NCBI RefSeq assembly: GCF_000473265.1
Contig: NZ_KI421511.1
Span: 2,827,560 to 2,891,559, forward strand
From: Amycolatopsis thermoflava N1165
GTDB taxonomy: Bacteria; Actinomycetota; Actinomycetes; Mycobacteriales; Pseudonocardiaceae
Direction of reading: 5' to 3'
Length of the DNA: 64,000 nt
Positions 1 to 64,000 of the stretch are shown piece by piece (within the stretch, counting starts at the first letter, position 1; each line of letters starts with the position of its first letter). The notes beneath the pieces are model-generated. The model was not told the DNA's origin and searched no databases. It saw only the letters and a program-made list of their open reading frames with translations. A program made the position numbers and the translations under genes.

Positions 1-40
1 CCTGCGACATGGTGCTGCTTCCAGACGCTTCCACCGACAC
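1..40 (-). CDS. possible 5' end of the next dcw gene (murE expected), cut by the window edge
   Basis: A minus-strand frame opens with GTG at 40 (alternative ATG at 10) and runs off the left edge. Only about 13 codons are visible, so the product cannot be read. Its place directly downstream of ftsI is where murE lies in many actinobacterial dcw clusters; that is inference from gene order. The 147 bases between this start and the ftsI stop hold only a short palindrome (CCCGC-TT-GCGGG). Confidence 0.3.
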   Translation of the reverse strand, partial: MSVEASGSSTMSQ

Positions 41-187
41 AGCACGGAAGGTTACCGAGCCGGGATTCCCCGCTTGCGGGCCGGTACTCCTAGGCCGTGT
101 GTCTCGATTGGACAGCGACGGGAATCCCCACGACGCCTCGCCGGGCGAGGGTGGTGGCGGGGCGGCTCCACCGCTGATGGGCGGACC

Positions 188-2077
188 TCAGGGCAGCACG
201 AGCGGCACGTACGGCGCCGTGCCGTCGGACAGCGGGATCTGGAACCGCTGCGTCAGGTACGAGGCGATGTCGTGGAACAGCGGCGCCGCCGAGTGGCCCG
301 CGGGCAGCGTGGTGTCCGGCGCGTCCAGGCGGATGCCCACGACGAACCGCGGGTTGTCCGCGGGCAGGATCCCGGCGAAGGTGATGTTGTAGAGGGTGTC
401 GCTGTACGCCCCGGTGGCCGGGTTGACCTGCTGGCCGGTGCCGGTCTTGCCGGAGATCTGGTAGCCCTCCAGCGCGGCCGTCGGCGCCGTCCCGCTGTTG
501 CCGTTCCGCCCGGTCTGGGTGACCGCGCGCATCATGTTCCGCACGGTCGTCGCGGTCTCCGGGCTGACCACCTGCGTCGTCTCCGGCGCCGCCTTCGGCA
601 CCACGGTGCCGTCCGGGCGGATCTCCTGCTTGACGATGCTCGGCTGCACCCGCAGGCCGTTGTTCGCGATCGCCTGGTACATCGCCGTCATCTGCACCAC
701 GGTCATCGACAGGCCCTGCCCGATCGGCAGGTTGCCGAACGTGGTGCCGGTCCAGGTGTTGCGCGGCGGCACGAACCCGCGGCTCTCCCCGGACAGGCCC
801 AGGCCCGCGCTCTGCCCGATGCCGAAGCGCTTGAGGTAGTCCAGGTACTTGTCCGGGCCGAGCTGCTGGGCCAGCAGCAGCGTCCCGACGTTCGACGACT
901 TGGCGAAGATGCCGGTGACCGAGAAGTTCTGCGTGCCGTGCACCCACGCGTCGTGCACGGTGTGGTCGGCGACCTTCAGCGAGCCGGGCACCTGCAGCAC
1001 CGACTCGGGCGTCACCAGGCCCTGGTCGATCGCCGCGGTGGCGGTCACGATCTTGTTCACCGAGCCCGGCTCGAACGGCGTGGACACGGCCTGCAGGTCC
1101 ATCAGCGACTGCGTGTAGGTCTTGTTGTCGTACGGGTCGAACGTCGCGTCGTCGGCGATCGCGTAGATCTCGCCGGTCTTCGCGTCCATCACGACCGCGC
1201 TGGCGCCCTTGGCGTGCGACTGCCGCACGTAGTCGGCCAGTGCGTTCTGCAGGAAGTACTGCGTGTCCGAGTCGAGCGTGAGCACGACGTCGTTGCCCGG
1301 GGTCGCCGGCTGCACGTCCCGCTCGGTGCCGGGGATGATGACGTTGTCGTTGCCCTGCTTGGTGTCCGCGACGTAACGGCCCGGCTGGCCCGCCAGGTCG
1401 GCGTTGAGCGTGTACTCCAGCCCCGCCAGGCCCTGCAGGCTGTGCTTGGACACGTCGGGGTCGTCCATCCGCCAGTTGGCCAGCCCGACGACGTTCGAGG
1501 CCAGCGTGTCGCCCGGGTATTCGCGGGCCGCACGCACCTCCGCGCCGATCTCCGGGAAGGCCTTGGTGATCTCCTCGGCGATCGACGGCTCGACCCCGTC
1601 GACCAGGTAGGTGAACGACGTGGTCTTGCGGAAGTCGGCGAGCAGCTCGGCCTCGGTGACCCGGCCGGGCAGCTTCGCGGCGATGAACCTCGCCGCGTCC
1701 GCCGCGCGTGTCTCGTAGTTCTGGCCCCCCGCCGGGTTCTTCGCCGCGACCTCGTCCCACGCCTTGCGCATCGCGCGCAGGTTCACCGACAGCGCGCGGG
1801 TTTCCACGGTGAACGCCAGCTTGACGTTGTTGCGGTCCACAATGGACCCGCGCTTGGCCGGGATCGGGATGGTGGTGCTGCGCTGGCTCTCCGCCTTGGC
1901 GGACAGGGCCGCGGCCTGGAAGCCCTGCACCTGCACGAGCTTGAGACCGGCCAGGACGAGCACGGCGACGAGCGCGATGCGCACGCCGACGTAGCGCCCC
2001 TTGCCGGTGGCGGCGTTGGGCTGGCCGGCCACCTGGCGCATGCGGGCGCCGTAGCTGCGGCGTCCCGGACGGGCCAT
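188..2077 (-). CDS. ftsI: FtsI/PBP3-type penicillin-binding protein, septal transpeptidase
   Basis: Class B penicillin-binding protein that cross-links peptidoglycan at the division septum. About 629 residues: short cytoplasmic N-terminus, one membrane anchor near residues 30-45 (VRIALVAVLVLAGLKLV), a PBP dimerisation domain, then the transpeptidase domain. The three active-site motifs are present: SVNK (nucleophile Ser near 340), SSN, and KTGT (Lys near 545). ATG at 2077 overlaps the upstream TGA as TGATG; GTG at 2080 is an alternative one codon earlier. Last visible gene of the mraZ-rsmH-ftsL-ftsI run; equivalent to M. tuberculosis pbpB (Rv2163c). Confidence 0.95.
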   Translation of the reverse strand: MARPGRRSYGARMRQVAGQPNAATGKGRYVGVRIALVAVLVLAGLKLVQVQGFQAAALSAKAESQRSTTIPIPAKRGSIVDRNNVKLAFTVETRALSVNLRAMRKAWDEVAAKNPAGGQNYETRAADAARFIAAKLPGRVTEAELLADFRKTTSFTYLVDGVEPSIAEEITKAFPEIGAEVRAAREYPGDTLASNVVGLANWRMDDPDVSKHSLQGLAGLEYTLNADLAGQPGRYVADTKQGNDNVIIPGTERDVQPATPGNDVVLTLDSDTQYFLQNALADYVRQSHAKGASAVVMDAKTGEIYAIADDATFDPYDNKTYTQSLMDLQAVSTPFEPGSVNKIVTATAAIDQGLVTPESVLQVPGSLKVADHTVHDAWVHGTQNFSVTGIFAKSSNVGTLLLAQQLGPDKYLDYLKRFGIGQSAGLGLSGESRGFVPPRNTWTGTTFGNLPIGQGLSMTVVQMTAMYQAIANNGLRVQPSIVKQEIRPDGTVVPKAAPETTQVVSPETATTVRNMMRAVTQTGRNGNSGTAPTAALEGYQISGKTGTGQQVNPATGAYSDTLYNITFAGILPADNPRFVVGIRLDAPDTTLPAGHSAAPLFHDIASYLTQRFQIPLSDGTAPYVPLVLP

Positions 2078-2820
2078 CACTGCCCTCCCGTGGTCTGCTG
2101 TCCCGGCGCCTGCGTCTGCCCGCCGGCAGGCGGCACCTGCGCCTGGTCCTGCGGCTGGACGACCTGGCTGTCGCCCTGCGGCACGTCACCCTCGATCGGG
2201 CGGCCGCCCACCGGGGTGCCCTGCGGCACCACCGGCGCGGTCTGCTCCTGGGCGACCGGGGCGCCCTCGGCCTTCTTCGGCTCGCCGACCACGGTCACCG
2301 ACCCGTCCGGGTTCAGCACCAGGTGCGCGGGGTCCTCCGCGGGCACCATGCCCAGCGCCTTGGCCCGCTCGGCCAGCGACGACGGCGACTCCGCGCCGCT
2401 GACGTCCTGCTGCAGCTGCTCGACCCGCTCGGCCAGCGCGGCGTTGTCGTCACGCAGCTGCTCCAGCCGGTAGGAGTCGGCGATCGCCTGCGTGGACAGC
2501 AGCAGCGTGACCACCACACCGGCGGCGAGCAGCACCATCACCAGCAGCACGAACGTGGCGCGCGACCGCGGCACCCGCAGCTTGAGCCGGGTCTTCTCGC
2601 GCTGCGGCTCGGGCGCGGTGCGCTTGAGGCCCTCGGCGCGCTGCGCCCGCCGGGCGTAGGCGCGCTCGGCGGCGGTGGTGCGCTGGGCCGGCTGCCGCCG
2701 GGGGCGGCGCTTGGCCGGTAGCGGTGTGCCCAGGCCTTCCTCGGCGGGGGTGTCCGAACGGCGCGGGCGCCGTCGCGGCTCGGCACCGGCCTGCCTGCGT
2801 GTCCGCGTAGGCGCTGTCAT
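2077..2820 (-). CDS. ftsL: FtsL-like septum formation membrane protein
   Basis: 247-residue bitopic protein. Residues 1-85 are a long basic, Arg/Pro-rich cytoplasmic tail; one transmembrane helix lies near 88-112 ([15 protein letters not shown]); then a short coiled coil ([16 protein letters not shown]) and a Pro/Gln-rich disordered tail. This architecture and the position between rsmH and ftsI match the actinobacterial FtsL equivalent (Rv2164c), which scaffolds the FtsQLB/FtsWI divisome. Sequence identity in this family is low, so the call rests mainly on topology and synteny. It overlaps both neighbours by a few bases (ATGA at 2817-2820), implying translational coupling. The tail is much longer than in E. 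coli FtsL. Confidence 0.75.
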
Positions 2821-3785
2821 GCGTCCGCCTCCTTGATCCGTTCCGCCACCCGCAGCCGCACGGACGCCGCCCTCGGGTTCTGTTCGATCTCTTCCTCGCT
2901 CGCCTTCTCGGCGCCGCGCGTGATCAGCTTCAGTTCCGGCCCGTGGCCGGGGAGTTCGACGGGCAGGCCCGGCGGGGTCCGCGACTTCGCGAGCTCCGCG
3001 AAGGCCTGCTTGACGATGCGGTCCTCCAGCGAGTGGTAGGACTCGACGACGATCCGGCCGCCGACGGCCAGCGCGGACAGCGCCGCGGGGATCGCCCGTC
3101 GCAGCACCTCCAGCTCGCCGTTGACCTCGATGCGCAGCGCCTGGAACGTGCGCTTGGCCGGGTGCCCGCCGGTGCGGCGGCTCGCCGCCGGCACCGCGTC
3201 GTAGAGCAGCCGCACCAGCCGCTCGCTGCGGTCGAACGGCTGCCGCGCCCGCTCCGCGACGATCGCCTTGACGATGCGCTGGGCGAACCGCTCCTCGCCG
3301 TACTCGCGCAGGATCCGGACCAGCTCGCCGGGCTCGTAGGTGTTGAGGACATCCGCCGCGGTCTGCCCGGTCGTGGGGTCCATCCGCATGTCCAGCGGGG
3401 CGTCGCGGGCGTAGGCGAACCCGCGCTCCTCCTCGTCCAGCTGCATGGAGGACACGCCGAGGTCGAACATCACGCCGTCCACACGGGACAGTCCCAGCCG
3501 GGCGAGGACGTCCGGCAGGGTGTCGTAGACCGCGTGCACCAGCTCGACCCGGTCGCCGAACTTCGCCAGCCGCGCGCCGGAGCGTTCCAGCGCGTGCGGA
3601 TCCCGGTCCAGGCCGATGAGCTTCAGCTGCGGGAAAGCGGTGAGCAGCGCCTCGGAGTGCCCGCCGAGCCCGGTGGTCGCGTCGACCACCACGGCCGGGC
3701 GGCCTTCCAGCGCGGGAGCGAACAGCTCCAGCACGCGCCCGGTCATGACCGGCACGTGCGCGGCCTCGGCTGCCACTTCTCCCAC
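2817..3785 (-). CDS. rsmH: 16S rRNA (cytosine(1402)-N(4))-methyltransferase RsmH
   Basis: SAM-dependent methyltransferase (MraW) that N4-methylates C1402 in the 16S rRNA decoding centre. 322 residues, normal length. The SAM-binding glycine motif [15 protein letters not shown] lies near residue 33, followed by [12 protein letters not shown] and the [15 protein letters not shown] block typical of the family; [11 protein letters not shown] is near the C-terminus. GTG start at 3785 leads into the conserved HVPVM. Second gene of the mraZ operon, about 170 bases after mraZ; that gap contains two RNA hairpins annotated separately. Confidence 0.96.
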
Positions 3786-3827
3786 CCCCTTACACCGTCG
3801 TCCGGATGCCGTCAGGTCCCCGCCCGC

Positions 3828-3875
3828 CCGCTGCGGACCTGGTGCCGGGGAAGGTGCACCAGGGCCGCTGAGCGG
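3828..3875 (-). ncRNA. structured leader element upstream of rsmH (mraW-motif candidate)
   Basis: On the minus strand this segment folds into a compound hairpin. An 8-bp apical stem CCTGGTGC/GCACCAGG (3838-3845 with 3856-3863) has a 10-nt loop. It continues after a single mismatch into a 4-bp helix (3833-3836 with 3865-3868) and, past a 2-nt bulge, a 5-bp helix (3828-3832 with 3871-3875). It lies about 40 bases before the rsmH start. Actinobacteria are known to carry an 'mraW' RNA motif in this position; membership here is inferred from position and structure, not from a covariance search. Confidence 0.5.
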
Positions 3876-3928
3876 ACAGAGGCCTCACGACATCCGTCGC
3901 CGGATCCCGCCCCCACTTGCGTTTCGCC

Positions 3929-3953
3929 ACCCGCGCCCCCCGACGGCGCGGGT
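3929..3953 (-). terminator. hairpin directly after mraZ (partial terminator or attenuator)
   Basis: Perfect 9-bp inverted repeat (ACCCGCGCC with GGCGCGGGT) and a 7-nt loop, starting two bases after the mraZ stop codon on the minus strand. No U-tract follows, as is common in high-GC actinobacteria. Being inside the operon, it would attenuate or process the transcript between mraZ and rsmH rather than end it completely. Confidence 0.5.
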
Positions 3954-3955
3954 CA

Positions 3956-4387
3956 CTAGAAGACCCCCGGCAGGACCTCTTCCTGGGCCTGCGCGTAGCT
4001 GTCCTCGTGTTCCTCCAGGTAGGACTCCCAGCGCTGGGCGTCCCAGATCTCCAAGCGCGTGATCGCCCCGATGACCACGCACTCCTTGTTGAGCCCGGCG
4101 TAGCGCCGCAGCTCGGGCGCGATCGCGATGCGCCCCTGGCCGTCCGGACGCTGCTCGTCGGTGCCCGCGAACAGGTACCGCTGGTAGGCCCGCACCGCCT
4201 CGTTCGTGAAGGGCGCCTCCGCGACCTTGCGGGCCAGCTGCTCGAACTCCGCGCGCGGGAAGACGAAGAGGCAGTGATCTTGCCCCTTGGTGACCATCAG
4301 CCCACCTGCCAGCGCGTCGCGGAACTTCGCGGGCAGCGTGAGCCGCCCCTTGTCGTCCAGCTTGGGGGTGTGGGTGCCGAGGAACAC
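3956..4387 (-). CDS. mraZ: transcriptional regulator MraZ
   Basis: AbrB/SpoVT-like double-fold DNA-binding protein that autoregulates the dcw operon. About 143 residues with the two SpoVT-AbrB repeats: [18 protein letters not shown] at the N-terminus and [18 protein letters not shown] in the middle, each with the conserved D-x-(K/Q)-G-R core. GTG at 4387 is chosen over GTG at 4393. It begins exactly at the position conserved in M. tuberculosis MraZ (MFLGT), and the GGAGG Shine-Dalgarno ends 9 bases before it, whereas the upstream GTG is almost in contact with that site. First gene of the cluster; its operator lies at 4452-4487. Confidence 0.94.
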
Positions 4388-4451
4388 CGGCACTCACCTC
4401 CCCACCGCCCCCGGTGCTCCACCGGATGCGGCCCCTGGGGCCTCCCTTCCG

Positions 4452-4487
4452 CCCCACTGGGCACCACCGTACCCCACTTTTCCCCAC
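4452..4487 (-). promoter_or_regulatory. MraZ operator: four GTGGNG boxes with exact 10-bp period
   Basis: Read on the minus strand, GTGGGG, GTGGGG, GTGGTG and GTGGGG start exactly 10 bases apart (plus-strand positions 4482-4487, 4472-4477, 4462-4467, 4452-4457). MraZ operators described in other bacteria are tandem TGGG-type boxes with 5-nt spacers, i.e. a 10-bp period, just upstream of mraZ. The match in spacing, motif and position makes this a confident autoregulatory site. Confidence 0.8.
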
Positions 4488-4547
4488 AGTCAACGCCACG
4501 GAGAGGCCCGACCGGGCGAACGTTTCAGCGTTTTCGCAGGTCAACGC

Positions 4548-4736
4548 GTGGGGGGCGAAGTGGGGAGAAGGTGGGGGGCGCCGGCGCCCCTCCCCCGGGC
4601 CGGTTAGCTCATGGGTCCGGTCGCGGGCGTTTTCGGGCCGTCGTGGGGCCCGGTGGGGCGGACGGTGGGAGGAAGTGGGGGCCGTGGTGGGAGGAAGTGG
4701 GGAGGGTGGTGGAGCGAGGTGGGGACGCGGTGGGGG
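4548..4736 (+). repeat. GTGGG-rich array, opposite orientation, upstream of the MraZ operator
   Basis: The gene-free stretch 4394-4826 contains, besides the operator, at least eleven GTGGG or GTGGTG boxes read on the plus strand. They start at 4548, 4560, 4571, 4643, 4653, 4665, 4675, 4687, 4697, 4706, 4719 and 4730. Spacings are 9-13 bases, often exactly 10. A 22-bp unit occurs twice in tandem (4665 and 4687). They resemble MraZ boxes in inverted orientation, and the G-runs could also form quadruplexes. No gene reads out of this region on the plus strand. Confidence 0.6.
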
Positions 4737-4826
4737 CGCGGTCGGATTCGCCCCGCGGGTTTCCCGCTGCCACCCGGTTGGCAAGCGCAGCGGGTGCTGC
4801 CCGCGCAGCCGGTGCCGCGACCGGCC

Positions 4827-5540
4827 TCAGCCGACCAGGTCGGCCAGCCGGGCGGCGAGCCGGGCCGAGTCGGTGGGCACCACGTTCACCCAGGCGGCTC
4901 CCCCGCGGCCCGGTTCCACCGTGCCCAGGTAGGCCCCCTGATCGGTGCGGAACCAGCTCACCCCGCCGACCCGCCGCGGCCGTCCACCCGCGCGCGCCCG
5001 CACCGTGAACTGGCCCGCCCCGAGCACCGGCCGCGACTGGATCGCCCGCACCTCCGCCAACTGGCGTGCGGCGGCACGCGAACCGCCCTCCCCGGCGAGG
5101 GCGTCGGCCGGCAGGCTGACCCCGTAGCCGGGCCCGGGCTCCAGCGGAGGCAGCAGGTCGACGACCGCCGTGAAGATCTCCGTGTCGCGGATCCCGGACA
5201 GCCCGATCGTCCGGCTCGGCTGCGCCGCCAGCACCCCCCGCCTGGCGCCTGCCGCGGCCACCGCCCGGAACGGCGCCTCCGCGTCCAGCTCGGGCAGCGC
5301 CTCGCACTCGACGTAGACCTCCGCGGACGCCAGCGTCGCCAGCCGCGACTCCAGCGCGGCGTCCAGCCGGCCGCCCTCCAGCAATCCCCGCTCGGCCAGG
5401 TTCGCGTGCACCGCGCGGCGGATCTCGGCGCGCTCCGCCTCGGTCACGCCGACGCTGCGGACCTCCAGCGGCGACGGCACCCGGCCGTGCCCGAGGTCGT
5501 GCCACAGGATGTCGAACGCGGACGCCGAGACCCGGATCAC
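4827..5540 (-). CDS. EspG-family ESX secretion-associated protein
   Basis: 237-residue protein opening with VIRVSASAFDILWHDL, followed by the alternating strand/helix pattern and the late ...VSWFRTDQGAYLG... strands seen in EspG proteins. EspG is the cytosolic chaperone that binds PE/PPE-type substrates and delivers them to type VII secretion machinery. GTG at 5540 overlaps the TGA of the upstream PPE-like gene (GTGA), so the two are translationally coupled; this is the partner expected for a chaperone. No EccB/EccC/EccD membrane components are nearby, so the machinery must be encoded elsewhere. The family call is by pattern recognition. Confidence 0.72.
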   Translation of the reverse strand: MIRVSASAFDILWHDLGHGRVPSPLEVRSVGVTEAERAEIRRAVHANLAERGLLEGGRLDAALESRLATLASAEVYVECEALPELDAEAPFRAVAAAGARRGVLAAQPSRTIGLSGIRDTEIFTAVVDLLPPLEPGPGYGVSLPADALAGEGGSRAAARQLAEVRAIQSRPVLGAGQFTVRARAGGRPRRVGGVSWFRTDQGAYLGTVEPGRGGAAWVNVVPTDSARLAARLADLVG

Positions 5541-6094
5541 CGCTCCCCCAGCTCCGGTGGCTCGTCGAAGAACCGGCCCGGCACCGACTCGCGCAGCGCG
5601 GCGTCGCGGGCGTTGAGGACGTCGATGGCCTTCTGGCGCGCCTCCTCGGCGGCCGCCCGCCGCTGCTCCATCGCGTCCGACAGCCCGGCGAGCGCCGCGA
5701 AACTCCCGCTCGCCGCGGCCTCCCGGATCATGGCCGCCGGGTCGTAGGGCACCGGCGGCGGCATCTCGTCCCGCGCCCGCGCCGCTATCCCGGCCTGGCG
5801 CCCGACCGCGTCGGACAGGCACAGCGACAGCTCGGTGGCGTGCCCGGACCAGCTCTCGGCCTTGGCCAGGGTCCGGCGCAGCGCCTCCCCGGCGGGCCCG
5901 TCGAACGCCTCGCCCGCCCGCGCCGAGATCGCGCCCAGCGCCTGCGCCGACTCGCGCAGCCGCGCGGCCAGCCCCGCCCACTGCTCGCCGATCCGGCCCG
6001 CCGTGGCCGGGTCGTTGCCGTCGGCGACCTCGGCGGCCATCGCCTCGTGGCTGTAGGACTCGTACCGCCGCGCCGGCTCGGGCACCTGGTTCAC
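5537..6094 (-). CDS. PPE/WXG-like ESX substrate candidate
   Basis: 185-residue, almost entirely helical, Ala/Glu/Arg-rich protein with no signal peptide. An early W-A-G turn (EQWAGLAARL, near residue 40) sits between two long helices, the helix-turn-helix hairpin layout of WXG100/PPE proteins. A Pro-rich break (MPPPVPYDP) and further coiled-coil helices follow. Its 3' end overlaps the espG-like gene by 4 bases and a lipoprotein gene lies just upstream, so it is probably the EspG client of this cluster. Function is inferred from topology and neighbours. Confidence 0.55.
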   Translation of the reverse strand: MNQVPEPARRYESYSHEAMAAEVADGNDPATAGRIGEQWAGLAARLRESAQALGAISARAGEAFDGPAGEALRRTLAKAESWSGHATELSLCLSDAVGRQAGIAARARDEMPPPVPYDPAAMIREAAASGSFAALAGLSDAMEQRRAAAEEARQKAIDVLNARDAALRESVPGRFFDEPPELGER

Positions 6095-6104
6095 GCTGGC
6101 TCCC

Positions 6105-6650
6105 TCAGGGCAGTTTCGGCTCGATCAGCCGGGCCACGGTGTCGGCCCGCTCGCACGCGAGCGGGGTGTCCTCGAAGCCCGTGTTGGTCACGTCCACCTG
6201 CACGCTGGCCTCCTGGCCCACGCCGAGCAGGACCGCGCAGGTGCCGTCCCCGGCGCTGCGGTCGGACACCCGGAAACCCTTGTGCGCCCCGACGGTCACG
6301 CGCTTGCCGGTGCCCTTGTCGATCTCCAGCGAGTTCAGCGGGGCGTTCTCGGCGAGCGTGACGGTGACGCCGAACGTGCCGGGCTCGGTCCAGTCGCAGG
6401 CCCGGTCCGCGCCGATCGTCTTCTCCTCGCCCAGCGAGGTCAGCCCGGCGGTGGAGCGGTCGGTCGCGGACAGCAGCTCGCACGGTTTCAACCCGGCCAG
6501 CCCGGGCGGCGACGGCGGCGCGCTCGGCGACGAAGGCACGGACGCGGACGACGGCGGCGCCGCGGGCTGCGAAGCCGGCTGCCCGCACGCGGCGAGCAGC
6601 AGCCCGGCCCCGGCGAGCACGACCACCACACCGCGCATCCGCTCAGCCAC
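6105..6650 (-). CDS. DUF3558-family lipoprotein
   Basis: 181-residue exported lipoprotein. A short basic N-terminus (MRGVVVVLAGAGLLLAAC) ends in the lipobox LLAAC, giving a lipidated Cys near residue 22, then a Ser/Pro-rich linker and the DUF3558 domain (LKPCELLSATDRSTAGL, ACDWTEPG). The family is abundant in Pseudonocardiaceae and of unknown function. GTG at 6650 overlaps the end of the upstream gene by 8 bases; ATG at 6638 is the alternative start. It sits between two ESX-like genes, suggesting an envelope role in the same cluster. Confidence 0.8.
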   Translation of the reverse strand: MAERMRGVVVVLAGAGLLLAACGQPASQPAAPPSSASVPSSPSAPPSPPGLAGLKPCELLSATDRSTAGLTSLGEEKTIGADRACDWTEPGTFGVTVTLAENAPLNSLEIDKGTGKRVTVGAHKGFRVSDRSAGDGTCAVLLGVGQEASVQVDVTNTGFEDTPLACERADTVARLIEPKLP

Positions 6651-6993
6651 CGCTGCAGTCGACGCCCTCGGCGGCGTCGTCGTCGCTGTCCGAGTACCGC
6701 TGCAGCGCGCGGCGGATGTTCGTCTTGAGCGTCTCCAGCTCCTGGCCGAACCGGATCAGCGAGTCGGCGGCCGAACCGGGACCGCCCAGGCCGTAGCGGG
6801 CCATGAACTCGCCGACCTCGCCGGCGTACCCGCCGCCCAGCGGCACGGTGCGGCCCAGCACCCTGGCCTCGCGCACCATTTCGCCGACGACGTCCTGCAG
6901 CTGGCTGATCTGCTGGTAGGCCCCGGCCGCCAGCTCGGGCGAGACCGCGAACGCCCCCGCGTTCACGTTCAGGCCGCCGCGCGTGTCGGTCAT
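6643..6993 (-). CDS. small helical ESX-like protein
   Basis: 116-residue protein with a long amphipathic helical core (LAAGAYQQISQLQDVVGEMV, ELETLKTNIRRALQRY), a glycine-rich turn (LGGGYAGEVGEF) and an acidic tail. Size and helix-turn-helix outline resemble WXG100-type secretion substrates, although a strict W-x-G is absent. ATG at 6993 was chosen because the in-frame sequence upstream of it has no family-like character. It is the first gene of the four-gene minus-strand cluster 6993-4827. Identity is not established. Confidence 0.55.
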   Translation of the reverse strand: MTDTRGGLNVNAGAFAVSPELAAGAYQQISQLQDVVGEMVREARVLGRTVPLGGGYAGEVGEFMARYGLGGPGSAADSLIRFGQELETLKTNIRRALQRYSDSDDDAAEGVDCSGG

Positions 6994-7242
6994 CGGTTCT
7001 GTTCGCACCTCTCGGTAGCCGACCGGTTCCGGAACGCAGCATAGCGCCCGAATCGATTTCAGGGTTCTTGGACCGACTTGGCCGGGGTTTGACACACTGG
7101 ATGCCAGGCTGGGTGCCGGGGCGGGCGACCGCGGGCGTCACCTCCGTCCCCGGCTGTGAGATCCTTCCGCGCCGCGGCGCGGTTCAGGCGGGCCGCACCC
7201 GTGTTCCGGTTTTGAAAAAGGGCTTCGGCACCAGGAGGTCGA

Positions 7243-8331
7243 GTGACGTCGAGGACACAGCCTGCATCGCCCGGGGAGTACACCGGCGAGCAGGCGCCCG
7301 GGCAAGCGCCGTACCACCCCGGCGGCGCGAGCCCCGCGCACGGCCTGCCCATCAGCCACAACGGGCACGGTGAGCTGCACGAGACCATGCGCCGGATCGC
7401 GGCCAACGTCGAGCGGGTGCTCGTCGGCAAGCCCGAGGTGGTGCGCGTCGCGCTGGTGACGCTTCTGGCCGAGGGCCACCTCCTGGTCGAGGACGTGCCG
7501 GGCGTCGGCAAGACCTCGCTGGCCAAGGCGCTCGCCCGGTCGATCGACTGCACGGTCAGCCGCATCCAGTTCACGCCCGACCTGCTGCCCAGCGACGTCA
7601 CCGGGGTGTCCATCTACAACCGGCAGACCGGCGGTTTCGAGTTCCGGCCCGGCCCGGTGTTCGCCAACATCGTGGTGGGCGACGAGATCAACCGCGCGTC
7701 GCCGAAGACCCAGTCGGCGCTGCTGGAGTGCATGGAGGAGAAGCAGGTCACGGTCGACACCACGACCTACCGCCTGGACGACCCCTTCATGGTGATCGCC
7801 ACCCAGAACCCGATCGAGATGGAGGGCACCTACGCCCTGCCCGAGGCGCAGCGCGACCGGTTCACCGCGCGCGTGTCGATCGGCTACCCGGACCAGCAGG
7901 CCGAGCTGGCCATGGTCGACGAGCACTCCGGTCACGACCCGCTGGCCGACCTGCAGCCGGTGTCCGACGCGGCCACCCTGCACCGCCTCATCCAGCAGGT
8001 CCGCGGGGTGCACATCGCGCCGGACGTACGCAAGTACGCCGTCGACCTGGTGGCCGCCACGCGGCAGGTGCCGGAGATCCGGCTCGGCGCGTCGCCGCGG
8101 GCCACGCTGCAGCTGGTCCGCTCGGCGCGCGCCCAGGCCGCGTTGTCCGGCCGCGACTTCGTCGTCCCGGACGACCTGCACGCGGTCGCCGTCCCGGTGC
8201 TCGCGCACCGGCTGGTGCTGACCACGGAGGCGCACGCGGCCCGCCGCTCCGCCACCGACGTGGTCCGCGCGGTGCTGCACCGGGTCCCGGTGCCCCAGGG
8301 CGGTCACCCGCAGACCGCCGGCCGCCGGTAG
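7243..8331 (+). CDS. MoxR-family AAA ATPase
   Basis: 362-residue MoxR ATPase, a chaperone-like AAA protein that works with DUF58 and VWA-type partners on envelope or metal-dependent proteins. A Pro/Gly-rich N-terminus precedes the AAA core: Walker A GVPGVGKTSLAKAL near residue 87, Walker B VVGDEINRASPKTQSALLE, sensor ATQNPIEMEGTYALPEAQRDRF, and the C-terminal lid. GTG at 7243 follows AGGAGG at 7233-7238. It ends 7 bases before the DUF58 gene and, with the transglutaminase-like gene, forms the common MoxR-DUF58-TgpA module. Confidence 0.93.
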   Translation: MTSRTQPASPGEYTGEQAPGQAPYHPGGASPAHGLPISHNGHGELHETMRRIAANVERVLVGKPEVVRVALVTLLAEGHLLVEDVPGVGKTSLAKALARSIDCTVSRIQFTPDLLPSDVTGVSIYNRQTGGFEFRPGPVFANIVVGDEINRASPKTQSALLECMEEKQVTVDTTTYRLDDPFMVIATQNPIEMEGTYALPEAQRDRFTARVSIGYPDQQAELAMVDEHSGHDPLADLQPVSDAATLHRLIQQVRGVHIAPDVRKYAVDLVAATRQVPEIRLGASPRATLQLVRSARAQAALSGRDFVVPDDLHAVAVPVLAHRLVLTTEAHAARRSATDVVRAVLHRVPVPQGGHPQTAGRR

Positions 8332-8337
8332 ACGGCC

Positions 8338-9611
8338 GTGTTCCGGTCGCTGTCCGGGCTGACCACGCGGGGGCGGTGCCTGCTCGCCGCCGGCGTGGCG
8401 GCCGCGGTGTGCGCGGTGGTGCTCAACGAGCGGGACCTGTTGCGGGTCGCCGTGTTCGTGATCGCGCTGCCGCTGCTGGTCGCCCTGTTCATCGCGGCGT
8501 CGCGGGTGCGCATCGGCGCGTCCCGCAGCTGCTGCCCGAGCGGGTCTCGGCCGGTTCGGCCGGCGAGGTGGAGCTGGCGCTGTGGCGCGACGGCAAGCTG
8601 CCGGCCGGTGAGGTGCTGCTCGAGGACGGCGTGCCCTACGCGCTGGGTTCGCGGCCGCGGTTCGTCGTGGAGCGGCTGCCGCACGGGCGGGTCATCGCGC
8701 TGCGCTACCCGATCCAGCCGATGATGCGCGGGATCCAGCAGGTCGGCCCGCTGCGCGCGACGCTGACCGACCCGTTCGGCCTGTGCGAGTTCGACCGCGA
8801 GCTGATCGCGCACTCGCGGCTGGTCGTGGTGCCGAAGGTGGTGTCCCTGTGGGGGCTGCCCAGCGGCGCCGGGATCGGCGCGGGCGACGACGGCAGCGTG
8901 CGGCTGCGCGCCGGCCAGGGCGAGACCGACGTGGTGGTGCGGCAGTACCGCCAGGGCGACGACCTGCGCAAGGTGCACTGGCGCTCCACCGCCCGGCGCG
9001 ACGAGATCATGGTGCGGGTCGAGGAGCGGCCGTGGCGCGGCGGGACCACCGTCCTGCTGGACCACCGGGCCGCCGCGCACCACGGCACCGGCCCGGCCGC
9101 GAGCCTGGAGTGGGCGATCTCGTTCGCCGCGAGCGTGTGCCTGCACGTGCGGCGGGCCGGGCACCGGGTCCGCCTGGTCACCGAGCACGGCAAACCGCTG
9201 GCGGACGTGCCCGGCGACGGCGGCGAGGGCTACGACAACGTCCTGCTCGACGCGCTCGCCGCGCTGCAGCCGGCGCACCAGCGCGACCTGACGACAGGCC
9301 ACGACCCGGCCGAGGGGCAGGAGCTGATCGCGATCCTGGGGACCGTGTCGAACCAGGCGGTGACCGAGCTGGCGCGGTTCCGGCCGCGTGGCATCCGGAG
9401 CCTGGCGGTCCTGCTGGACACCCCGGCGTGGTCCGGCGGGGTGAGCGCGCCCGAGCACCGCGCGGCGGCGACGGAGGAATCGGCGGCACTGCTGCGCGCG
9501 GCGGGCTGGGGAGTCGTGGTGGCCGGCCCGAACACCTCGATGCCGCAGGTGTGGGCCGACCTGTGCCGCACGGCCGCCGGGCGAGGCTCGCTGATCGGAG
9601 GTGCGCTGTGA
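8338..9611 (+). pseudogene. DUF58-domain protein, broken by a one-base frameshift
   Basis: The reading frame starts with GTG at 8338 and encodes two transmembrane helices (LLAAGVAAAVCAVVL, VAVFVIALPLLVALF). After ...ASRVRIGASR near 8526 the homologous sequence continues in another frame (LLPERVSAGSAGEVELALW ...), through the DUF58 core (QGDDLRKVHWRSTARRDEIMV) to the stop at 9609. One missing base in the C/G run around 8522-8528 explains the shift; restoring it gives about 424 residues, normal for the family. The remainder is intact, so either a sequencing error or a very recent mutation is likely. The product would be the membrane partner of the MoxR ATPase. Confidence 0.85.
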
Positions 9612-10090
9612 GCGCCCTCCGCGCGCGAGTCCCACGCTCAGCGCCGCGGTTCTGCGCTCAAACGCGCGAGTTCTCCGTTCGGCCCGCCGGGCGGGACTTC
9701 TCGGTCGGAGGTGCGCTGTGAGCACCCTGCCCGCGCGAATCCCACACCCAGCGCCGCGAATCCCACACTCAGGTGCGCGAGTTCTGCGCTCAAACGCGCG
9801 AGTTCCCCGTTCGGCCCGCCGGGCGGGACTTCTCGGTCGGAGGTGCGCTGTGAGCACCCTGCCCGCGCGAATCCCACACCCAGCGCCGCGAATCCCACAC
9901 TCAGGTGCGCGAGTTCTGCGCTCAAACGCGCGAGTTCCCCGTTCGGCCCGCCGGGCGGGACTCCTTGATCGGAGGTGCCCTGCGAGCGCCCTCCGCGCGC
10001 GAATCCCACACCCAGCGCCGCGAATCCCACGCCCAAGCGCGCGAGTTCTCCGTCCGGCGCGCCGGGCGCCTGCTTCCGCACGGCCGGAGC
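9596..10090 (+). repeat. tandem ~132-bp repeat copying the DUF58/transglutaminase gene junction
   Basis: Four consecutive units fill this gene-free 516-base gap. Units start at 9601 (110 bp), 9711 (132 bp), 9843 (132 bp, nearly identical to the previous one) and 9975 (about 116 bp, diverged). Each begins with GGAGGTGCGCTGTGAGC or a variant, which is the Shine-Dalgarno/stop sequence ending the DUF58 gene, and then carries CGCGAATCCCACAC and GCGCGAGTT motifs. 132 bp is a whole number of codons, so frames stay open across the array, but no protein is expected. Confidence 0.85.
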
Positions 10091-10127
10091 GCTCCGCTCC
10101 AGCACACCGCATCTTCGGGGGAACGCT

Positions 10128-12626
10128 GTGACCACCCTGACCGGCCGCCCGCCGCGGCCCGATCAGCAGCCCGACGCCCCGCCGCCGGGGCAGCCGGAGC
10201 TGCACCGGCCCACGCAGCGCGTCGTCGAGCCGCCCCCGCAGTGGCGGGGCTCCGTCCTCGCGCCGATCGCCGCCGGGGTGGCCACCCTGTGCGCCTCCAC
10301 CTCGCTGACCGGCGTCGTCGGCGGGGTGGGCTGGCTCGGGTACGTCACGGTCGCCGTCGTGCTCGTCGCCGCCACCGGGCTCGCGCTGCGGGCCATCCGC
10401 ACCCCGACCGCCGTCGTCGGGCTGGCCCAGCTCGTCGTGCTGTTGCTGCTGATCACCGGCGTGTTCACCAGCAGCGGCATCCTCGGCGTCATCCCGGGCC
10501 CCGCCGCGTTCGGCGAGATCAACGGCGTGCTCACCGCGGCGTTCGAGCAGATCCGCACAGGCCTGCCGCCGGTCGAGTCGACCCCGCCGATCCTCTGCCT
10601 GGTGACCATCGCGATCGGCCTGGTCGCGGTGCTCGTCGACACCCTCGCGGTCGCCGCCTCCGCGCCCGCCGCCACCGGCCTGGTGCTGCTGTGCGTCTAC
10701 GCGGTGCCCGCCTCGCTGGCCGACGACATGCTCCCGTGGTGGACGTTCCTGCTCGGCGCGGCGGCCTTCGCGGGCCTGCTCGCCGTCGACGGCAACCACC
10801 GCCACCGCCGCTGGCGCAACCGCGACGCCCCCGGCCTCGGCAACGCCCCTGCCGCCGCGTCCGCGCCGGTGGCCGTCGTCGCGGTCGCCCTGGTGCTGGG
10901 CCTGGTCGCGGGCACCGCGCTCACCGCCGTCGGCACCGTCGGGCGCCTGCCCGGCAGCGGCCGCAGCGGCGCGGGCGCCGGCTCCGGCGGGCTGGGCGTC
11001 AACCCGTTCACCTCGCTGCGCGGCATGCTCGACCAGGGCAGCACGGTGGACCTGTTCCGCGTCCGCGGCCTCGGCAACGACAAGCGCCTCCTGCGCGCGT
11101 TCACGCTCGACACGTACCGGCCCAACCGCGGCTGGAGCCTGCCGGACGGTCCCATGCCCGCCGGTTTCCCGGCGAACCAGCCGCTGCCCGCCGCGCCCGG
11201 CGACGACGGCGCGGGCGAGGCCCGCCAGATCCAGATCGAGCCGCTGAACTGGGTCGACGTGTGGATGCCGGTGTACGGGCAGCTGCGCGGCCTGCAGGGC
11301 GTCGGCCAGGGCTGGTACTACGACCCGACCAGCGGCGCCGTGTTCAGCGAGCGCAAGCAGCGGATCCCGGCCTACGTGGAGACCGCGTCGCTGGCCGAGC
11401 CGACGAAGGACCAGCTGGAGTCGGCCACCGCCCGCGGCGCCGACATCCCGGCGAGCTACAGCCAGATCACCGGCGTCGACCCGCGCGTGGTCAGCCTCGC
11501 GCACAACCTGTCGGCCGGCGCGACCACCGACTTCGACCGGGCGAGCGCGATCTGGCGGTACTTCAGCGCCGAGAACGGGTTCACCTACGACACCGAGACA
11601 GCGGCCGCGACCGACAGCGACGCGCTGGCCGACTTCCTGCTGAACGGCAAGCGCGGCTTCTGCGAGCAGTTCGCCTCCGCGATGGCCGTGATGCTGCGGG
11701 TGCTGAACATCCCGTCCCGGGTCGCGGTGGGTTTCACCTCCGGCTACGCCGACGGCGACTCGCGCATGATCACCTCGCAGGACGCGCACGCCTGGGTCGA
11801 GGTGTACTTCGGCGACCTGGGCTGGGTCAGCTTCGACCCGACGCCGCGCTCCGACGGCCGCGGCTACGTCCCGCCCTACCTGCAGTCCGGCACCACCTCC
11901 AGCGGGTCCTCGGACTCGGAGGAGCAGGACGTGCCGAGCGTGTCGACCACGCGGGTCGCGCCGACCGGGGCGCCCGAGACCCAGGGCAGCGCCGCCAACC
12001 CGGGCGGCACGCAGGCCGCTCCCGCGGGCTCGGCGCCTGGCTGGACCGGGTGGATCGCGCTGGTGCTGGTGCTGATCGCGGTGGCACTGACGGTCGGCGC
12101 GTTCGTCGCGATCCGCAGGCTCCGCGGGCGGACGGCGTCCTGGCTGCCGCTGGCCGCGGCCGCGGCGTGGCTGGTCGCCGTGGTGCTCACCGCGTGGCTG
12201 GTGCACTGGGTGCTGGCGCTGGTGCTGCTGCTGGTCGCGGTGGCCGGGCTGGCCCCCGCGGTGCTGCGGGAGATCCACCGGCGCCGCCGCCTGGCCGCGA
12301 TCACGTCCCACCAGCCGGGCGCGGCGGACGCGGCGTGGGCGGAGCTGATGGACGAGTGCGCCGACCGTGGCATTCCGATCCCGGCGAGCGACACGGTGCG
12401 CTCGGCGGCGCAGAAGGTGGCCGTGCAGCACAACCTGGACGACGCCGGGAAGAACGACCTGCGCACGGTGGTCGGCGCGGTGGAGCGCTCGTGGTACTCC
12501 CCCAGCCAGTCCACCGGCGACGACTTCGCCGCGGCGTTCGAGGGCCTGCGCCGCAGCCTGCAGCGCAACGCGCCGATGTCTTGGCGCGGGCGGCTCTTCC
12601 CGCGGTCGGTCTTCCGCAGGCGCTGA
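10128..12626 (+). CDS. transglutaminase-like membrane protein (DUF3488/TgpA family)
   Basis: 832-residue membrane protein. The N-terminal third has about six transmembrane helices (DUF3488), then an extracytoplasmic transglutaminase-like domain with a plausible Cys-His-Asp triad: Cys512 (RGFCEQFAS), His554 (DAHAWVEVYF) and Asp570 (FDPTPR). One or more helices near 645-710 and a cytoplasmic DUF4129-type tail follow. GTG at 10128 is preceded by GGGGGAA and comes directly after the repeat array; in-frame codons further upstream are repeat-derived. It probably acts with the MoxR and DUF58 proteins on envelope proteins. Confidence 0.9.
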   Translation: MTTLTGRPPRPDQQPDAPPPGQPELHRPTQRVVEPPPQWRGSVLAPIAAGVATLCASTSLTGVVGGVGWLGYVTVAVVLVAATGLALRAIRTPTAVVGLAQLVVLLLLITGVFTSSGILGVIPGPAAFGEINGVLTAAFEQIRTGLPPVESTPPILCLVTIAIGLVAVLVDTLAVAASAPAATGLVLLCVYAVPASLADDMLPWWTFLLGAAAFAGLLAVDGNHRHRRWRNRDAPGLGNAPAAASAPVAVVAVALVLGLVAGTALTAVGTVGRLPGSGRSGAGAGSGGLGVNPFTSLRGMLDQGSTVDLFRVRGLGNDKRLLRAFTLDTYRPNRGWSLPDGPMPAGFPANQPLPAAPGDDGAGEARQIQIEPLNWVDVWMPVYGQLRGLQGVGQGWYYDPTSGAVFSERKQRIPAYVETASLAEPTKDQLESATARGADIPASYSQITGVDPRVVSLAHNLSAGATTDFDRASAIWRYFSAENGFTYDTETAAATDSDALADFLLNGKRGFCEQFASAMAVMLRVLNIPSRVAVGFTSGYADGDSRMITSQDAHAWVEVYFGDLGWVSFDPTPRSDGRGYVPPYLQSGTTSSGSSDSEEQDVPSVSTTRVAPTGAPETQGSAANPGGTQAAPAGSAPGWTGWIALVLVLIAVALTVGAFVAIRRLRGRTASWLPLAAAAAWLVAVVLTAWLVHWVLALVLLLVAVAGLAPAVLREIHRRRRLAAITSHQPGAADAAWAELMDECADRGIPIPASDTVRSAAQKVAVQHNLDDAGKNDLRTVVGAVERSWYSPSQSTGDDFAAAFEGLRRSLQRNAPMSWRGRLFPRSVFRRR

Positions 12627-12633
12627 CGGCTCG

Positions 12634-13770
12634 TCACGTTCGCCGGAACGCGGCGGTCCGGCGGACGACGAGGGTGGCGGCGAGCCCGCACCCCGCGGCC
12701 AGCGCCGTCGCGGCGGGCAGGGCGCCGTGGTCGAGGGCGGCGCCGCCCACCGCGGCGCCCCCGGCGATGCCGGCCTGGAAGGCGACGATGTAGACCGCGG
12801 ACGCCAGGTCCGGCCGGTCCGCCACGCGCAGCACGGCGGCCTGCAGCACCACGCCGATACCGCCGGCGGGCACCGCCCACAACACGACCGCGGCGGCCGC
12901 GACCACCCCGGATCCGGCGCACAGCAGCAGGAGCATGGTCGCCGCGAGACCGGCCGTGACGAGCAGCGCGGTGCCGCGCGGGTGGCTGTCCACCCGCCTG
13001 CCGAACAGGACCAGGCCGAGCAGGCCCGCCACACCGTGCGCGAACAGCAGGCCCGAGATCGCCGGGCCGGTGAGGTGAACGGATTCCGCGATGATCGCGG
13101 TGATGTAGGTGAACACGGCGAAGTGCCCGGTCACCACCACCGGCGTGGTCAGGTTGACCGGCAGGAGGGCACGGTTCAGCGACCCGCGCGGCGACGTCCG
13201 CGGCCCGGCAGGCATCGGTTCGACCGTCGCGCGGATCACCACCGCCGACAGCGCCGCCGCGGCGGCCACCGCGAGGACCGTGGCCCGCCAGCCGATCGTT
13301 CCCGCCAGCCAGGAGGTCAGCGGCAGCCCGAAGAGGAACGCCAGCGAGTTCCCGGCGAAGACCACCGCGGTGGCGCGGCCTGCCCGGTCCGGCCCGAGCA
13401 GCCGGGCGGCCATCGGCGCGACCACCGACCAGAACACCCCGTGCCCGGCCGCCGCGACCACCCGGGCGAGCACCGCGACGGCGTACCCGGGCGCGAGCGC
13501 CAGCAACAGGTTCGACACCGCGATCGCCCCGACCGTGACCAGCACGGCCGTGCGGCGGTCCCAGCGGGTCGTCAGCGCGACCAGCGGGACGACCGACACC
13601 GCGACCACCACCGCGTAGCCGGTCATGAGCAGCCCGACGGCAGAGCCGGGCACGCCGAACCCCGCCGCCAGCTGCGGTAGCAGGGCGACCGGCAGGTTTT
13701 CCGAGGTCACGGACACGAAGCACGCGGCGCTGAGCGTCGAGAGCGCCACGCTCGTCCTTCCGGCTCGCAT
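12634..13770 (-). CDS. MFS transporter (AraJ/CmlA-like drug or sugar efflux)
   Basis: 378-residue major facilitator protein with twelve predicted transmembrane helices and the loop 2-3 motif region (PLVALTTRWDRRTAVL). The opening VALSTLSAACFVSVTSENLPVALLPQL is typical of the AraJ/Bcr exporter group. ATG at 13770 directly abuts the palindromic operator 13771-13786; an in-frame start 15 bases upstream would lie inside that operator. It is divergent from the LacI-type gene at 13801 and ends 7 bases from the convergent transglutaminase gene. The substrate is unknown. Confidence 0.88.
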   Translation of the reverse strand: MRAGRTSVALSTLSAACFVSVTSENLPVALLPQLAAGFGVPGSAVGLLMTGYAVVVAVSVVPLVALTTRWDRRTAVLVTVGAIAVSNLLLALAPGYAVAVLARVVAAAGHGVFWSVVAPMAARLLGPDRAGRATAVVFAGNSLAFLFGLPLTSWLAGTIGWRATVLAVAAAAALSAVVIRATVEPMPAGPRTSPRGSLNRALLPVNLTTPVVVTGHFAVFTYITAIIAESVHLTGPAISGLLFAHGVAGLLGLVLFGRRVDSHPRGTALLVTAGLAATMLLLLCAGSGVVAAAAVVLWAVPAGGIGVVLQAAVLRVADRPDLASAVYIVAFQAGIAGGAAVGGAALDHGALPAATALAAGCGLAATLVVRRTAAFRRT

Positions 13771-13786
13771 TGTGTAACGATACACA
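13771..13786. promoter_or_regulatory. palindromic LacI-family operator between divergent genes
   Basis: TGTGTAACGATACACA: perfect 6-bp arms (TGTGTA/TACACA) with a 4-base centre containing the CpG step usual at the middle of LacI/GalR operators. It occupies most of the 30-bp gap between the MFS start (13770) and the regulator start (13801), so one bound dimer could control both genes. Confidence 0.75.
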
Positions 13787-13800
13787 GATAGGCTTGGGGC

Positions 13801-14844
13801 ATGTCCAGCCCGGGAACGTCCCGAGTCACCATGGCCGAGGTGGCGCGCCGCAGCGGCGTCTCGCCGATGACGGTGTCGTACTGCTACAACCAGCCGGACC
13901 GCGTCGCGCCGGAGACGCTGCGCCGGGTGCGCGCGGTCGCCGCCGAGCTGGGCTACCGCGGCCCCGACCCGACGGCGCGGTCACTGCGGCGACGTCGCAC
14001 CGGCACGATCGGGGTGGTGCTGGGCGAGCACCTCGCCTACGCCTTCGAGGACCCGCAGGCCCGCAGCTTCCTGACCGGGGTCGCCGAGGTCTGCCGGGAG
14101 CGCGGGACGGGGCTGAACCTGATCCCGACCACCGGCGAGGACACCGACGTCGAGCGCGTGACGTCGGCGTCGGTGGACGGCTACATCCTCTGGACCACCG
14201 CCGACAGCGATCCGGTGCTCCCCGTGGTGACCGGCCGGGGCAAGCCGGTGGCGGTGCACGGCGGCCCGGCCGTGGACGGCGCGCGGGTGGTCACGATCGA
14301 CAACCGGGCCTCGGCGCGGAAACTGGCCGCGCACGTCTTCGCCGGCGCGGCACGGCCCGCGGTGCTGAGCTTCCCCTTCGGCCGCGACCGCACCGCGCGG
14401 ATGGCAACCGGGCCGGACCCGGAGGGCGTGGAGTTCCCGGTGACGCGCGACCGGCTCCGCGGCGTCGTCGAGCATTGCCGGGACGCGGGCCTGGACATCC
14501 GCGCGCTGCCGGTGGCCGTGGTGGCCCGCAACGACCGGGCGGAAGCGGCCGCGCAGGCCGACGCGCTGCTGGACACCGGCGCCGACGCGGTGGTGGCGAT
14601 GAGCGACCAGCTCGCGTTCGCCGTCCTCGACGCGGCACGCCGCCGCGGGCTGCGCGTGCCGGCGGACGTGGCGGTGGGCGGGTGGGACGACGGACCGGAG
14701 GCGGACCGGGAAGGCCTGACGACGATCACCCAGTCGCTGCACGACCAGGGCCGGGCGTGCGCGCTGATCGCCCTCGGCGCGGACGCGCAGGACAGCGGGA
14801 CTTGGCGCCTGACGGTTCGGACCAGCACCCGCGCGCGGTCTTGA
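13801..14844 (+). CDS. LacI-family transcriptional regulator
   Basis: 347-residue repressor. The N-terminal helix-turn-helix and hinge are textbook: VTMAEVARRSGVSPMTVSYCYNQPDRVAPETLRRV, then ELGYRGPDPTARSLR. The periplasmic-binding-protein-like effector domain follows, ending with DVAVGGWDDGPEADREGLTTI. ATG at 13801 gives the usual short N-terminal arm. The ligand cannot be read from sequence. Divergent orientation and the shared palindrome at 13771-13786 suggest autorepression plus control of the MFS transporter, whose substrate or inducer it may sense. Confidence 0.93.
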   Translation: MSSPGTSRVTMAEVARRSGVSPMTVSYCYNQPDRVAPETLRRVRAVAAELGYRGPDPTARSLRRRRTGTIGVVLGEHLAYAFEDPQARSFLTGVAEVCRERGTGLNLIPTTGEDTDVERVTSASVDGYILWTTADSDPVLPVVTGRGKPVAVHGGPAVDGARVVTIDNRASARKLAAHVFAGAARPAVLSFPFGRDRTARMATGPDPEGVEFPVTRDRLRGVVEHCRDAGLDIRALPVAVVARNDRAEAAAQADALLDTGADAVVAMSDQLAFAVLDAARRRGLRVPADVAVGGWDDGPEADREGLTTITQSLHDQGRACALIALGADAQDSGTWRLTVRTSTRARS

Positions 14845-14969
14845 GCGCCGCACTCCCGGCCGCGCCGCGAAAGACCAGCCTCCACCCGGAGCCACCCCGG
14901 GCGTGCTCGGCGCCGCGGTCGCGCACCGGCGGCGCCGTCCCGCGTCACGCTGAGGGCGACCATGCGAAA

Positions 14970-14997
14970 GTGCCTACGCCCGTCCGGGCGTAGGCAC
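14970..14997. terminator. bidirectional hairpin terminator
   Basis: Perfect 12-bp inverted repeat (GTGCCTACGCCC with GGGCGTAGGCAC) around a 4-nt loop, in the gap between the convergent LacI and DUF3040 genes. It can terminate transcription from both sides. No long U-tract, as usual at this GC content. Confidence 0.85.
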
Positions 14998-15011
14998 CTC
15001 GCGGAGACGAA

Positions 15012-15395
15012 CTACTGCTCTTCGAACCGCTGGCGGAAGCGCTCTTCCATCCGCTGTGTGAAGGAGCTCTTGGCCTTGGCGGCCTTGGCACCGCCCTGCT
15101 TGCCGTCGCCCCCACCACGTCCGGACATGACCGCGAGCAGGACGCCCGCGAACATCACGACGAAACCGAACACGCTCATCAACGGCACGTCGGCGACCCA
15201 CAGAGCCCGCACCATCACACCCAGTACGAGCAGGGCGACACCGACGACGAACAGCGCGATCCCCTGGATTCGGCGGCGGCGGGCGGGCCGGCGGAACCGG
15301 GCACCGCGCACCGTAGACGCGAACTTGGGGTCCTCGGCATAGAGCTCGCGCTCGATCTGGTCGAGCAGCCGCTGCTCATGCTCGGAGAGTGGCAT
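15012..15395 (-). CDS. DUF3040 membrane protein
   Basis: 127-residue protein with the DUF3040 signature at the start (MPLSEHEQRLLDQIERELYAEDPKFAS), a basic stretch, two transmembrane helices (GIALFVVGVALLVLGVMV and SVFGFVVMFAGVLLAVM) and a basic, helical C-terminus. The family is restricted to actinobacteria, of unknown function, and the M. tuberculosis member Rv2169c also lies close to the dcw cluster. A strong GGAGGAGG Shine-Dalgarno precedes ATG 15395. A palindrome resembling the operator near 50.9 kb lies 60 bases upstream of the start. Confidence 0.9.
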   Translation of the reverse strand: MPLSEHEQRLLDQIERELYAEDPKFASTVRGARFRRPARRRRIQGIALFVVGVALLVLGVMVRALWVADVPLMSVFGFVVMFAGVLLAVMSGRGGGDGKQGGAKAAKAKSSFTQRMEERFRQRFEEQ

Positions 15396-15455
15396 CTTTC
15401 CTCCTCCGGCACAGCTGTCGCGGGCGCCGGGCCGCGCAACGTCCTGGACCCAACA

Positions 15456-15473
15456 GACACCCCTAGTGGTGTC
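15456..15473. promoter_or_regulatory. GACACC/GGTGTC palindrome upstream of the DUF3040 gene
   Basis: GACACC (15456-15461) and GGTGTC (15468-15473) flank a 6-base centre containing CTAG. The half-site is the same as in the palindromes before the HicB-like gene at 50904-50963, where the spacer is 4 bases. Position 60-80 bases ahead of the DUF3040 start is suitable for an operator. The binding protein is unknown. Confidence 0.45.
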
Positions 15474-15619
15474 ACTCTCCAGGATACGAGTCCTTCGCGA
15501 TCAGGACTACCCGATCCCGCTCCAACCTGTGCCCCGTTTGGCTCAAATCTCCCCGCCGGCCTGGGCGCTGGTGGTCTTGCTGGGCTGTCGTCGTCCCTGT
15601 GCTCAACGTTTCACACGGC

Positions 15620-16879
15620 TCAGGGTTCCCCCCGAGGAGGGTCAGGGTCCGGCACGAGCAGTGACGCCGGACGCACCGCGGCAGAGCCGAACTTCGACCG
15701 CGCCACGTCCGCCGCCAGCTCGGCGTCCCGCCAGCGCGGCGCGGGCTGGTCGAAGGTCAGCTGCTCCGGCTCGGCCTCCCCGGTCAGCCCCTCCACCCGC
15801 ACCCCGAGCAGGCGGACATCGGCCCCGGCGACCGCTTCCGCCAGCAGCGCCACGGCCGTCGAGTGGATCACCCGCGCCACGTCGGTGGCCGCGGGCAGGG
15901 TGCGCGCCCGCGTGATCGTGCGGAAGTCGGCGAACCGCACCTTGATCGACACGGTGCGGCCGCGCAGCCCGCGCCGCCGCAGGCTCTCCGCGACGCGCTC
16001 GGACAGCCGCAGCAGCTCGCGCTCCAGCACCCGCGGATCGCGCTGGTCGGTGTCGAAGGTGTGCTCGGCGCCCAGCGACTTCTCGGGCGAGTCGACCACC
16101 ACGCCCCGCTCGTCGCGCCCGTGCGCCAGCGCGTGCAGGTGCTCGGCCGCGGCGTTGCCGACCGCCTTGCGCAGCCGCGCCGGCGGGGCCGCCGCGATGT
16201 CGGCGATCGTGGCCAGCCCGAGCCGCCGCAGGTTCTCCTCGGTCTTCTTCCCCACGCCCCACAGCGCGGAGATCGGCAGCGGGTGCAGGAACGACAGGGT
16301 CTGCCCGGCGGGCACAACCACCACGCCGTCCGGCTTCGCCATGCCCGAGGCCAGTTTCGCCACGAACTTCACCGAAGCCACCCCGACCGAGCAGGTGATG
16401 CCGTGCTCGTCCCGGACCCGGCGGCGGATGAGCGCGGCGATGCCCGCCGGCGTCTCCCCCAGCCGCCGCAGCGCGCCGCTGACGTCCAGGAACGCCTCGT
16501 CCAGGCTCAGCGGCTCCACGAGCGGCGTCAGCTCGCGGAAGATCGCCATCACACCCTTGGACACCTCGCCGTAGAGCCCGTGCGTCGGCGGCAGGAACAC
16601 CCCGTGCGGGCACAGCCGGCGCGCCACCGCGACCGGCATGGCCGCGCGCACGCCGTACTCACGCGCCGGGTAGTTCGCCGACGTCACCACCGAGCGCGGG
16701 CCCGCGCCCGCCACGATCACCGGCTTGTCGACCAGCTCCGGCCGCGTGCGCAGCTCGACGGCCGCGAAGAACGCGTCCATGTCGACGTGCAGCAGACCGC
16801 ACCCGGTGTCGTCCGGCGTGTGCCCCGCGCTCACCCGGAACCGCTCGTATCCGGCCGGCAGGGCCGCGTTCCTACCCAT
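15620..16879 (-). CDS. dinB: DNA polymerase IV (Y family)
   Basis: 419-residue translesion polymerase. Catalytic acidic residues are present in LLHVDMDAFFAAVE and PLSLDEAFLDVS, with the YPAREYGVRAAMP fingers motif, the helix-hairpin-helix thumb (ISALWGVGKKTEENLRRLGL) and a little-finger domain (RLLGVRVEGLT). It extends stalled primers with low fidelity. ATG 16879 gives about 28 residues before the core, slightly long. No LexA-type box was seen in the 37-base gap to the upstream methyltransferase gene, so co-transcription with it is likely. Confidence 0.94.
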   Translation of the reverse strand: MGRNAALPAGYERFRVSAGHTPDDTGCGLLHVDMDAFFAAVELRTRPELVDKPVIVAGAGPRSVVTSANYPAREYGVRAAMPVAVARRLCPHGVFLPPTHGLYGEVSKGVMAIFRELTPLVEPLSLDEAFLDVSGALRRLGETPAGIAALIRRRVRDEHGITCSVGVASVKFVAKLASGMAKPDGVVVVPAGQTLSFLHPLPISALWGVGKKTEENLRRLGLATIADIAAAPPARLRKAVGNAAAEHLHALAHGRDERGVVVDSPEKSLGAEHTFDTDQRDPRVLERELLRLSERVAESLRRRGLRGRTVSIKVRFADFRTITRARTLPAATDVARVIHSTAVALLAEAVAGADVRLLGVRVEGLTGEAEPEQLTFDQPAPRWRDAELAADVARSKFGSAAVRPASLLVPDPDPPRGEP

Positions 16880-16916
16880 CGCGGACGAGCCTACGCAGGG
16901 GGTCCGACAATTCCGG

Positions 16917-17657
16917 TCAGAGCCGGGCGAGCAGGTGCAGGCGGCTGGCGAGGTCGCGCAGCGGCGGGATCGCGCCCGCGGCGGCCTCGAAGTCGGCGAG
17001 GTCGTCGGCGGTGTACTGCTCCGACTCGACCTCCCCCAGCACGTCCGACACCACGCCGTCGCCCTGGATCAGCTCGACGCGCAGGCCCGCGCCCGCCAGC
17101 AGGCCGCGCAGGCCGTCGGCGTCGAAGCGGCGCAGCAGCGTCTCCCCGTCGTCCGCGAGCACGCCGTCGGAGCTGGTCAGCAGCGCGTGCGCCTCACGCA
17201 CGCGGCCGCCGAGCGCGCGGTGCAGCGCCGCGGCGTGCCGGTTCGCGGCCAGCACGGACACCGCGCCGCCCGGCGCGACGATCCCGGCCAGCGCACCGGC
17301 CACCGCGGCCGGGTCGTCGACGACCTCGAGCAGCCCGTGCGCCAGCACCAGGTCGGCGGAACCGGCCGGGATCCGCGCGGCGAGCGCGTCGGTGTCGTCG
17401 GCGACGACGGTGATCGCCCCGCCGACGCCGGCCTCCTCGGCGCGCCGCCGCAGCGTCGCGAGCGCGTTCGGGCTCGGCTCGACCACCGTCACCCGGCAGC
17501 CCTCGGCGGCCAGCGGCACCGCCCAGACCCCGCTGCCTCCGCCGACGTCGACGACGGCGGGTTCGCTCGTGCCTCGTTCCCGCGCCCGGTCGAGCTCGGC
17601 CCGCAGTGCCCGCCAGACCGTGCCGGAGCCGCGTGCTGTCCCGGTGTCCGTTCGCAT
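16917..17657 (-). CDS. class I SAM-dependent methyltransferase
   Basis: 246-residue methyltransferase with motif I VVDVGGGSGVWAVPLA near residue 38, the acidic post-motif VVEPSPNALATLRRRAEEAG, and the later GSADLVLAHGLLEVVDDPAA and APGGAVSVLAANR segments. These resemble SmtA/CmoM-like tRNA or small-molecule methyltransferases, but the substrate is not readable. ATG 17657 (MRTDTGTARG) is the first start compatible with the fold. It lies 37 bases upstream of dinB on the same strand and is divergent from parA. Confidence 0.85.
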   Translation of the reverse strand: MRTDTGTARGSGTVWRALRAELDRARERGTSEPAVVDVGGGSGVWAVPLAAEGCRVTVVEPSPNALATLRRRAEEAGVGGAITVVADDTDALAARIPAGSADLVLAHGLLEVVDDPAAVAGALAGIVAPGGAVSVLAANRHAAALHRALGGRVREAHALLTSSDGVLADDGETLLRRFDADGLRGLLAGAGLRVELIQGDGVVSDVLGEVESEQYTADDLADFEAAAGAIPPLRDLASRLHLLARL

Positions 17658-17720
17658 GGCGGACAGCGTAGTGAGCCCGGTCCGGGCGCTCGCCGTGGCA
17701 CTCCGGCTACGCTCGACCCC

Positions 17721-18596
17721 GTGCACACGGTCGCCGTACTCAGCCTCAAGGGTGGTGTCGGCAAAACCACGGTCGCGCTGGGCATCGCCTCGGCTGCGCT
17801 CCGTAGGGGAGCGCGCACGCTGGTGGCCGATCTCGACCCGCAGGGCAACGCCACCGCCACCCTCGACCCGCCCTACACCGAGGCCACGCTGGCCGACGTG
17901 CTCGCCACCCCGGTCCGCGACGTGCTGCGGCAGGCCGTGGCGCCGAGCGCGTGGAGCCCCGAGGTCGACGTGCTGGTCGGCGCGGAGGAACTCGAACTGC
18001 TCAACGAGCCGGGGCCGCACGACGACAAGGTCGGCAACCTCTCCCTGGCGCTGGACGAGCTGCACGAGCGCCCGCTGCGGGGCCGCCCGTACGAGCTGGC
18101 GATCCTGGACTGCCCGCCCTCGCTGGGGCGGCTGACGAAGTCGGCCCTGGTCGCCGCCGACAGCGCGATCCTGGTCACCGAGCCGACGATGTACGCGGTC
18201 AGCGGGGCACAGCGCGCGCTGGAGGCGATCGAGCGGATCCGCGACGAGCACAACCCGGACCTCAAGGCGGCCGGGGTGCTGGTGAACCGGCTCCGGCCGC
18301 GCTCGCACGAGCACCAGTTCCGCATCGCCGAGCTGCGCGAGTCCTTCGGCGGCCTGGTGATGCCCACGGCGATCCCGGACCGGCTCGCGGTGCAGCAGGC
18401 GCAGGGCGCGTGCAGCCCGATCCACGAGTGGCACTCCCCCGGCGCCCAGGAGGTCGCGCTGACCTTCAACATGGTGCTGGCCAAGATCCTGCGCTCCAAC
18501 CGCGCCGGACGGCACCGCATCGACCGGGAGCAGCCCGCCGAGAGCACCGGCCCGATCCCCCGGATCGCCCGGACAGCGGACGATGCCCGAAGGTGA
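17721..18596 (+). CDS. ParA-family ATPase (orphan)
   Basis: 291-residue deviant-Walker ATPase: KGGVGKTT with the signature lysine within the first 20 residues, then LVADLDPQGNAT, the ILDCPPSLG Walker B region and LVTEPTMYAVSGAQRALEAI. ParA proteins bind DNA non-specifically and position DNA or protein cargo. No parB gene or parS-like repeat accompanies it, so a role in chromosome partitioning is not indicated. It overlaps the following DNA glycosylase gene by 14 bases, suggesting co-transcription. The GTG start lies directly before the first strand (HTVAVLSLKGG). Confidence 0.92.
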   Translation: MHTVAVLSLKGGVGKTTVALGIASAALRRGARTLVADLDPQGNATATLDPPYTEATLADVLATPVRDVLRQAVAPSAWSPEVDVLVGAEELELLNEPGPHDDKVGNLSLALDELHERPLRGRPYELAILDCPPSLGRLTKSALVAADSAILVTEPTMYAVSGAQRALEAIERIRDEHNPDLKAAGVLVNRLRPRSHEHQFRIAELRESFGGLVMPTAIPDRLAVQQAQGACSPIHEWHSPGAQEVALTFNMVLAKILRSNRAGRHRIDREQPAESTGPIPRIARTADDARR

Positions 18597-19422
18597 CACG
18601 GTCTTCCTGGCCGGCAAGAAGGTCGAGAAGGCCCTCGCCGGCCGGGTGCTGACGCGCACCGACTTCCGGCACCCGGCGCTGGCCACCACCGACCTGGCCG
18701 GCTCGACGGTGCTCGGCGTGCGCACGGTGGGCAAGCACCTGTTCTTCCGCTTCTCGCCGGACCTGAGCCTGCACAGCCACCTGAAGATGGACGGCTCGTG
18801 GGAGATCACCCGGCCCGGTTCCCGCTGGCGGCACCCGGCGCACCACGCGCGGGTCGTGCTGGAGGCCGAGGGGGTGCAGGTCGTCGGGTTCCGCGTGCAC
18901 GACCTGGAACTGCTGCCCACCGCCGAGGAGTCCCGCCTGGTCGGCCACCTCGGGCCGGACCTGCTCGATCCACAGTGGAGCGACGAGCACGAGGCCCGCG
19001 CGGTGGCGGCGCTGACGAGCGAACCGGGCCGGGAGCTCGGGCTCGCGTTGCTCGACCAGCGCGTGATGGCCGGGGTCGGCAACCTCTACAAGTGCGAGAT
19101 CTGCTTCCTGCTCGGCGTGACGCCGTGGACACCGGTGTCCGAATTGGACGCAGCGAAGGTGGTCCGGCTGGCGCGGAAGCTGTTGCTGGCCAACGCCTGG
19201 CGGCACGAGCAGAGCACCACAGGCGACCTCGCCCGCGGCCGCCGGAACTGGGTGTACGAGCGGACCAGGCAGGGCTGCTTCCGGTGCGGGGGCCGGCTCC
19301 GGGTCGAAGACCAGGGCCGGGACCCTCACGACGTCCAGGCGCGCCCCACCTGGTTCTGCCCGCGCTGCCAGCGCGGGCCCTCGCCTCAGCTGCGCAGCAG
19401 CTCGTTGAAGAACGTGCGGTAG
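18583..19422 (+). CDS. nei: Fpg/Nei-family DNA glycosylase (endonuclease VIII)
   Basis: 279-residue base-excision repair enzyme that removes oxidised pyrimidines and nicks the abasic site. It starts MPEGDTV, giving the catalytic N-terminal Pro2 and Glu3 after Met removal; the helix-two-turns-helix (LLDQRVMAGVGNLYKCEI) and a C-terminal zinc finger (CFRCGG and CPRCQ, CX2C pairs) are intact. MPEGDT rather than MPELPE places it with Nei. It overlaps parA by 14 bases and, tail to tail, the minus-strand gene at 19386 by 37 bases. Confidence 0.93.
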   Translation: MPEGDTVFLAGKKVEKALAGRVLTRTDFRHPALATTDLAGSTVLGVRTVGKHLFFRFSPDLSLHSHLKMDGSWEITRPGSRWRHPAHHARVVLEAEGVQVVGFRVHDLELLPTAEESRLVGHLGPDLLDPQWSDEHEARAVAALTSEPGRELGLALLDQRVMAGVGNLYKCEICFLLGVTPWTPVSELDAAKVVRLARKLLLANAWRHEQSTTGDLARGRRNWVYERTRQGCFRCGGRLRVEDQGRDPHDVQARPTWFCPRCQRGPSPQLRSSSLKNVR

Positions 19423-19901
19423 CGCCGCAGCGCCAGCCGCAGGTCCTCGGTGGCGGCCTCACCACGCTGCCACTGGGCCTCCAGCCCGTGCTTGTGGTCG
19501 GCGAAGGTCCGCGCGAGCGCCTGCATGACCTCGGCCACCAGCTGGTCGGCGTCCCGCAGCGTCCGCTGTGGATCGTCGACGAACGAGGTCTGCACCTCGC
19601 GCCAGCGGTCGCGGAACGCGCTGACCTGCTCGGGGCAGAACAGCTCGACCCGCTCCTCGCCATCGTCGTGCCGGGCGGCCGGTTCCTCGGTCACGCCCTG
19701 ACTCGCCGCGGCCTCGGCCGGCAGGGTGCGCCCGGCCGGCTGTTCGGCCATCGGCTGCGCGGGCGTCTCCTGCGACGCTGGATCCTGCTGCGCGACTGGA
19801 TCCTGCTGCGCGACTGGGTTTTCCCGCCGCGGTTCCCCGGTGCGGGGCGCCACCAGGTCGTCGGTGGCCGGGCCGCCGGCGGTGCGGTCCTCAGCGCGCA
19901 T
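19386..19901 (-). CDS. uncharacterised protein, soluble member of a tandem related pair
   Basis: 171 residues. Residues 1-85 are low-complexity and acidic/Gln-rich, with a duplicated VAQQDP encoded by an exact 18-bp repeat (19778-19813). The C-terminal 85 residues form a helical domain (FRDRWREVQTSFVDDPQ ... EDLRLALRRYRTFFNELL). That domain matches, block for block, the C-terminal domain of the gene directly upstream (19891-20460), so the two look like diverged duplicates. No transmembrane segment here. The 3' end overlaps nei and the 5' end overlaps its upstream partner by 11 bases. Confidence 0.8.
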   Translation of the reverse strand: MRAEDRTAGGPATDDLVAPRTGEPRRENPVAQQDPVAQQDPASQETPAQPMAEQPAGRTLPAEAAASQGVTEEPAARHDDGEERVELFCPEQVSAFRDRWREVQTSFVDDPQRTLRDADQLVAEVMQALARTFADHKHGLEAQWQRGEAATEDLRLALRRYRTFFNELLRS

Positions 19902-20460
19902 GGTGACGGTCCCCCTCCGGCCGCACGTCGGCGTCGCCGAGCAGGTCCTCGAACACCTGCCGGTAGTGGACCATCGCCTTGCGCAGGTCCTCGGTGGACG
20001 CCTCGGTCTGCTGGTGGCCCTGCGTGATGTCGTGGGCGCGGCGGTAGTGCTCGATCGTGCCGGCGTGCTCGACGGACAGGTCCCGGTGCTGCTGCTCGTA
20101 GCCCTCGGTCGGGTAGCCGCGCTCGGCCATCAGCGAGGTGAGCAGGCGGTCGGCCTCCAGGATGGCCCCGCCGGGCCGGTCGACGAACTGCTGCTGCACC
20201 AGCGACCACTGCTGCCGGTAGCGCTGGCGGGCGGTCTCCGGCAGCGGCCGGATGTCCAGCTCGCTGTGCCGCTTCTCCCGCTCGGCCAGGTCGCGCTCGG
20301 CGGCCCGCTTGCTCTTGCCACCCTCGACGGCCCGCTCGTACTCGGGCCCGAACCGCTCCTGCAGGCGCCTGCGCCGCACCTGGGCGCGGGCCAGCAGGGC
20401 GATCCCGAGGATCACCACGATCGCGACGACGACGATCAGAACGACCACGGACGTGGACAT
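19891..20460 (-). CDS. uncharacterised membrane-anchored protein, partner of 19386-19901
   Basis: 189 residues: one N-terminal transmembrane helix (VVVLIVVVAIVVILGIALL, residues 5-24), a basic charged linker (RRRRLQERFGPEYERAVEG ... AERDLAEREKRH), then the helical domain YRQQWSLVQQQFVDRPGGAI ... TEDLRKAMVHYRQVFEDLL shared with the downstream gene. Both carry the pattern (F/Y)R-x-x-W-x-x-VQ-x-x-FVD-x-P and a closing EDLR-x-(A/L)-x-x-YR-x-(F/V)F. ATG 20460 was chosen because the helix begins 4 residues later. Function unknown; a cytoplasmic domain tethered to the membrane that may heterodimerise with its soluble relative is a reasonable guess. Confidence 0.85.
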   Translation of the reverse strand: MSTSVVVLIVVVAIVVILGIALLARAQVRRRRLQERFGPEYERAVEGGKSKRAAERDLAEREKRHSELDIRPLPETARQRYRQQWSLVQQQFVDRPGGAILEADRLLTSLMAERGYPTEGYEQQHRDLSVEHAGTIEHYRRAHDITQGHQQTEASTEDLRKAMVHYRQVFEDLLGDADVRPEGDRHHAR

Positions 20461-20646
20461 CGCATTCTCTCCCGTTGGTGCGACCAGCCCCCCGGTCACC
20501 TGATCGGGTACACCTGCCCGGGTGGCTCGAAACGCGGCACCTCGGCATTGATCGATCCAGTGGGCGAGGCGGGGCGGAAGGAAAATTCCCGTCGGCGCCC
20601 CGCCGGGCGGGTGAGAACGACCACGCCCGCCTGCCCGGAAATGCAG

Positions 20647-20676
20647 TTGCCGCAGGGGCACCGGCACGCCTAGCGT
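20647..20676 (+). promoter_or_regulatory. candidate promoter for the mini-ORF element
   Basis: TTGCCG at 20647-20652 and TAGCGT at 20671-20676 are separated by 18 bases, close to the actinobacterial housekeeping consensus (TTGAC-N18-TAnnnT). The start point would fall near 20683, leaving a short leader before the AAAGGAGGTG Shine-Dalgarno at 20691. Confidence 0.5.
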
Positions 20677-20708
20677 TGCTGGTACACGGGAAAGGAGGTG
20701 GTCCAAAG

Positions 20709-20747
20709 TTGTGTAGCAACGGGACTCGTGAGGTGGCTGTCCGCTAG
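20709..20747 (+). CDS. 12-codon mini-ORF with an extended Shine-Dalgarno
   Basis: TTG start and TAG stop; the peptide reads MCSNGTREVAVR. It is preceded, with a 4-base spacer, by AAAGGAGGTGGTCC at 20691-20704, complementary at 13 of 14 positions to the 3' end of 16S rRNA, far longer than other ribosome sites in this window. The last third of the ORF forms the left arm of a 10-bp inverted repeat (20732-20791). It looks like a regulatory leader peptide or a translated small RNA; no amino-acid run typical of classical attenuators is present. A second short frame (ATG 20751 to TGA 20840) starts 3 bases after its stop. The next full gene starts 187 bases downstream. Confidence 0.5.
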   Translation: MCSNGTREVAVR

Positions 20748-20791
20748 CGGATGCCACACCCTGGACTGCTGGTGAATACCAGACAGCCACC
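20732..20791 (+). promoter_or_regulatory. long-range stem overlapping the mini-ORF
   Basis: GGTGGCTGTC (20732-20741) pairs perfectly with GACAGCCACC (20782-20791). The intervening 40 bases contain a smaller hairpin CTGGT-GAAT-ACCAG (20769-20782) and the self-complementary CGCTAGCG (20742-20749) around the mini-ORF stop. A ribosome finishing the mini-ORF would occupy the left arm, so translation and folding compete. Apart from this element the gene-free interval 20461-20934 shows nothing recognisable. Confidence 0.6.
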
Positions 20792-20934
20792 GCCCCCCGG
20801 CGTTTCCGAGCACTGGTCCGGCTCGGGCCCGAACGGCTGACGACGGTCGGGAGTCGCGCCGGGGGTTCCCCCCAATCCCCTAATTCGCCGGGAAACGCCC
20901 CCGAAGATCGTCCGGGGCGCGCTATCCTTCGCCG

Positions 20935-21492
20935 GTGCTGCAGCCCGCGTACCCGCTGAAGACCGCACGGCTGATCCTCCGTCCGTTCAAGAAGGCGGAT
21001 CTGAACGCGCTGCACTCCTTCCAGTCCCGTCCGGACGTCACGCGGTACCTCTACTGGGAACCGCGCACGCGCGCCGAAACCGCGGCCGTCCTCGAGGACA
21101 AGATCGCCCGCTCGACACTGACCGAGCCCGGCGAGTACCTGGCCATCGCCGTCGAGCTGATCGACACCGGTGAGCTGATCGGCGACCTCACCCTGTGGTG
21201 GACCAGCCGCGAACACGCCAGCGGCGAGATCGGGGTCGTGTTCCACCCCCAGCACCACGGCAAGGGCTACGCCGCCGAGGCGGCCACCGAGCTGTTCCGG
21301 CTCGGCTTCGACGAACTGGGCCTGCACCGCATCCACGGCCGCTGCGACAGCCGCAACGTGGCCTCGGCGTCCCTGATGGAGGGGCTGGGCATGCGGCGCG
21401 AGGCGCACCTGCGGGAGAACGAGCTCGTCAAGGGCGAATGGACCGACGAGCTCGTCTACGCCATGCTGTCGTCGGAGTGGAAACGGCGCTGA
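20935..21492 (+). CDS. GNAT-family N-acetyltransferase (RimJ/RimL-like)
   Basis: 185-residue acetyltransferase of the Acetyltransf_3 type: [17 protein letters not shown] at the N-terminus, [19 protein letters not shown] as the acetyl-CoA pyrophosphate-binding loop (motif A, Q/R-x-x-G-x-G/A), and [32 protein letters not shown], the usual end of the fold. The substrate may be a ribosomal or other protein N-terminus or a small amine. GTG 20935 is the start; the gene precedes pyrD by 14 bases, so the two are probably co-transcribed, although no functional link is evident. Confidence 0.9.
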
Positions 21493-21506
21493 GCGAAGAT
21501 GGGGAC

Positions 21507-22598
21507 GTGCTCTTCGACAGGCTGATCCGTCCCGCGCTCTACCGGCTCAACGACAACGACCCCGAGAAGGTGCACGAACGCACCCTCCGCGTGCTGTCCC
21601 GGCTCGCCGACGTCCCGCCCGCGCTGGCCGCGGCGCGGCGCCGGTTCGCCGTCTCGGACCCGGTGACGTTGTTCGGGCTACGGTTCGCGAACCGGGTCGG
21701 CCTGGCCGCCGGGATGGACAAGGACGGGCGCGCGCTGGCCGCGTGGCCCGCGCTCGGGTTCGGGTTCGTCGAAGTGGGCACCGTCACGCGGCTCGCCCAG
21801 CCGGGCAACCCGAAGCCGCGGCTGTTCACGCTGCCGCACAGCGACGCGGTGATCAACCGCATGGGGTTCAACAACTCCGGCGCGGCCGCGCTCGCGCAAC
21901 GCCTGGCCGCCAAGGGGAAACCGGACATCCCGCTGGGCGTGTCGATCGGCAAGTCCAAAGTGACCCCGCTGGAGGAGGCGGTCGCCGACTACCAGGAGTC
22001 GCTGCGGGCGCTGTACCCGTGGGCGGACTACTTCGCGATCAACGTCAGCTCCCCCAACACCCCCGGCTTGCGGGCGCTGCAGGACCGGGAGGCGCTGGCC
22101 GAGCTGCTCGCCGAGCTGGGCCGCACCGGTGAGGAGCTGGCCGCGGCGGCCGGGAAGCCGGCGACGCCGCTGCTGGTCAAGGTCGCGCCCGACCTGACCG
22201 ACGACGCGCTCGCCGAGGTGCTCGAGGTGTGCGACGAGCACGGCGTGTCCGGAATCATCGCGACCAACACCACGCTGGGCCGGGACGGGCTGGCCGCGGA
22301 CGAGGCCGCGGTGGGCGCGGAGACCGGCGGGCTGTCCGGCAGGCCGCTCACCGAGCGGGCGCGGGAGGTCGTGGAGTTCGTGCACCGGCACACCGAAGGC
22401 ACGGTGCCGATCATCGGCGTCGGCGGGATCTCGACCGGCGACGACGCGCGCCGGATGCTGGACGCCGGCGCGAGCCTGATCCAGCTCTACACCGGGTTCG
22501 CCCTGCACGGGCCCGGGCTGGTGCGCGGCATCAACCGGGCCCTCGCCGGGTCGCGGTCCGATGACGCAGGTAGGCCCGCCAGTCCCCGAACTCCGTGA
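21507..22598 (+). CDS. pyrD: dihydroorotate dehydrogenase (quinone), class 2
   Basis: 363-residue FMN enzyme oxidising dihydroorotate to orotate in pyrimidine synthesis and passing electrons to quinone. The N-terminal membrane-associating helices ([30 protein letters not shown]) identify class 2. Core motifs follow: [31 protein letters not shown] with the catalytic serine region, [11 protein letters not shown] and GVGGIST...[14 protein letters not shown] 21507 starts at the conserved first helix. The 3' end overlaps the convergent gene at 22531 by 68 bases. Confidence 0.95.
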
Positions 22599-23694
22599 TG
22601 TCGGGACCTGGTGCCAGGTGGTTGAGCAGTGCGGTGGCGGTTTCGCCGTCGTCCAGTTCGACCGGGCCGAGCGTCATCGGCGGCGGCAGCGCGGCCCGGA
22701 ACCGCGCGAGGCCGCCCGGGGCGAGCAGCCACCGTTCGCCGAGCAGCGCCGCGCCGTCGTCGCTCGGGTGCACGCCGGCTTGGCCGTCGAGGGCTCGCAT
22801 CCGGTAACGGGGCGCCGTGCGGACGTCGCCGGTGAAGCGGGCGCCGAGGTCGCGCAGCTCGACGTTGCGTGGTTGACCGCGCAGGTGCGCCCCGAACACG
22901 ATGAGAGCGGTTCCCGTTGCGGGGTAAGGGTTCTTCAGCTGTTCGCCGGTGAGCAGGGCGGCGAGGTCGAGGAGCACCTGGTCGTCGAAGGGACGGCCGA
23001 GGAAGCGCACGCCGTGCGCGGTGACCTGCGGGCCGTCGGACGTCCCGGGACGCTGTCCGATGGGGACCATCGCGGTTCCGGTGTCCACAGTGGTCACTTC
23101 AACGCCGGCGACGAGCAGCTCCCCCACCGCGTGGCGCAGCGCGGTCCGGTGCTGGTGCGAGACGGTGAGCCGGGGACGTTCACCGGCGGCGAGGCGGACG
23201 TCGGCGGGCCAGGCGCCGGGGTCGGTCATGGCGGTCAGCGCGCGGCAGCCGTCGGCGAGCGTCCCGGCGACGACGGCGCCGGCCGCGGGGAGCAGTCCGG
23301 CGGTCGGCGTGAGGCACACGACGTCCGGATGCCGGGGCACCTGCGTGGTGAGGGCCAGGTCGATCAGCCCGAGCGCCACCAGCTCGGCCGCGGCCGGCGC
23401 GCCGCGGGCGGTGCCGAGGACGACGGCGCCGGCCTCGGCCAGCCGCCGGACCGGGTCCGCGGTGGGTGAGAGGGTGTCCTCGGCGGCCGCGAGCAGCCCC
23501 GCGAGCGGGAGGCCGCCGTGGTCGTCAACGGCCTTGGCGTCGACGAGGACGTCCTCGCCCGCGCGGAGGGTGGCCCACAGCCCGGGCCGGTCGGCGGTCG
23601 CGATGAGGTCGAGGGCGGCGGCCACGGCACGCTGCGCGCTGGCCGCCACCGGGGGCGGCGGAGGGGGCTCGGGCGGAAGCGGCGGGGTGTCCAT
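22531..23694 (-). CDS. allophanate hydrolase-related protein
   Basis: 387 residues. After a Pro-rich start ([15 protein letters not shown]) comes a region reminiscent of amidase-signature proteins but without the Ser-Ser-Lys triad: [21 protein letters not shown] and [22 protein letters not shown]. The C-terminal part ([28 protein letters not shown]...[11 protein letters not shown]) resembles the C-terminal domain of allophanate hydrolase/AtzF. Catalysis is therefore doubtful; it may be a degenerate or binding homologue. GGAGG touches ATG 23694 without spacing, so a start slightly downstream is possible. No urea-carboxylase genes are nearby. Confidence 0.7.
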
Positions 23695-23940
23695 CCTCCG
23701 AGGGTAGGGAGCCGATGTTCCGCCGCGGTTACACCGCGAAGGCCATGGTCGATTTGTCGTTGATCCGATGCGCGGCCGAGGCAGCACCACCCCGAACGGC
23801 GGCTTGACGCCTGGCTCGCACGTGTTTCAGGTCCGGCGGGGCGGCACTCGCACCGATGAAGGGGACGCGCGCCACTCAAGCGGGACTCGCCACGCCGAAC
23901 GCGCCGAACGCCGCGCCCCGTGAGCCGGTGCGGCTCGGCG

Positions 23941-24840
23941 TCAGGTGGAGAGCTCGCGCAGTGCCAGGGCCAGTCCGGCGAGCCGGTCGGTCGCGTCGGT
24001 CAGGAAGAGGCGCGAGTCGGCGAGGCCGTGGCTGCTGGCGGCGACCGCACGGCCCGCCGCGGCGACCAGGGCTGCGAAGCTCTCCACCCCGTCGTCCAAC
24101 TGTTCCCGCAGCGTGGCGACGGCCGACTCCAGCGCGGCCCGCTCGCCGGCCGGGGCCGCGTCGCGCGCCCGCTCGATCGACTGGATCCGCAGGGCCAGCG
24201 CCCGCAGCGCCGTCGCGGCCTCGGCGGCCGTCGACCGGGCGTCGGCCACCGAGTACTCCGGCACCGGCGCCGCGCCGAGCGCCGAGGGCTCCGACAGCTG
24301 CCGCAGCAGGTCGGCCAGCGTCGACTCGCACTCGGCGAGCCGCTGCATCGGGGCGCGTGCCGCGGAACCGGACGGCGGCAGCGGCGGCGGGGTGGTGCTG
24401 ACCGGCAGCACGACCCGGTTCAGCTGCCGCAGCCGAAGCCCCGACTTCACCGACAACGTGGTGAACACGACCGCGCCGAAGATCCCCGGCACCGCCTCGG
24501 CCACTCCGCCGGCCCCGGCGAGCCCGAGACCGCCGATCACCGCGTACAGCACGAACAGCACCGCGGCCATGATCCACAGCGTCAGCGCCCGCGACGTCCG
24601 CCGCTTGCGCCGCGCCAGCTTCGCCTCCGGCGAGTTCCACGCGACCCACTTCGCGCGGGCCTCGTTGAGGACCGGCATCGCCTGGGAGACGACCTTCGGC
24701 CGCGTCACCGCGCCGGACGAACCCTGCTCCGTGTACCGCTGCAACTTCTGCTGCGCGCGCTGCGCGTAGTCGGGCAGGCGCTCGATGTGCTTTTCCAGCT
24801 TCGCCTGGAACTGCGAGAAGTCCCGCCTGCCCGACGCCAT
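23941..24840 (-). CDS. pspM: PspM-like integral membrane partner of PspA
   Basis: 299-residue protein placed directly after pspA, exactly as Rv2743c (PspM) follows pspA in M. tuberculosis. The first 100 residues are basic and helical (FQAKLEKHIERLPDYAQRAQQKL); two transmembrane helices follow (ALTLWIMAAVLFVLYAVIGGLGL and a second near 125-145), then a Pro-rich linker and a long helical cytoplasmic domain. In the mycobacterial system PspM ties PspA to the membrane during envelope stress. It is 11 bases from pspA. The identification rests on synteny and topology. Confidence 0.8.
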   Translation of the reverse strand: MASGRRDFSQFQAKLEKHIERLPDYAQRAQQKLQRYTEQGSSGAVTRPKVVSQAMPVLNEARAKWVAWNSPEAKLARRKRRTSRALTLWIMAAVLFVLYAVIGGLGLAGAGGVAEAVPGIFGAVVFTTLSVKSGLRLRQLNRVVLPVSTTPPPLPPSGSAARAPMQRLAECESTLADLLRQLSEPSALGAAPVPEYSVADARSTAAEAATALRALALRIQSIERARDAAPAGERAALESAVATLREQLDDGVESFAALVAAAGRAVAASSHGLADSRLFLTDATDRLAGLALALRELST

Positions 24841-24851
24841 CGCCTACCCGC

Positions 24852-25691
24852 TCAGGCCTGGTTCTTCTGCTGCTGCTCGGCCTGGACGCGCGACTCGATC
24901 TCGCGCTGGATGTCCGCCGCGGGCGACGCCGCCTTCTCACCGGAGCCGGAGGTCACCTGCGCGACCGAGTCGCCCCGCATGGACGCCCGGATCTGCTCCA
25001 GCCGCGAGCTGCCCGCCATCTGCGTGGTGGCCTGCTGCACCTCGAGCATGCGGCCCTGCACCGAGTTCTGCGCCAGCTCCGCCTGGCCCAGCGCGGTGGT
25101 GTAGCGCCGCTCGATCTTCTCCCGCACCTCCTCCAGCGACGGGGTGTTGCCCGGCGCGGTGAGCTGCGACATCTGGTTGAGCGAGGCGGACACCTGCTCC
25201 TGCATCTTGGCCTGCTCCAGCTGCGAGAGCAGCTTGGTGCGCTCGGCCAGCTTCTGCTGGAGCATCGCCGAGTTGCGCTCCACGGCCTGCTTCGCCTGCG
25301 CGGCGGCCTGCAGGGCCTGGTCGTGCAGCGTCTTGAGGTCCTCGATGCTCTGCTCGGCCGTGACCAGCTGGGTGGCGAACGACTCCGCGGCCACCTCGTA
25401 CTGCTGCGCCTTCTGCTCGTCCCCCTTGGCGCGGGCCTCGTCGGCCAGCACCAGCGCCTGCCGCGCCGACGCCTGCAGCTTCTCGACCTCGGCGAGCTGG
25501 CGGTTGAGCTTCATCTCCAGCTGCCGCTGGTTACCGATAACCGCGGCGGCCTGCTGGGAGAGCGCCTGGTGGTTGCGCTGCGCCTCCTCGATGGCCTGCT
25601 GGATCTGCACCTTCGGGTCGGCGTGCTCGTCGATCTTCGACGAGAACGACGCCATGAGGTACTTCCAGAACTTCACGAAAGGGTTGGCCAT
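24852..25691 (-). CDS. pspA: phage shock protein A (PspA/IM30)
   Basis: 279-residue coiled-coil protein that oligomerises on damaged membrane. It begins [38 protein letters not shown], the amphipathic membrane-binding helix and conserved helix 1, followed by continuous heptads with Gln/Ala-rich character to about residue 235 and a short disordered tail. GGAGGAG lies directly before ATG 25691. A hairpin terminator stands between it and clgR, so expression may come partly from its own promoter in 25692-25878; no clear ClgR box was found there. Confidence 0.93.
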
Positions 25692-25878
25692 CTCCTCCGC
25701 CTGCCTTCTAGATCCCTGCCTGGGTGTCGCCGATGGTCGCCCGGCGTCGCCCTCCCCTGTCTGAGCAACGCCGCGACCCCGGAGTGGGTTCCATCGTGTC
25801 AGGTCGCGCCCGTGTGTTCCAGGCGACCCCGGGGGATTTCAGGGACGACCCTGACCGGCCTCCCCGGCCCGGACGCGC

Positions 25879-25921
25879 GAAGGCCACCGCCGGGGCGCGC
25901 GGCGCCCGGACGGTGGCCTTC
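25879..25921 (-). terminator. terminator-like hairpin between clgR and pspA
   Basis: Perfect 11-bp inverted repeat (GAAGGCCACCG with CGGTGGCCTTC) enclosing a 21-base GC-rich loop that can pair further. It lies 43 bases after the clgR stop on the minus strand. Between stop and hairpin the 16-base sequence TCGAGTGTTCTCAGCG occurs twice, 18 bases apart (25925 and 25943). It would limit read-through from clgR into pspA. Confidence 0.7.
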
Positions 25922-25963
25922 GTGTCGAGTGTTCTCAGCGTCTCGAGTGTTCTCAGCGGGTGA

Positions 25964-26413
25964 TCAGGCCGCGACCATCTTCGGCGCGCGGATGGTGGTG
26001 CGCAGCGACGGCCCGACGCGCTGACCGGAAACCCGCAGGTCCGGCAGGTCGTTGCCGATCACGCCGTCGATGAGCCGGCCGCTGTCCAGCCGGCCTGTCG
26101 CGGCGGACGGTTCGCCCGTCTTGCGCGCGCGGCCCTCGCCCTCGGCGGTCTCCGGCATCGTCGGCACGTCCACGCTCTCCAGAGCCGAGATGTCGGCGGC
26201 GACGTTGCTCAGCAGCTCGGCCAGCGGCAGCTCGAGCGCCTCGCAGATGGACGCCAGCAGTTCACTGGACGCCTCCTTCTGCCCGCGCTCCACCTCGGAC
26301 AGGTAGCCGAGGCTGACCTTGGCGGCGCGGGAGATGTCGCGCAGTGTGCGACGCTTGTTGGTGCGGGCATGCCGGAGCCGGTCGCCGATCGCCTCGCGCA
26401 GGAGCACGGTCAT
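25964..26413 (-). CDS. clgR: ClgR-type XRE regulator of the Clp protease/Psp response
   Basis: 149-residue regulator. The Cro/C1-type helix-turn-helix reads [37 protein letters not shown], almost the signature of ClgR, the activator of clp genes and pspA in actinobacteria. The protein ends ...APKMVAA; a C-terminal Ala-Ala is the ClpP1P2 degradation signal known for Streptomyces ClgR, so the protein is probably proteolytically controlled. GGGAGG precedes ATG 26413. A ClgR-type box lies 72 bases upstream, implying autoregulation. cinA and pgsA lie upstream on the same strand. Confidence 0.9.
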
Positions 26414-26484
26414 CGCGCGCCTCCCTTCCTGATACCGACCACGTTACCCAGTTCGAGCGCCTCCTCGCAGCGATTGACACGGGG

Positions 26485-26502
26485 ATACGCCCAGGGCGAA
26501 CG
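26485..26502. promoter_or_regulatory. ClgR-binding box upstream of clgR
   Basis: GATACGCCCAGGGCGAAC fits the published actinobacterial ClgR consensus (core CGCY-N-A-N-R-GCG with A/T-rich flanks) at every core position, with one mismatch in the outer flank. It lies between the cinA stop and the clgR start, at a distance suitable for autoactivation of clgR. Confidence 0.7.
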
Positions 26503-26508
26503 CCCCGA

Positions 26509-26973
26509 TCAAGTGAGATGTTCCCCCAGCAGGTCGAGTGCGGCCGTCACCGCGGCGCGCCGGACGGCGGCTCGGTCGCCCTCGAACCAGTGGGTGCGCA
26601 CGTCCCGGCCGGCCGGGCCGGCGAGGCCGATGTGCACGGTTCCGGGGTCGACGCCGTCCTGCGGGTCCGGCCCGGCCACGCCGGTCAGGCCCAGTCCCCA
26701 GTCGGCGCCGCAGCGCTCCCGCGCGCCCTCCGCGAGCTGCGCCGCGACCTCCGGGTGCACCGCCCCGTGCGCGGCCAGCAGCGCCGGGTCCACCCCGGCG
26801 AGTTTCGCCTTGAGGTCGGTGGCGTAGACCACCAGCCCGCCGCGGACGACGGCGCTGGAGCCGGGCACCTCGGTCAGCGTCGCGGTGACCAGGCCGGCGG
26901 TCAGGGACTCCGCGGCGGCCACCGTCTGCCCGAGCCGGACGAGCGCGGCCACCACCGGTCGCGCCGACGTCAT
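26509..26973 (-). CDS. cinA: CinA C-terminal domain protein (nicotinamide-nucleotide amidase, PncC type)
   Basis: 154-residue single-domain protein that deamidates NMN to nicotinate mononucleotide, recycling pyridine nucleotides released for example by DNA ligase. Family motifs are clear: TVAAAESLTAGLVTATLTEVPGSSAVVRGGLVVYATDLK, then WGLGLTGVAGPD and GTVHIGLAGP. The N-terminal MoaB-like domain of full-length CinA is absent, as in E. coli PncC. ATG 26973 overlaps the pgsA stop (ATGA), so the rimO-pgsA-cinA genes are translationally coupled. Confidence 0.92.
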   Translation of the reverse strand: MTSARPVVAALVRLGQTVAAAESLTAGLVTATLTEVPGSSAVVRGGLVVYATDLKAKLAGVDPALLAAHGAVHPEVAAQLAEGARERCGADWGLGLTGVAGPDPQDGVDPGTVHIGLAGPAGRDVRTHWFEGDRAAVRRAAVTAALDLLGEHLT

Positions 26974-27599
26974 GCGCGGGCCGCCGCGCGCAGCCGCACG
27001 GCGCGCACGACGTAGTCGGCGCCGGTGACGACGGTGAGCGCCACCGCGAGGCCCATCAGCGCCCACTGGACCGGCAGCGCGCCGTCCGGCAGCGGCAGCA
27101 GGTAGGTCACGATCGCCAGGATCTGGGTCATCGTCTTGGCCTTGCCGCCGCGGCTGGCCGGGATCACGCCGTGCCGGATCACCCAGAACCGCAGCAGGGT
27201 CACGCCGATCTCGCGGACCGCGATCACCACGGTCACCCACCAGGGCAGCTCGCCGAGCAGGCTCAGGCCCACCAGCGCGGCGCCGATCAGCGCCTTGTCC
27301 GCGATCGGGTCGGCGATCTTGCCGAAGTCGGTGATCAGCCCGTAGCGCCGGGCGACCCAGCCGTCCACCTGGTCGGTCAGCGACGCGATCGCGAACAGCA
27401 CCGTCGCGCCGATCCGCCAGCCGGTGTCCTCGCCGCCGCCGGCGAACAGCGCCAGCACGAACAGTGGGACCAGGATGATCCGGGACAGGGTCAGCAGGTT
27501 CGCGACGTTGAGCGTGGGGACCGGGGTCGGCTCGGGCTCGCGGTGGGGCGGGCCGGCCTCCCCGCCGGCCTGCGCCGACTCCTCCGCCGCGGCGCTCAT
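26970..27599 (-). CDS. pgsA: CDP-diacylglycerol-glycerol-3-phosphate 3-phosphatidyltransferase
   Basis: 209-residue integral membrane enzyme making phosphatidylglycerophosphate. The CDP-alcohol phosphatidyltransferase signature D-x2-D-G-x2-A-R-x8-G-x3-D-x3-D is complete in DQVDGWVAR...GKIADPIAD, between transmembrane helices ([20 protein letters not shown] at the start). A Pro/Glu-rich N-terminal tail of about 28 residues precedes the first helix. It overlaps rimO upstream and cinA downstream by 4 bases each. The same neighbourhood (pgsA3-clgR) exists in M. tuberculosis. Confidence 0.95.
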
Positions 27600-29017
27600 C
27601 TGCCCGCGTCCGGCTCGACGAGCAGGTCGACGCCCTCGGAGCCGACGACGCGGCAGCGCACCATCTGCCCGACCTCGAGCCCGTCACCGTCGAGCACGAT
27701 GCAGGCGCCGTCGACCTCGGGCGCCTGGTGCGCGGCGCGGCCGGACACCTCCTCGTCGTCGGCCTCCTCGACCAGCACGTCGACGATCTCGCCGACGCGG
27801 TCCTCGGCGCGCTGCGCGGTCAGCTCGTCCACCAGCGCGGAGACCCGCGCGACGCGCTCGGCGACCACGTCCGGGTCGATCTTGCCGTCGTAGGTCTCGG
27901 CCTCGGTGCCGTCCTCGTCGGAGTAGCCGAACACGCCGACCGCGTCGAGCCCGGCCTCGGTGAGGAAATGCTCCAGCTCGGCGACGTCGTCCTCGGTCTC
28001 GCCGGGGAAGCCGACGATGACGTTGCTGCGGATGCCCGCCTCCGGCGCGTACTCGCGGATCTGCTGGATCAGCGCGAGGAACGACTTCGTGGAGCCGAAG
28101 CGGCGCATCCGGCGCAGCACGGTCTCGCTGGAGTGCTGGAAGGACATGTCGAAGTAGGGCGCCACACCCGGGGTGGTCGCGATCGCGCGGACCAGGTCCG
28201 GACGGGTCTCGGCGGGCTGCAGGTAGGACACCCGCACCCGCTGGATGCCGTCGATGCCGGCCAGCTGGGGCAGCAGCCGCTCCAGCGCGCGCGTGCCGCC
28301 CAGGTCGCGGCTCAGGTCCTTGCCGTAGGACGTGGAGTTCTCGCTGACCAGGAACAGCTCCTTGACGCCCTGGCCGGCCAGCCAGGCGGCCTCGGCGAGG
28401 ATCTCGTCCGGGTGGCGCGAGACGAACGAGCCGCGGAACGACGGGATCGCGCAGAACGAGCAGCGGCGGTCGCAGCCCGAGGCGATCTTCAGTGCCGCCA
28501 CCGGCGAGTCGGACAGCCGGCTGCGCAGCACGCGGGGCCCCCAGCCGTGGCCGGGGATCGAGACGTCCTCGGTGGCGGCGGCGCGCTCGACCGGGGTGAT
28601 CGGCAGCAGCTTGCGGCGGTCGCCCGGGGTGTGCGAGGCGATGGTGCGGCCTGCCGCGACGTCGTCCAGCCGGGCCGCGAGGTCGTTGTAGTGGTCGAAC
28701 CCGAGGACGGCGTGGGCCTCCGGCAGGCTCTCGGCCAGCTCGGCGCCGTAGCGCTCGGCCATGCAGCCGACGGCGACGACCTTCGCGCCGGTGTCGGCGG
28801 CGGCCAGCAGCGTGTCGACCGAATCCTTCTTCGCCGACTCCACGAACCCGCAGGTGTTCACGACGATCACGTCGCTGCCCTCGGGTTCGTCGGCGAGCTC
28901 CCAGCCCCCTTCGGCGAGCCGGCCGGCCAGCTCCTCGGAGTCCACCTCGTTGCGGGCGCAGCCCAGGGTCAGCAGGGAGACACGACGGCGGGAGGGCTCG
29001 GTGGCGGCAGAAGACAC
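27596..29017 (-). CDS. rimO: ribosomal protein S12 methylthiotransferase RimO
   Basis: 473-residue radical-SAM enzyme that methylthiolates an aspartate of ribosomal protein S12. Order of domains: UPF0004 N-terminus with three cysteines ([31 protein letters not shown]), radical SAM domain with the CxxxCxxC cluster [11 protein letters not shown] near residue 190, then a TRAM domain. The [11 protein letters not shown] stretch is RimO-like rather than MiaB-like. First gene of the rimO-pgsA-cinA unit; divergent from argA with 80 bases between. Confidence 0.95.
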
Positions 29018-29097
29018 GACACTCAGGGTAGCTGGCGCGCGCGGGCGTGGCCGAACCCACCGCGACAGGCCCGCCCCCGCCCCGATACGGTCGATCG

Positions 29098-29610
29098 GTG
29101 CACGGTGATCCTTCCCCTACCGTCGAGATCCGGCGGGCCCGGATCTCGGACGTCCGCAAGATCAAGGCGTTGGTGGACGCGGACGCGGGGCGGGTGTTGC
29201 TCGAGAAGGAGCTCGTCACCCTGTATGAGGACGTGCAGGAGTTCTGGGTCGCCGACCGAGACGGCGAGATTCTCGGCTGCGGCGCGCTGCACGTGCTGTG
29301 GGAGGACCTGGCGGAGATCCGCACGGTCGCGGTCGACAAGCGGATGCGCGGGCAGGGCATCGGGCACCGGCTGGTCGCGCAGCTGATCTCCCTGGCGCGG
29401 GAACTGGGGCTGCGCCGGATCTTCGTGCTGACCTTCGAGACGAGCTTCTTCGCGCGGCACGGGTTCACCGAGATCGACGGCACGCCGGTGCCGAGCTCGG
29501 TGTACGAGGAGATGCGCCGCTCGGTGGACCCGGGCGTGGCCGAGTTCCTCGAACTCCCCTACGCGAAGCCGAACACGCTCGGCAACACGCGGATGCTCCT
29601 GGAGCTGTAG
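29098..29610 (+). CDS. argA: L-glutamate/L-glutamine N-acetyltransferase ArgA (short actinobacterial type)
   Basis: 170-residue GNAT enzyme like M. tuberculosis Rv2747, which makes N-acetylglutamate for arginine synthesis and lacks the kinase-like domain of classical ArgA. Visible: [39 protein letters not shown], and the acetyl-CoA loop [15 protein letters not shown], then the [11 protein letters not shown] end block. GTG 29098 matches the family N-terminus. As in mycobacteria it lies beside pgsA/rimO-type genes and ftsK and faces the opposite way to rimO. Confidence 0.9.
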
Positions 29611-29724
29611 CGGTTGCGCCCGCCGGGTGAAGTTCGTCCGGTATCCACCTTCCGGGTCTGGTGGCCGTCGTCCGGCGGCCGGATGCTGATCATGGTCGTC
29701 CCTTGATCAGCTGAGGAGCCCAGG

Positions 29725-30150
29725 ATGCGCGCCGCCGCCCGTCGTCTGCTGTCCACGGCCGCTGTGGCCACCGCACTCGTCGCCGGCGCGGGCGCCGCGC
29801 ATGCCGTCGACGTCCGGTCGGTGACCGACACCTACCTGTTCGGCACGTCGCTGAGCCGGTTCGAGCAGATCCGCGCCGACCGGCCGTACGCCGCGTCGCT
29901 GGACTGGTCGTCGGACACCTGCTCGTGGTCGCCGGACAAGCCGCTCGGGTTCGACTTCTCCCCCGCCTGCCACCGGCATGACTTCGGCTACCGCAACTAC
30001 AAGCGGCAGGACCGATTCACCAGCACCAACCGGAAGAAGATCGACGACAACTTCTACCGCGACCTGAAGACCACCTGCCACGGCGACTGGCGCTGCAACG
30101 GCACGGCCTGGACGTACTACCAGGCGGTCCGCCAGTTCGGCGGCTCCTAG
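29725..30150 (+). CDS. secreted prokaryotic phospholipase A2
   Basis: 141 residues. A classical signal peptide (MRAAARRLLSTAAVATALVA...AHA) is cleaved near residue 27; the mature domain has the prokaryotic PLA2 active-site helix ACHRHDFGYRNYKR with the His-Asp pair, and four cysteines able to form two disulfides (CSW...C and CHGDWRC). The family (Streptomyces violaceoruber PLA2 type) hydrolyses the sn-2 ester of phospholipids with Ca2+. ATG 29725 follows GAGGAGCC. It is a stand-alone gene between argA and the IS remnant. Confidence 0.93.
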   Translation: MRAAARRLLSTAAVATALVAGAGAAHAVDVRSVTDTYLFGTSLSRFEQIRADRPYAASLDWSSDTCSWSPDKPLGFDFSPACHRHDFGYRNYKRQDRFTSTNRKKIDDNFYRDLKTTCHGDWRCNGTAWTYYQAVRQFGGS

Positions 30151-30170
30151 ATGAGCGATGCGTAACTCGG

Positions 30171-30533
30171 TCAGTGGTCGTAGGCGGTCAGGGATCGGGT
30201 GGTGGGTTGGCCGGTGGCGCGGTTGTGCCAGATGGCGGCGGTGAGGGCCAGGAGGCGTTGGGCGATGCGGACGCCGACGCGGTTTAGTTGGCCTTTGAGG
30301 GTGTCGTTGACCGACTCGATGAGCTGGCGGATGGACTTGAGCAGCGGCTCACCGGGATGGGGCTTGCGGTTGCGGTAGGACGGCCGGACCAGCCGGACGC
30401 CGCGCTCGGTGAGGTAGTGGTCGAGTTCGCGGGAGACGTAGCCCTTGTCGGCGATGATCAGCAGTCCGGGGCGGTCGGTAAGCAGGTGGGGTTCGTGGTC
30501 GCAGATCGCCATGAGTACCTGCCGCTCGTCGAT
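30171..30533 (-). pseudogene. IS982-family transposase, C-terminal remnant
   Basis: About 120 codons of the transposase C-terminus: ERQVLMAICDHEPHLLTDRPGLLIIADKGYVSRELD with a DDE-type acidic residue, ESVNDTLKGQLNRVGVRIAQRLLALTAAIWHNRATG, and the usual ending RSLTAYDH. The N-terminal half, including the first catalytic acid, is missing. The homologous frame runs up to the ftsK stop codon (30534), where it ends abruptly, so the remnant is fused to the end of ftsK. No terminal inverted repeats were recognised. A methionine at 30512 could start a 113-residue fragment, not expected to be functional. Confidence 0.85.
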
Positions 30534-33014
30534 CTAGTCCTCGCCGTCGTCGTCCGGCATCGAGCCGCCGCGGATCAGCATCAGCGTGCCCTCCAGGTCC
30601 TCCGGCTTGACGAGCACGTCGCGGGCCTTCGAGCCCTCCGACGGGCCCACCACGCCGCGCGTCTCCAGCAGGTCCATCAGCCGCCCGGCCTTGGCGAAGC
30701 CGACCCGCAGCTTGCGCTGCAGCATGGACGTCGACCCGAACTGCGAGGTGATGATCAGCTCGGCCGCCTGCAGCAGGACGTCGAGGTCGTCGCCGATGTC
30801 CGGGTCGATCTCCTTCTTCTCCCCGGCCTTCGCGGCGGTGACGCCCTCCTGGTACTCCGGCTGCGCCTGCTCCTTGGTGAAGTTGACGATCGAGGCGATC
30901 TCGTCGTCGCCGACGTAGGCGCCCTGGATGCGGACCGGCTTGCCGGCGCCCATCGGCAGGTACAGGCCGTCGCCCATGCCGATCAGCTTCTCCGCGCCCG
31001 GCTGGTCGAGGATGACGCGCGAGTCGGTCAGCGACGACGTCGCGAACGCCAGCCGCGACGGCACGTTGGTCTTGATCAGGCCGGTGACGACGTCGACAGA
31101 CGGGCGCTGCGTGGCCAGCACCAGGTGGATGCCCGCGGCACGGGCCTTCTGCGTGATCCGGACGATCGCGTCCTCGACGTCGCGCGGCGCGGTCATCATC
31201 AGGTCGGCCAGCTCGTCGACGATCGCCATGATGTACGGGTACGGCCGGTACACGCGCTCGCTGCCCGGCGGTGCGGTGATCTCCCCCGACTTGACCTTGC
31301 GGTTGAAGTCGTCGATGTGCCGGACCCGGTTGGCCTGCATGTCCTGGTAGCGCTGCTCCATCTCCTCCACCAGCCAGGCCAGCGCGGCGGCCGCCTTCTT
31401 CGGCTGGGTGATGATGGGCGTGATCAGGTGCGGGATGCCCTCGTACGGCGTCAGCTCGACCATCTTCGGGTCGATCAGGATCATCCGCACCTCTTCGGGC
31501 GTCGCCCGCGCCAGCAGCGACACCAGCATCGAGTTGACGAAGCTCGACTTACCGGAGCCGGTGGAGCCCGCGACCAGCAGGTGCGGCATCTTCGTCAGGT
31601 TCGCGGTGACGAAGTGGCCCTCGATGTCCTTGCCGAGCCCGATGACCATCGGGTGGGTGTCCTTGCCCGCGGTGGACGAGCGCAGCACGTCGCCGAGGCG
31701 CACCATCTCGCGGTCGGAGTTGGGCACCTCGATGCCGACCGCCGACTTGCCGGGGATCGGCGCGAGCAGGCGGACGTTGTCGGTGGCCACGGCGTACGCG
31801 ATGTTCTTGGTCAGCGCGGTGATCTTCTCGACCTTCACGCCCGGGCCGAGCTCGACCTCGTAGCGCGTGACCGTCGGGCCGCGGGTGAAGCCGGTGACCT
31901 GCGCGTCGACGTTGAACTGCTCCAGCACGCCGGTGATCGCCTCGATCATGGCGTCGTTGGCCTTGCTGCGGGTCTTGGGCGCGTCGCCCAGCTGCAGCAG
32001 GTCGGCGGGCGGCAGCTCGTAGTCGCCCTCGACGGTCCGGGTGACCGCCATGACCGGTTCCGGCTTCTTCGGCTTCTTCTCCGGCACCGCCGCGGGCACC
32101 GGCTTCGGCGGGCGGGCCGGCGTGGGCGGCTCGGCCAGCGCGGACTCGATGTCCAGCTGCTCCGGGTCGGCGCCGCTGGCCTGGCGGCGGCGGGACGGCT
32201 TGCGCAGCCGCACGGCCTTCGGGTCGGCCTCGGTGACCTCGTCGCGGCGTTCGGCGCGGGCCTCGCGCTGCGCCTCCTCCTCGGCCAGTTCCTCCGGGTC
32301 CAGTCCCCAGGTGCGCACCAGGTGCGGGATGTCGCGGATGCGGGTGGCGGTGAACACGAGCAGGCCGAACGCGAGCGCGAGGAACAGCAGCGGCACCGCG
32401 ACCCAGGCCGTCACGCCCTGGGCGAGCAGGTCGCCGGACAGGAAGCCGAGGATGCCGCCCGCGTAGCGCTGGTTCTCGGCGTCGTGCGGGCGGCCGTTGA
32501 ACAGGTGGAGCAACCCCAGCAACGCGAGCACGCCCAGCGCGGTGCCGATCACCATGCGCGGGCGGACCTCCGGTTGCGGCTCGGTGCGCATCAGCACCAC
32601 GGCGGAGACCACGAGCGCCAGCGGCAGCGTGACCGCGCCGGCGCCGAAGACCGTGCGGGTGGCCAGCTCGACGTAGCCGCCGACCGGCCCGGCCGCGCGC
32701 CACCACACCCCGGCGGCGACGATCAGGGCCAGCGCGATCAGGCCGAGGGCGAGCCCGTCGCGGCGGTGTTCGGGCTCCAGCTCCCGGCCGCGGCCGACGG
32801 TGCGCACCACGCTGCCGAGGCCCTTGGCCAGCAGGTTCCAGCCGCCGCGGACGGCCTTGCTGAACGTCCCGGCCTTCTTCTTCGGGGCGGGTTTGCGGGC
32901 GCGCGAGGCCGCGGGCCGCGACTTGGCCGCGCCGCGCGTGCTCCTGCGCGCGGTGCTGCTCTTGCCGCCGGTCCGCTTCGTGCCGCTGCTCCTCGTCGCC
33001 GCCCCGCTAGCCAT
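30534..33014 (-). CDS. ftsK: DNA translocase FtsK
   Basis: 826-residue septal DNA pump that clears and resolves chromosomes at division. A basic, Ala/Lys/Ser-rich N-terminus (residues 1-70) precedes four to five transmembrane helices (about 95-265), a charged linker, and the motor: Walker A LLVAGSTGSGKSSFVNSML, Walker B MAIVDELADLMM, and ARAAGIHLVLATQRPSVDVVTG. The C-terminal gamma winged helix (SEGSKARDVLVKPEDLEGTL region) is present and the protein ends MPDDDGED. ATG 33014 avoids overlap with the divergent plsC gene. The C-terminus abuts an IS remnant but looks complete. Confidence 0.95.
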   Translation of the reverse strand: MASGAATRSSGTKRTGGKSSTARRSTRGAAKSRPAASRARKPAPKKKAGTFSKAVRGGWNLLAKGLGSVVRTVGRGRELEPEHRRDGLALGLIALALIVAAGVWWRAAGPVGGYVELATRTVFGAGAVTLPLALVVSAVVLMRTEPQPEVRPRMVIGTALGVLALLGLLHLFNGRPHDAENQRYAGGILGFLSGDLLAQGVTAWVAVPLLFLALAFGLLVFTATRIRDIPHLVRTWGLDPEELAEEEAQREARAERRDEVTEADPKAVRLRKPSRRRQASGADPEQLDIESALAEPPTPARPPKPVPAAVPEKKPKKPEPVMAVTRTVEGDYELPPADLLQLGDAPKTRSKANDAMIEAITGVLEQFNVDAQVTGFTRGPTVTRYEVELGPGVKVEKITALTKNIAYAVATDNVRLLAPIPGKSAVGIEVPNSDREMVRLGDVLRSSTAGKDTHPMVIGLGKDIEGHFVTANLTKMPHLLVAGSTGSGKSSFVNSMLVSLLARATPEEVRMILIDPKMVELTPYEGIPHLITPIITQPKKAAAALAWLVEEMEQRYQDMQANRVRHIDDFNRKVKSGEITAPPGSERVYRPYPYIMAIVDELADLMMTAPRDVEDAIVRITQKARAAGIHLVLATQRPSVDVVTGLIKTNVPSRLAFATSSLTDSRVILDQPGAEKLIGMGDGLYLPMGAGKPVRIQGAYVGDDEIASIVNFTKEQAQPEYQEGVTAAKAGEKKEIDPDIGDDLDVLLQAAELIITSQFGSTSMLQRKLRVGFAKAGRLMDLLETRGVVGPSEGSKARDVLVKPEDLEGTLMLIRGGSMPDDDGED

Positions 33015-33121
33015 GCCTCTACGGTAACCGCCTGGCCCCACCAACCCCAGGTGCCACACTCGGCACAGCGGGAACTTCGCCTTCACCGGCGGACCTTGAT
33101 CCGCCATTCCGGTGATCTGCC

Positions 33122-33946
33122 ATGCTGACGACCATGTTCGCGCTGCACTCCGACGACACCGGGCAGACACGCCGCAGGCCACCGGCGGTCTGGCGGACCA
33201 TGACCCGGATGGACCAGGGGCTCGTCGCGCTGACCGGCAGGCTGCGGATCACCGGCCGGATCGCGCCGGAGCTGCGGGGACGGCCGTTCCTGATGGCTTC
33301 CAACCACATCGGCGTGTTCGACCCGTTCGTGCTGATCGCCGCGTGCCGCCGGATCGGCATCGCGCCGCGGTTCATGCTGGCCGGCGGGATCCTGGACACA
33401 CCGGTGATCGGGCCCGCGCTGAAGGTCAGCGGGCACATGCGGATCGACCGCGGCAAGGCGAGCGCGCTGGAGCAGTTCGCGCAGGCCGTGGAGGAGATGC
33501 GGACGACGCCGAGCCCGATCATCGTCTACCCGGAGGGCCGGATCAGCCACGACCCGGGCCTGTGGCCGGAGCGCGGCAAGACGGGCGCCGCGCGGCTCGC
33601 GATCGCCGCCGGGGTGCCGGTGGTGCCGATCAGTCAGTGGGGCGCGCACGAGGCCGTGTACTGGGGCACGGAGAAGGTGACGGGTCCCGCGGACCTGCTG
33701 CCGCTGGCCCGGTCCGGCCTGACCGCGCCGTTGCGGCGGCCGACGTACCGCGTGCACTTCGGCGAGCCGGTGGACCTGAGCGACATCGAGCCGGAGCGGC
33801 CGGGCGCCGGGGTGCGCGCGCACGCGAAGATCATGCGCGCCATCACGGCCGGCCTGGTCCCGTTGCGCCGCGACGAGCCCGACAAGCCGAAGTTCCACGA
33901 CCCGACGCGCCCCACGGACACCGTCAGCCCCTGGCGGCCCCGGTGA
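33122..33946 (+). CDS. 1-acyl-sn-glycerol-3-phosphate acyltransferase (PlsC family)
   Basis: 274-residue membrane-associated acyltransferase of phospholipid synthesis. The four PlsC blocks are in order: NHIGVFDPF (HX4D catalytic), GHMRIDRGKAS, YPEGRIS, and GVPVVPISQWG. ATG 33122 gives about 55 residues before the catalytic block; a later start (MTRMDQGL) is also possible. It overlaps the chorismate mutase gene by 4 bases (GTGA), forming a two-gene unit ended by a hairpin at 34258. Divergent from ftsK across 107 bases. Confidence 0.9.
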   Translation: MLTTMFALHSDDTGQTRRRPPAVWRTMTRMDQGLVALTGRLRITGRIAPELRGRPFLMASNHIGVFDPFVLIAACRRIGIAPRFMLAGGILDTPVIGPALKVSGHMRIDRGKASALEQFAQAVEEMRTTPSPIIVYPEGRISHDPGLWPERGKTGAARLAIAAGVPVVPISQWGAHEAVYWGTEKVTGPADLLPLARSGLTAPLRRPTYRVHFGEPVDLSDIEPERPGAGVRAHAKIMRAITAGLVPLRRDEPDKPKFHDPTRPTDTVSPWRPR

Positions 33947-34248
33947 CGGACGCCCCGAAGTCGCTTGCCGAGGTCCGCGCCCGCATCGACGCCCTCGACG
34001 CGGAGCTGGCCGGCCTGCTGGCCACCCGCCAGTCCCTGGTGCGCGCGGCCGCCGCGTTCAAGACCGACTCGCAGGCCGTTCGCGCGCCCGACCGGGTGGA
34101 GCAGGTGGTCACGGCGGCGCGGGAGCGGGCTCTCGCCGCGGGGCTGGCTCCCGAAGTCGCCGAGGCGGTGTGGCGCGCCATGATCGGCGCGTTCGTCGAG
34201 CTGGAGCTGGGCGAGCACGCCCGGCTGGCTGGGGACGCCCCGGCGTGA
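33943..34248 (+). CDS. chorismate mutase type II (AroQ) domain protein
   Basis: 101-residue all-helical AroQ domain: SLAEVRARIDALDAELAGLLATRQSLVRAAAAFK carries the conserved first-helix arginine and the R-x-x-L-V-x-x-A-x-x-x-K segment, and VAEAVWRAMIGAFVELEL is the third helix with its Ile/Glu pattern. The enzyme converts chorismate to prephenate for Phe/Tyr synthesis. In helix 2 the usual D-x-x-R-E is VRAPDRVEQVV, consistent with function. GTG 33943 overlaps plsC, an unexpected partner, so coupling may be only transcriptional. Confidence 0.85.
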   Translation: MTDAPKSLAEVRARIDALDAELAGLLATRQSLVRAAAAFKTDSQAVRAPDRVEQVVTAARERALAAGLAPEVAEAVWRAMIGAFVELELGEHARLAGDAPA

Positions 34249-34257
34249 CAGGGCCTG

Positions 34258-34289
34258 GGCGGTAGGCCGCGCCTGGCGGCCTACCCGCC
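34258..34289 (+). terminator. hairpin terminator after chorismate mutase
   Basis: TAGGCCGC (34263-34270) pairs with GCGGCCTA (34276-34283) over a 5-nt loop; the stem extends outward by five more pairs with one bulged C. It follows the chorismate mutase stop by 10 bases. The remaining gap to 34508 (about 220 bases) shows nothing else recognisable. Confidence 0.75.
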
Positions 34290-34508
34290 GAGCAGCGCGC
34301 CCGGGTGGCCGGACGTGCGACCGCGCCAGCGAGCCGCTCCCGGAAGGAGCCTCCGCGCGCCCGTCCCGGCCTCAGCGGCGCCGCGCCGCGCCGGGCGCCC
34401 GCCGCGAGGCATGCGCCCGGCGCATCGAGCCGCCTTCGGCGGCGAGTCGGCCGGTCCGCGTGCCGGCACTCCCGCCAGGGATCGCTGGCCAAAAGTGAGC
34501 AGCCGGCC

Positions 34509-35855
34509 TCAGCGGCGGTAAGCCGCCCCCGGGTGGTCCGCCGCCAGGCGCGGCCCCGCACCACCGAGCCGCTCCCGCAGCGTGCCCGCCTCCGGCTGCG
34601 ACGGCACCCGACCGCGGCGGCGCAGCTCCGGCACCACCCAGCGCGCGAAGTCCGCGAACGTGCCCGGTGTCGTCACGTATGCCAGGTTGAAGCCGTCCAC
34701 GTCGGCCTCCTCGACCCAGCGCTCCAGCTCGTCCGCGACCTCCGGGCCGGACCCCGTCACGACCGGGCCCCGCCCCCCGAGCCCGATGAAGCCGGCCAGC
34801 TCACGCGGCGTCCACGCCCGCTCGGCCGTCGTGAACGCCGCCAGCGCCGACCGGTTCGCGTCACCGTCCCGGTAGGTCAGCGGCTCGTCCACCGGCAGTT
34901 CGGCCAGGTCGACGCCCGTCCAGCCGCCGAACAACGCGAACGCCCCCGGCACCGACACCAGCGACTGGTACTCCCGCAGCTTCTGCTCCGCCTCCGCCGA
35001 CGTCTCGGCGACCACCGGCGTCAGCATCGTGAAGATCTTCACCGCGCGCGGGTCCCGGCCCTGCTCGGCCACCCCGGCGCGGATCGCGTCCACCGAGCGG
35101 CGCACCACCCGCGGCGACGGCCCGGACACGAACACCGCCTCCGCGTGCCGCGCCGCGAACCGCACGCCCCGCGGCGACGCGCCGGCCTGGAACAGCACCG
35201 GCGTCCGCTGCGGCGACGGCTCCGACAGGTGCGGCCCCGGCACCGCGAAGTACTTCCCCTTGTGCCCGATGTCGTGCACCTTCGCCGGGTCGGCGTACAC
35301 CCCGCCGGACCGCACGACCGCGCCGTCCTCCCACGAGCCCTCCCACAGCTTGTAGCAGACCTCGAGGTACTCCTCCGCGATCTCGTACCGCTCGTCGTGC
35401 GGCACCTGGGCGTCCAGGCCGAGGTTCCGCGCCGCACTGTCCAGATAGGACGTCACGATGTTCCACGCGACCCGGCCGCGCGTCAGGTGGTCCAGTGTGG
35501 ACAGACGACGGGCCAGCGAGTACGGCTGCTCATACGTCGTCGACACGGTGACCCCGAACCCGAGGTGCGAGGTCACCGCGGCCAGCGCGGGCAGCAGCAC
35601 CGTCGGCTCGTTGACCGGGATCTGCGCGGCGTCGGCGACCGCGGCGTCCTTCGACCCGCCGTAGACGTCGTACACGCCCAGCACGTCGGCGAGGAACAGC
35701 GCGTCGAACCCGCCGTCTTCCAGCGTGCGCGCCAGGTCCAGCCAGAAGGACAGGTCGGTGTAGCGGTGCCCCTCGTCGGCGGGGTGCTTCCACAGCCCGG
35801 CCGACTGGTGACCGGCGCAGTTCATGTCGAAGGCGTTCAGGTAGATGCGGCTCAT
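34509..35855 (-). CDS. FMN-dependent LLM-class monooxygenase (NtaA/SnaA/DszA family)
   Basis: 448-residue flavin monooxygenase of the bacterial luciferase fold. Diagnostic segments: YTDLSFWLDLARTLEDGGFDALFLADVLGVYDVYGG, TVSTTYEQPYSLARRLSTLDHLTRGRVAWNIVTSYLDSAARNLG, and PVLFQAGASPRGVRFAARHAEAVF. Relatives use reduced FMN to oxidise aminopolycarboxylates, sulfur heterocycles or sulfonates; the substrate here is unknown. ATG 35855 overlaps the MFS transporter gene (ATGA), suggesting a small uptake-plus-degradation operon. No flavin reductase gene is adjacent, although the WrbA flavoprotein gene at 37227 is close. Confidence 0.92.
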   Translation of the reverse strand: MSRIYLNAFDMNCAGHQSAGLWKHPADEGHRYTDLSFWLDLARTLEDGGFDALFLADVLGVYDVYGGSKDAAVADAAQIPVNEPTVLLPALAAVTSHLGFGVTVSTTYEQPYSLARRLSTLDHLTRGRVAWNIVTSYLDSAARNLGLDAQVPHDERYEIAEEYLEVCYKLWEGSWEDGAVVRSGGVYADPAKVHDIGHKGKYFAVPGPHLSEPSPQRTPVLFQAGASPRGVRFAARHAEAVFVSGPSPRVVRRSVDAIRAGVAEQGRDPRAVKIFTMLTPVVAETSAEAEQKLREYQSLVSVPGAFALFGGWTGVDLAELPVDEPLTYRDGDANRSALAAFTTAERAWTPRELAGFIGLGGRGPVVTGSGPEVADELERWVEEADVDGFNLAYVTTPGTFADFARWVVPELRRRGRVPSQPEAGTLRERLGGAGPRLAADHPGAAYRR

Positions 35856-37147
35856 GCCAGGCCCTCGGAGTTGGTCTCCCGCGCGAACCACGCGGACGCG
35901 AACGTCAGCACCGCCAGCCCGGCGAAGTAGGCGACGATCAGCCACGGCCGCCCGTCCCCGGCCACCAGCAGCGCGGCCGCGATCAGCGGCGCGAACCCGC
36001 CGGAGAGCACCGCGCCGATCTGGTACCCCAGCGACGCGCCGCTGTAGCGCACACGCGTGTCGAACAGCTCGCCGAACCACGCCGCCTGCGGCCCGTACAT
36101 CGCGTCGTGCACCACGTTGACCCCGAACACGATCGCCAGCACCACCGCCACCGCGGATCCGGAGTCGGCGGCGAGGAAGAACAGCACCAGCGCCACGATC
36201 CCGGCGAGCGAGCCGAACAGGTACGGCGGGCGCCGCCCGAACCGGTCGGACAGGTAGCCCCACAGCGGCGTGCTCACCAGGCCGATCGCGGAGGCGACCA
36301 TCACCGCGACCAGCCCGACGGCGCTGTCCCGGCCGAACGTGGTCTGCAGGTAGGTCAGCGAGTAGGTGGTCAGCAGCACGAACAACGCGATCTGCGACAA
36401 CCGCAGCCCGGTGGTCAGCACGACGTTGCGCGGCTGCGTCCGCAGCACCTCGACGACCGGCAGCCGGGCGGTCTCCCCGCTCGCCTTGAGCCGCGCGAAC
36501 ACCGGCGCGTCGGTCAGCCGGAGCCGGATCACCAGACCGACGACGACGAGCACGAGGCTGAGCAGGAACGGCAGCCGCCACGCCCAGGACAGAAACGCGT
36601 CGCCGGCGATCGTGCGCACCAGGTAGTAGACGCCGGTGGCCAGCAGCATCCCGGCCGACGACCCGAGTTGCGTGAAGCTGCCGAACAACCCGCGCCGCCC
36701 GGGTGTGGCGTGCTCGACCGACAGCAGCGCCGCGCCGCCCCATTCGGCGCCGACCGCGAGCCCCTGCAACAGCCTCAGCACGACCAGCAGCGCCGGGGCG
36801 AGGATCCCGGCCTGCGCGTAGGTGGGCAGCACCCCGATCGCCGTGGTGGCGATCCCCATCAGCAGCAGCGCGCCGACCAGCACCGCCTTGCGGCCGACCC
36901 GGTCACCGAGGTGGCCCGAGATCACCGCCCCCAGCGGCCGGGCGCCGAAGCCGACCGCGTAGGTGCCGAAGGCCGCGAGCGTGCCCGCGGTCGAGGAGAC
37001 GTTGGGGAAGAACAGCGGCTTGAAGACCAGCGCGGTCGCGGTGGCGTAGAGGTAGAAGTCGTACCACTCGATGGTCGTGCCGATCATGCTGCCGAGCGCG
37101 GCGCTCCGTGGCGTGGTGCGCGGCGCGGCGGGGACCGTCGTCGTCAT
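35852..37147 (-). CDS. MFS metabolite:H+ symporter (MHS family)
   Basis: 431-residue major facilitator with twelve transmembrane helices. The first helix GTTIEWYDFYLYATATALVF, the loop GHLGDRVGRKAVLV and the central motif LRLLQGLAVGAEWGGAALLSVEH are hallmarks of the MHS group (citrate, proline/betaine, alpha-ketoglutarate and shikimate carriers). ATG 37147 (MTTTVPAAP) is preferred because upstream in-frame codons have no membrane or family character. First gene of the pair with the monooxygenase, and a likely importer of its substrate. Confidence 0.92.
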   Translation of the reverse strand: MTTTVPAAPRTTPRSAALGSMIGTTIEWYDFYLYATATALVFKPLFFPNVSSTAGTLAAFGTYAVGFGARPLGAVISGHLGDRVGRKAVLVGALLLMGIATTAIGVLPTYAQAGILAPALLVVLRLLQGLAVGAEWGGAALLSVEHATPGRRGLFGSFTQLGSSAGMLLATGVYYLVRTIAGDAFLSWAWRLPFLLSLVLVVVGLVIRLRLTDAPVFARLKASGETARLPVVEVLRTQPRNVVLTTGLRLSQIALFVLLTTYSLTYLQTTFGRDSAVGLVAVMVASAIGLVSTPLWGYLSDRFGRRPPYLFGSLAGIVALVLFFLAADSGSAVAVVLAIVFGVNVVHDAMYGPQAAWFGELFDTRVRYSGASLGYQIGAVLSGGFAPLIAAALLVAGDGRPWLIVAYFAGLAVLTFASAWFARETNSEGLA

Positions 37148-37226
37148 GCCCGGGCACGCTACGGTTTCCGGGCGCCGCCCCGCGCGAGGTCTCACATGAT
37201 GGAACGCGCGATTCGATAACGGTAAG

Positions 37227-37847
37227 GTGATCACCGTGACCACTCGGATCCTCGTCGTGTACTACAGCGCCACCGGCAACACCGCGAAGCTGGCCGCCGC
37301 GTTGGCCGGTGGGGCCGCCGACGCCGGGGCGGAGGTGCGCGTCCGCACCGTCGCCGAGACCGCCCCGCCCGAGGCGATCGCGACCAACCCGCGCTGGCAG
37401 GCGTGGGTCGACGCCGGGCCGCACGACGAACTGGCCACGCTCGCCGACCTGGAGTGGGCCGACGGGCTCGCGATCGGCAGCCCGACGCGGTTCGGCGGGC
37501 CCGCGAGCCAGCTCAAGTCCTATCTGGACACCACGGGTGGCCTGTGGGCCAAGGGGAAGCTGGTGGACAAGGTCGCGACGTCGTTCACCACGGCCTCCAC
37601 CGCGCACGGCGGGCTGGAGGCGACCGTGCTGGCGATGAACAACATCTTCTACCACTGGGGCGCGATCGTGCTCCCGCTCGGCTACGGGCAGCCGCATCTG
37701 CTGGAGTCCGGGAACCCCTACGGCGGTTCGTTCGTGTCGCGCAAGTCGGCCGAGCCGGACAAGGAGTCGCTCGAAGCCCTGCGCATCCAGGGCCACCGGC
37801 TCGCCACCATCGCCGGGTACGTGCGCGTCGGCCGGGGCGGCGCCTGA
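37227..37847 (+). CDS. wrbA: NAD(P)H:quinone oxidoreductase, WrbA family
   Basis: 206-residue flavodoxin-fold protein: ILVVYYSATGNTAKLAAALAGG binds the FMN phosphate, ADGLAIGSPTRFGGPASQLKSYLD and SFTTASTAHGGLEATVLAMNNIFYHWG follow as in WrbA. The family reduces quinones by two electrons. GTG 37227 is used; GTG 37236 is an alternative 3 codons in. It is divergent from the MHS transporter with 79 bases between. It could supply reduced flavin or detoxify quinones formed by the neighbouring oxygenase, but that is inference. Confidence 0.93.
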   Translation: MITVTTRILVVYYSATGNTAKLAAALAGGAADAGAEVRVRTVAETAPPEAIATNPRWQAWVDAGPHDELATLADLEWADGLAIGSPTRFGGPASQLKSYLDTTGGLWAKGKLVDKVATSFTTASTAHGGLEATVLAMNNIFYHWGAIVLPLGYGQPHLLESGNPYGGSFVSRKSAEPDKESLEALRIQGHRLATIAGYVRVGRGGA

Positions 37848-37971
37848 GCAGCGCGGGACGGCCGCACCCCACCCCCTCCCCGGAGTAACCGGCACGCGAA
37901 TTTGACCGGTTACGCGAGGCGTGACGGAATTCCGGTACCGCCGTACCGGTCCGCCGCTTAGGGTGGGCGGA

Positions 37972-38992
37972 GTGGTCACCGAAGCTCCCGCACCGGCGCG
38001 CGCGTTCGTCCCCCATCGCGGGCGTGGCACGACGCTGATCCTCGTCTCCTCGGTCTGTTTCGGCAGTTCCGGCACGATCGCGAAACCCGCGATGCTCGCC
38101 GGCCTGTCCGCCGAACAGGTCGCCGCGGCGCGGATCGGGCTCGCGGCGCTGGTGCTGGCCGCCGTGGTGGCCGTGGTGAAGCCGTCGCTGCTGCGCGTCC
38201 GCCGGGCCGAATGGCCGCTGCTGCTCGGCTACGGCCTGCTCGGCGTCGCGGGCGTGCAGCTGTGCTACTTCGTCGCCGCGGGGCGGCTGCCCGTCGGCAT
38301 CGCGATCCTGCTCGAGTTCACCTCGCCTGTGCTGATCGCGCTGTGGACTCGGTTCGTCCGCAGCGTGCGGCTGCCCGGGCGCATGTGGGCCGGGATCGCG
38401 CTGGCGATGGCCGGGCTGGCGGGCGTGGCGCAGGTGTGGCAGGGGCTCAGCCTGGACGCGGTCGGCCTGCTCGCCGGGCTCGGTGCGGCGGTGTGCTCGG
38501 CGGCGTACTTCCTGCTCGGCGAGCACGGCGTCACCACCCGCCACCCGATGGGCATGGTCACCTGGGGCATGATCATCGGCGCGGTCGCGGTGTGCGCGGT
38601 CGCCCCGCCGTGGACGATGCCCGCCGCGGTCCTCACCGCTCCCGCCGAGTTCGGCCCGTGGCACCCCGCCGGTGTGGCTGCTGCTCGTCGCCGTCGCGGT
38701 GTTCTCGACCGTCCTGGCCTACGCCATCGGCCTCACCGCGCTGCGCCACCTGCCCGCCTCCGTCGCGAGCGTCATCGGCCTGCTCGAACCGGTCATCGCC
38801 ACCGCCACCGCGTGGGCGCTGCTGCACGAAACGCTGGCCTGGCCCCAGCTGGCCGGCGCGGTCGTCCTGCTCGGCGGCGCGCTGATCGTGCAGCTCAACT
38901 CGCCGCGCGCGCAGGTTCCGGAGCCCGCAGCGCCCGGCGGTACGCGCCCGGGGTCGTACCAACCTGGTCCCGGAACCGGCGGCGCAGGTTGA
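37972..38992 (+). pseudogene. EamA/DMT-family transporter, broken by a frameshift
   Basis: The frame starting at GTG 37972 encodes a typical drug/metabolite transporter (LILVSSVCFGSSGTIAKPAML..., GRLPVGIAILLEFTSPVLIALW) up to ...FGPWHP near 38667. The homologous sequence then continues one frame away as PVWLLLVAVAVFSTVLAYAIGLTALRHLPASVASVIGLLEP to the stop at 38990. One extra C in the CCCC run at 38664-38667 accounts for it. The repaired protein has about ten helices and about 339 residues. All else is intact, so a sequencing error or slippage in the C-run is plausible. The 3' end overlaps the convergent regulator gene. Confidence 0.85.
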
Positions 38993-39851
38993 CCGCCGAC
39001 GCCAGCCCCACGCGCGCCGCGATCGCGTCCACCGGGAGATCGGTGTCCTCCAGCAGCCTGCGCGCCTCCGCCACGCGACGGGACAACAGCCACGCGCCCG
39101 GGCTCGTGCCGAGCCGGTCGTGGAAGCGCCTCGCCAGCGTGCGGGGTGAGACGTTGAGCCGCGCGGCGAGGCCGGCCACCGACAACGGTGTCCCGAGCCG
39201 CTCGCCTGCCCACTCGAGCAGGTCGTCCAGCTCGTCCCGGGGCTGGGCCCGCGGCGTGATCCGGACCTGACCGCCGTCCCGGTGCGGCGGCATCACCATG
39301 TGCCGCGCGAGGAGGGCGGCGTGCGCGGCGCCGTGGTCCCGCCGGACGAGGTGCAGGCACAGTTCGATCCCCGCGCCCGCACCGGCGCTCGTCGCGACGT
39401 CGCCGTGGTCCACGTAGAGCTTGTCCGGCTCCACGCGCACCGCCGGGAACTCGCGCCGCAGCTGCTCGGCCCGCTCCCAGTGCGTGGTGGCCGAGCGGCC
39501 GTCCAGCAACCCGGTGCGCGCCAGGGCGAACACGCCCGAGCAGATCGTGACGAGCCGCGCCCCGCGGGCGTGGGCACGCAGCAACGCCTGCCGCACGCGC
39601 GGGGACAGCGGCGCCTCCACCGGCGCCCAGCCCGGGATGATCACCGTGTCCGCGTCGTCGAGCGCGGACAACCCCCGCGGCACCGACAGGGCGTACCCCG
39701 CGGTCGTCGGCACGGTTCCCGGCTCCTCGGTGCACACGTCGAACTCGTAGTGCCGCGGCACGCCGTCCCGCACCGTGCCGAAGACCTCCATGGCGCAGCC
39801 GAGCTCGAACGTCGACTGCACCGGCTGCACCAGGGCGACCACGCGATGCAT
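38895..39851 (-). CDS. GlxA-family AraC-type transcriptional regulator
   Basis: 318 residues with two domains: an N-terminal DJ-1/PfpI class I glutamine-amidotransferase-like sensor (HRVVALVQPVQSTFELGCAMEVFG ... RLVTICSGVFALARTGLLDG, with the Cys of the nucleophile elbow) and a C-terminal AraC DNA-binding domain (LSVAGLAARLNVSPRTLARRFHDRLGTSPGAWLLSRRVAEARRLLE). ATG 39851 begins the first strand. It is divergent from the cupin gene (70 bases) and overlaps the EamA gene at its 3' end; either is a candidate target. Confidence 0.92.
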   Translation of the reverse strand: MHRVVALVQPVQSTFELGCAMEVFGTVRDGVPRHYEFDVCTEEPGTVPTTAGYALSVPRGLSALDDADTVIIPGWAPVEAPLSPRVRQALLRAHARGARLVTICSGVFALARTGLLDGRSATTHWERAEQLRREFPAVRVEPDKLYVDHGDVATSAGAGAGIELCLHLVRRDHGAAHAALLARHMVMPPHRDGGQVRITPRAQPRDELDDLLEWAGERLGTPLSVAGLAARLNVSPRTLARRFHDRLGTSPGAWLLSRRVAEARRLLEDTDLPVDAIAARVGLASAVNLRRRFRDQVGTTPGAYRRALRAPEPARAAS

Positions 39852-39921
39852 GGCAGAAAAGTACCCCACGGTGTCCTGGCGGGCACTGTCCCGGCCAGGT
39901 CCGCGCCCGCATCCTGGGACC

Positions 39922-40254
39922 ATGCACGAAATCCTCGCCCAGGAGGGCTACACCTCGGTGTCCGTCGACGAAGCCCCGGTCCGCGAACTGTTCCCCGGCG
40001 TCCGGCACCGTCCGTTGTGGACGGGGCCGAGCGGGGCGCACGCCGACCTGCTGGAGATGGACGCGGGCGCGTCCTGGCCGCACCGCGACGTGCACGAGCC
40101 CGGTCCCGAGGAGGTGTACGTCGTGGCGGGCACGTTCCACGACGGCGCCCGCGACTACCCGGCGGGGACGTTCCTGCACGCCCCCGCCGGCACCTGGCAC
40201 GTGCCGTCGACCGCCACGGGCTGCACCCTGTTCCTGTTCTATCCGGAGGGTTAG
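39922..40254 (+). CDS. small cupin-domain protein (ChrR-like)
   Basis: 110-residue single cupin: SWPHRDVHEPGPEEVYVVAGTF and the second half DYPAGTFLHAPAGTWHVPSTATGCTLFLFYP carry metal-ligand-type His/Glu residues (HRDVHEPGPEE, WH) of the anti-sigma ChrR cupin type. Such proteins sense or scavenge reactive species or act as small isomerases; no reaction can be assigned. ATG 39922 is followed directly by the conserved N-terminus. Divergent from the GlxA-type regulator, which may control it; it overlaps the convergent quinone reductase gene by 4 bases. Confidence 0.85.
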   Translation: MHEILAQEGYTSVSVDEAPVRELFPGVRHRPLWTGPSGAHADLLEMDAGASWPHRDVHEPGPEEVYVVAGTFHDGARDYPAGTFLHAPAGTWHVPSTATGCTLFLFYPEG

Positions 40255-41204
40255 CGGGACGGCGTCAGCACGATCCGGCCGAACACCTCGCCGCGGTCCA
40301 TCTTCCGGTGCGCGAGCCCGGCCTCGGCCAGCGGCAGCACCTCGTGCACGACCGTGCGCAGCTCCCCGCGCGCCGCGGCGGCGAACTGCGCGGCGCGGAC
40401 GGTTCGCCGCTCGGCCGCGGGCACCGTGTCGGCGCTGAAGGTGGCCACCGACAACGACTTCCGGAACCCGGCCATCAACGCCGCGCCGAAGTCCGCGGGC
40501 GGGCCGCCGACCACGCCGACCAGGACCGCCCGCCCGTTGGGGCCGAGCTTGCCGACGAACTCCGGGAAGTCCGGGCCCGCGACGACGTCGACGATCACGT
40601 CGAACCCCGCGCCGCCCGCGCCCGAGCGGTCCAGCACGTGCGTCGCGCCCAGCTCGCGCAGCCGCTCGCCCCGCGCGGCCGACGACGTCGTGACCGCCAC
40701 CGCCCCGGCGCCGCCCCGCGCCGCGAGCTGGACCGCCGTGAGCCCGATGCTGCCGGCCGCGCCGCGCACCAGCACCGACTCACCCGGCGCGAACCCGGCG
40801 CGCGCGAGGGCGAAATGCGCCACCACACCGGAACTCCCGAGCGCCACGGCGTCCACGGTGGACAGACCGGCGGGCAACGGCAGCACCTCCCCGGCCGGCA
40901 CCACCGCCCGTTCGACGTACCCGCCACCGGTGCCGGTGAACCCCCACACGCGCCGGCCCAGCAAGGTCCCGTCGACCCCGTCGCCGACCGCGACCACGGT
41001 GCCGGCCACCTCACCGCCCGGGATGTGCCCGGCCGCGAACCCGTGCGCGGCGAGCGTGCCGCGGCGGATCACGGCGTCCACACCGCCGACGCCGATCGCC
41101 TCGGTCTCGATCAGCACCTGCCCGGCCGTCGCCTCGGGCGCGGGAACGTCCACCACGGCCAGGCCCTCCGGCCCGCCGAACTCCTTGATCACCACTGCTT
41201 CCAC
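40251..41204 (-). CDS. zinc-free quinone oxidoreductase / MDR-family NADPH reductase
   Basis: 317-residue medium-chain reductase. The N-terminal GroES-like domain (VVIKEFGGPEGLAVVDVPAPEATAGQVLIETEAIGVGGVDAVIRRG, HIPGGEVAGTVVAVGDGV) lacks structural zinc cysteines. The Rossmann part contains SVLVRGAAGSIGLTAVQLAARGGAGAVAVTTSS and LGATHVLDRSG. It reduces quinones or enones with NADPH. GTG 41204 opens the conserved first strand. It stands alone on the minus strand between the cupin gene and a gene-free 362-base region. Confidence 0.92.
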   Translation of the reverse strand: MEAVVIKEFGGPEGLAVVDVPAPEATAGQVLIETEAIGVGGVDAVIRRGTLAAHGFAAGHIPGGEVAGTVVAVGDGVDGTLLGRRVWGFTGTGGGYVERAVVPAGEVLPLPAGLSTVDAVALGSSGVVAHFALARAGFAPGESVLVRGAAGSIGLTAVQLAARGGAGAVAVTTSSAARGERLRELGATHVLDRSGAGGAGFDVIVDVVAGPDFPEFVGKLGPNGRAVLVGVVGGPPADFGAALMAGFRKSLSVATFSADTVPAAERRTVRAAQFAAAARGELRTVVHEVLPLAEAGLAHRKMDRGEVFGRIVLTPSR

Positions 41205-41566
41205 GTCCGCCGACGCTAACGAACGCGACCCTCCGCCGCGCCGAAGTGAGAGCGCGGGCGGCCAAACTGCCTCACTCCCCTGCGCTCCGACGCACGCGCC
41301 CGCAGCCTGGACGCGGCCCACATCCTCTTCGCGGTGACGGCCCCGCCACCCGCTACCGCCGCTTCCCCGCCAAGGAGGTCCGCGCCTGCCGGCTTCCGCG
41401 GCGTGATCGAGCGGAATCCGCATCATCGAACTCGCCCGGCGCCAAGACCGCCGGCTTCCTGCGCCCCGACTTTCGTCCTGGGCGAGTTGATGCTGATGCT
41501 CCAGGCCGTCAGGGCACGCCCGTCGTCCGAATCCGGGCTTCCCGGCTCGCTCGCGATCCGGGTGGT
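41205..41566. other. gene-free 362-base region with possible degraded coding remnants
   Basis: No intact gene or strong hairpin was found. Short plus-strand stretches such as ARSLDAAHILFAV (near 41300) look protein-like, weakly recalling Clp N-domain proteins, but are interrupted within a few dozen codons. It may hold decayed gene fragments. No repeat or palindrome longer than chance was noticed. Confidence 0.35.
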
Positions 41567-43186
41567 TCAGGCGCCGGTGAGCCGGGCCAGCGCGCCGTAG
41601 AACACGTCGGTGATCCGCGCCGGATCCGGCGCGGCGAACGTCTGCCCGCCGGTGGGGGTGGTGATCGCCGCCAGCTCGGCCACGTCCACGTCCGGGCCGA
41701 TCCCGATGCCGATGATCGCCACCGGCCTGGCCGGGTCGGCGAGCTTCGCCAGCTCCGCGACCAGCGCGTCCCTGCTGATGCCGTCCGCGTCGTCGTTGCG
41801 CCCGTCGGTCAGCACGATCACCAGGTTGAGCCGCCCCGCCTGCCACTCCGCCGACGCCAGCCGGTACGCGGCCAGCACCGTGTCGTACAGCCCGGTGTCC
41901 CCGTCCGGCGTGGCCTGGATCGCTCGCAACCGCTCCGCCGCCCCGGACGCCAGGTGGTCGCTCACCGGCCGCATCGGCAGCACCTCGCGGTAGTCGCGGT
42001 CGCCGTCCAGACGGGTGGCGAACTCCCACACGCTGCTCTCCGACGTCGGCTTGAACAGCGACAACGCCCGCGCGGCCGCGTCGGTGGTCAGCTGCATGCG
42101 GGTCTGCCCGGTGCCCGGCACCTCGACGTCCATCGACCCCGACACGTCGATCAGCACCCGCGCGCGCGAACTGGAGTTGATCCGCGCCCACTGTCCGAGC
42201 AGCGCGTCCACGTCGGCGTCGGTCGGCACCGCGGGCGAGGGCAGGGTCCGGTCGCTGACGTTCTGCGTCGCGCCGTCGCGCAGGTACCGGCCGTCGGGTG
42301 TGCGGAACCCGGCGTTGGCCAGCGCGTTCGACCCCTCCAGGCCCAGCAGCGCGGACAGCAGCGCCCCGGCGGCCCGCCGCTGGTCCTCCCCGGCGCCGCC
42401 GAGCATGGCGAACGGGTAGTCCAGCGCGGGCGCCTCCGCCTGGTAGGTCGCGACCAGCCCGCTCTGGGCACCCGCGATGCCGTTGCGCACGTTGTAGCGC
42501 AGCAATGCGTTCTCCGACACCGGGAACCCGGCGAGCGTCCGGTCGGCCAGCCGCGCGAACAGGTCGTCGGTGGTGGGCACCGCGTTCGGCGACAGCCGGC
42601 GCAGCGCCGCGGCATGGGCGTCGGCCGCGGGCACCGCGGCCCGGATGCCGATGAGCGCGGACAGACCGGCCGGGTCCCGCCCCGGATCGGGCACGCCGAG
42701 CGCCAGGCCGGGCGCGCCGAGCACGTCCGACCAGGACGGCACGCGGCCAGGCCAGCCGAGTCCGGAAGCGGCCTCCTCGGTCAGCGCGAACACGACCGGC
42801 GAGCTGGCGATGCTGGTGCCGCCCGCGATCCCGCTCGCGCCGACGCCCTTCGCCCGTCGCAGCTGCAGCGTCGACTCCGGGATCCACACGTCCGGCCGGA
42901 TCTCGCCGCCGGGCAGGGCCAGCGACTGCGCGACCGCCGCCGAGTCGACGGCGTTGACCTCGAAGGCCGCGCACTCGGTCTGCGCCACCCGGCGGGCGAC
43001 CTGCGCGACCGCCGGGGCCACCCCGGGCGCCGCGGCGACCCGCACCACCGCGGGCCGGTCGCAGCCGCCCTGGTCACGCACCACGTCCGCGGCGATCCAG
43101 CCTGCTCCGCCCAGCACGATGAGGACACCGAGCACCGCCCACACCCGCCGCGGCCGCCGCCGGGCAGGAGACGAATGTCGGCCCAC
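41567..43186 (-). CDS. membrane-anchored substrate-binding/VWA-domain protein
   Basis: 539 residues: basic start, one transmembrane anchor (VWAVLGVLIVLGGAGWIAA, residues 15-33), a solute-binding-protein-like domain (VRVAAAPGVAPAVAQVARRV ... GGEIRPDVWIPESTLQL) and a C-terminal von Willebrand A domain with an intact MIDAS (DVSGSMDV, later TPDGDTGLYDTVLAAY and VLTDGRND). Actinobacteria carry many such extracellular fusions; the VWA metal site suggests ligand-dependent adhesion or assembly. No transport genes are adjacent. GTG 43186 leaves a basic cytoplasmic tail before the helix. Confidence 0.88.
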   Translation of the reverse strand: MGRHSSPARRRPRRVWAVLGVLIVLGGAGWIAADVVRDQGGCDRPAVVRVAAAPGVAPAVAQVARRVAQTECAAFEVNAVDSAAVAQSLALPGGEIRPDVWIPESTLQLRRAKGVGASGIAGGTSIASSPVVFALTEEAASGLGWPGRVPSWSDVLGAPGLALGVPDPGRDPAGLSALIGIRAAVPAADAHAAALRRLSPNAVPTTDDLFARLADRTLAGFPVSENALLRYNVRNGIAGAQSGLVATYQAEAPALDYPFAMLGGAGEDQRRAAGALLSALLGLEGSNALANAGFRTPDGRYLRDGATQNVSDRTLPSPAVPTDADVDALLGQWARINSSSRARVLIDVSGSMDVEVPGTGQTRMQLTTDAAARALSLFKPTSESSVWEFATRLDGDRDYREVLPMRPVSDHLASGAAERLRAIQATPDGDTGLYDTVLAAYRLASAEWQAGRLNLVIVLTDGRNDDADGISRDALVAELAKLADPARPVAIIGIGIGPDVDVAELAAITTPTGGQTFAAPDPARITDVFYGALARLTGA

Positions 43187-43253
43187 CTCGCACCGCCTCC
43201 GCTGGATCGCTCGCCAGGACGAGATCCAGGTTAAGGGCAGTGACGGAGATTAC

Positions 43254-46111
<2,858 letters not shown>

Positions 46112-47593
46112 TCAGCGGACCTTCAGCGTGACCGCCTCGGTGAGCTGGCCGCCGCCCTTCTTCGACACCAGGCAGTAGATGCCGCGGACCGGATCGTCGT
46201 AGGACTTCTCCGGGACGGCGTCCCAGTCGGCCTGCGACGGGACGAGCGCGCGGTAGCTGAGCGTGGCGCGCTCGGCCGCGTCGATCGTTGCGGAGTGGAA
46301 GCTCAGCGCGCAGAAGGACTCGGCGTAGCGGCGCAGCGCGTCGGCGCCGGGGTACGCCACGAACCCGGCTTCGTCGTCCCCGGAGCCGGCGTTGCCGAGG
46401 CTGTCCTGCTCGTCGTAGAGCTCCAGCTCGTGTGCCTTGTCGCAGTCGACCTGGTTGTCGGAGGTGATCCGGTAGCCGGGTTCGAGCCGGCCGTTGTAGC
46501 ACCGGTAGGAGCTGCCCGGCTCGAACTCCAGGTCGCCGCCCGCGCCGTAGACCATGGTCGGCAGCATCGCCGGGTCCGCCGCCTCGGTCGCCCACCACTG
46601 GCCGGCCAGGAAACCGCCGGCCAGCAGCACGACGCCGAGGACGGCGCCCGCGGTGACCCACAGGCCGCGGCGGCCGGTGCGGGACGGCGCCGGGGCGAAC
46701 CGGGTCGGCGGTTGTCCGTTGTGGACAGCGGTGGCGACGCCCCCGGGCGGGGTGTTGTGGGCGGCGATGCCGAGCAGGTGCGCGGCCTGGGCCGCGGAGA
46801 TCCGGCCCTCCGGCTTGGCCACCAGCAGGCCCATGATCGCCGAGGCCAGCGGGCCCTGGACCCTGGTCAGGTAGGGCACCTCGGTGAGGATCGCGTTCAT
46901 GGTCGCGGCGGTGGTCGGGCGGTCGAACGCGGACTTGCCCTCGACGGCCAGGAACAGCGTCGCGCCCAGTGACCACAGGTCGGAGTCGGGCAGCGCCTCC
47001 CGCCCGTCGAGCCGCTCCGGCGCCATGAACGCGGGCGAGCCCACGATCGTGCCGCTCGAGGTCAGCCGCGGGTCGTCGATCGCGGTGGCGATGCCGAAGT
47101 CGGTGAGCTTCACCCGCCCGTTCGCGCCGACCATGATGTTGCCCGGCTTGACGTCGCGGTGCACGATGCCGGCCTCGTGCGCGGCCTGCAGCGCGGAGAG
47201 CACCTGCTGCCCGATCGAGGCCACCTGCTGCGGCGGCAGCGCGCCGTGGTGGCGCACCAGGTCGCCCAGCGTGGGCGCCTCGACCAGCTCCATCACGATG
47301 TAGGTCGCGCCGTCCTCGGTGACCACGTCGAAGACCGTGACGATGGCCGGGTCGTTCAGCCGCCCCGCGGTGCGCACCTCCCGCAGCACCCGCTCGGTGA
47401 AGACGGTGTCCTCGGCGCCGTCGGGCAGGCGCAGCTCCTTGATCGCGACCTGGCGGCCGATCACCTGGTCCTGCGCCCGCCACACGACGCCGTGCCCGCC
47501 CCGGCCCAGCTCGCCGAGGAGCGCGTAGCGGCCGGCCACCACCCGTGGTCCGACCGGGCGCGGCGTGGTCTGCTGGGTCTGCTCTTCGGTCAA
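46112..47593 (-). CDS. transmembrane Ser/Thr protein kinase with extracellular septum-formation domain
   Basis: 493 residues. The Hanks-type kinase spans about 20-270: glycine loop LGELGRGGHGVVWRA, VAIKEL lysine, HRDVKPGN catalytic loop, LTDFGIA and the activation segment SSGTIVGSPAFMAPERL. After a Pro-rich juxtamembrane region comes one transmembrane helix (LWVTAGAVLGVVLLAGGFLAG). The outer domain (SSYRCYNGRLEPGYRI, VDCDKAHELELYDEQD, FCALSF, ...GIYCLVSKK) has four spaced cysteines and resembles the 'septum formation' domain (PF13845). It may therefore couple an envelope or septal signal to phosphorylation. It lies between dapA and mntH, unlike mycobacteria. Confidence 0.9.
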   Translation of the reverse strand: MTEEQTQQTTPRPVGPRVVAGRYALLGELGRGGHGVVWRAQDQVIGRQVAIKELRLPDGAEDTVFTERVLREVRTAGRLNDPAIVTVFDVVTEDGATYIVMELVEAPTLGDLVRHHGALPPQQVASIGQQVLSALQAAHEAGIVHRDVKPGNIMVGANGRVKLTDFGIATAIDDPRLTSSGTIVGSPAFMAPERLDGREALPDSDLWSLGATLFLAVEGKSAFDRPTTAATMNAILTEVPYLTRVQGPLASAIMGLLVAKPEGRISAAQAAHLLGIAAHNTPPGGVATAVHNGQPPTRFAPAPSRTGRRGLWVTAGAVLGVVLLAGGFLAGQWWATEAADPAMLPTMVYGAGGDLEFEPGSSYRCYNGRLEPGYRITSDNQVDCDKAHELELYDEQDSLGNAGSGDDEAGFVAYPGADALRRYAESFCALSFHSATIDAAERATLSYRALVPSQADWDAVPEKSYDDPVRGIYCLVSKKGGGQLTEAVTLKVR

Positions 47594-47669
47594 CGTGGCT
47601 CCGGTGATCGCGGCTATCGGGACAGCGGGATGCTAGTCCGACCGCCGCGGGAGCCGATCGGTTCCGGTG

Positions 47670-48908
47670 TCAGCCCGCGAACGTGAGGTAGATCAGCGCC
47701 ACGTTGAGGGTGATGATGACCGCGGCGATCACCCACGCCAGCGTCGTGGTCGCGCGGTGATTCGCGGCGGTCCCCATCAGCCCGCGGTCGCTGGTCAGCC
47801 GCACCAGCGGCACCAGTGCGAACGGGATGCCGAAGGACAGCACCACCTGGGACACCACCAGCGCGCGGCTGGGGTCCACGCCGATCGCGAGCACCACGAT
47901 CGCGGGCAGCAGCGTGATCAGCCGCCGCAGCAGCAGCGGGATCCGCTTGCGCAGCAGGCCCTGCATGATCATCGCGCCGGCGTAGGCGCCCACCGAGGTC
48001 GAGGCCAGGCCGGAGGCCAGCAGCCCGATCGCGAACAGCAGCGCGACGGCCGGGCCGAGCGTGTTTCCCACGGCGGCGTGCGCGCCTTCGATCGAGTCGA
48101 CGCCGTCCTGGCCCTGCAGGTTCGTGGCGGCCAGCAGCACCATCGACAGGTTCACCGCGCCGGCCAGCAGCATCGCCAGGCCGACGTCGAAGCGGGTGAT
48201 CCGCAGCAGGCGCGACCGGCGGGCGGCGTCGACCTTGCCGTGCCGGTCGCGGGCGAGCCCGGAGTGCAGGTAGACGGCGTGCGGCATGACGGTGGCGCCG
48301 AGCATGGCGGCGGCGATCAGCACGCTTTCGGTGCCGGCGAACCGCGGGACCAGCCCGGCCGCCGCGTCCGCCGCGGACGGCGGTTCCACGAACACGCTGG
48401 CCAGGAACCCGACCGCGATGACGCCGAGCAGGCCGGTGACGACCCGCTCGAACGGCCGCTGGCCACGCTTGTCCTGCACCAGCAGCAGGACCATCGACAC
48501 CACGCCGGTGATCACGCCGCCGGCCAGCAGCGGCAGGTCGAACAGCAGGTACAGGGCGATCGCGCCGCCGACGACCTCGGCCAGGTCGGTCGCGATCGCG
48601 ACCGTCTCGGCCTGCGCCCAGTAGCCGAGGCGCGCGGCCCGCGGCATCCGCTCGCGCAGGTTCTCCGGCAGGGACAGGCCGGTGACCAGGCCCAGCTTCG
48701 CCGACAGGTACTGGACCAGCCCGGCCATCAGGTTGGCGGCCACGATCACCCACACCAGCAGGTAGCCGAACTGGGCCCCGGCGCTGATGTTGGAGGCGAC
48801 GTTGCCCGGGTCGACGTAGGCGATCGCGGCGACGAACGCGGGCCCGAGCAGCAGGGAACCGGAGCGCACCCGCTTGAGCCGTGGTCCGAGCTGTTCCGTC
48901 AGCGCCAT
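47670..48908 (-). CDS. mntH: Nramp-family divalent metal (Mn2+) transporter
   Basis: 412-residue proton-coupled metal importer with about eleven helices. The two metal-binding motifs are intact: DPGN in AYVDPGNVASNI (helix 1) and MPH in GATVMPHAVYLHS (helix 6). ATG 48908 (MALTEQLGPRLKRVRSGSLLLGPAFVAAIAYVDPGN) gives the usual N-terminus; the long open frame upstream lies in repeat DNA and is not coding. A DtxR/MntR-like site sits 33 bases upstream of the start. The physiological metal is probably Mn2+. Confidence 0.94.
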   Translation of the reverse strand: MALTEQLGPRLKRVRSGSLLLGPAFVAAIAYVDPGNVASNISAGAQFGYLLVWVIVAANLMAGLVQYLSAKLGLVTGLSLPENLRERMPRAARLGYWAQAETVAIATDLAEVVGGAIALYLLFDLPLLAGGVITGVVSMVLLLVQDKRGQRPFERVVTGLLGVIAVGFLASVFVEPPSAADAAAGLVPRFAGTESVLIAAAMLGATVMPHAVYLHSGLARDRHGKVDAARRSRLLRITRFDVGLAMLLAGAVNLSMVLLAATNLQGQDGVDSIEGAHAAVGNTLGPAVALLFAIGLLASGLASTSVGAYAGAMIMQGLLRKRIPLLLRRLITLLPAIVVLAIGVDPSRALVVSQVVLSFGIPFALVPLVRLTSDRGLMGTAANHRATTTLAWVIAAVIITLNVALIYLTFAG

Positions 48909-48940
48909 CCGTCCTCCATCCACAAAGCCGAAGCCTGATT

Positions 48941-48959
48941 TTAGGTGCGCCGAACTTTG
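48941..48959. promoter_or_regulatory. DtxR/MntR-like operator candidate upstream of mntH
   Basis: TTAGGTGCGCCGAACTTTG keeps the left half TTAGGT and the central G-C of the actinobacterial DtxR-family consensus (TTAGGTTAGGCTAACCTAA) but diverges on the right. It lies 33-51 bases ahead of the mntH start, where an MntR repressor site would be expected. Confidence 0.4.
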
Positions 48960-49091
48960 GTGTACAGAGCAGCGAAAGTGGCGTGCAACGCACGGGCACC
49001 ACGCGCAGACGTACCCCACAGGGGTGGCTTTAAGGCAGCACGCTTCGGGCGGCCGCGTCCGGGGTGGGCTCGGAAAGGGGTCGAGAGCGGT

Positions 49092-49698
49092 CCGGCAGGC
49101 AGGGACAACGCCGTTCGCCGCGCGGGCTGAGTGGCCAGGTCCCGGCGCGACGGGCCGCTGGTGGCGATCCGATCCGGTGAACACGACCTGCCCCGGGGAC
49201 GGCAGCGGTGACCGCCGACCGGGGAACGACGTCCGGGCCAGGCGAATCGCCAGTGCGCCGATCGGTCCGCTGGCCAGATCGAGGGCCGGCCGACGGTCCG
49301 GGACCCGCAGGCCGGGACCCCGGCCCACGCGGGCCGGCAGGCAGGGACAACGCCGTTCGCCGCGCGGGCTGACTGGCCAGATCCCGGCGCGACGGGCCGC
49401 TGGTGGCGATCCGGTTCGGTGAACACGACCTGCCCCAGGAACGACGGCGGCGGTGACCGCCGACCGGGGAACGACTTCCGGGTCAAGCGAAATCGCCAGT
49501 ACGCCGATCGGCCCGCTGGCCAGATCGAGCGGCGGCCGACGGTCCGGGACGCGCAGGCCGAAAACCCCGGCGTGACCCCCGACCGAGAAACCAACGTCCG
49601 AGTCAGGCGAAATCGCCGGTGCGCCGATCAGCCCGGTGGCCAGCAGACCAGCGCCGGCCGACGGGCCGGGACCCGCAGGCCGGGAACCCGGCCCACGC
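49092..49698. repeat. imperfect tandem repeat, 242-bp period, 2.5 copies
   Basis: Copy 1 starts at 49092 and copy 2 at 49334 (both GGCAGGCAGGGACAACGCCG...); a third partial copy, the 3' half only, occupies about 49573-49698. Copies differ by scattered substitutions and small indels, with one 3' half duplicated separately. It fills most of the 797-base gap between mntH and the ACT-domain gene. It contains sub-motifs such as GTGAACACGACCTGCC and CGCTGGCCAGATCGAG. Open frames run through it but have no protein-like features. No transposase or terminal repeats are attached. Confidence 0.85.
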
Positions 49699-49705
49699 GG
49701 GACGG

Positions 49706-50089
49706 CTACTCCGCGACCTCGTGCCCGGCCGCGCGCAGCGCCTGCACCGCGCGCGCCAGGTCGCCTTCCTTCACCAGCACGTGGTCGGTGTCGAACGTGG
49801 ACAGCGTGAACAGGCCGACCCCCGCGGACGCCAGCTCGCTGGCCAGCGCGGCGATGATCCCGGTGAGGGTGAACGCCAGCGGGCCGCGCACGGTCAGCAG
49901 CCGCCAGCCGGACTCGACCCGGGCGCCCTCCGGGGCCAGGCCGGCCGGGCAGATCACCGAGGTCTCCGCGGGCGTGCGCGTGACCGAGACCAGCCGGTCC
50001 GGCGCGTCCAGAGCGGGCACCGGAACGCCCGGATCCAGCCGCGCGACCGCGTACTCGCCCGGCTGGACGTCGATGGCGAGCCGTTTCAC
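49706..50089 (-). CDS. ACT-domain protein
   Basis: 127-residue protein with two ACT-like halves: [24 protein letters not shown]...[16 protein letters not shown] and [45 protein letters not shown] domains bind amino acids; this small stand-alone type (ACT_7/CASTOR-like) is common in bacteria without an assigned role. GTG 50089 overlaps the thyX stop (GTGA), so it is translationally coupled to thyX. The gene ends 7 bases before the 242-bp repeat region, whose sequence does not enter the coding part. Confidence 0.85.
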
Positions 50090-50838
50090 CCTTCGAGGAC
50101 CTTCGGGCTGGAGGCGACCTCGGTGCCGTCGGGCAGGGTGGAGATGGTGAAGTCGGCGAACACGTTCGGCGCGGCCTTCTGCAGCTGCCGCAGGCATTCC
50201 ACGGCCAGCCCGCGGATCTCCACGTCGGCGTGCTCGGTGGCGCGCATGGCGATGAAGTGCCGCCAGGCGCGGTAGTTGCCGGTCACCACGATGCGGGTCT
50301 CGGTGGCGTTGGGCAGCACCGACCGGGCGGCCTGGCGCGCCTGCTTGCGGCGCAGCGTGGCGCTCGGCGCGTCGGCGAACTTGTCCTCCAGCCCGGCCAG
50401 CAGCTCGTTGTACGCGTCGACGCTCGCCTGCGCGGCCTTGAGGAACTTCTCGTGCAGCTCCGGGTCGTTCGCGATCACATCCGGCTCGACGAACGCGGCG
50501 TCGCGCTCGGGCACGTACCGCTGCGACAGCTGGGAGTAGGAGAAGTGGCGGTGGCGGATCAGCTCGTGGGTCAGCGAGCGCGAAACGCCGCTGATGTAGA
50601 AGCTCACCGAGCCGTGCTCCAGCACCGACAGGTGACCGACCTCGATGATGTGGTCGATGTAGCCGGCGTTGGTGGCCGTCTTCGGGTTCGGCTTCTTCCA
50701 CGACTGGTAGCAGGCGCGGCCCGCGAACTCGGCGAGCGCCTCCCCCCCGTCGGCGTCGGTCGACCACGGCACGTCCTCCGGCGGGAAGAACTCCGTCTTC
50801 GCGATCAGCTGAACCTTCGGCGACACGGTCTCGGCCAC
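50086..50838 (-). CDS. thyX: flavin-dependent thymidylate synthase ThyX
   Basis: 250 residues, identical in length to M. tuberculosis ThyX. Makes dTMP from dUMP using FAD, NADPH and methylene-tetrahydrofolate. The ThyX motif [13 protein letters not shown] is intact, as are [29 protein letters not shown] and the closing [38 protein letters not shown] 50838 is chosen because AAGGAG lies 7 bases upstream and the N-terminus then matches the family. Divergent from the HicB-like gene; coupled to the ACT-domain gene. Confidence 0.96.
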
Positions 50839-50903
50839 GGTCGCGCTCCTTCCCCTCAACGACTCCCCGGCAGCGTAACCGCCGAGTCCGACAACCCGGC
50901 CAC

Positions 50904-50919
50904 GACACCACATGGTGTC
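50904..50919. promoter_or_regulatory. perfect 16-bp palindrome GACACCA-CA-TGGTGTC
   Basis: Located between thyX and the HicB-like gene, 45 bases upstream of the latter's start. The same half-sites recur at 50935-50941 and 50957-50963 around the promoter, and in the palindrome upstream of DUF3040 (15456-15473). Best explained as an operator for the ribbon-helix-helix protein encoded immediately downstream. Confidence 0.65.
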
Positions 50920-50928
50920 ATCTCCTCC

Positions 50929-50963
50929 TTGACTGACACCAGAAGTGACGTCATAGTGGTGTC
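50929..50963 (+). promoter_or_regulatory. leaderless promoter embedded in operator half-sites
   Basis: TTGACT (50929-50934) and CATAGT (50952-50957) have a 17-base spacer. A start about 7 bases after the -10 falls on the A of ATG 50964, so the mRNA would be leaderless, and no Shine-Dalgarno is present. GACACCA at 50935-50941 and TGGTGTC at 50957-50963 flank the spacer and -10, with TGACGTCA (50946-50953) in the centre. Repressor binding here would block RNA polymerase directly. Confidence 0.65.
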
Positions 50964-51476
50964 ATGGATTTGACCCCGTACATCACCAGCCTCCGCGAGG
51001 ACCTCACCGCGACGGCCTCGGCCGGGGACGAGCAGATCCGCCGGGCGGCGGCACTGCTGTCCGGCGCGCTGGAGCCCGCGGTCCGGCTGGTGCTGATGAA
51101 CGCGCTGGCCGACCTCGCCGCCGAGGCGACCGCCCAGCTGCCCGACCACGTCGTCGAGGTGCGCCTGGACGGCCGGGACGTGCGGGTGGTGGTCACCGGT
51201 TCCGCCGGCGAGCGGCCACGGGCCGAGCGTCCCGGGCCGCCCCCTCCGCCACCGCCGCCGCTGGTGGAGGGCGGGGACATCTCGCGCATGACGCTGCGCC
51301 TGGTGGAGAAGCTCAAGGAGCAGGCCGAGCACGCCGCCTCGTCGCAGGGCGTCTCGCTCAACACGTTCATCTCACAGGCCGTGCAGGGCGCGCTGCACGG
51401 TTCGCAGTCCTGGCACGCCGAGAAGCAGAGCGGCTCACGGTCCGAGTCGCACCTGCACGGCTGGGTGAAGGGATAG
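50964..51476 (+). CDS. HicB-like ribbon-helix-helix protein
   Basis: 170 residues. The N-terminal part is helical (MDLTPYITSLREDLTATASAGDEQIRRAAALLSGAL), a Pro-rich hinge (RPGPPPPPPPPL) follows, then a C-terminal ribbon-helix-helix segment: RMTLRLVEKLKEQAEHAASSQGVSLNTFISQAVQGAL, as in HicB/Arc-type DNA-binding antitoxins. No HicA toxin is adjacent; the following gene is a DUF4097 protein 2 bases downstream. The likely role is autorepression of this two-gene operon through the palindromes at 50904-50963. Leaderless ATG start. Confidence 0.82.
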   Translation: MDLTPYITSLREDLTATASAGDEQIRRAAALLSGALEPAVRLVLMNALADLAAEATAQLPDHVVEVRLDGRDVRVVVTGSAGERPRAERPGPPPPPPPPLVEGGDISRMTLRLVEKLKEQAEHAASSQGVSLNTFISQAVQGALHGSQSWHAEKQSGSRSESHLHGWVKG

Positions 51477-51478
51477 TC

Positions 51479-52375
51479 ATGACCGATCCGGAGCTCGTGC
51501 GCACGCAGACGTTCACCCTGCCTGGGCCGCTGGAGCTGGACATCGCCGTGTCGATGGGGAAGGTCGAGGTGAAGCTGGACGCCGAGGAGCCCGAGGCGAC
51601 GGTGGAGATCCGGCACGACCCGGACGCGCAGCAGCCGTGGACGCAGGGGATTTCCAGCCTGCTGAGCTGGGTCAGCGAGCGGTTCGGCGACCAGCTGGGC
51701 ACCGATCTGAGCGACACGCCCGCGGACGCGGTGCAGCAGACGCGGCTGGAACAGACCGGCAACCGGCTGACGGTGCACGCGCCGAAGGCGTTGCCGCTGC
51801 GGAACATCCCGCTCGCGGTCACGGTGATCGCGCCCGCCGGCACCGCCGTGGAAGTGCGGGCCGGGTCGGCGAACGTGACGGCGACCGGGCCTGCCGGGCG
51901 GGTGGACGTCTCCACCGGGACCGGCGAGATCAGGCTGGACCGGTCGGAGGGCGCGGCGACGGTGCGCAGCGGCTCCGGCGCGATCCGGCTCGGGCCGACG
52001 CTGGCGGGGCTGCACCTGCGCACCGGCAGCGGCGACGTCGAGGTGGCGTCGCTGGCCGGGTCGGCGACGCTGGCCACCGGCACCGGCGATGTCTGGCTGG
52101 GCACCGTGTCCGGCTCCGTGCTGGCCCGCAGCGGCAGCGGCGACGTGTCGGTCGCCGAGGCGGCGAGCGGAAACCTGGAGCTGGTCACCGGTTCCGGCGA
52201 CATCCGGGTCGGGATCCGGCCGGGCGTGTCCGCGGAGGTCGACCTGACCGCGAGCGCAGGCAAGGTGTCGAGCGAGCTGGACGTGGCGCTGGACCGGCCC
52301 GACGGCGAGATCCCGCTGAACCTGCGGGCCCGCACGGGATCCGGCACGGCCGTGGTGACCCGCGCGGCGCAGTAG
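51479..52375 (+). CDS. DUF4097-family beta-strand repeat protein
   Basis: 298 residues without signal peptide or membrane helix. After 110 residues the sequence becomes a right-handed beta-helix-like array of short repeats (VDVSTGTGEIRLDRSEG, TVRSGSGAIRLG, HLRTGSGDVEVASLAG, LATGTGDVWLG, ARSGSGDVSVAEA, LVTGSGDIRVG), with the T/SGSGD/E pattern about every 18-20 residues. The function of DUF4097 is unknown. It forms an operon with the HicB-like gene (2-base gap) and a strong terminator follows at 52415. Confidence 0.9.
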   Translation: MTDPELVRTQTFTLPGPLELDIAVSMGKVEVKLDAEEPEATVEIRHDPDAQQPWTQGISSLLSWVSERFGDQLGTDLSDTPADAVQQTRLEQTGNRLTVHAPKALPLRNIPLAVTVIAPAGTAVEVRAGSANVTATGPAGRVDVSTGTGEIRLDRSEGAATVRSGSGAIRLGPTLAGLHLRTGSGDVEVASLAGSATLATGTGDVWLGTVSGSVLARSGSGDVSVAEAASGNLELVTGSGDIRVGIRPGVSAEVDLTASAGKVSSELDVALDRPDGEIPLNLRARTGSGTAVVTRAAQ

Positions 52376-52414
52376 ACCACCGGAGGGGCGGCCGCGAGCC
52401 GCCATGGGGGTGGA

Positions 52415-52450
52415 GGGGTGGTGTGACATGGGGGCGTGTCACACCACCCC
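52415..52450 (+). terminator. strong hairpin terminator after the HicB-like/DUF4097 operon
   Basis: Perfect 14-bp inverted repeat (GGGGTGGTGTGACA with TGTCACACCACCCC) around an 8-nt loop, 40 bases after the DUF4097 stop. One of the most stable hairpins in the window. It can also act on the minus strand, but no gene ends there from that side. Confidence 0.85.
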
Positions 52451-52676
52451 GATTCCGTGTTTGGACCACCGGCGGCCCGCGAACGTCCCCAGCTGCGGCC
52501 GGAGATCCAGCAGCCCGCCACCAGCCATTCCCAAGCAAAGACGGCCCGCGAACCTCCTCGACCGCCGAAGGCCGGCTGTCACCCACAGGGCGGGCGGCAG
52601 CTGTTGGTGGGCTTGCCGCCAGCCGGCCACCGCCATTTTTCGTGCGTGCCGGCCGACGGATTCAGCGCCGTCGTTC
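52451..52676. other. gene-free spacer with short direct repeat
   Basis: Rest of the 301-base gap before the YcaQ-family gene. CGGCCCGCGAAC occurs twice (near 52474 and 52542), each followed by similar C-rich sequence, suggesting a small duplication. No coding or structural feature beyond that was recognised. Confidence 0.4.
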
Positions 52677-53894
52677 TCACGCCCGGCTCAGGGCCGGCGC
52701 CAGATCACCCCGCTCCCCCACCACGAAACCGTCCAGCCCCAGCCACGAGGCCATCAACCGCAACTCCCCCGCCAGCTCGGCGGCCACCCGCGGCACTTCG
52801 GCGCCCGGCTCGGCGAACGCGCCCTGCACCCGCAGCACCCCGGCCTCCCGGTCGGCCTTCAGGTCGACCCGCGCCACCAGTTCGCCGTCGAGCAGGAACG
52901 GGAACACGTAGTAGCCGTACACGCGCTTGGGCTCGGGCACGTAGATCTCGATGCGGTACCGGAACCCGAACAGCCGCTCGGTGCGGGCCCGCTCCCAGAT
53001 CAGCGGGTCGAACGGGCACAGCAGCGCCCGGCCCGTCACCTTCCGCGGCATCCGTGCGCCCACCAGGCGGTACGCCGGGCCGCGCCAGCCGCGCACCTCG
53101 ACCTCCTCCAGCACCCCGTCCTCGACCAGCTCGGCCACCGCCCGGCGGCTCGTCTCCGGGCCCAGCCGGTAGTAGTCCCGCAGGTCCGGCTCCGTCGCCA
53201 CGCCCAGCGCCGTCGCCGCGCGGGAGATCAGCTCGCGCGCCCCCTGCTCGGGCGACACGCGCCGCGCCAGGACCTCGGCCGGCACGACCCGCTCGGTCAG
53301 GTCGTACAGCCGCTCGAACCCGCGCCGCGTGCCGGTGGTCAGCTGGCCCAGACCGAACAGCAGCTCGCAGATCTTCTTGACCTCGGACCGCTCCCACCAC
53401 GACCCGGGGCGGCGCGCCGACTCGCCCTCCAGCTCGCGCTCGATGCCGCCCGCCCCGATCGGGCCGAGCTCCTTCACCACCGCCAGCACGTCGTCGACCA
53501 GCGACGGCGAGCGGTCGGCGAGGGGCTGGTAGTTGCGCCACCACCCGGGCCGCTTCGCGCCGGACTGCAACAGCGGCCAGTCCTCGACCGGGATCAGGCT
53601 CGCCTCGTGCGCCCACGTCTCCACCAGCAGCCGCGGCTTGCGGCTGCTGTGCGTCCAGGCGGCCTCGTCGATCAACGCCGGGTCGTAGCTGCCCAGCCGC
53701 GCGAACAGCGGTGCGTAGTGCGCCCGCACCGCGACGTTCACCGAGTCCAGCTGGATCAGCTGCAGCCGCGACAGCGCGCGCTTGAGGTGCCGCCGGGTGG
53801 GTTCGGTGCCGGGCCGCGGGTCGGCGAAACCCTGGGCCGCCAGCGCCGTCCGCCGGGCGGCCGCCACACTCATCGTCTCCATGGTGGTGCTCAT
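52677..53894 (-). CDS. YcaQ-family winged-helix protein (interstrand crosslink repair glycosylase family)
   Basis: 405-residue HTH_42/DUF1006 protein, related to E. coli YcaQ and Streptomyces AlkX, glycosylases that unhook DNA interstrand crosslinks. Recognisable: RRLQLIQLDSVNVAVRAHYAPLFARLGSY type start, a winged-helix centre (VKKICELLFGLGQLTTGTRRGF), and the CPFDPLIWERARTERLFGFRYRIEIYVPEPKRVYGYYVFPFLL block. ATG 53894 (MSTTMETMSV) has two further Met codons at residues 5 and 8 as alternatives. Divergent from a truncated GNAT gene 39 bases away. Confidence 0.9.
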   Translation of the reverse strand: MSTTMETMSVAAARRTALAAQGFADPRPGTEPTRRHLKRALSRLQLIQLDSVNVAVRAHYAPLFARLGSYDPALIDEAAWTHSSRKPRLLVETWAHEASLIPVEDWPLLQSGAKRPGWWRNYQPLADRSPSLVDDVLAVVKELGPIGAGGIERELEGESARRPGSWWERSEVKKICELLFGLGQLTTGTRRGFERLYDLTERVVPAEVLARRVSPEQGARELISRAATALGVATEPDLRDYYRLGPETSRRAVAELVEDGVLEEVEVRGWRGPAYRLVGARMPRKVTGRALLCPFDPLIWERARTERLFGFRYRIEIYVPEPKRVYGYYVFPFLLDGELVARVDLKADREAGVLRVQGAFAEPGAEVPRVAAELAGELRLMASWLGLDGFVVGERGDLAPALSRA

Positions 53895-53933
53895 GGTGCC
53901 AGCACCCACCGACAAAACCGGTAGGTTCCCGGC

Positions 53934-54135
53934 ATGAGCACCGTGTCCGTCCGCGAAGCCGTCGACGCCGACGCCGCGGAGATCGCCCGGATCCAGCGCG
54001 TCACCTGGCGGACCGCCTACCAGGGCGTCCTCAGCGACCGGGCGCTCGCCGAGCTCGACTCCGCGGTCACGGAGGCGCGGTGGGCGGAGGCGATCGGCCA
54101 CCCCGGCTCCCGGATCCACCTCGCCGTCGAAGGTC
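53934..54135 (+). pseudogene. GNAT acetyltransferase, N-terminal fragment truncated at a junction
   Basis: ATG 53934 opens MSTVSVREAVDADAAEIARIQRVTWRTAYQGVLSDRALAEL..., the standard first 60-70 residues of a GNAT protein, ending ...SRIHLAVEG. At about 54135 homology stops; the sequence beyond is the reverse strand of the glycosyltransferase gene. The acetyl-CoA-binding motif is missing, so no activity is expected. The frame closes at 54164 after unrelated residues. Confidence 0.8.
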
Positions 54136-54504
54136 CGGCGAGGAGTTGCGGTAGGCCAGGATGATCGGGAACAGCGCCAGGCAGGTCACGCCGGTCAGCA
54201 GCGGGTAGCCGATCGGCGGCGGGATGATCGCCAACGGGGTGAACAGCACCGCGGAGAACGGCGGGTAGGTGTAGGGCAGCGCGCCGCCGATGGTCGAGAC
54301 GGGTAGCTCCGAGTAGATCGAGTGGCCCTTGAGGAACGTGTCCGCGCCCAGCCGGTAGATGTCGACGTCGGTCGGCCACTTCCGGATGCCGTGCGCGTAG
54401 TACGCGAGCGCGGCGAACAGGCCGACGGCCAGCAGGAGTTCCAAGCCCAGGCGTACCCGCTCGGCGGTACTGCCGTACCTCATCGTCTCGATGACAGCTT
54501 TCAC
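54136..54504 (-). pseudogene. GT87-type membrane mannosyltransferase, N-terminal fragment
   Basis: Start ATG 54504 and MKAVIETMRYGSTAERVRLGLELLLAVGLFAALAYYAHGIRKWPTDVDIYRLGADTFLKGHSIYSE. This is the first helix and Asp-containing loop (TDVDIYRLGA) of actinobacterial GT87 polyprenyl-phosphate-mannose transferases, followed by LPYTYPPFSAVLFTPLAIIPP and two more helices. Homology ends at FPIILAYRNSSP. Family members have about 400 residues or more; about 120 remain. Truncated at the same point as the GNAT fragment. Confidence 0.8.
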
Positions 54505-54606
54505 TCGTTCTCCCAGTCCCGGCCAGGCGTGATCTCACGGAACAGACGCCGCAACGCCTATCTTCGTTGCCCGCGTGATCGATGTTACGAGCGGGTCCCC
54601 CTTGCG

Positions 54607-55089
54607 CTACGCGCGGCTGCGGTCGGTGAACACGATCCAGCGAAGCACGCTGTAGAGGAACACGGCCTCGCACGCGCCGGCGATGATGCGCGCCAGGTGG
54701 TACTGCACGCCCAGCGCGGCCAGGCCCGCCCCGGCGCCGAGGATGAACGCGAAGTAGTTGACCGCCACCGCGATCGCGTAGCGCACGGCCTGGCGCCCGA
54801 CCGGGGCGTGCGAGCGGAAGTTGAAGACGCGGTTGAGCACGAAGCTCAGCGCGAAGGCGCACACGTAGGCCACGGTGATGGCGGCCGGCAGCGGCAGCCC
54901 GGCCACGCCGTGGCCCAGGGTCAGCAGCAGCAGGTCGACGCCGAAGGTGAACCCGTTGATCAGCGCGAAGCCCACGAAGCTGGGCGGGACCAGCATGTTC
55001 AGCCCGAGGGGCAGGTACCGGACGACCGTCGCGCAGAACGACGCGAACCTCTCCACGAGCGACCGCGTCACCCGGATGTCCTGTTGCAC
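54607..55089 (-). CDS. GtrA-family membrane protein
   Basis: 160 residues with four transmembrane helices (FALINGFTFGVDLLLLTLG, AAITVAYVCAFALSFVLNRVFNF, YAIAVAVNYFAFILGAGAGLAAL, and the last near 130-150). The FxxNRxxxF motif is present in FVLNRVFNFRS. GtrA proteins are thought to flip polyprenyl-linked sugars for cell-surface glycosylation. It lies upstream of the truncated GT87 gene on the same strand, so the two probably once formed a glycan-assembly pair. Confidence 0.88.
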   Translation of the reverse strand: MQQDIRVTRSLVERFASFCATVVRYLPLGLNMLVPPSFVGFALINGFTFGVDLLLLTLGHGVAGLPLPAAITVAYVCAFALSFVLNRVFNFRSHAPVGRQAVRYAIAVAVNYFAFILGAGAGLAALGVQYHLARIIAGACEAVFLYSVLRWIVFTDRSRA

Positions 55090-55276
55090 GGCGCCACGGT
55101 GGCAGAAGCGGGTGACGGGAAGGTGAGCGGCCGGTAGTCAACAGGCGGCGGAAAGTGTCGCGGACCCCACGGAGATCACACTTCGGGCTGATATCTTCTT
55201 GTGACCCCCGCCCGTGTGATCCTCCGTCCCCCACGGAGGCGCGCGCCGCCCCGAAGCCCCCCGTCAGGAGGCGCGG

Positions 55277-55798
55277 ATGTTCGCCTGGTTCTGGGTGACG
55301 CTCGGCGTCGCCTTCGGCTCGGCGATCGTGCCCGTGATCAGCGTCGAGGTGTTCGTGCTGGGGCTCGTGGCCAGCGAGCCGGGGCTGCATTGGCTGCTGA
55401 TCGGCGCGGCCGTCTCGATCGGCCAGATCGCCGGCAAACTGCTGTACTACCTGGCCGCGCGCGGGTCGATCAGGCTGCCGCGGTTCCTGCACGACCGCCT
55501 GCACCGCGAGCGCCCGCCCAGCCGCCGCCGCGACCGGTGGCACCAGCGCACGAAGTGGCTGCGCGGCAAGGTGGAGGCCCTGCGCGAGCGCTGCCACCGG
55601 CACCCGCACTGGATGACCGGCACCTACGGGGTCAGCTCGCTGGTCGGGCTCCCCCCGTTCATGGCGACGACGGTGCTGGCGGGCCTGGCCGACATGCGGA
55701 TGTCGACGTTCCTCACGGCGGGCCTGACCGGGCGGTTCATCAGGTACAGCGCGCTGGCCGCGTGCCCGGCGGTGTTCGCGGGCTGGTTCCACCACTGA
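55277..55798 (+). CDS. VTT/YqaA-like small membrane protein
   Basis: 173 residues: two N-terminal helices (FWVTLGVAFGSAIVPVISVEVFVLGLV, LLIGAAVSIGQIAGKLLYYLA), a basic His/Arg-rich cytosolic loop, then YGVSSLVGLPPFMATTVLAGLADMRMSTFLTAGLTGRFIRY, which matches the YqaA/SNARE-associated (VTT/DedA-like) core with its G-x-P-P and Arg positions. Function unknown; the superfamily includes lipid scramblases. ATG 55277 follows CAGGAGG at 55265. A 7-bp hairpin (CCTCCGT/ACGGAGG, 55221-55239) lies in its leader. Confidence 0.78.
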   Translation: MFAWFWVTLGVAFGSAIVPVISVEVFVLGLVASEPGLHWLLIGAAVSIGQIAGKLLYYLAARGSIRLPRFLHDRLHRERPPSRRRDRWHQRTKWLRGKVEALRERCHRHPHWMTGTYGVSSLVGLPPFMATTVLAGLADMRMSTFLTAGLTGRFIRYSALAACPAVFAGWFHH

Positions 55799-55942
55799 GC
55801 TCGGGCTGCCGCGGGATCCGGAACAGCCCGTCGGAGGCGTCCACCACGACGGTCAGGGACTCGCCGACGAGCACCGTGGCCGCCAGCTCGCCGGCCAGGG
55901 CGAGCACGACGATCACCGCGGTGATCCGACAAAGTGGACCGC

Positions 55943-56905
55943 ATGAGATACCGGCTTTTCGGGCGCACCGGGCTGCGCGTGGCGGAGATGTTCCTCGGGG
56001 CGATGGCGCTGCAGGAACCCGACGAGGCGCGGCGGGTGGTCAAGGCCTACGCCGACGCCGGGGGCAACGTGATCGACACGGCCTCGGCGTACGCGGAGAG
56101 CGAGAGCGTGCTGGGCGAGGTGCTGACGGATCGCGACCGGTTCGTGCTGGCGACCAAGTACACGCTGACGCGGGACCCGCACGACCCGAACGCCGGGGGC
56201 AGCCACCGCAAGAACCTGGTCGCGTCGCTGGAGCGCAGCCTGCGGCGGTTGCGCACCGACTACGTCGACATCCTGTGGGTGCACACGTGGGACCCGCACA
56301 CGCCGGTCGCCGAGACGTTGCGTGCGCTGGACGACCTGGTCCGGGCCGGGAAGGTCAGGTACCTCGGGGTGTCCGACACGCCCGCGTGGGTGGTGAGCCG
56401 GGCGGACGTGCTGGCGGAGTGGCGCGGGTGGACGCCGTTCGCGGGCGTGCAGGTGCCCTACAGCCTCCTGAACCGCGACATCGAGCGCGACGTGCTGCCG
56501 ATGGCCGAGCAGCTGGGGCTGACCGTGGCGGCGTGGGGCGTCCTGGAGCACGGCGCGCTGACCGGGTCCAGCCGGGTCGGTTCGCCGTCGCCGGAGCAGC
56601 AGCGGGTGGCGGCCGCGGTGCGCGCGGTGGCGGACGAGCTGGGTGTCACGCCGGCGCAGGTGGCGATCGCGTGGTCGCGGGCGCGGTCGTCGGTCGTGCA
56701 CCCGCTGATCGGGTTCCGCACGGCGGACCGGGTCGCGGAGACCGTCGCCGCGCTGGACGTGACGCTGCCCCCGGAGGCGGTGGCGAAGCTGGAGGCGGCG
56801 GCGCCGTTCGAGCCGGGCCCGTTCGCCGACTTCGTGAACCGGTCGGCGGCCAGCGCGGGGGTGTTCGGCCACGGCGAGGTGGTGGGGCGTCAGCTGCGGG
56901 AGTGA
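55943..56905 (+). CDS. aldo/keto reductase
   Basis: 320-residue (alpha/beta)8 NADPH-dependent reductase. The catalytic tetrad can be followed: Asp in NVIDTASAYAESESVLGE, Tyr in the same segment, Lys in VLATKYTLTRD and His in VDILWVHTWDPHTP. The KVRYLGVSDTPAWVVS and IAWSRARSSVVHPLIGFRT segments place it with the yhdN/pyridoxal-reductase-like group. ATG 55943 is preferred to GTG 55934, 3 codons upstream. It overlaps the convergent small gene at 56890 by 16 bases. Substrate unknown. Confidence 0.93.
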   Translation: MRYRLFGRTGLRVAEMFLGAMALQEPDEARRVVKAYADAGGNVIDTASAYAESESVLGEVLTDRDRFVLATKYTLTRDPHDPNAGGSHRKNLVASLERSLRRLRTDYVDILWVHTWDPHTPVAETLRALDDLVRAGKVRYLGVSDTPAWVVSRADVLAEWRGWTPFAGVQVPYSLLNRDIERDVLPMAEQLGLTVAAWGVLEHGALTGSSRVGSPSPEQQRVAAAVRAVADELGVTPAQVAIAWSRARSSVVHPLIGFRTADRVAETVAALDVTLPPEAVAKLEAAAPFEPGPFADFVNRSAASAGVFGHGEVVGRQLRE

Positions 56906-57126
56906 AGCGGTTCGGCGATGGCGGCGACGGTCCAGTACACCGGCTCCGGCGCCTCCTCGGGCGGCAGGCCGAGGATCCACGCCAGCAGGTCCGAGGCCTG
57001 GGCGTGCGTGTCGATCAGCCCCCGCTGGTTGAGGTGGACACCGGCGTCGGCTTCGTAGCCGTGGCACAGCCAGGAGTGCAGGCTCATCAGACCGAACTCG
57101 ACACCGATGATCTCGAAGCCGCGCAT
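56890..57126 (-). CDS. small conserved hypothetical protein
   Basis: 78 residues, MRGFEIIGVEFGLMSLHSWLCHG ... LIDTHAQASDLLAWILGLPPEEAPEPVYWTVAAIAEP. The composition is protein-like and the style resembles short actinobacterial hypothetical proteins, but no family can be named. ATG 57126 is preferred because upstream in-frame residues are Arg-rich shadow sequence. It is divergent from the next small gene and overlaps the aldo/keto reductase end by 16 bases. Confidence 0.55.
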   Translation of the reverse strand: MRGFEIIGVEFGLMSLHSWLCHGYEADAGVHLNQRGLIDTHAQASDLLAWILGLPPEEAPEPVYWTVAAIAEPLHSRS

Positions 57127-57150
57127 GCCGGCGCACACCGTGCTGCACGG

Positions 57151-57444
57151 GTGCCGATCGCGTTCCCCTTGCCTGAGCCGGCGGCGCCGTTGGTGCACGA
57201 GGTGACCATCCGCGGACACGACGGCTTCCGGCCGGCCACCCGCGTGCTGACCGGCGTTCCGGACAAGAACGATGTGGACCTGCGGGAAGCGGACGGCGCG
57301 CTACGGGTGATGCTGCGCTCGGCCCACGGCCCATGGCTCTACCGGCTCGACACCCTCAACCTCGCCTACCGGGCAGGCCCGGATCCGGAGATCTTCCTCG
57401 GAACCCCCACCCGCCGCGTCGACGAACGCGCCGCGCTGCGGTAG
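57151..57444 (+). CDS. small hypothetical protein
   Basis: 97 residues, GTG start: VPIAFPLPEPAAPLVHEVTIRG, ATRVLTGVPDKNDVDLREADGALRVML and ...LYRLDTLNLAYRAGPDPEIFLG. Moderately protein-like with alternating beta-type strands; no family recognised. It lies back to back with the 78-residue gene (24 bases between starts), so they may share a promoter region. Also possible as a remnant of a larger gene. Confidence 0.45.
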   Translation: MPIAFPLPEPAAPLVHEVTIRGHDGFRPATRVLTGVPDKNDVDLREADGALRVMLRSAHGPWLYRLDTLNLAYRAGPDPEIFLGTPTRRVDERAALR

Positions 57445-57512
57445 GAAACGCGGGCGCTGCGCGCCGCCTCCCCCGCCAGGTCCTACGCATCACAGCGCAG
57501 GCACGGCACCAC

Positions 57513-60090
<2,578 letters not shown>

Positions 60091-60117
60091 CGAATCCCAA
60101 CACTCGTGCGGGAACAC

Positions 60118-60155
60118 GGAAAACGGCCCGCCCCGCCCGGGGACGGGCCGTTTCC
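60118..60155 (-). terminator. hairpin between pnp and the M16 peptidase gene
   Basis: Right arm GGGGACGGGCCGTTTCC (60139-60155) pairs with GGAAAACGGCCCGCCCC (60118-60134), giving about 15 pairs with one bulged A and one mismatch over a 4-nt loop. It follows the pnp stop by 17 bases and precedes the peptidase start by 27, so it is a terminator with read-through, or an RNA-processing signal, within the operon. Confidence 0.75.
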
Positions 60156-60171
60156 CGGCTACCGCTTCGTC

Positions 60172-62433
60172 CTACTTGGCGTCGGCCTCGGCGCCCTCGG
60201 CGGGGGCGTCCTCAGCCTTCTTCTCGCCCTCCTCCTCGTCCTTGACGAGGACCAGGCTGATCTTGCCGCGGTTGTCGATGTCGGCGATCTCGACGCGGAG
60301 CTTGTCGCCCACGTTGACCACGTCCTCGACCTTGCCGATGCGCTTGCCGTTGCCCAGCTTCGAGATGTGGATCAGGCCGTCCTTGCCCGGCAGCAGCGAG
60401 ACGAACGCGCCGAACGCGGCCGTCTTCACCACGGTGCCCAGGAAGCGCTCGCCCACCTTCGGCAGCTGCGGGTTCGCGATGGCGTTGATCTTGCTGATCG
60501 CGGCCTCCGCGGACGGGCCGTCGGCCGCGCCCACGTAGATCGTGCCGTCGTCCTCGATCGAGATGTCGGCGCCGGTCTCCTCGGTGATCGAGTTGATCAT
60601 CTTGCCCTTCGGCCCGATGACCTCGCCGATCTTGTCGACCGGGATCTTCACGCTCGTGACGCGCGGGGCGTACGGGCTCATCTCGTCCGGGGAGTCGATG
60701 GCCTCGGCCAGCACGTCGAGGATGGTCAGCCGGGCGTCCTTGGCCTGGTTCAGCGCGCCCGCCAGGACGTCCGACGGGATGCCGTCGAGCTTGGTGTCCA
60801 GCTGCAGCGCGGTGATGAAGTCCTTGGTGCCTGCGACCTTGAAGTCCATGTCGCCGAAGGCGTCCTCGGCGCCGAGGATGTCGGTCAGCGCGACGTAGCG
60901 CGTCTCGCCGTCGACCTCGTCGGACACCAGGCCCATCGCGATGCCCGCGACCGGCGCCTTCAGCGGCACGCCGGCGTTGAGCAGCGACATGGTCGAGGCG
61001 CACACCGAGCCCATCGAGGTGGACCCGTTCGAGCCCAGCGCCTCCGACACCTGACGGATGGCGTAGGGGAACTCGTCCCGCTTCGGCAGCACCGGCACCA
61101 GCGCGCGCTCGGCCAGCATGCCGTGGCCGATCTCGCGCCGCTTGGGCGAGCCCACGCGGCCGGTCTCGCCGGTGGAGAACGGCGGGAAGTTGTAGTGGTG
61201 CAGGTACCGCTTCGTCGTCTCCGGCGACAGCGAGTCGATCTGCTGCTCCATGCGCAGCATGTTCAGCGTGGTGACGCCCAGGATCTGGGTCTCGCCGCGC
61301 TCGAACAGCGCCGAACCGTGCGCCCGCGGGATGATCGCGACCTCGGCCGCCAGCTGGCGGATGTCGGTGAGACCGCGGCCGTCGATGCGGACCTTGTCGC
61401 GCAGGATGCGCTGGCGGATCAGCTTCTTGGTCAGCGCCCGGAACGCGGCGCCGATCTCCTTGTCGCGGCCCTCGAAGGCCTCGCCCTCGCCGAGGCCGAC
61501 CTTGGCCAGCACGGCGGCCTTGACCTCGTCGGTGGCGTTCTCGCGGTCCTGCTTGCCGGCGATGGTCAGCGCCTTGGCCAGGTCCTCGGTCGCGATCGCG
61601 GCGACCGCGTCGTAGGCGTCCTGCTGGTAGGCGGGGAACACCGGGAAGTCGCCGGTCGGCTTGGCGGCCGCGTCGGCGAGCTTCTGCTGCGCCTCGCACA
61701 GCACGCGGATGAACGGCTTGGCGGCGGCCAGGCCCTCGGCCACGGCCTGCTCGGTCGGCGCCGGGGCGCCGCCCGCGATCAGGTCGAGCGTGTTCTCGGT
61801 GCCCTCGGCCTCGACCATCATGATCGCGACGTCAGAGTCACTGTCACCGACGACACGGCCTGCGACGACCATGTTGAAGGTCGCCTTCTCCAGCTGCGAC
61901 CAGGTCGGGAACGCGACCCACTGTCCCTCGATCAGCGCGACGCGGACGCCGCCGATCGGGCCGGAGAACGGCAGGCCGCCGATCTGGGTCGAGGCCGACG
62001 CGGCGTTGATCGCCAGCACGTCGTAGGGGTCCTCGGGGTGCAGGCTCTGCACCGTGACGACGATCTGGATCTCGTTGCGCAGGCCGTCGGCGAAGGACGG
62101 GCGCAGCGGCCGGTCGATGAGGCGGCAGGTCAGGATCGCGTCGGTGGAGGGACGGCCCTCGCGGCGGAAGAACGCGCCCGGGATCCGGCCCGCGGCGTAC
62201 ATCCGCTCCTCGACGTCCACTGTCAGCGGGAAGAAGTCGAAGTGCTCCTTCGGCTGCTTGGAGGCGGTGGTCGCCGACAGCAGCATCGTCTCTTCGTCCA
62301 GGTAGGCGACGACAGCGCCGGCGGCCTGCCGGGCGAGCCTGCCCGTCTCGAAGCGGATCGTGCGCGTGCCGTACTTGCCGTTGTCGATGACGGCCTCGGC
62401 CTCGTGCACGACGGGTCCGCTTGCTTCGGTCAT
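60172..62433 (-). CDS. pnp: polyribonucleotide nucleotidyltransferase (PNPase)
   Basis: 753-residue 3'-5' phosphorolytic exoribonuclease (GpsI in actinobacteria, also linked to ppGpp-type synthesis). Order: first RNase PH domain ([68 protein letters not shown]), helical linker, second RNase PH domain with the catalytic region ([28 protein letters not shown]), KH domain ([30 protein letters not shown]) and S1 domain ([30 protein letters not shown]). An acidic tail ends it. ATG 62433 fits the family. rpsO lies 215 bases upstream, the classical rpsO-pnp pair. Confidence 0.97.
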
Positions 62434-62468
62434 GTGTAGTTGACTCCTCGTTCGTTCGGGCAGCAGAG

Positions 62469-62488
62469 CGCCCCGCCCGTGCGGGGCG
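62469..62488 (-). promoter_or_regulatory. hairpin in the pnp leader
   Basis: CGCCCCGC/GCGGGGCG, 8-bp perfect stem with a 4-nt loop, 36 bases upstream of the pnp start on the minus strand. PNPase is known in E. coli to autoregulate through a leader hairpin cleaved by RNase III; a similar role is possible here but inferred. Confidence 0.5.
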
Positions 62489-62608
62489 GCGTCCGAGGAA
62501 CGAGCCGGTCTTCGATCGAAGCCAACGGGACTCTCCCGTAAGCCACTACCGAGGACCGGCGTCCTTGCCCTCGAGCGCCTGCCCTTCCTCTTTCTTACTT
62601 CGTATGGA

Positions 62609-62642
62609 CCGAGGGGGAGCGACCGTGGTCACTCCCCCTCGG
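62609..62642 (-). terminator. rpsO terminator
   Basis: CCGAGGGGGAG pairs with CTCCCCCTCGG (11 bp) and, after one mismatch, three more pairs close a 4-nt loop. It starts 7 bases after the rpsO stop on the minus strand. The downstream CTTTCTTACTTCG (plus strand, 62588-62602) is purine-rich on the minus strand, so it is not a U-tract terminator. Confidence 0.85.
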
Positions 62643-62648
62643 ATCACG

Positions 62649-62918
62649 TCATCGGCGCAAGCCGAGTCGCTGGATCAGCGACCGGTAGCGTTCGATGTCC
62701 ACCTTCATCACGTAGTTGAGCAGCCGGCGACGACGGCCGACCAGCAGCAACAGGCCGCGACGGGAGTGGTGGTCGTGCTTGTGCACCTTGAGATGCTCGG
62801 TGAGACCGATGATCCGCTTGGTGAGCAGCGCGACCTGGGCCTCCGGGGACCCGGTGTCGGACTCGTGCAGACCGTACTCGGTCAGAATCGACTTCTTCTC
62901 GTCGGTGGACAGCGCCAC
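62649..62918 (-). CDS. rpsO: 30S ribosomal protein S15
   Basis: 89 residues, full length: [70 protein letters not shown]. The [17 protein letters not shown] and [10 protein letters not shown] blocks bind 16S rRNA helix 22 and initiate central-domain assembly. GGAGAG is placed properly before ATG 62918. Followed by a strong terminator, then pnp, as in most bacteria. Confidence 0.98.
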
Positions 62919-63032
62919 TGAGTTCTCTCCTCTGTGTTGTTCTGTGCCGTGAGGCCCGCTGGACGCGGGTAGTCGGTCGAGGCCGCCACGGACTGCAGCC
63001 GGACCCGGTGGTTCAGGGTATCAGGGAGCGCA

Positions 63033-63536
63033 CTACCTGGCCTGCTGGGACAGCGGGAACCGCTCGACCACGACGTATCGCACGCCGTCGGCGCTCCGCT
63101 GCGACCGCATCAGCACCGCCTCCGCGGCCGTCCACATCTCGCTGCGGTAGCCGGACAGCCGCCGCTCCAGCTCCGCCGGCACCCGCTCGCGCGTGCGCGC
63201 CAGGGTCAGGTGCGGCAGGTACGCGCGGCCCTCCTCGCCCGCCCCGGCGGCGAGAGCGAGCTCGGTGATCCCCTCGCCGTACACCCCGAGGTAGAGGACC
63301 CGGGTGAACGTGCCCGCACCTTCCAACCAGATCCGCGGCGCCGGCATTCCCGCCAGCCGCGGCCGCAGCCAGTCCGCCCGCGCGGCGGCGTCGTCCTCGC
63401 CGTAGAACCCCAGCGTGACGTGCCAGTTCTCCGGCGAACTCCACCGCACGCCGTCCAGCCGCGGCAGCCCGGCGACCTCGGCGGTCAGGGTCTCGACCAC
63501 GGCGGCGGGCGGCAGGACCGCCGAGAACAGCACCAC
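63033..63536 (-). CDS. thpR: RNA 2',3'-cyclic phosphodiesterase (2'-5' RNA ligase-like, ThpR)
   Basis: 167-residue 2H phosphoesterase. Both HxTx motifs are present: HVTLGF (near residue 39) and HLTLAR (near residue 108), the symmetric catalytic histidines. The family opens 2',3'-cyclic phosphates on RNA ends in vitro; the cellular substrate is uncertain. GTG 63536 begins MVLFSAVLPPAAVV, the standard first strand. It sits 3 bases after the XRE regulator gene, with which it is likely co-transcribed. Confidence 0.9.
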   Translation of the reverse strand: MVLFSAVLPPAAVVETLTAEVAGLPRLDGVRWSSPENWHVTLGFYGEDDAAARADWLRPRLAGMPAPRIWLEGAGTFTRVLYLGVYGEGITELALAAGAGEEGRAYLPHLTLARTRERVPAELERRLSGYRSEMWTAAEAVLMRSQRSADGVRYVVVERFPLSQQAR

Positions 63537-63539
63537 TGC

Positions 63540-64000
63540 TCAGCCCTGCTGCCCGGCGCGGCGGAGCAGGTCGGCCAGTGCCGGGAAGTCGTCGTCGAGC
63601 CGCTTGGCTGCCTCGATCAGGTCCTCGTCCTCGGCGATGTCCCGCAGGACTGACAGCGCCGCGCGCTCCTCGGACAGCGCGTTGACCGGGAAGGTGTCGC
63701 GGCCGACGGTGGGCCGCGCGTCCCGCACGTCCTCCAGCGCGGCCATCAGGGCTTCCTTGTGGCCGGCGGCGACCTCGGGGATCAGGCACTTGCGCTCGAG
63801 CATGATCATCCGGGCGAGCACCACCGGGTTGCCGATCTTGGCGCGGCGGCCGCTCATCACCTGGCTCAGCATCGGGGCGCTGATGCCCAGCACCTCGGCC
63901 AGGTAGGCCTGCGAGACGTCGAACGCGACGACGAGACGGCGCACCCGGTCGCCCAGCGGCTCGCCGTACCACTCCCGCTGGAGGGCGATGTTCCGCTGGA
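63540..64000 (-). CDS. XRE-type helix-turn-helix regulator, 5' end beyond the window
   Basis: The frame runs in from the right edge (QRNIALQREWYGEPLGDRVRRL...), so the start is not visible; the internal GTG at 63944 is not the true start. The helix-turn-helix is VSQAYLAEVLGISAPMLSQVMSGRRAKIGNPVVLARM, followed by a helical C-terminal domain (KHLEALMAAL-like region, then LSEERAALSVLRDIAEDEDLIEAAKRLDDDFPALADLLRRAG). Related regulators are common in Pseudonocardiaceae; targets are unknown. The thpR gene follows 3 bases downstream. Confidence 0.82.
   Translation of the reverse strand, partial: QRNIALQREWYGEPLGDRVRRLVVAFDVSQAYLAEVLGISAPMLSQVMSGRRAKIGNPVVLARMIMLERKCLIPEVAAGHKEALMAALEDVRDARPTVGRDTFPVNALSEERAALSVLRDIAEDEDLIEAAKRLDDDFPALADLLRRAGQQG

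Follow-up and report, generated by a model that had tools for sequence, protein, structure and literature searches.

The 64,000-nucleotide stretch of Amycolatopsis thermoflava N1165 analysed here (the window) contains a member of the RNA family RF02471 (Ms_IGR-5), and comparison with its relatives leads to a new reading of how this known family works. Although classified as non-coding, this conserved RNA appears to be translated with no selection on its peptide, and it carries the whole complement of the 16S rRNA tail. The open frame, the full pairing with the 16S tail and the conserved fold together suggest that the RNA probably acts by ribosome entry. The family itself is already catalogued in Rfam, and the anatomy described below is the new part.

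Family membership and parts of the element

The window element belongs to RF02471: cmscan placed the family at 20684-20873(+) with 79.1 bits (E 8e-16), where the gathering cut-off is 45, and covered the model from end to end (positions 1-184 of 184). This was the single RF02471 match in its own genome. Rfam assigns the family the type 'Gene; sRNA' and, according to the passages cited, its transcript was validated by RNA-seq in S. lividans (PMC8079986), reported as an sRNA transcription unit in S. avermitilis (PMC8780764) and found to overlap an sRNA in M. smegmatis (PMC10454040). Literature passages naming Ms_IGR-5, RF02471 or M. smegmatis IGR-5 mention no mini-ORF, although the original description by Li et al. 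(PMC3527728) may do so. The element at the window locus is made up of the following parts.

20684..20873 (+): whole element, RF02471 Ms_IGR-5 (cmscan)
20647-20652 (+): -35-like TTGCCG, 18 nt from TAGCGT (letters)
20671..20676 (+): -10-like TAGCGT (position of TANNNT in relatives)
20685..20688 (+): P1 5' strand CACG, near the presumed RNA 5' end (compensatory changes with 20727-20730)
20689..20704 (+): GGAAAGGAGGTGGTCC, predicted complement of 16 nt of the 16S rRNA 3' tail, G-U allowed (pairing, predicted duplex energy)
20691-20704 (+): AAAGGAGGTGGTCC, the Shine-Dalgarno (SD) stretch named in an earlier note on this DNA (letters)
20709..20747 (+): mini-ORF MCSNGTREVAVR, UUG start, stop UAG (frame kept in 209/209 parsed elements)
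20722..20726 (+): GGACT in the ORF, candidate partner of the SD GUCC (P2) or, in a pseudoknot, of the loop of the 3' hairpin (its end pairs covary with that loop)
20727..20730 (+): P1 3' strand CGTG inside the ORF (covariation)
20732..20741 (+): P3 left arm GGTGGCTGTC inside the ORF (covariation, complementarity)
20774..20780 (+): GAATACC, recurrent motif ahead of the P3 right arm (variant motif in relatives)
20782..20791 (+): P3 right arm GACAGCCACC (covariation, complementarity)
20806..20826 (+): P4 hairpin, loop GGTCC 20815-20819 (NGTCC-loop hairpin in relatives)
20794..20865 (+): P5, GC-rich stem of 20794-20802 with 20857-20865 enclosing P4 (fold); perhaps a terminator, with a poor U tract

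A letter-by-letter check found every feature of the earlier note in its place, including the 12-codon, UUG-started frame 20709-20747 ending in TAG and the perfect 10-bp inverted repeat, with its left arm in the ORF and 40 nt between the arms. The inner hairpin CTGGT-GAAT-ACCAG described with this repeat exists in the window but is not general in 23 relatives compared by eye; the GAATACC variant AA[T/A/C][C/A/T]C[C/A/T] was present in 109/205 elements. As for the promoter-like TTGCCG-N18-TAGCGT, the letters hold and the placement of the -10 is fixed in relatives, whereas a simple sigma-70 consensus scan at the element, like a terminator scan, returned nothing. TANNNT stands at -23 or -22 from GGAGGTG in 146/209 elements, and within -31..-14 in 153/209 as against 11/197 for a control stretch. 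Comparison supports a conserved -10-like element that would put the RNA start near 20684.

The parsing expression was run on 217 loci and on the window; it fitted the window and 211 of the loci, which gave 209 distinct elements with the window's own included, 92 of them found through the covariance model (CM) and 117 through a pattern. The 98 CM loci were the best-scoring ones from the phylum, family and class surveys plus 20/40 further phylum-survey matches. Since the pattern fixes GGTCC, GGACC and GGAGGTG, constancy at these letters is forced in the 117 pattern-found elements. Six CM loci were missed by the expression (L030, L055, L057, L060, L063, L098); by eye, all keep the frame and four carry one extra codon. 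Elements whose best P3 run fell below five pairs (22/205) were retained in the counts, and the shuffle controls ignore shared ancestry.

The mini-ORF and its pairing with the 16S tail

The mini-ORF was open in 209/209 elements, with stops in 0/1536 codons in frame versus 14 and 164/1327 in the other frames; in the CM-found subset, which was not selected for frame, the figures were 0/592 versus 8 and 55/500. The frame runs over 12 (71 elements), 13 (17), 14 (98) or 15 codons (23). The spacing between the SD and GAGGTG varies over all values of 36 to 45, yet the start moves along so that the frame is kept. Allowed starts were canonical ones up to offset 18, or CTG/ATC/ATT/ATA/ACG at 12-17. A canonical start followed by an open frame through GAGGTG occurred in 125/209 elements in frame, versus 2 and 0 in the other frames; with near-cognates counted too, the numbers rose to 209 versus 26 and 1. 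The starts were UUG (63), CUG (60), AUG (42), GUG (20), AUC (11), ACG (7), AUU (3) and AUA (3), and the stops of the 209 elements UAG (151), UGA (39) and UAA (19). Near-cognate starts lie at offset 13 in 80/84 cases and canonical ones at 15-17 in 115/125. Offset 13 is in frame in 133 elements: all 80 that lack AUG, GUG or UUG carry CTG, ATC, ACG, ATT or ATA at this place, compared with only 6/53 of those with a canonical start, a contrast from which shared ancestry was not removed.

These patterns make it very probable that the mini-ORF is translated. In the passages cited, ribosome-protected reads are present on the M. abscessus and M. smegmatis homologues, with the caution that ribosome reads on sRNAs may be an artefact and need not mean translation (PMC4974804). 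The proposal in the earlier note of a translated regulatory RNA or ribosome-occupancy sensor fits the open frame, the compensatory changes in P1 and P3 and these published reads. Its suggestion of re-initiation at a second frame (ATG 20751 to TGA 20840) fared otherwise: an ATG within 12 nt after the stop was found in 7/205 elements, and the frame 20751-20840, not conserved in relatives, was dropped as part of the element.

The encoded peptide presents a different picture. Variable codons showed 127 synonymous versus 463 other differences, with 198/200/192 changes by codon position, and the corresponding counts in the other frames were 168/383 and 165/695, all from pairwise and hence non-independent comparisons. 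Because the frame is open in all elements and no synonymous bias is seen, selection seems to act on translation rather than on the peptide. The variable codons are AU-rich (GC 0.40 versus 0.685 downstream), and serine accounts for 301/909 of them (33%), as both AGY and UCN, an enrichment that may come from shared ancestry. The window peptide has no amino-acid run of a classical attenuator, as had been noted. A type I toxin was discarded on reading the peptide, which is short and hydrophilic.

Upstream of the frame, pairing with the 16S tail extends further than the near-complete anti-16S SD described earlier: the one mismatch reported there is a G-U pair, and the predicted pairing reaches 16 tail nucleotides. 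The sequence GGATCACCTCCTTTCT, which we take to be the 16S 3' end, occurs three times in the genome. Full 16-nt pairing with GGAUCACCUCCUUUCU, G-U counted, is possible in 198/209 elements and in 87/92 of those found by the CM, whereas among 492 background ORFs, roughly called on the fetched contigs, two reach 13, the maximum, and one reaches 12. The predicted energy of the tail duplex is -27.8 kcal/mol, whereas shorter SD strings come to about -9 to -12. Within the window, AAAGGAGGTGRTCC has a single exact site, and each of 11 further sites carries 3 mismatches. At offset 7, 84/92 CM-found elements have G; A would match the 16S better, and G pairs with the C of GGAC in P2. The ribosomal protein bS21, which according to the passage cited would hinder a long SD helix (PMC13009471), was found in 0/100 Actinomycetota genomes sampled and in 6/14 control genomes.

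Helices and pseudoknot around the frame

P1 joins the RNA 5' end to the codon before GAG. One of its pairs is C-G in 120 elements, A-U in 68 and G-C in 7, the next one A-U in 102, C-G in 74 and G-C in 22, and its three covarying pairs are all formed in 191/209 elements. On the tree, these pairs underwent 9, 7 and 6 two-sided changes (0-1 when slid) against 5, 5 and 9 breaks, and the CM-only subset gave z values of 9.6/9.3/8.4. For P3, two-sided changes numbered 9, 6, 5, 6 and 2 at five positions (0-2 when slid) and breaks 13, 9, 11, 7 and 13; its right arm was picked by complementarity, which favours pairing. Both P1 and P3 are thus putative helices supported by covariation, and they would tie up the second half of the frame. 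P2 is constant, with no two-sided change, so it is without such support. The fold of the window element had a z-score of -2.5, 3/200 shuffles being as good, and its lowest-energy form, computed by a method blind to pseudoknots, includes P2 and leaves P1 out. Four loci (L032, L038, L039, L049) have GGACC followed by UCGUG without the usual overlap, and a 5-bp P2 is possible there beside P1.

A 3' hairpin with an NGUCC loop (P4) was found at 199/211 loci. The same search of the 199 long-enough regions retrieved 191, versus 69-80 in five shuffles and 72 in reversed sequences, and ten other four-base cores gave 44-127, two of them overlapping the real motif. The hairpin lies more than 155 nt from GAGGTG in 8/197 elements, and these few distant ones may be wrong. 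The constancy of the GGAC/GUCC core, required by the search, proves nothing; the letters flanking GUCC were not used in the loop search. The flanks of the ORF GGAC and of the loop GUCC covary with z values of 11.1 and 9.6, compared with -1.0 and -1.2 in the adjacent registers; in the CM-only subset the values are 3.8/6.6, compared with 0.9/-1.4. The two ends are paired in 147 and 150 of 197 elements, and in 43 and 63 of the 86 found by the CM. On the tree they show 2 and 8 two-sided changes (0-2 when slid), outnumbered by 11 and 24 breaks, and the window's own ends are a G-G and a U-G. From this covariation, a long-range pairing of the ORF GGAC(N) with the P4 loop (N')GUCC appears likely. A further helix after P3 containing the stop codon gave a best z of 6.4, at the base after the stop (112/205 anchored elements), a weak signal, and the helix is therefore not claimed.

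The Rfam consensus structure of RF02471 has neither P1 nor the pseudoknot, both of which are proposed for the element here. The pairs of its 5' helix are kept in fractions of 0.38-1.00 of the 209 elements, several being mostly G-U in raw counts, and its 3' stem (P4/P5) is present in most. The findings suggest that the consensus structure and the coding status of RF02471 deserve revision.

Distribution, proposed mechanism and rival readings

RF02471 was detected in 70/396 genomes of the phylum, 35 of them above the cut-off, in 192/296 of the class and in 79/100 of the family, the own genome being included each time. The core pattern occurred in 111/396 phylum genomes and, by a count by eye, in about 28 for the reversed control, so some matches are due to chance. 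A pattern search of named contigs added at least 119 loci; the 80 titles among the matches listed are mostly Acidimicrobiia-type, Solirubrobacterales/Thermoleophilia-type or unclassified Actinomycetota MAGs, and three among them name other phyla (two Acidobacteria, one Chlamydiae) and are probably mislabelled. Phylum-survey matches outside the class scored 25-68 bits, so the Rfam model serves them poorly. Laxer filters again returned no RF02471 in 38 genomes chosen as non-hits, a result that does not prove absence; as it stands, the RNA is widespread but patchy. A mobile origin was set aside: no phage match was found, none of six IMG/VR pattern matches looked element-like by eye, and the single plasmid match lies on a record of 2.66 Mb, entered as a plasmid of Nocardia farcinica.

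On these grounds, we give an even chance to Ms_IGR-5 being a standalone mini-mRNA whose ligand is the initiating ribosome (30S/70S), the entry of which remodels the fold. In the free RNA, the GGAC codons would pair with the GUCC of the SD stretch (P2) and damp ribosome entry; in the alternative state, GGAC would pair with the P4 loop GUCC in a pseudoknot, leaving the tail-pairing stretch free. A ribosome would then bind very tightly and start slowly, at a near-cognate start or at one 10-12 nt after GGAGG, and by reading to the stop would open the pseudoknot, P1 and P3, so that the P4 loop and the right arm CAGYCACC become free. The regulated step would be ribosome entry and the choice between P2 and pseudoknot; the output, a conformational state or ribosome retention, would report initiation conditions. 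The peptide would be a by-product of translation, and the RNA would act in trans or by holding ribosomes.

That this amounts to a switch with the ribosome as its ligand we advance only tentatively. Rather doubtful is its widest form, a phylum-wide regulator that captures the 16S tail, switches between a hairpin that masks the SD and a pseudoknot, and converts initiation competence (such as IF3-dependent start stringency in elements starting with CUG, AUC, AUU, AUA or ACG) into an RNA state, the peptide being of no consequence. If the translation and the tail complement are confirmed, this would suggest that direct sensing of ribosomes through tail pairing is possible in a phylum seemingly without bS21. 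A promoter, a 190-nt RNA and four mutable pairings would in any case make a small test object for long SD helices and near-cognate starts in vivo.

The tail pairing could also serve a simpler role as a docking site or decoy for the 30S subunit, held by the 16-nt duplex, with the frame only letting bound ribosomes leave by terminating. This reading draws on the 198/209 elements with full pairing and on the predicted -27.8 kcal/mol (about -9 to -12 for shorter strings), as well as on a 2002 paper by Komarova which, by its title, reportedly found extended SDs to inhibit translation; we consider it unlikely, as it leaves the covarying P1, P3 and pseudoknot around the frame unexplained and would require a very abundant RNA. 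Alternatively, ribosomes might open the fold to free a seed, the P3 right arm or the P4 loop, for base-pairing with mRNAs in trans. The C-rich arm and the conserved loop would suit such an sRNA, as would the S. avermitilis transcription unit (PMC8780764) and the S. lividans transcript (PMC8079986) in the passages cited, yet the loop GUCC is already accounted for by cis pairing, and the odds stand well against it.

Readings centred on the next gene or on the peptide meet other difficulties. The earlier note offered a leader controlling GNAT-pyrD as one possibility; three genomes of the genus (L227-L229) do have these genes downstream in the same orientation, and the family's serine-rich variable codons (301/909) might recall an attenuator. 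However, pyrD homologues occur at 9/226 loci and GNAT at 5/226, the window's locus counted and many flanks spanning 0.4-1.5 kb; by Pfam names, both are found in L001, L069 and L227-L229, and pyrD alone in four more. Neighbours are clade-specific and often on the opposite strand, and no conserved regulated downstream gene was found, as would mark a cis leader-peptide attenuator. Because neighbours differ between clades, a general GNAT-pyrD leader role is rejected; there may be a local effect within the genus, and cis attenuation of the next gene as an account of the element is very improbable. That the element encodes a functional micropeptide with the ending GT(L/R)EV(A/S/T)GR is hardly credible either: the C-terminal block of this peptide recurs, as GTLEVAGR, in 38/209 elements, but coincides with RNA helices, the codons of the block also building P1, the pseudoknot and P3, while the other codons lack synonymous bias. 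Selection on amino acids, as would mark a dual-function sRNA, was not detected, the block being confounded by the helices.

The proposed ribosome-sensing mini-mRNA has partial parallels, here as described in the passages cited. Extended SDs with non-canonical starts are reported to work in S. aureus with some 10-30% of the efficiency of AUG (PMC13009471); its infC, cvfC1 and ccpN resemble the element in long SD pairing and a near-cognate start, giving low, tunable initiation, but its genes encode proteins, whereas here the frame has 12-15 codons and belongs to a small structured RNA from a different phylum. The rpsU of Flavobacteria carries an extended SD and is translated by ribosomes that lack bS21 (PMC10931766), which likewise makes ribosome state the signal; that is cis control of a protein gene, and bS21 was found in none of the 100 Actinomycetota genomes sampled. 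The rancRNAs (PMC8938821) are also small RNAs acting on ribosomes, binding being putative here; unlike them, Ms_IGR-5 has a conserved frame, and its link to the ribosome is the published reads on homologues (PMC4974804).

Several further observations concern the surroundings of the element. Some relatives of this genome have an Fpg-like gene upstream and pyrD downstream. In loci of Thermoleophilia type, L171 and L205 among them, a long gyrase-A-like gene ends about 60 nt upstream of the element on the same strand, and several of these loci have an HNH-like gene downstream on the opposite strand (genes named by eye). In the window, the adjacent ORFs 19386-19901(-) and 19891-20463(-), neither of which passes a Pfam cut-off, look alike by eye and are possibly tandem paralogues. 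The window also holds two RNAs that Rfam classes as cis-regulatory, mraW at 3794-3901(-) with 63.5 bits and Actino-pnp at 62504-62560(-) with 67.2 bits.
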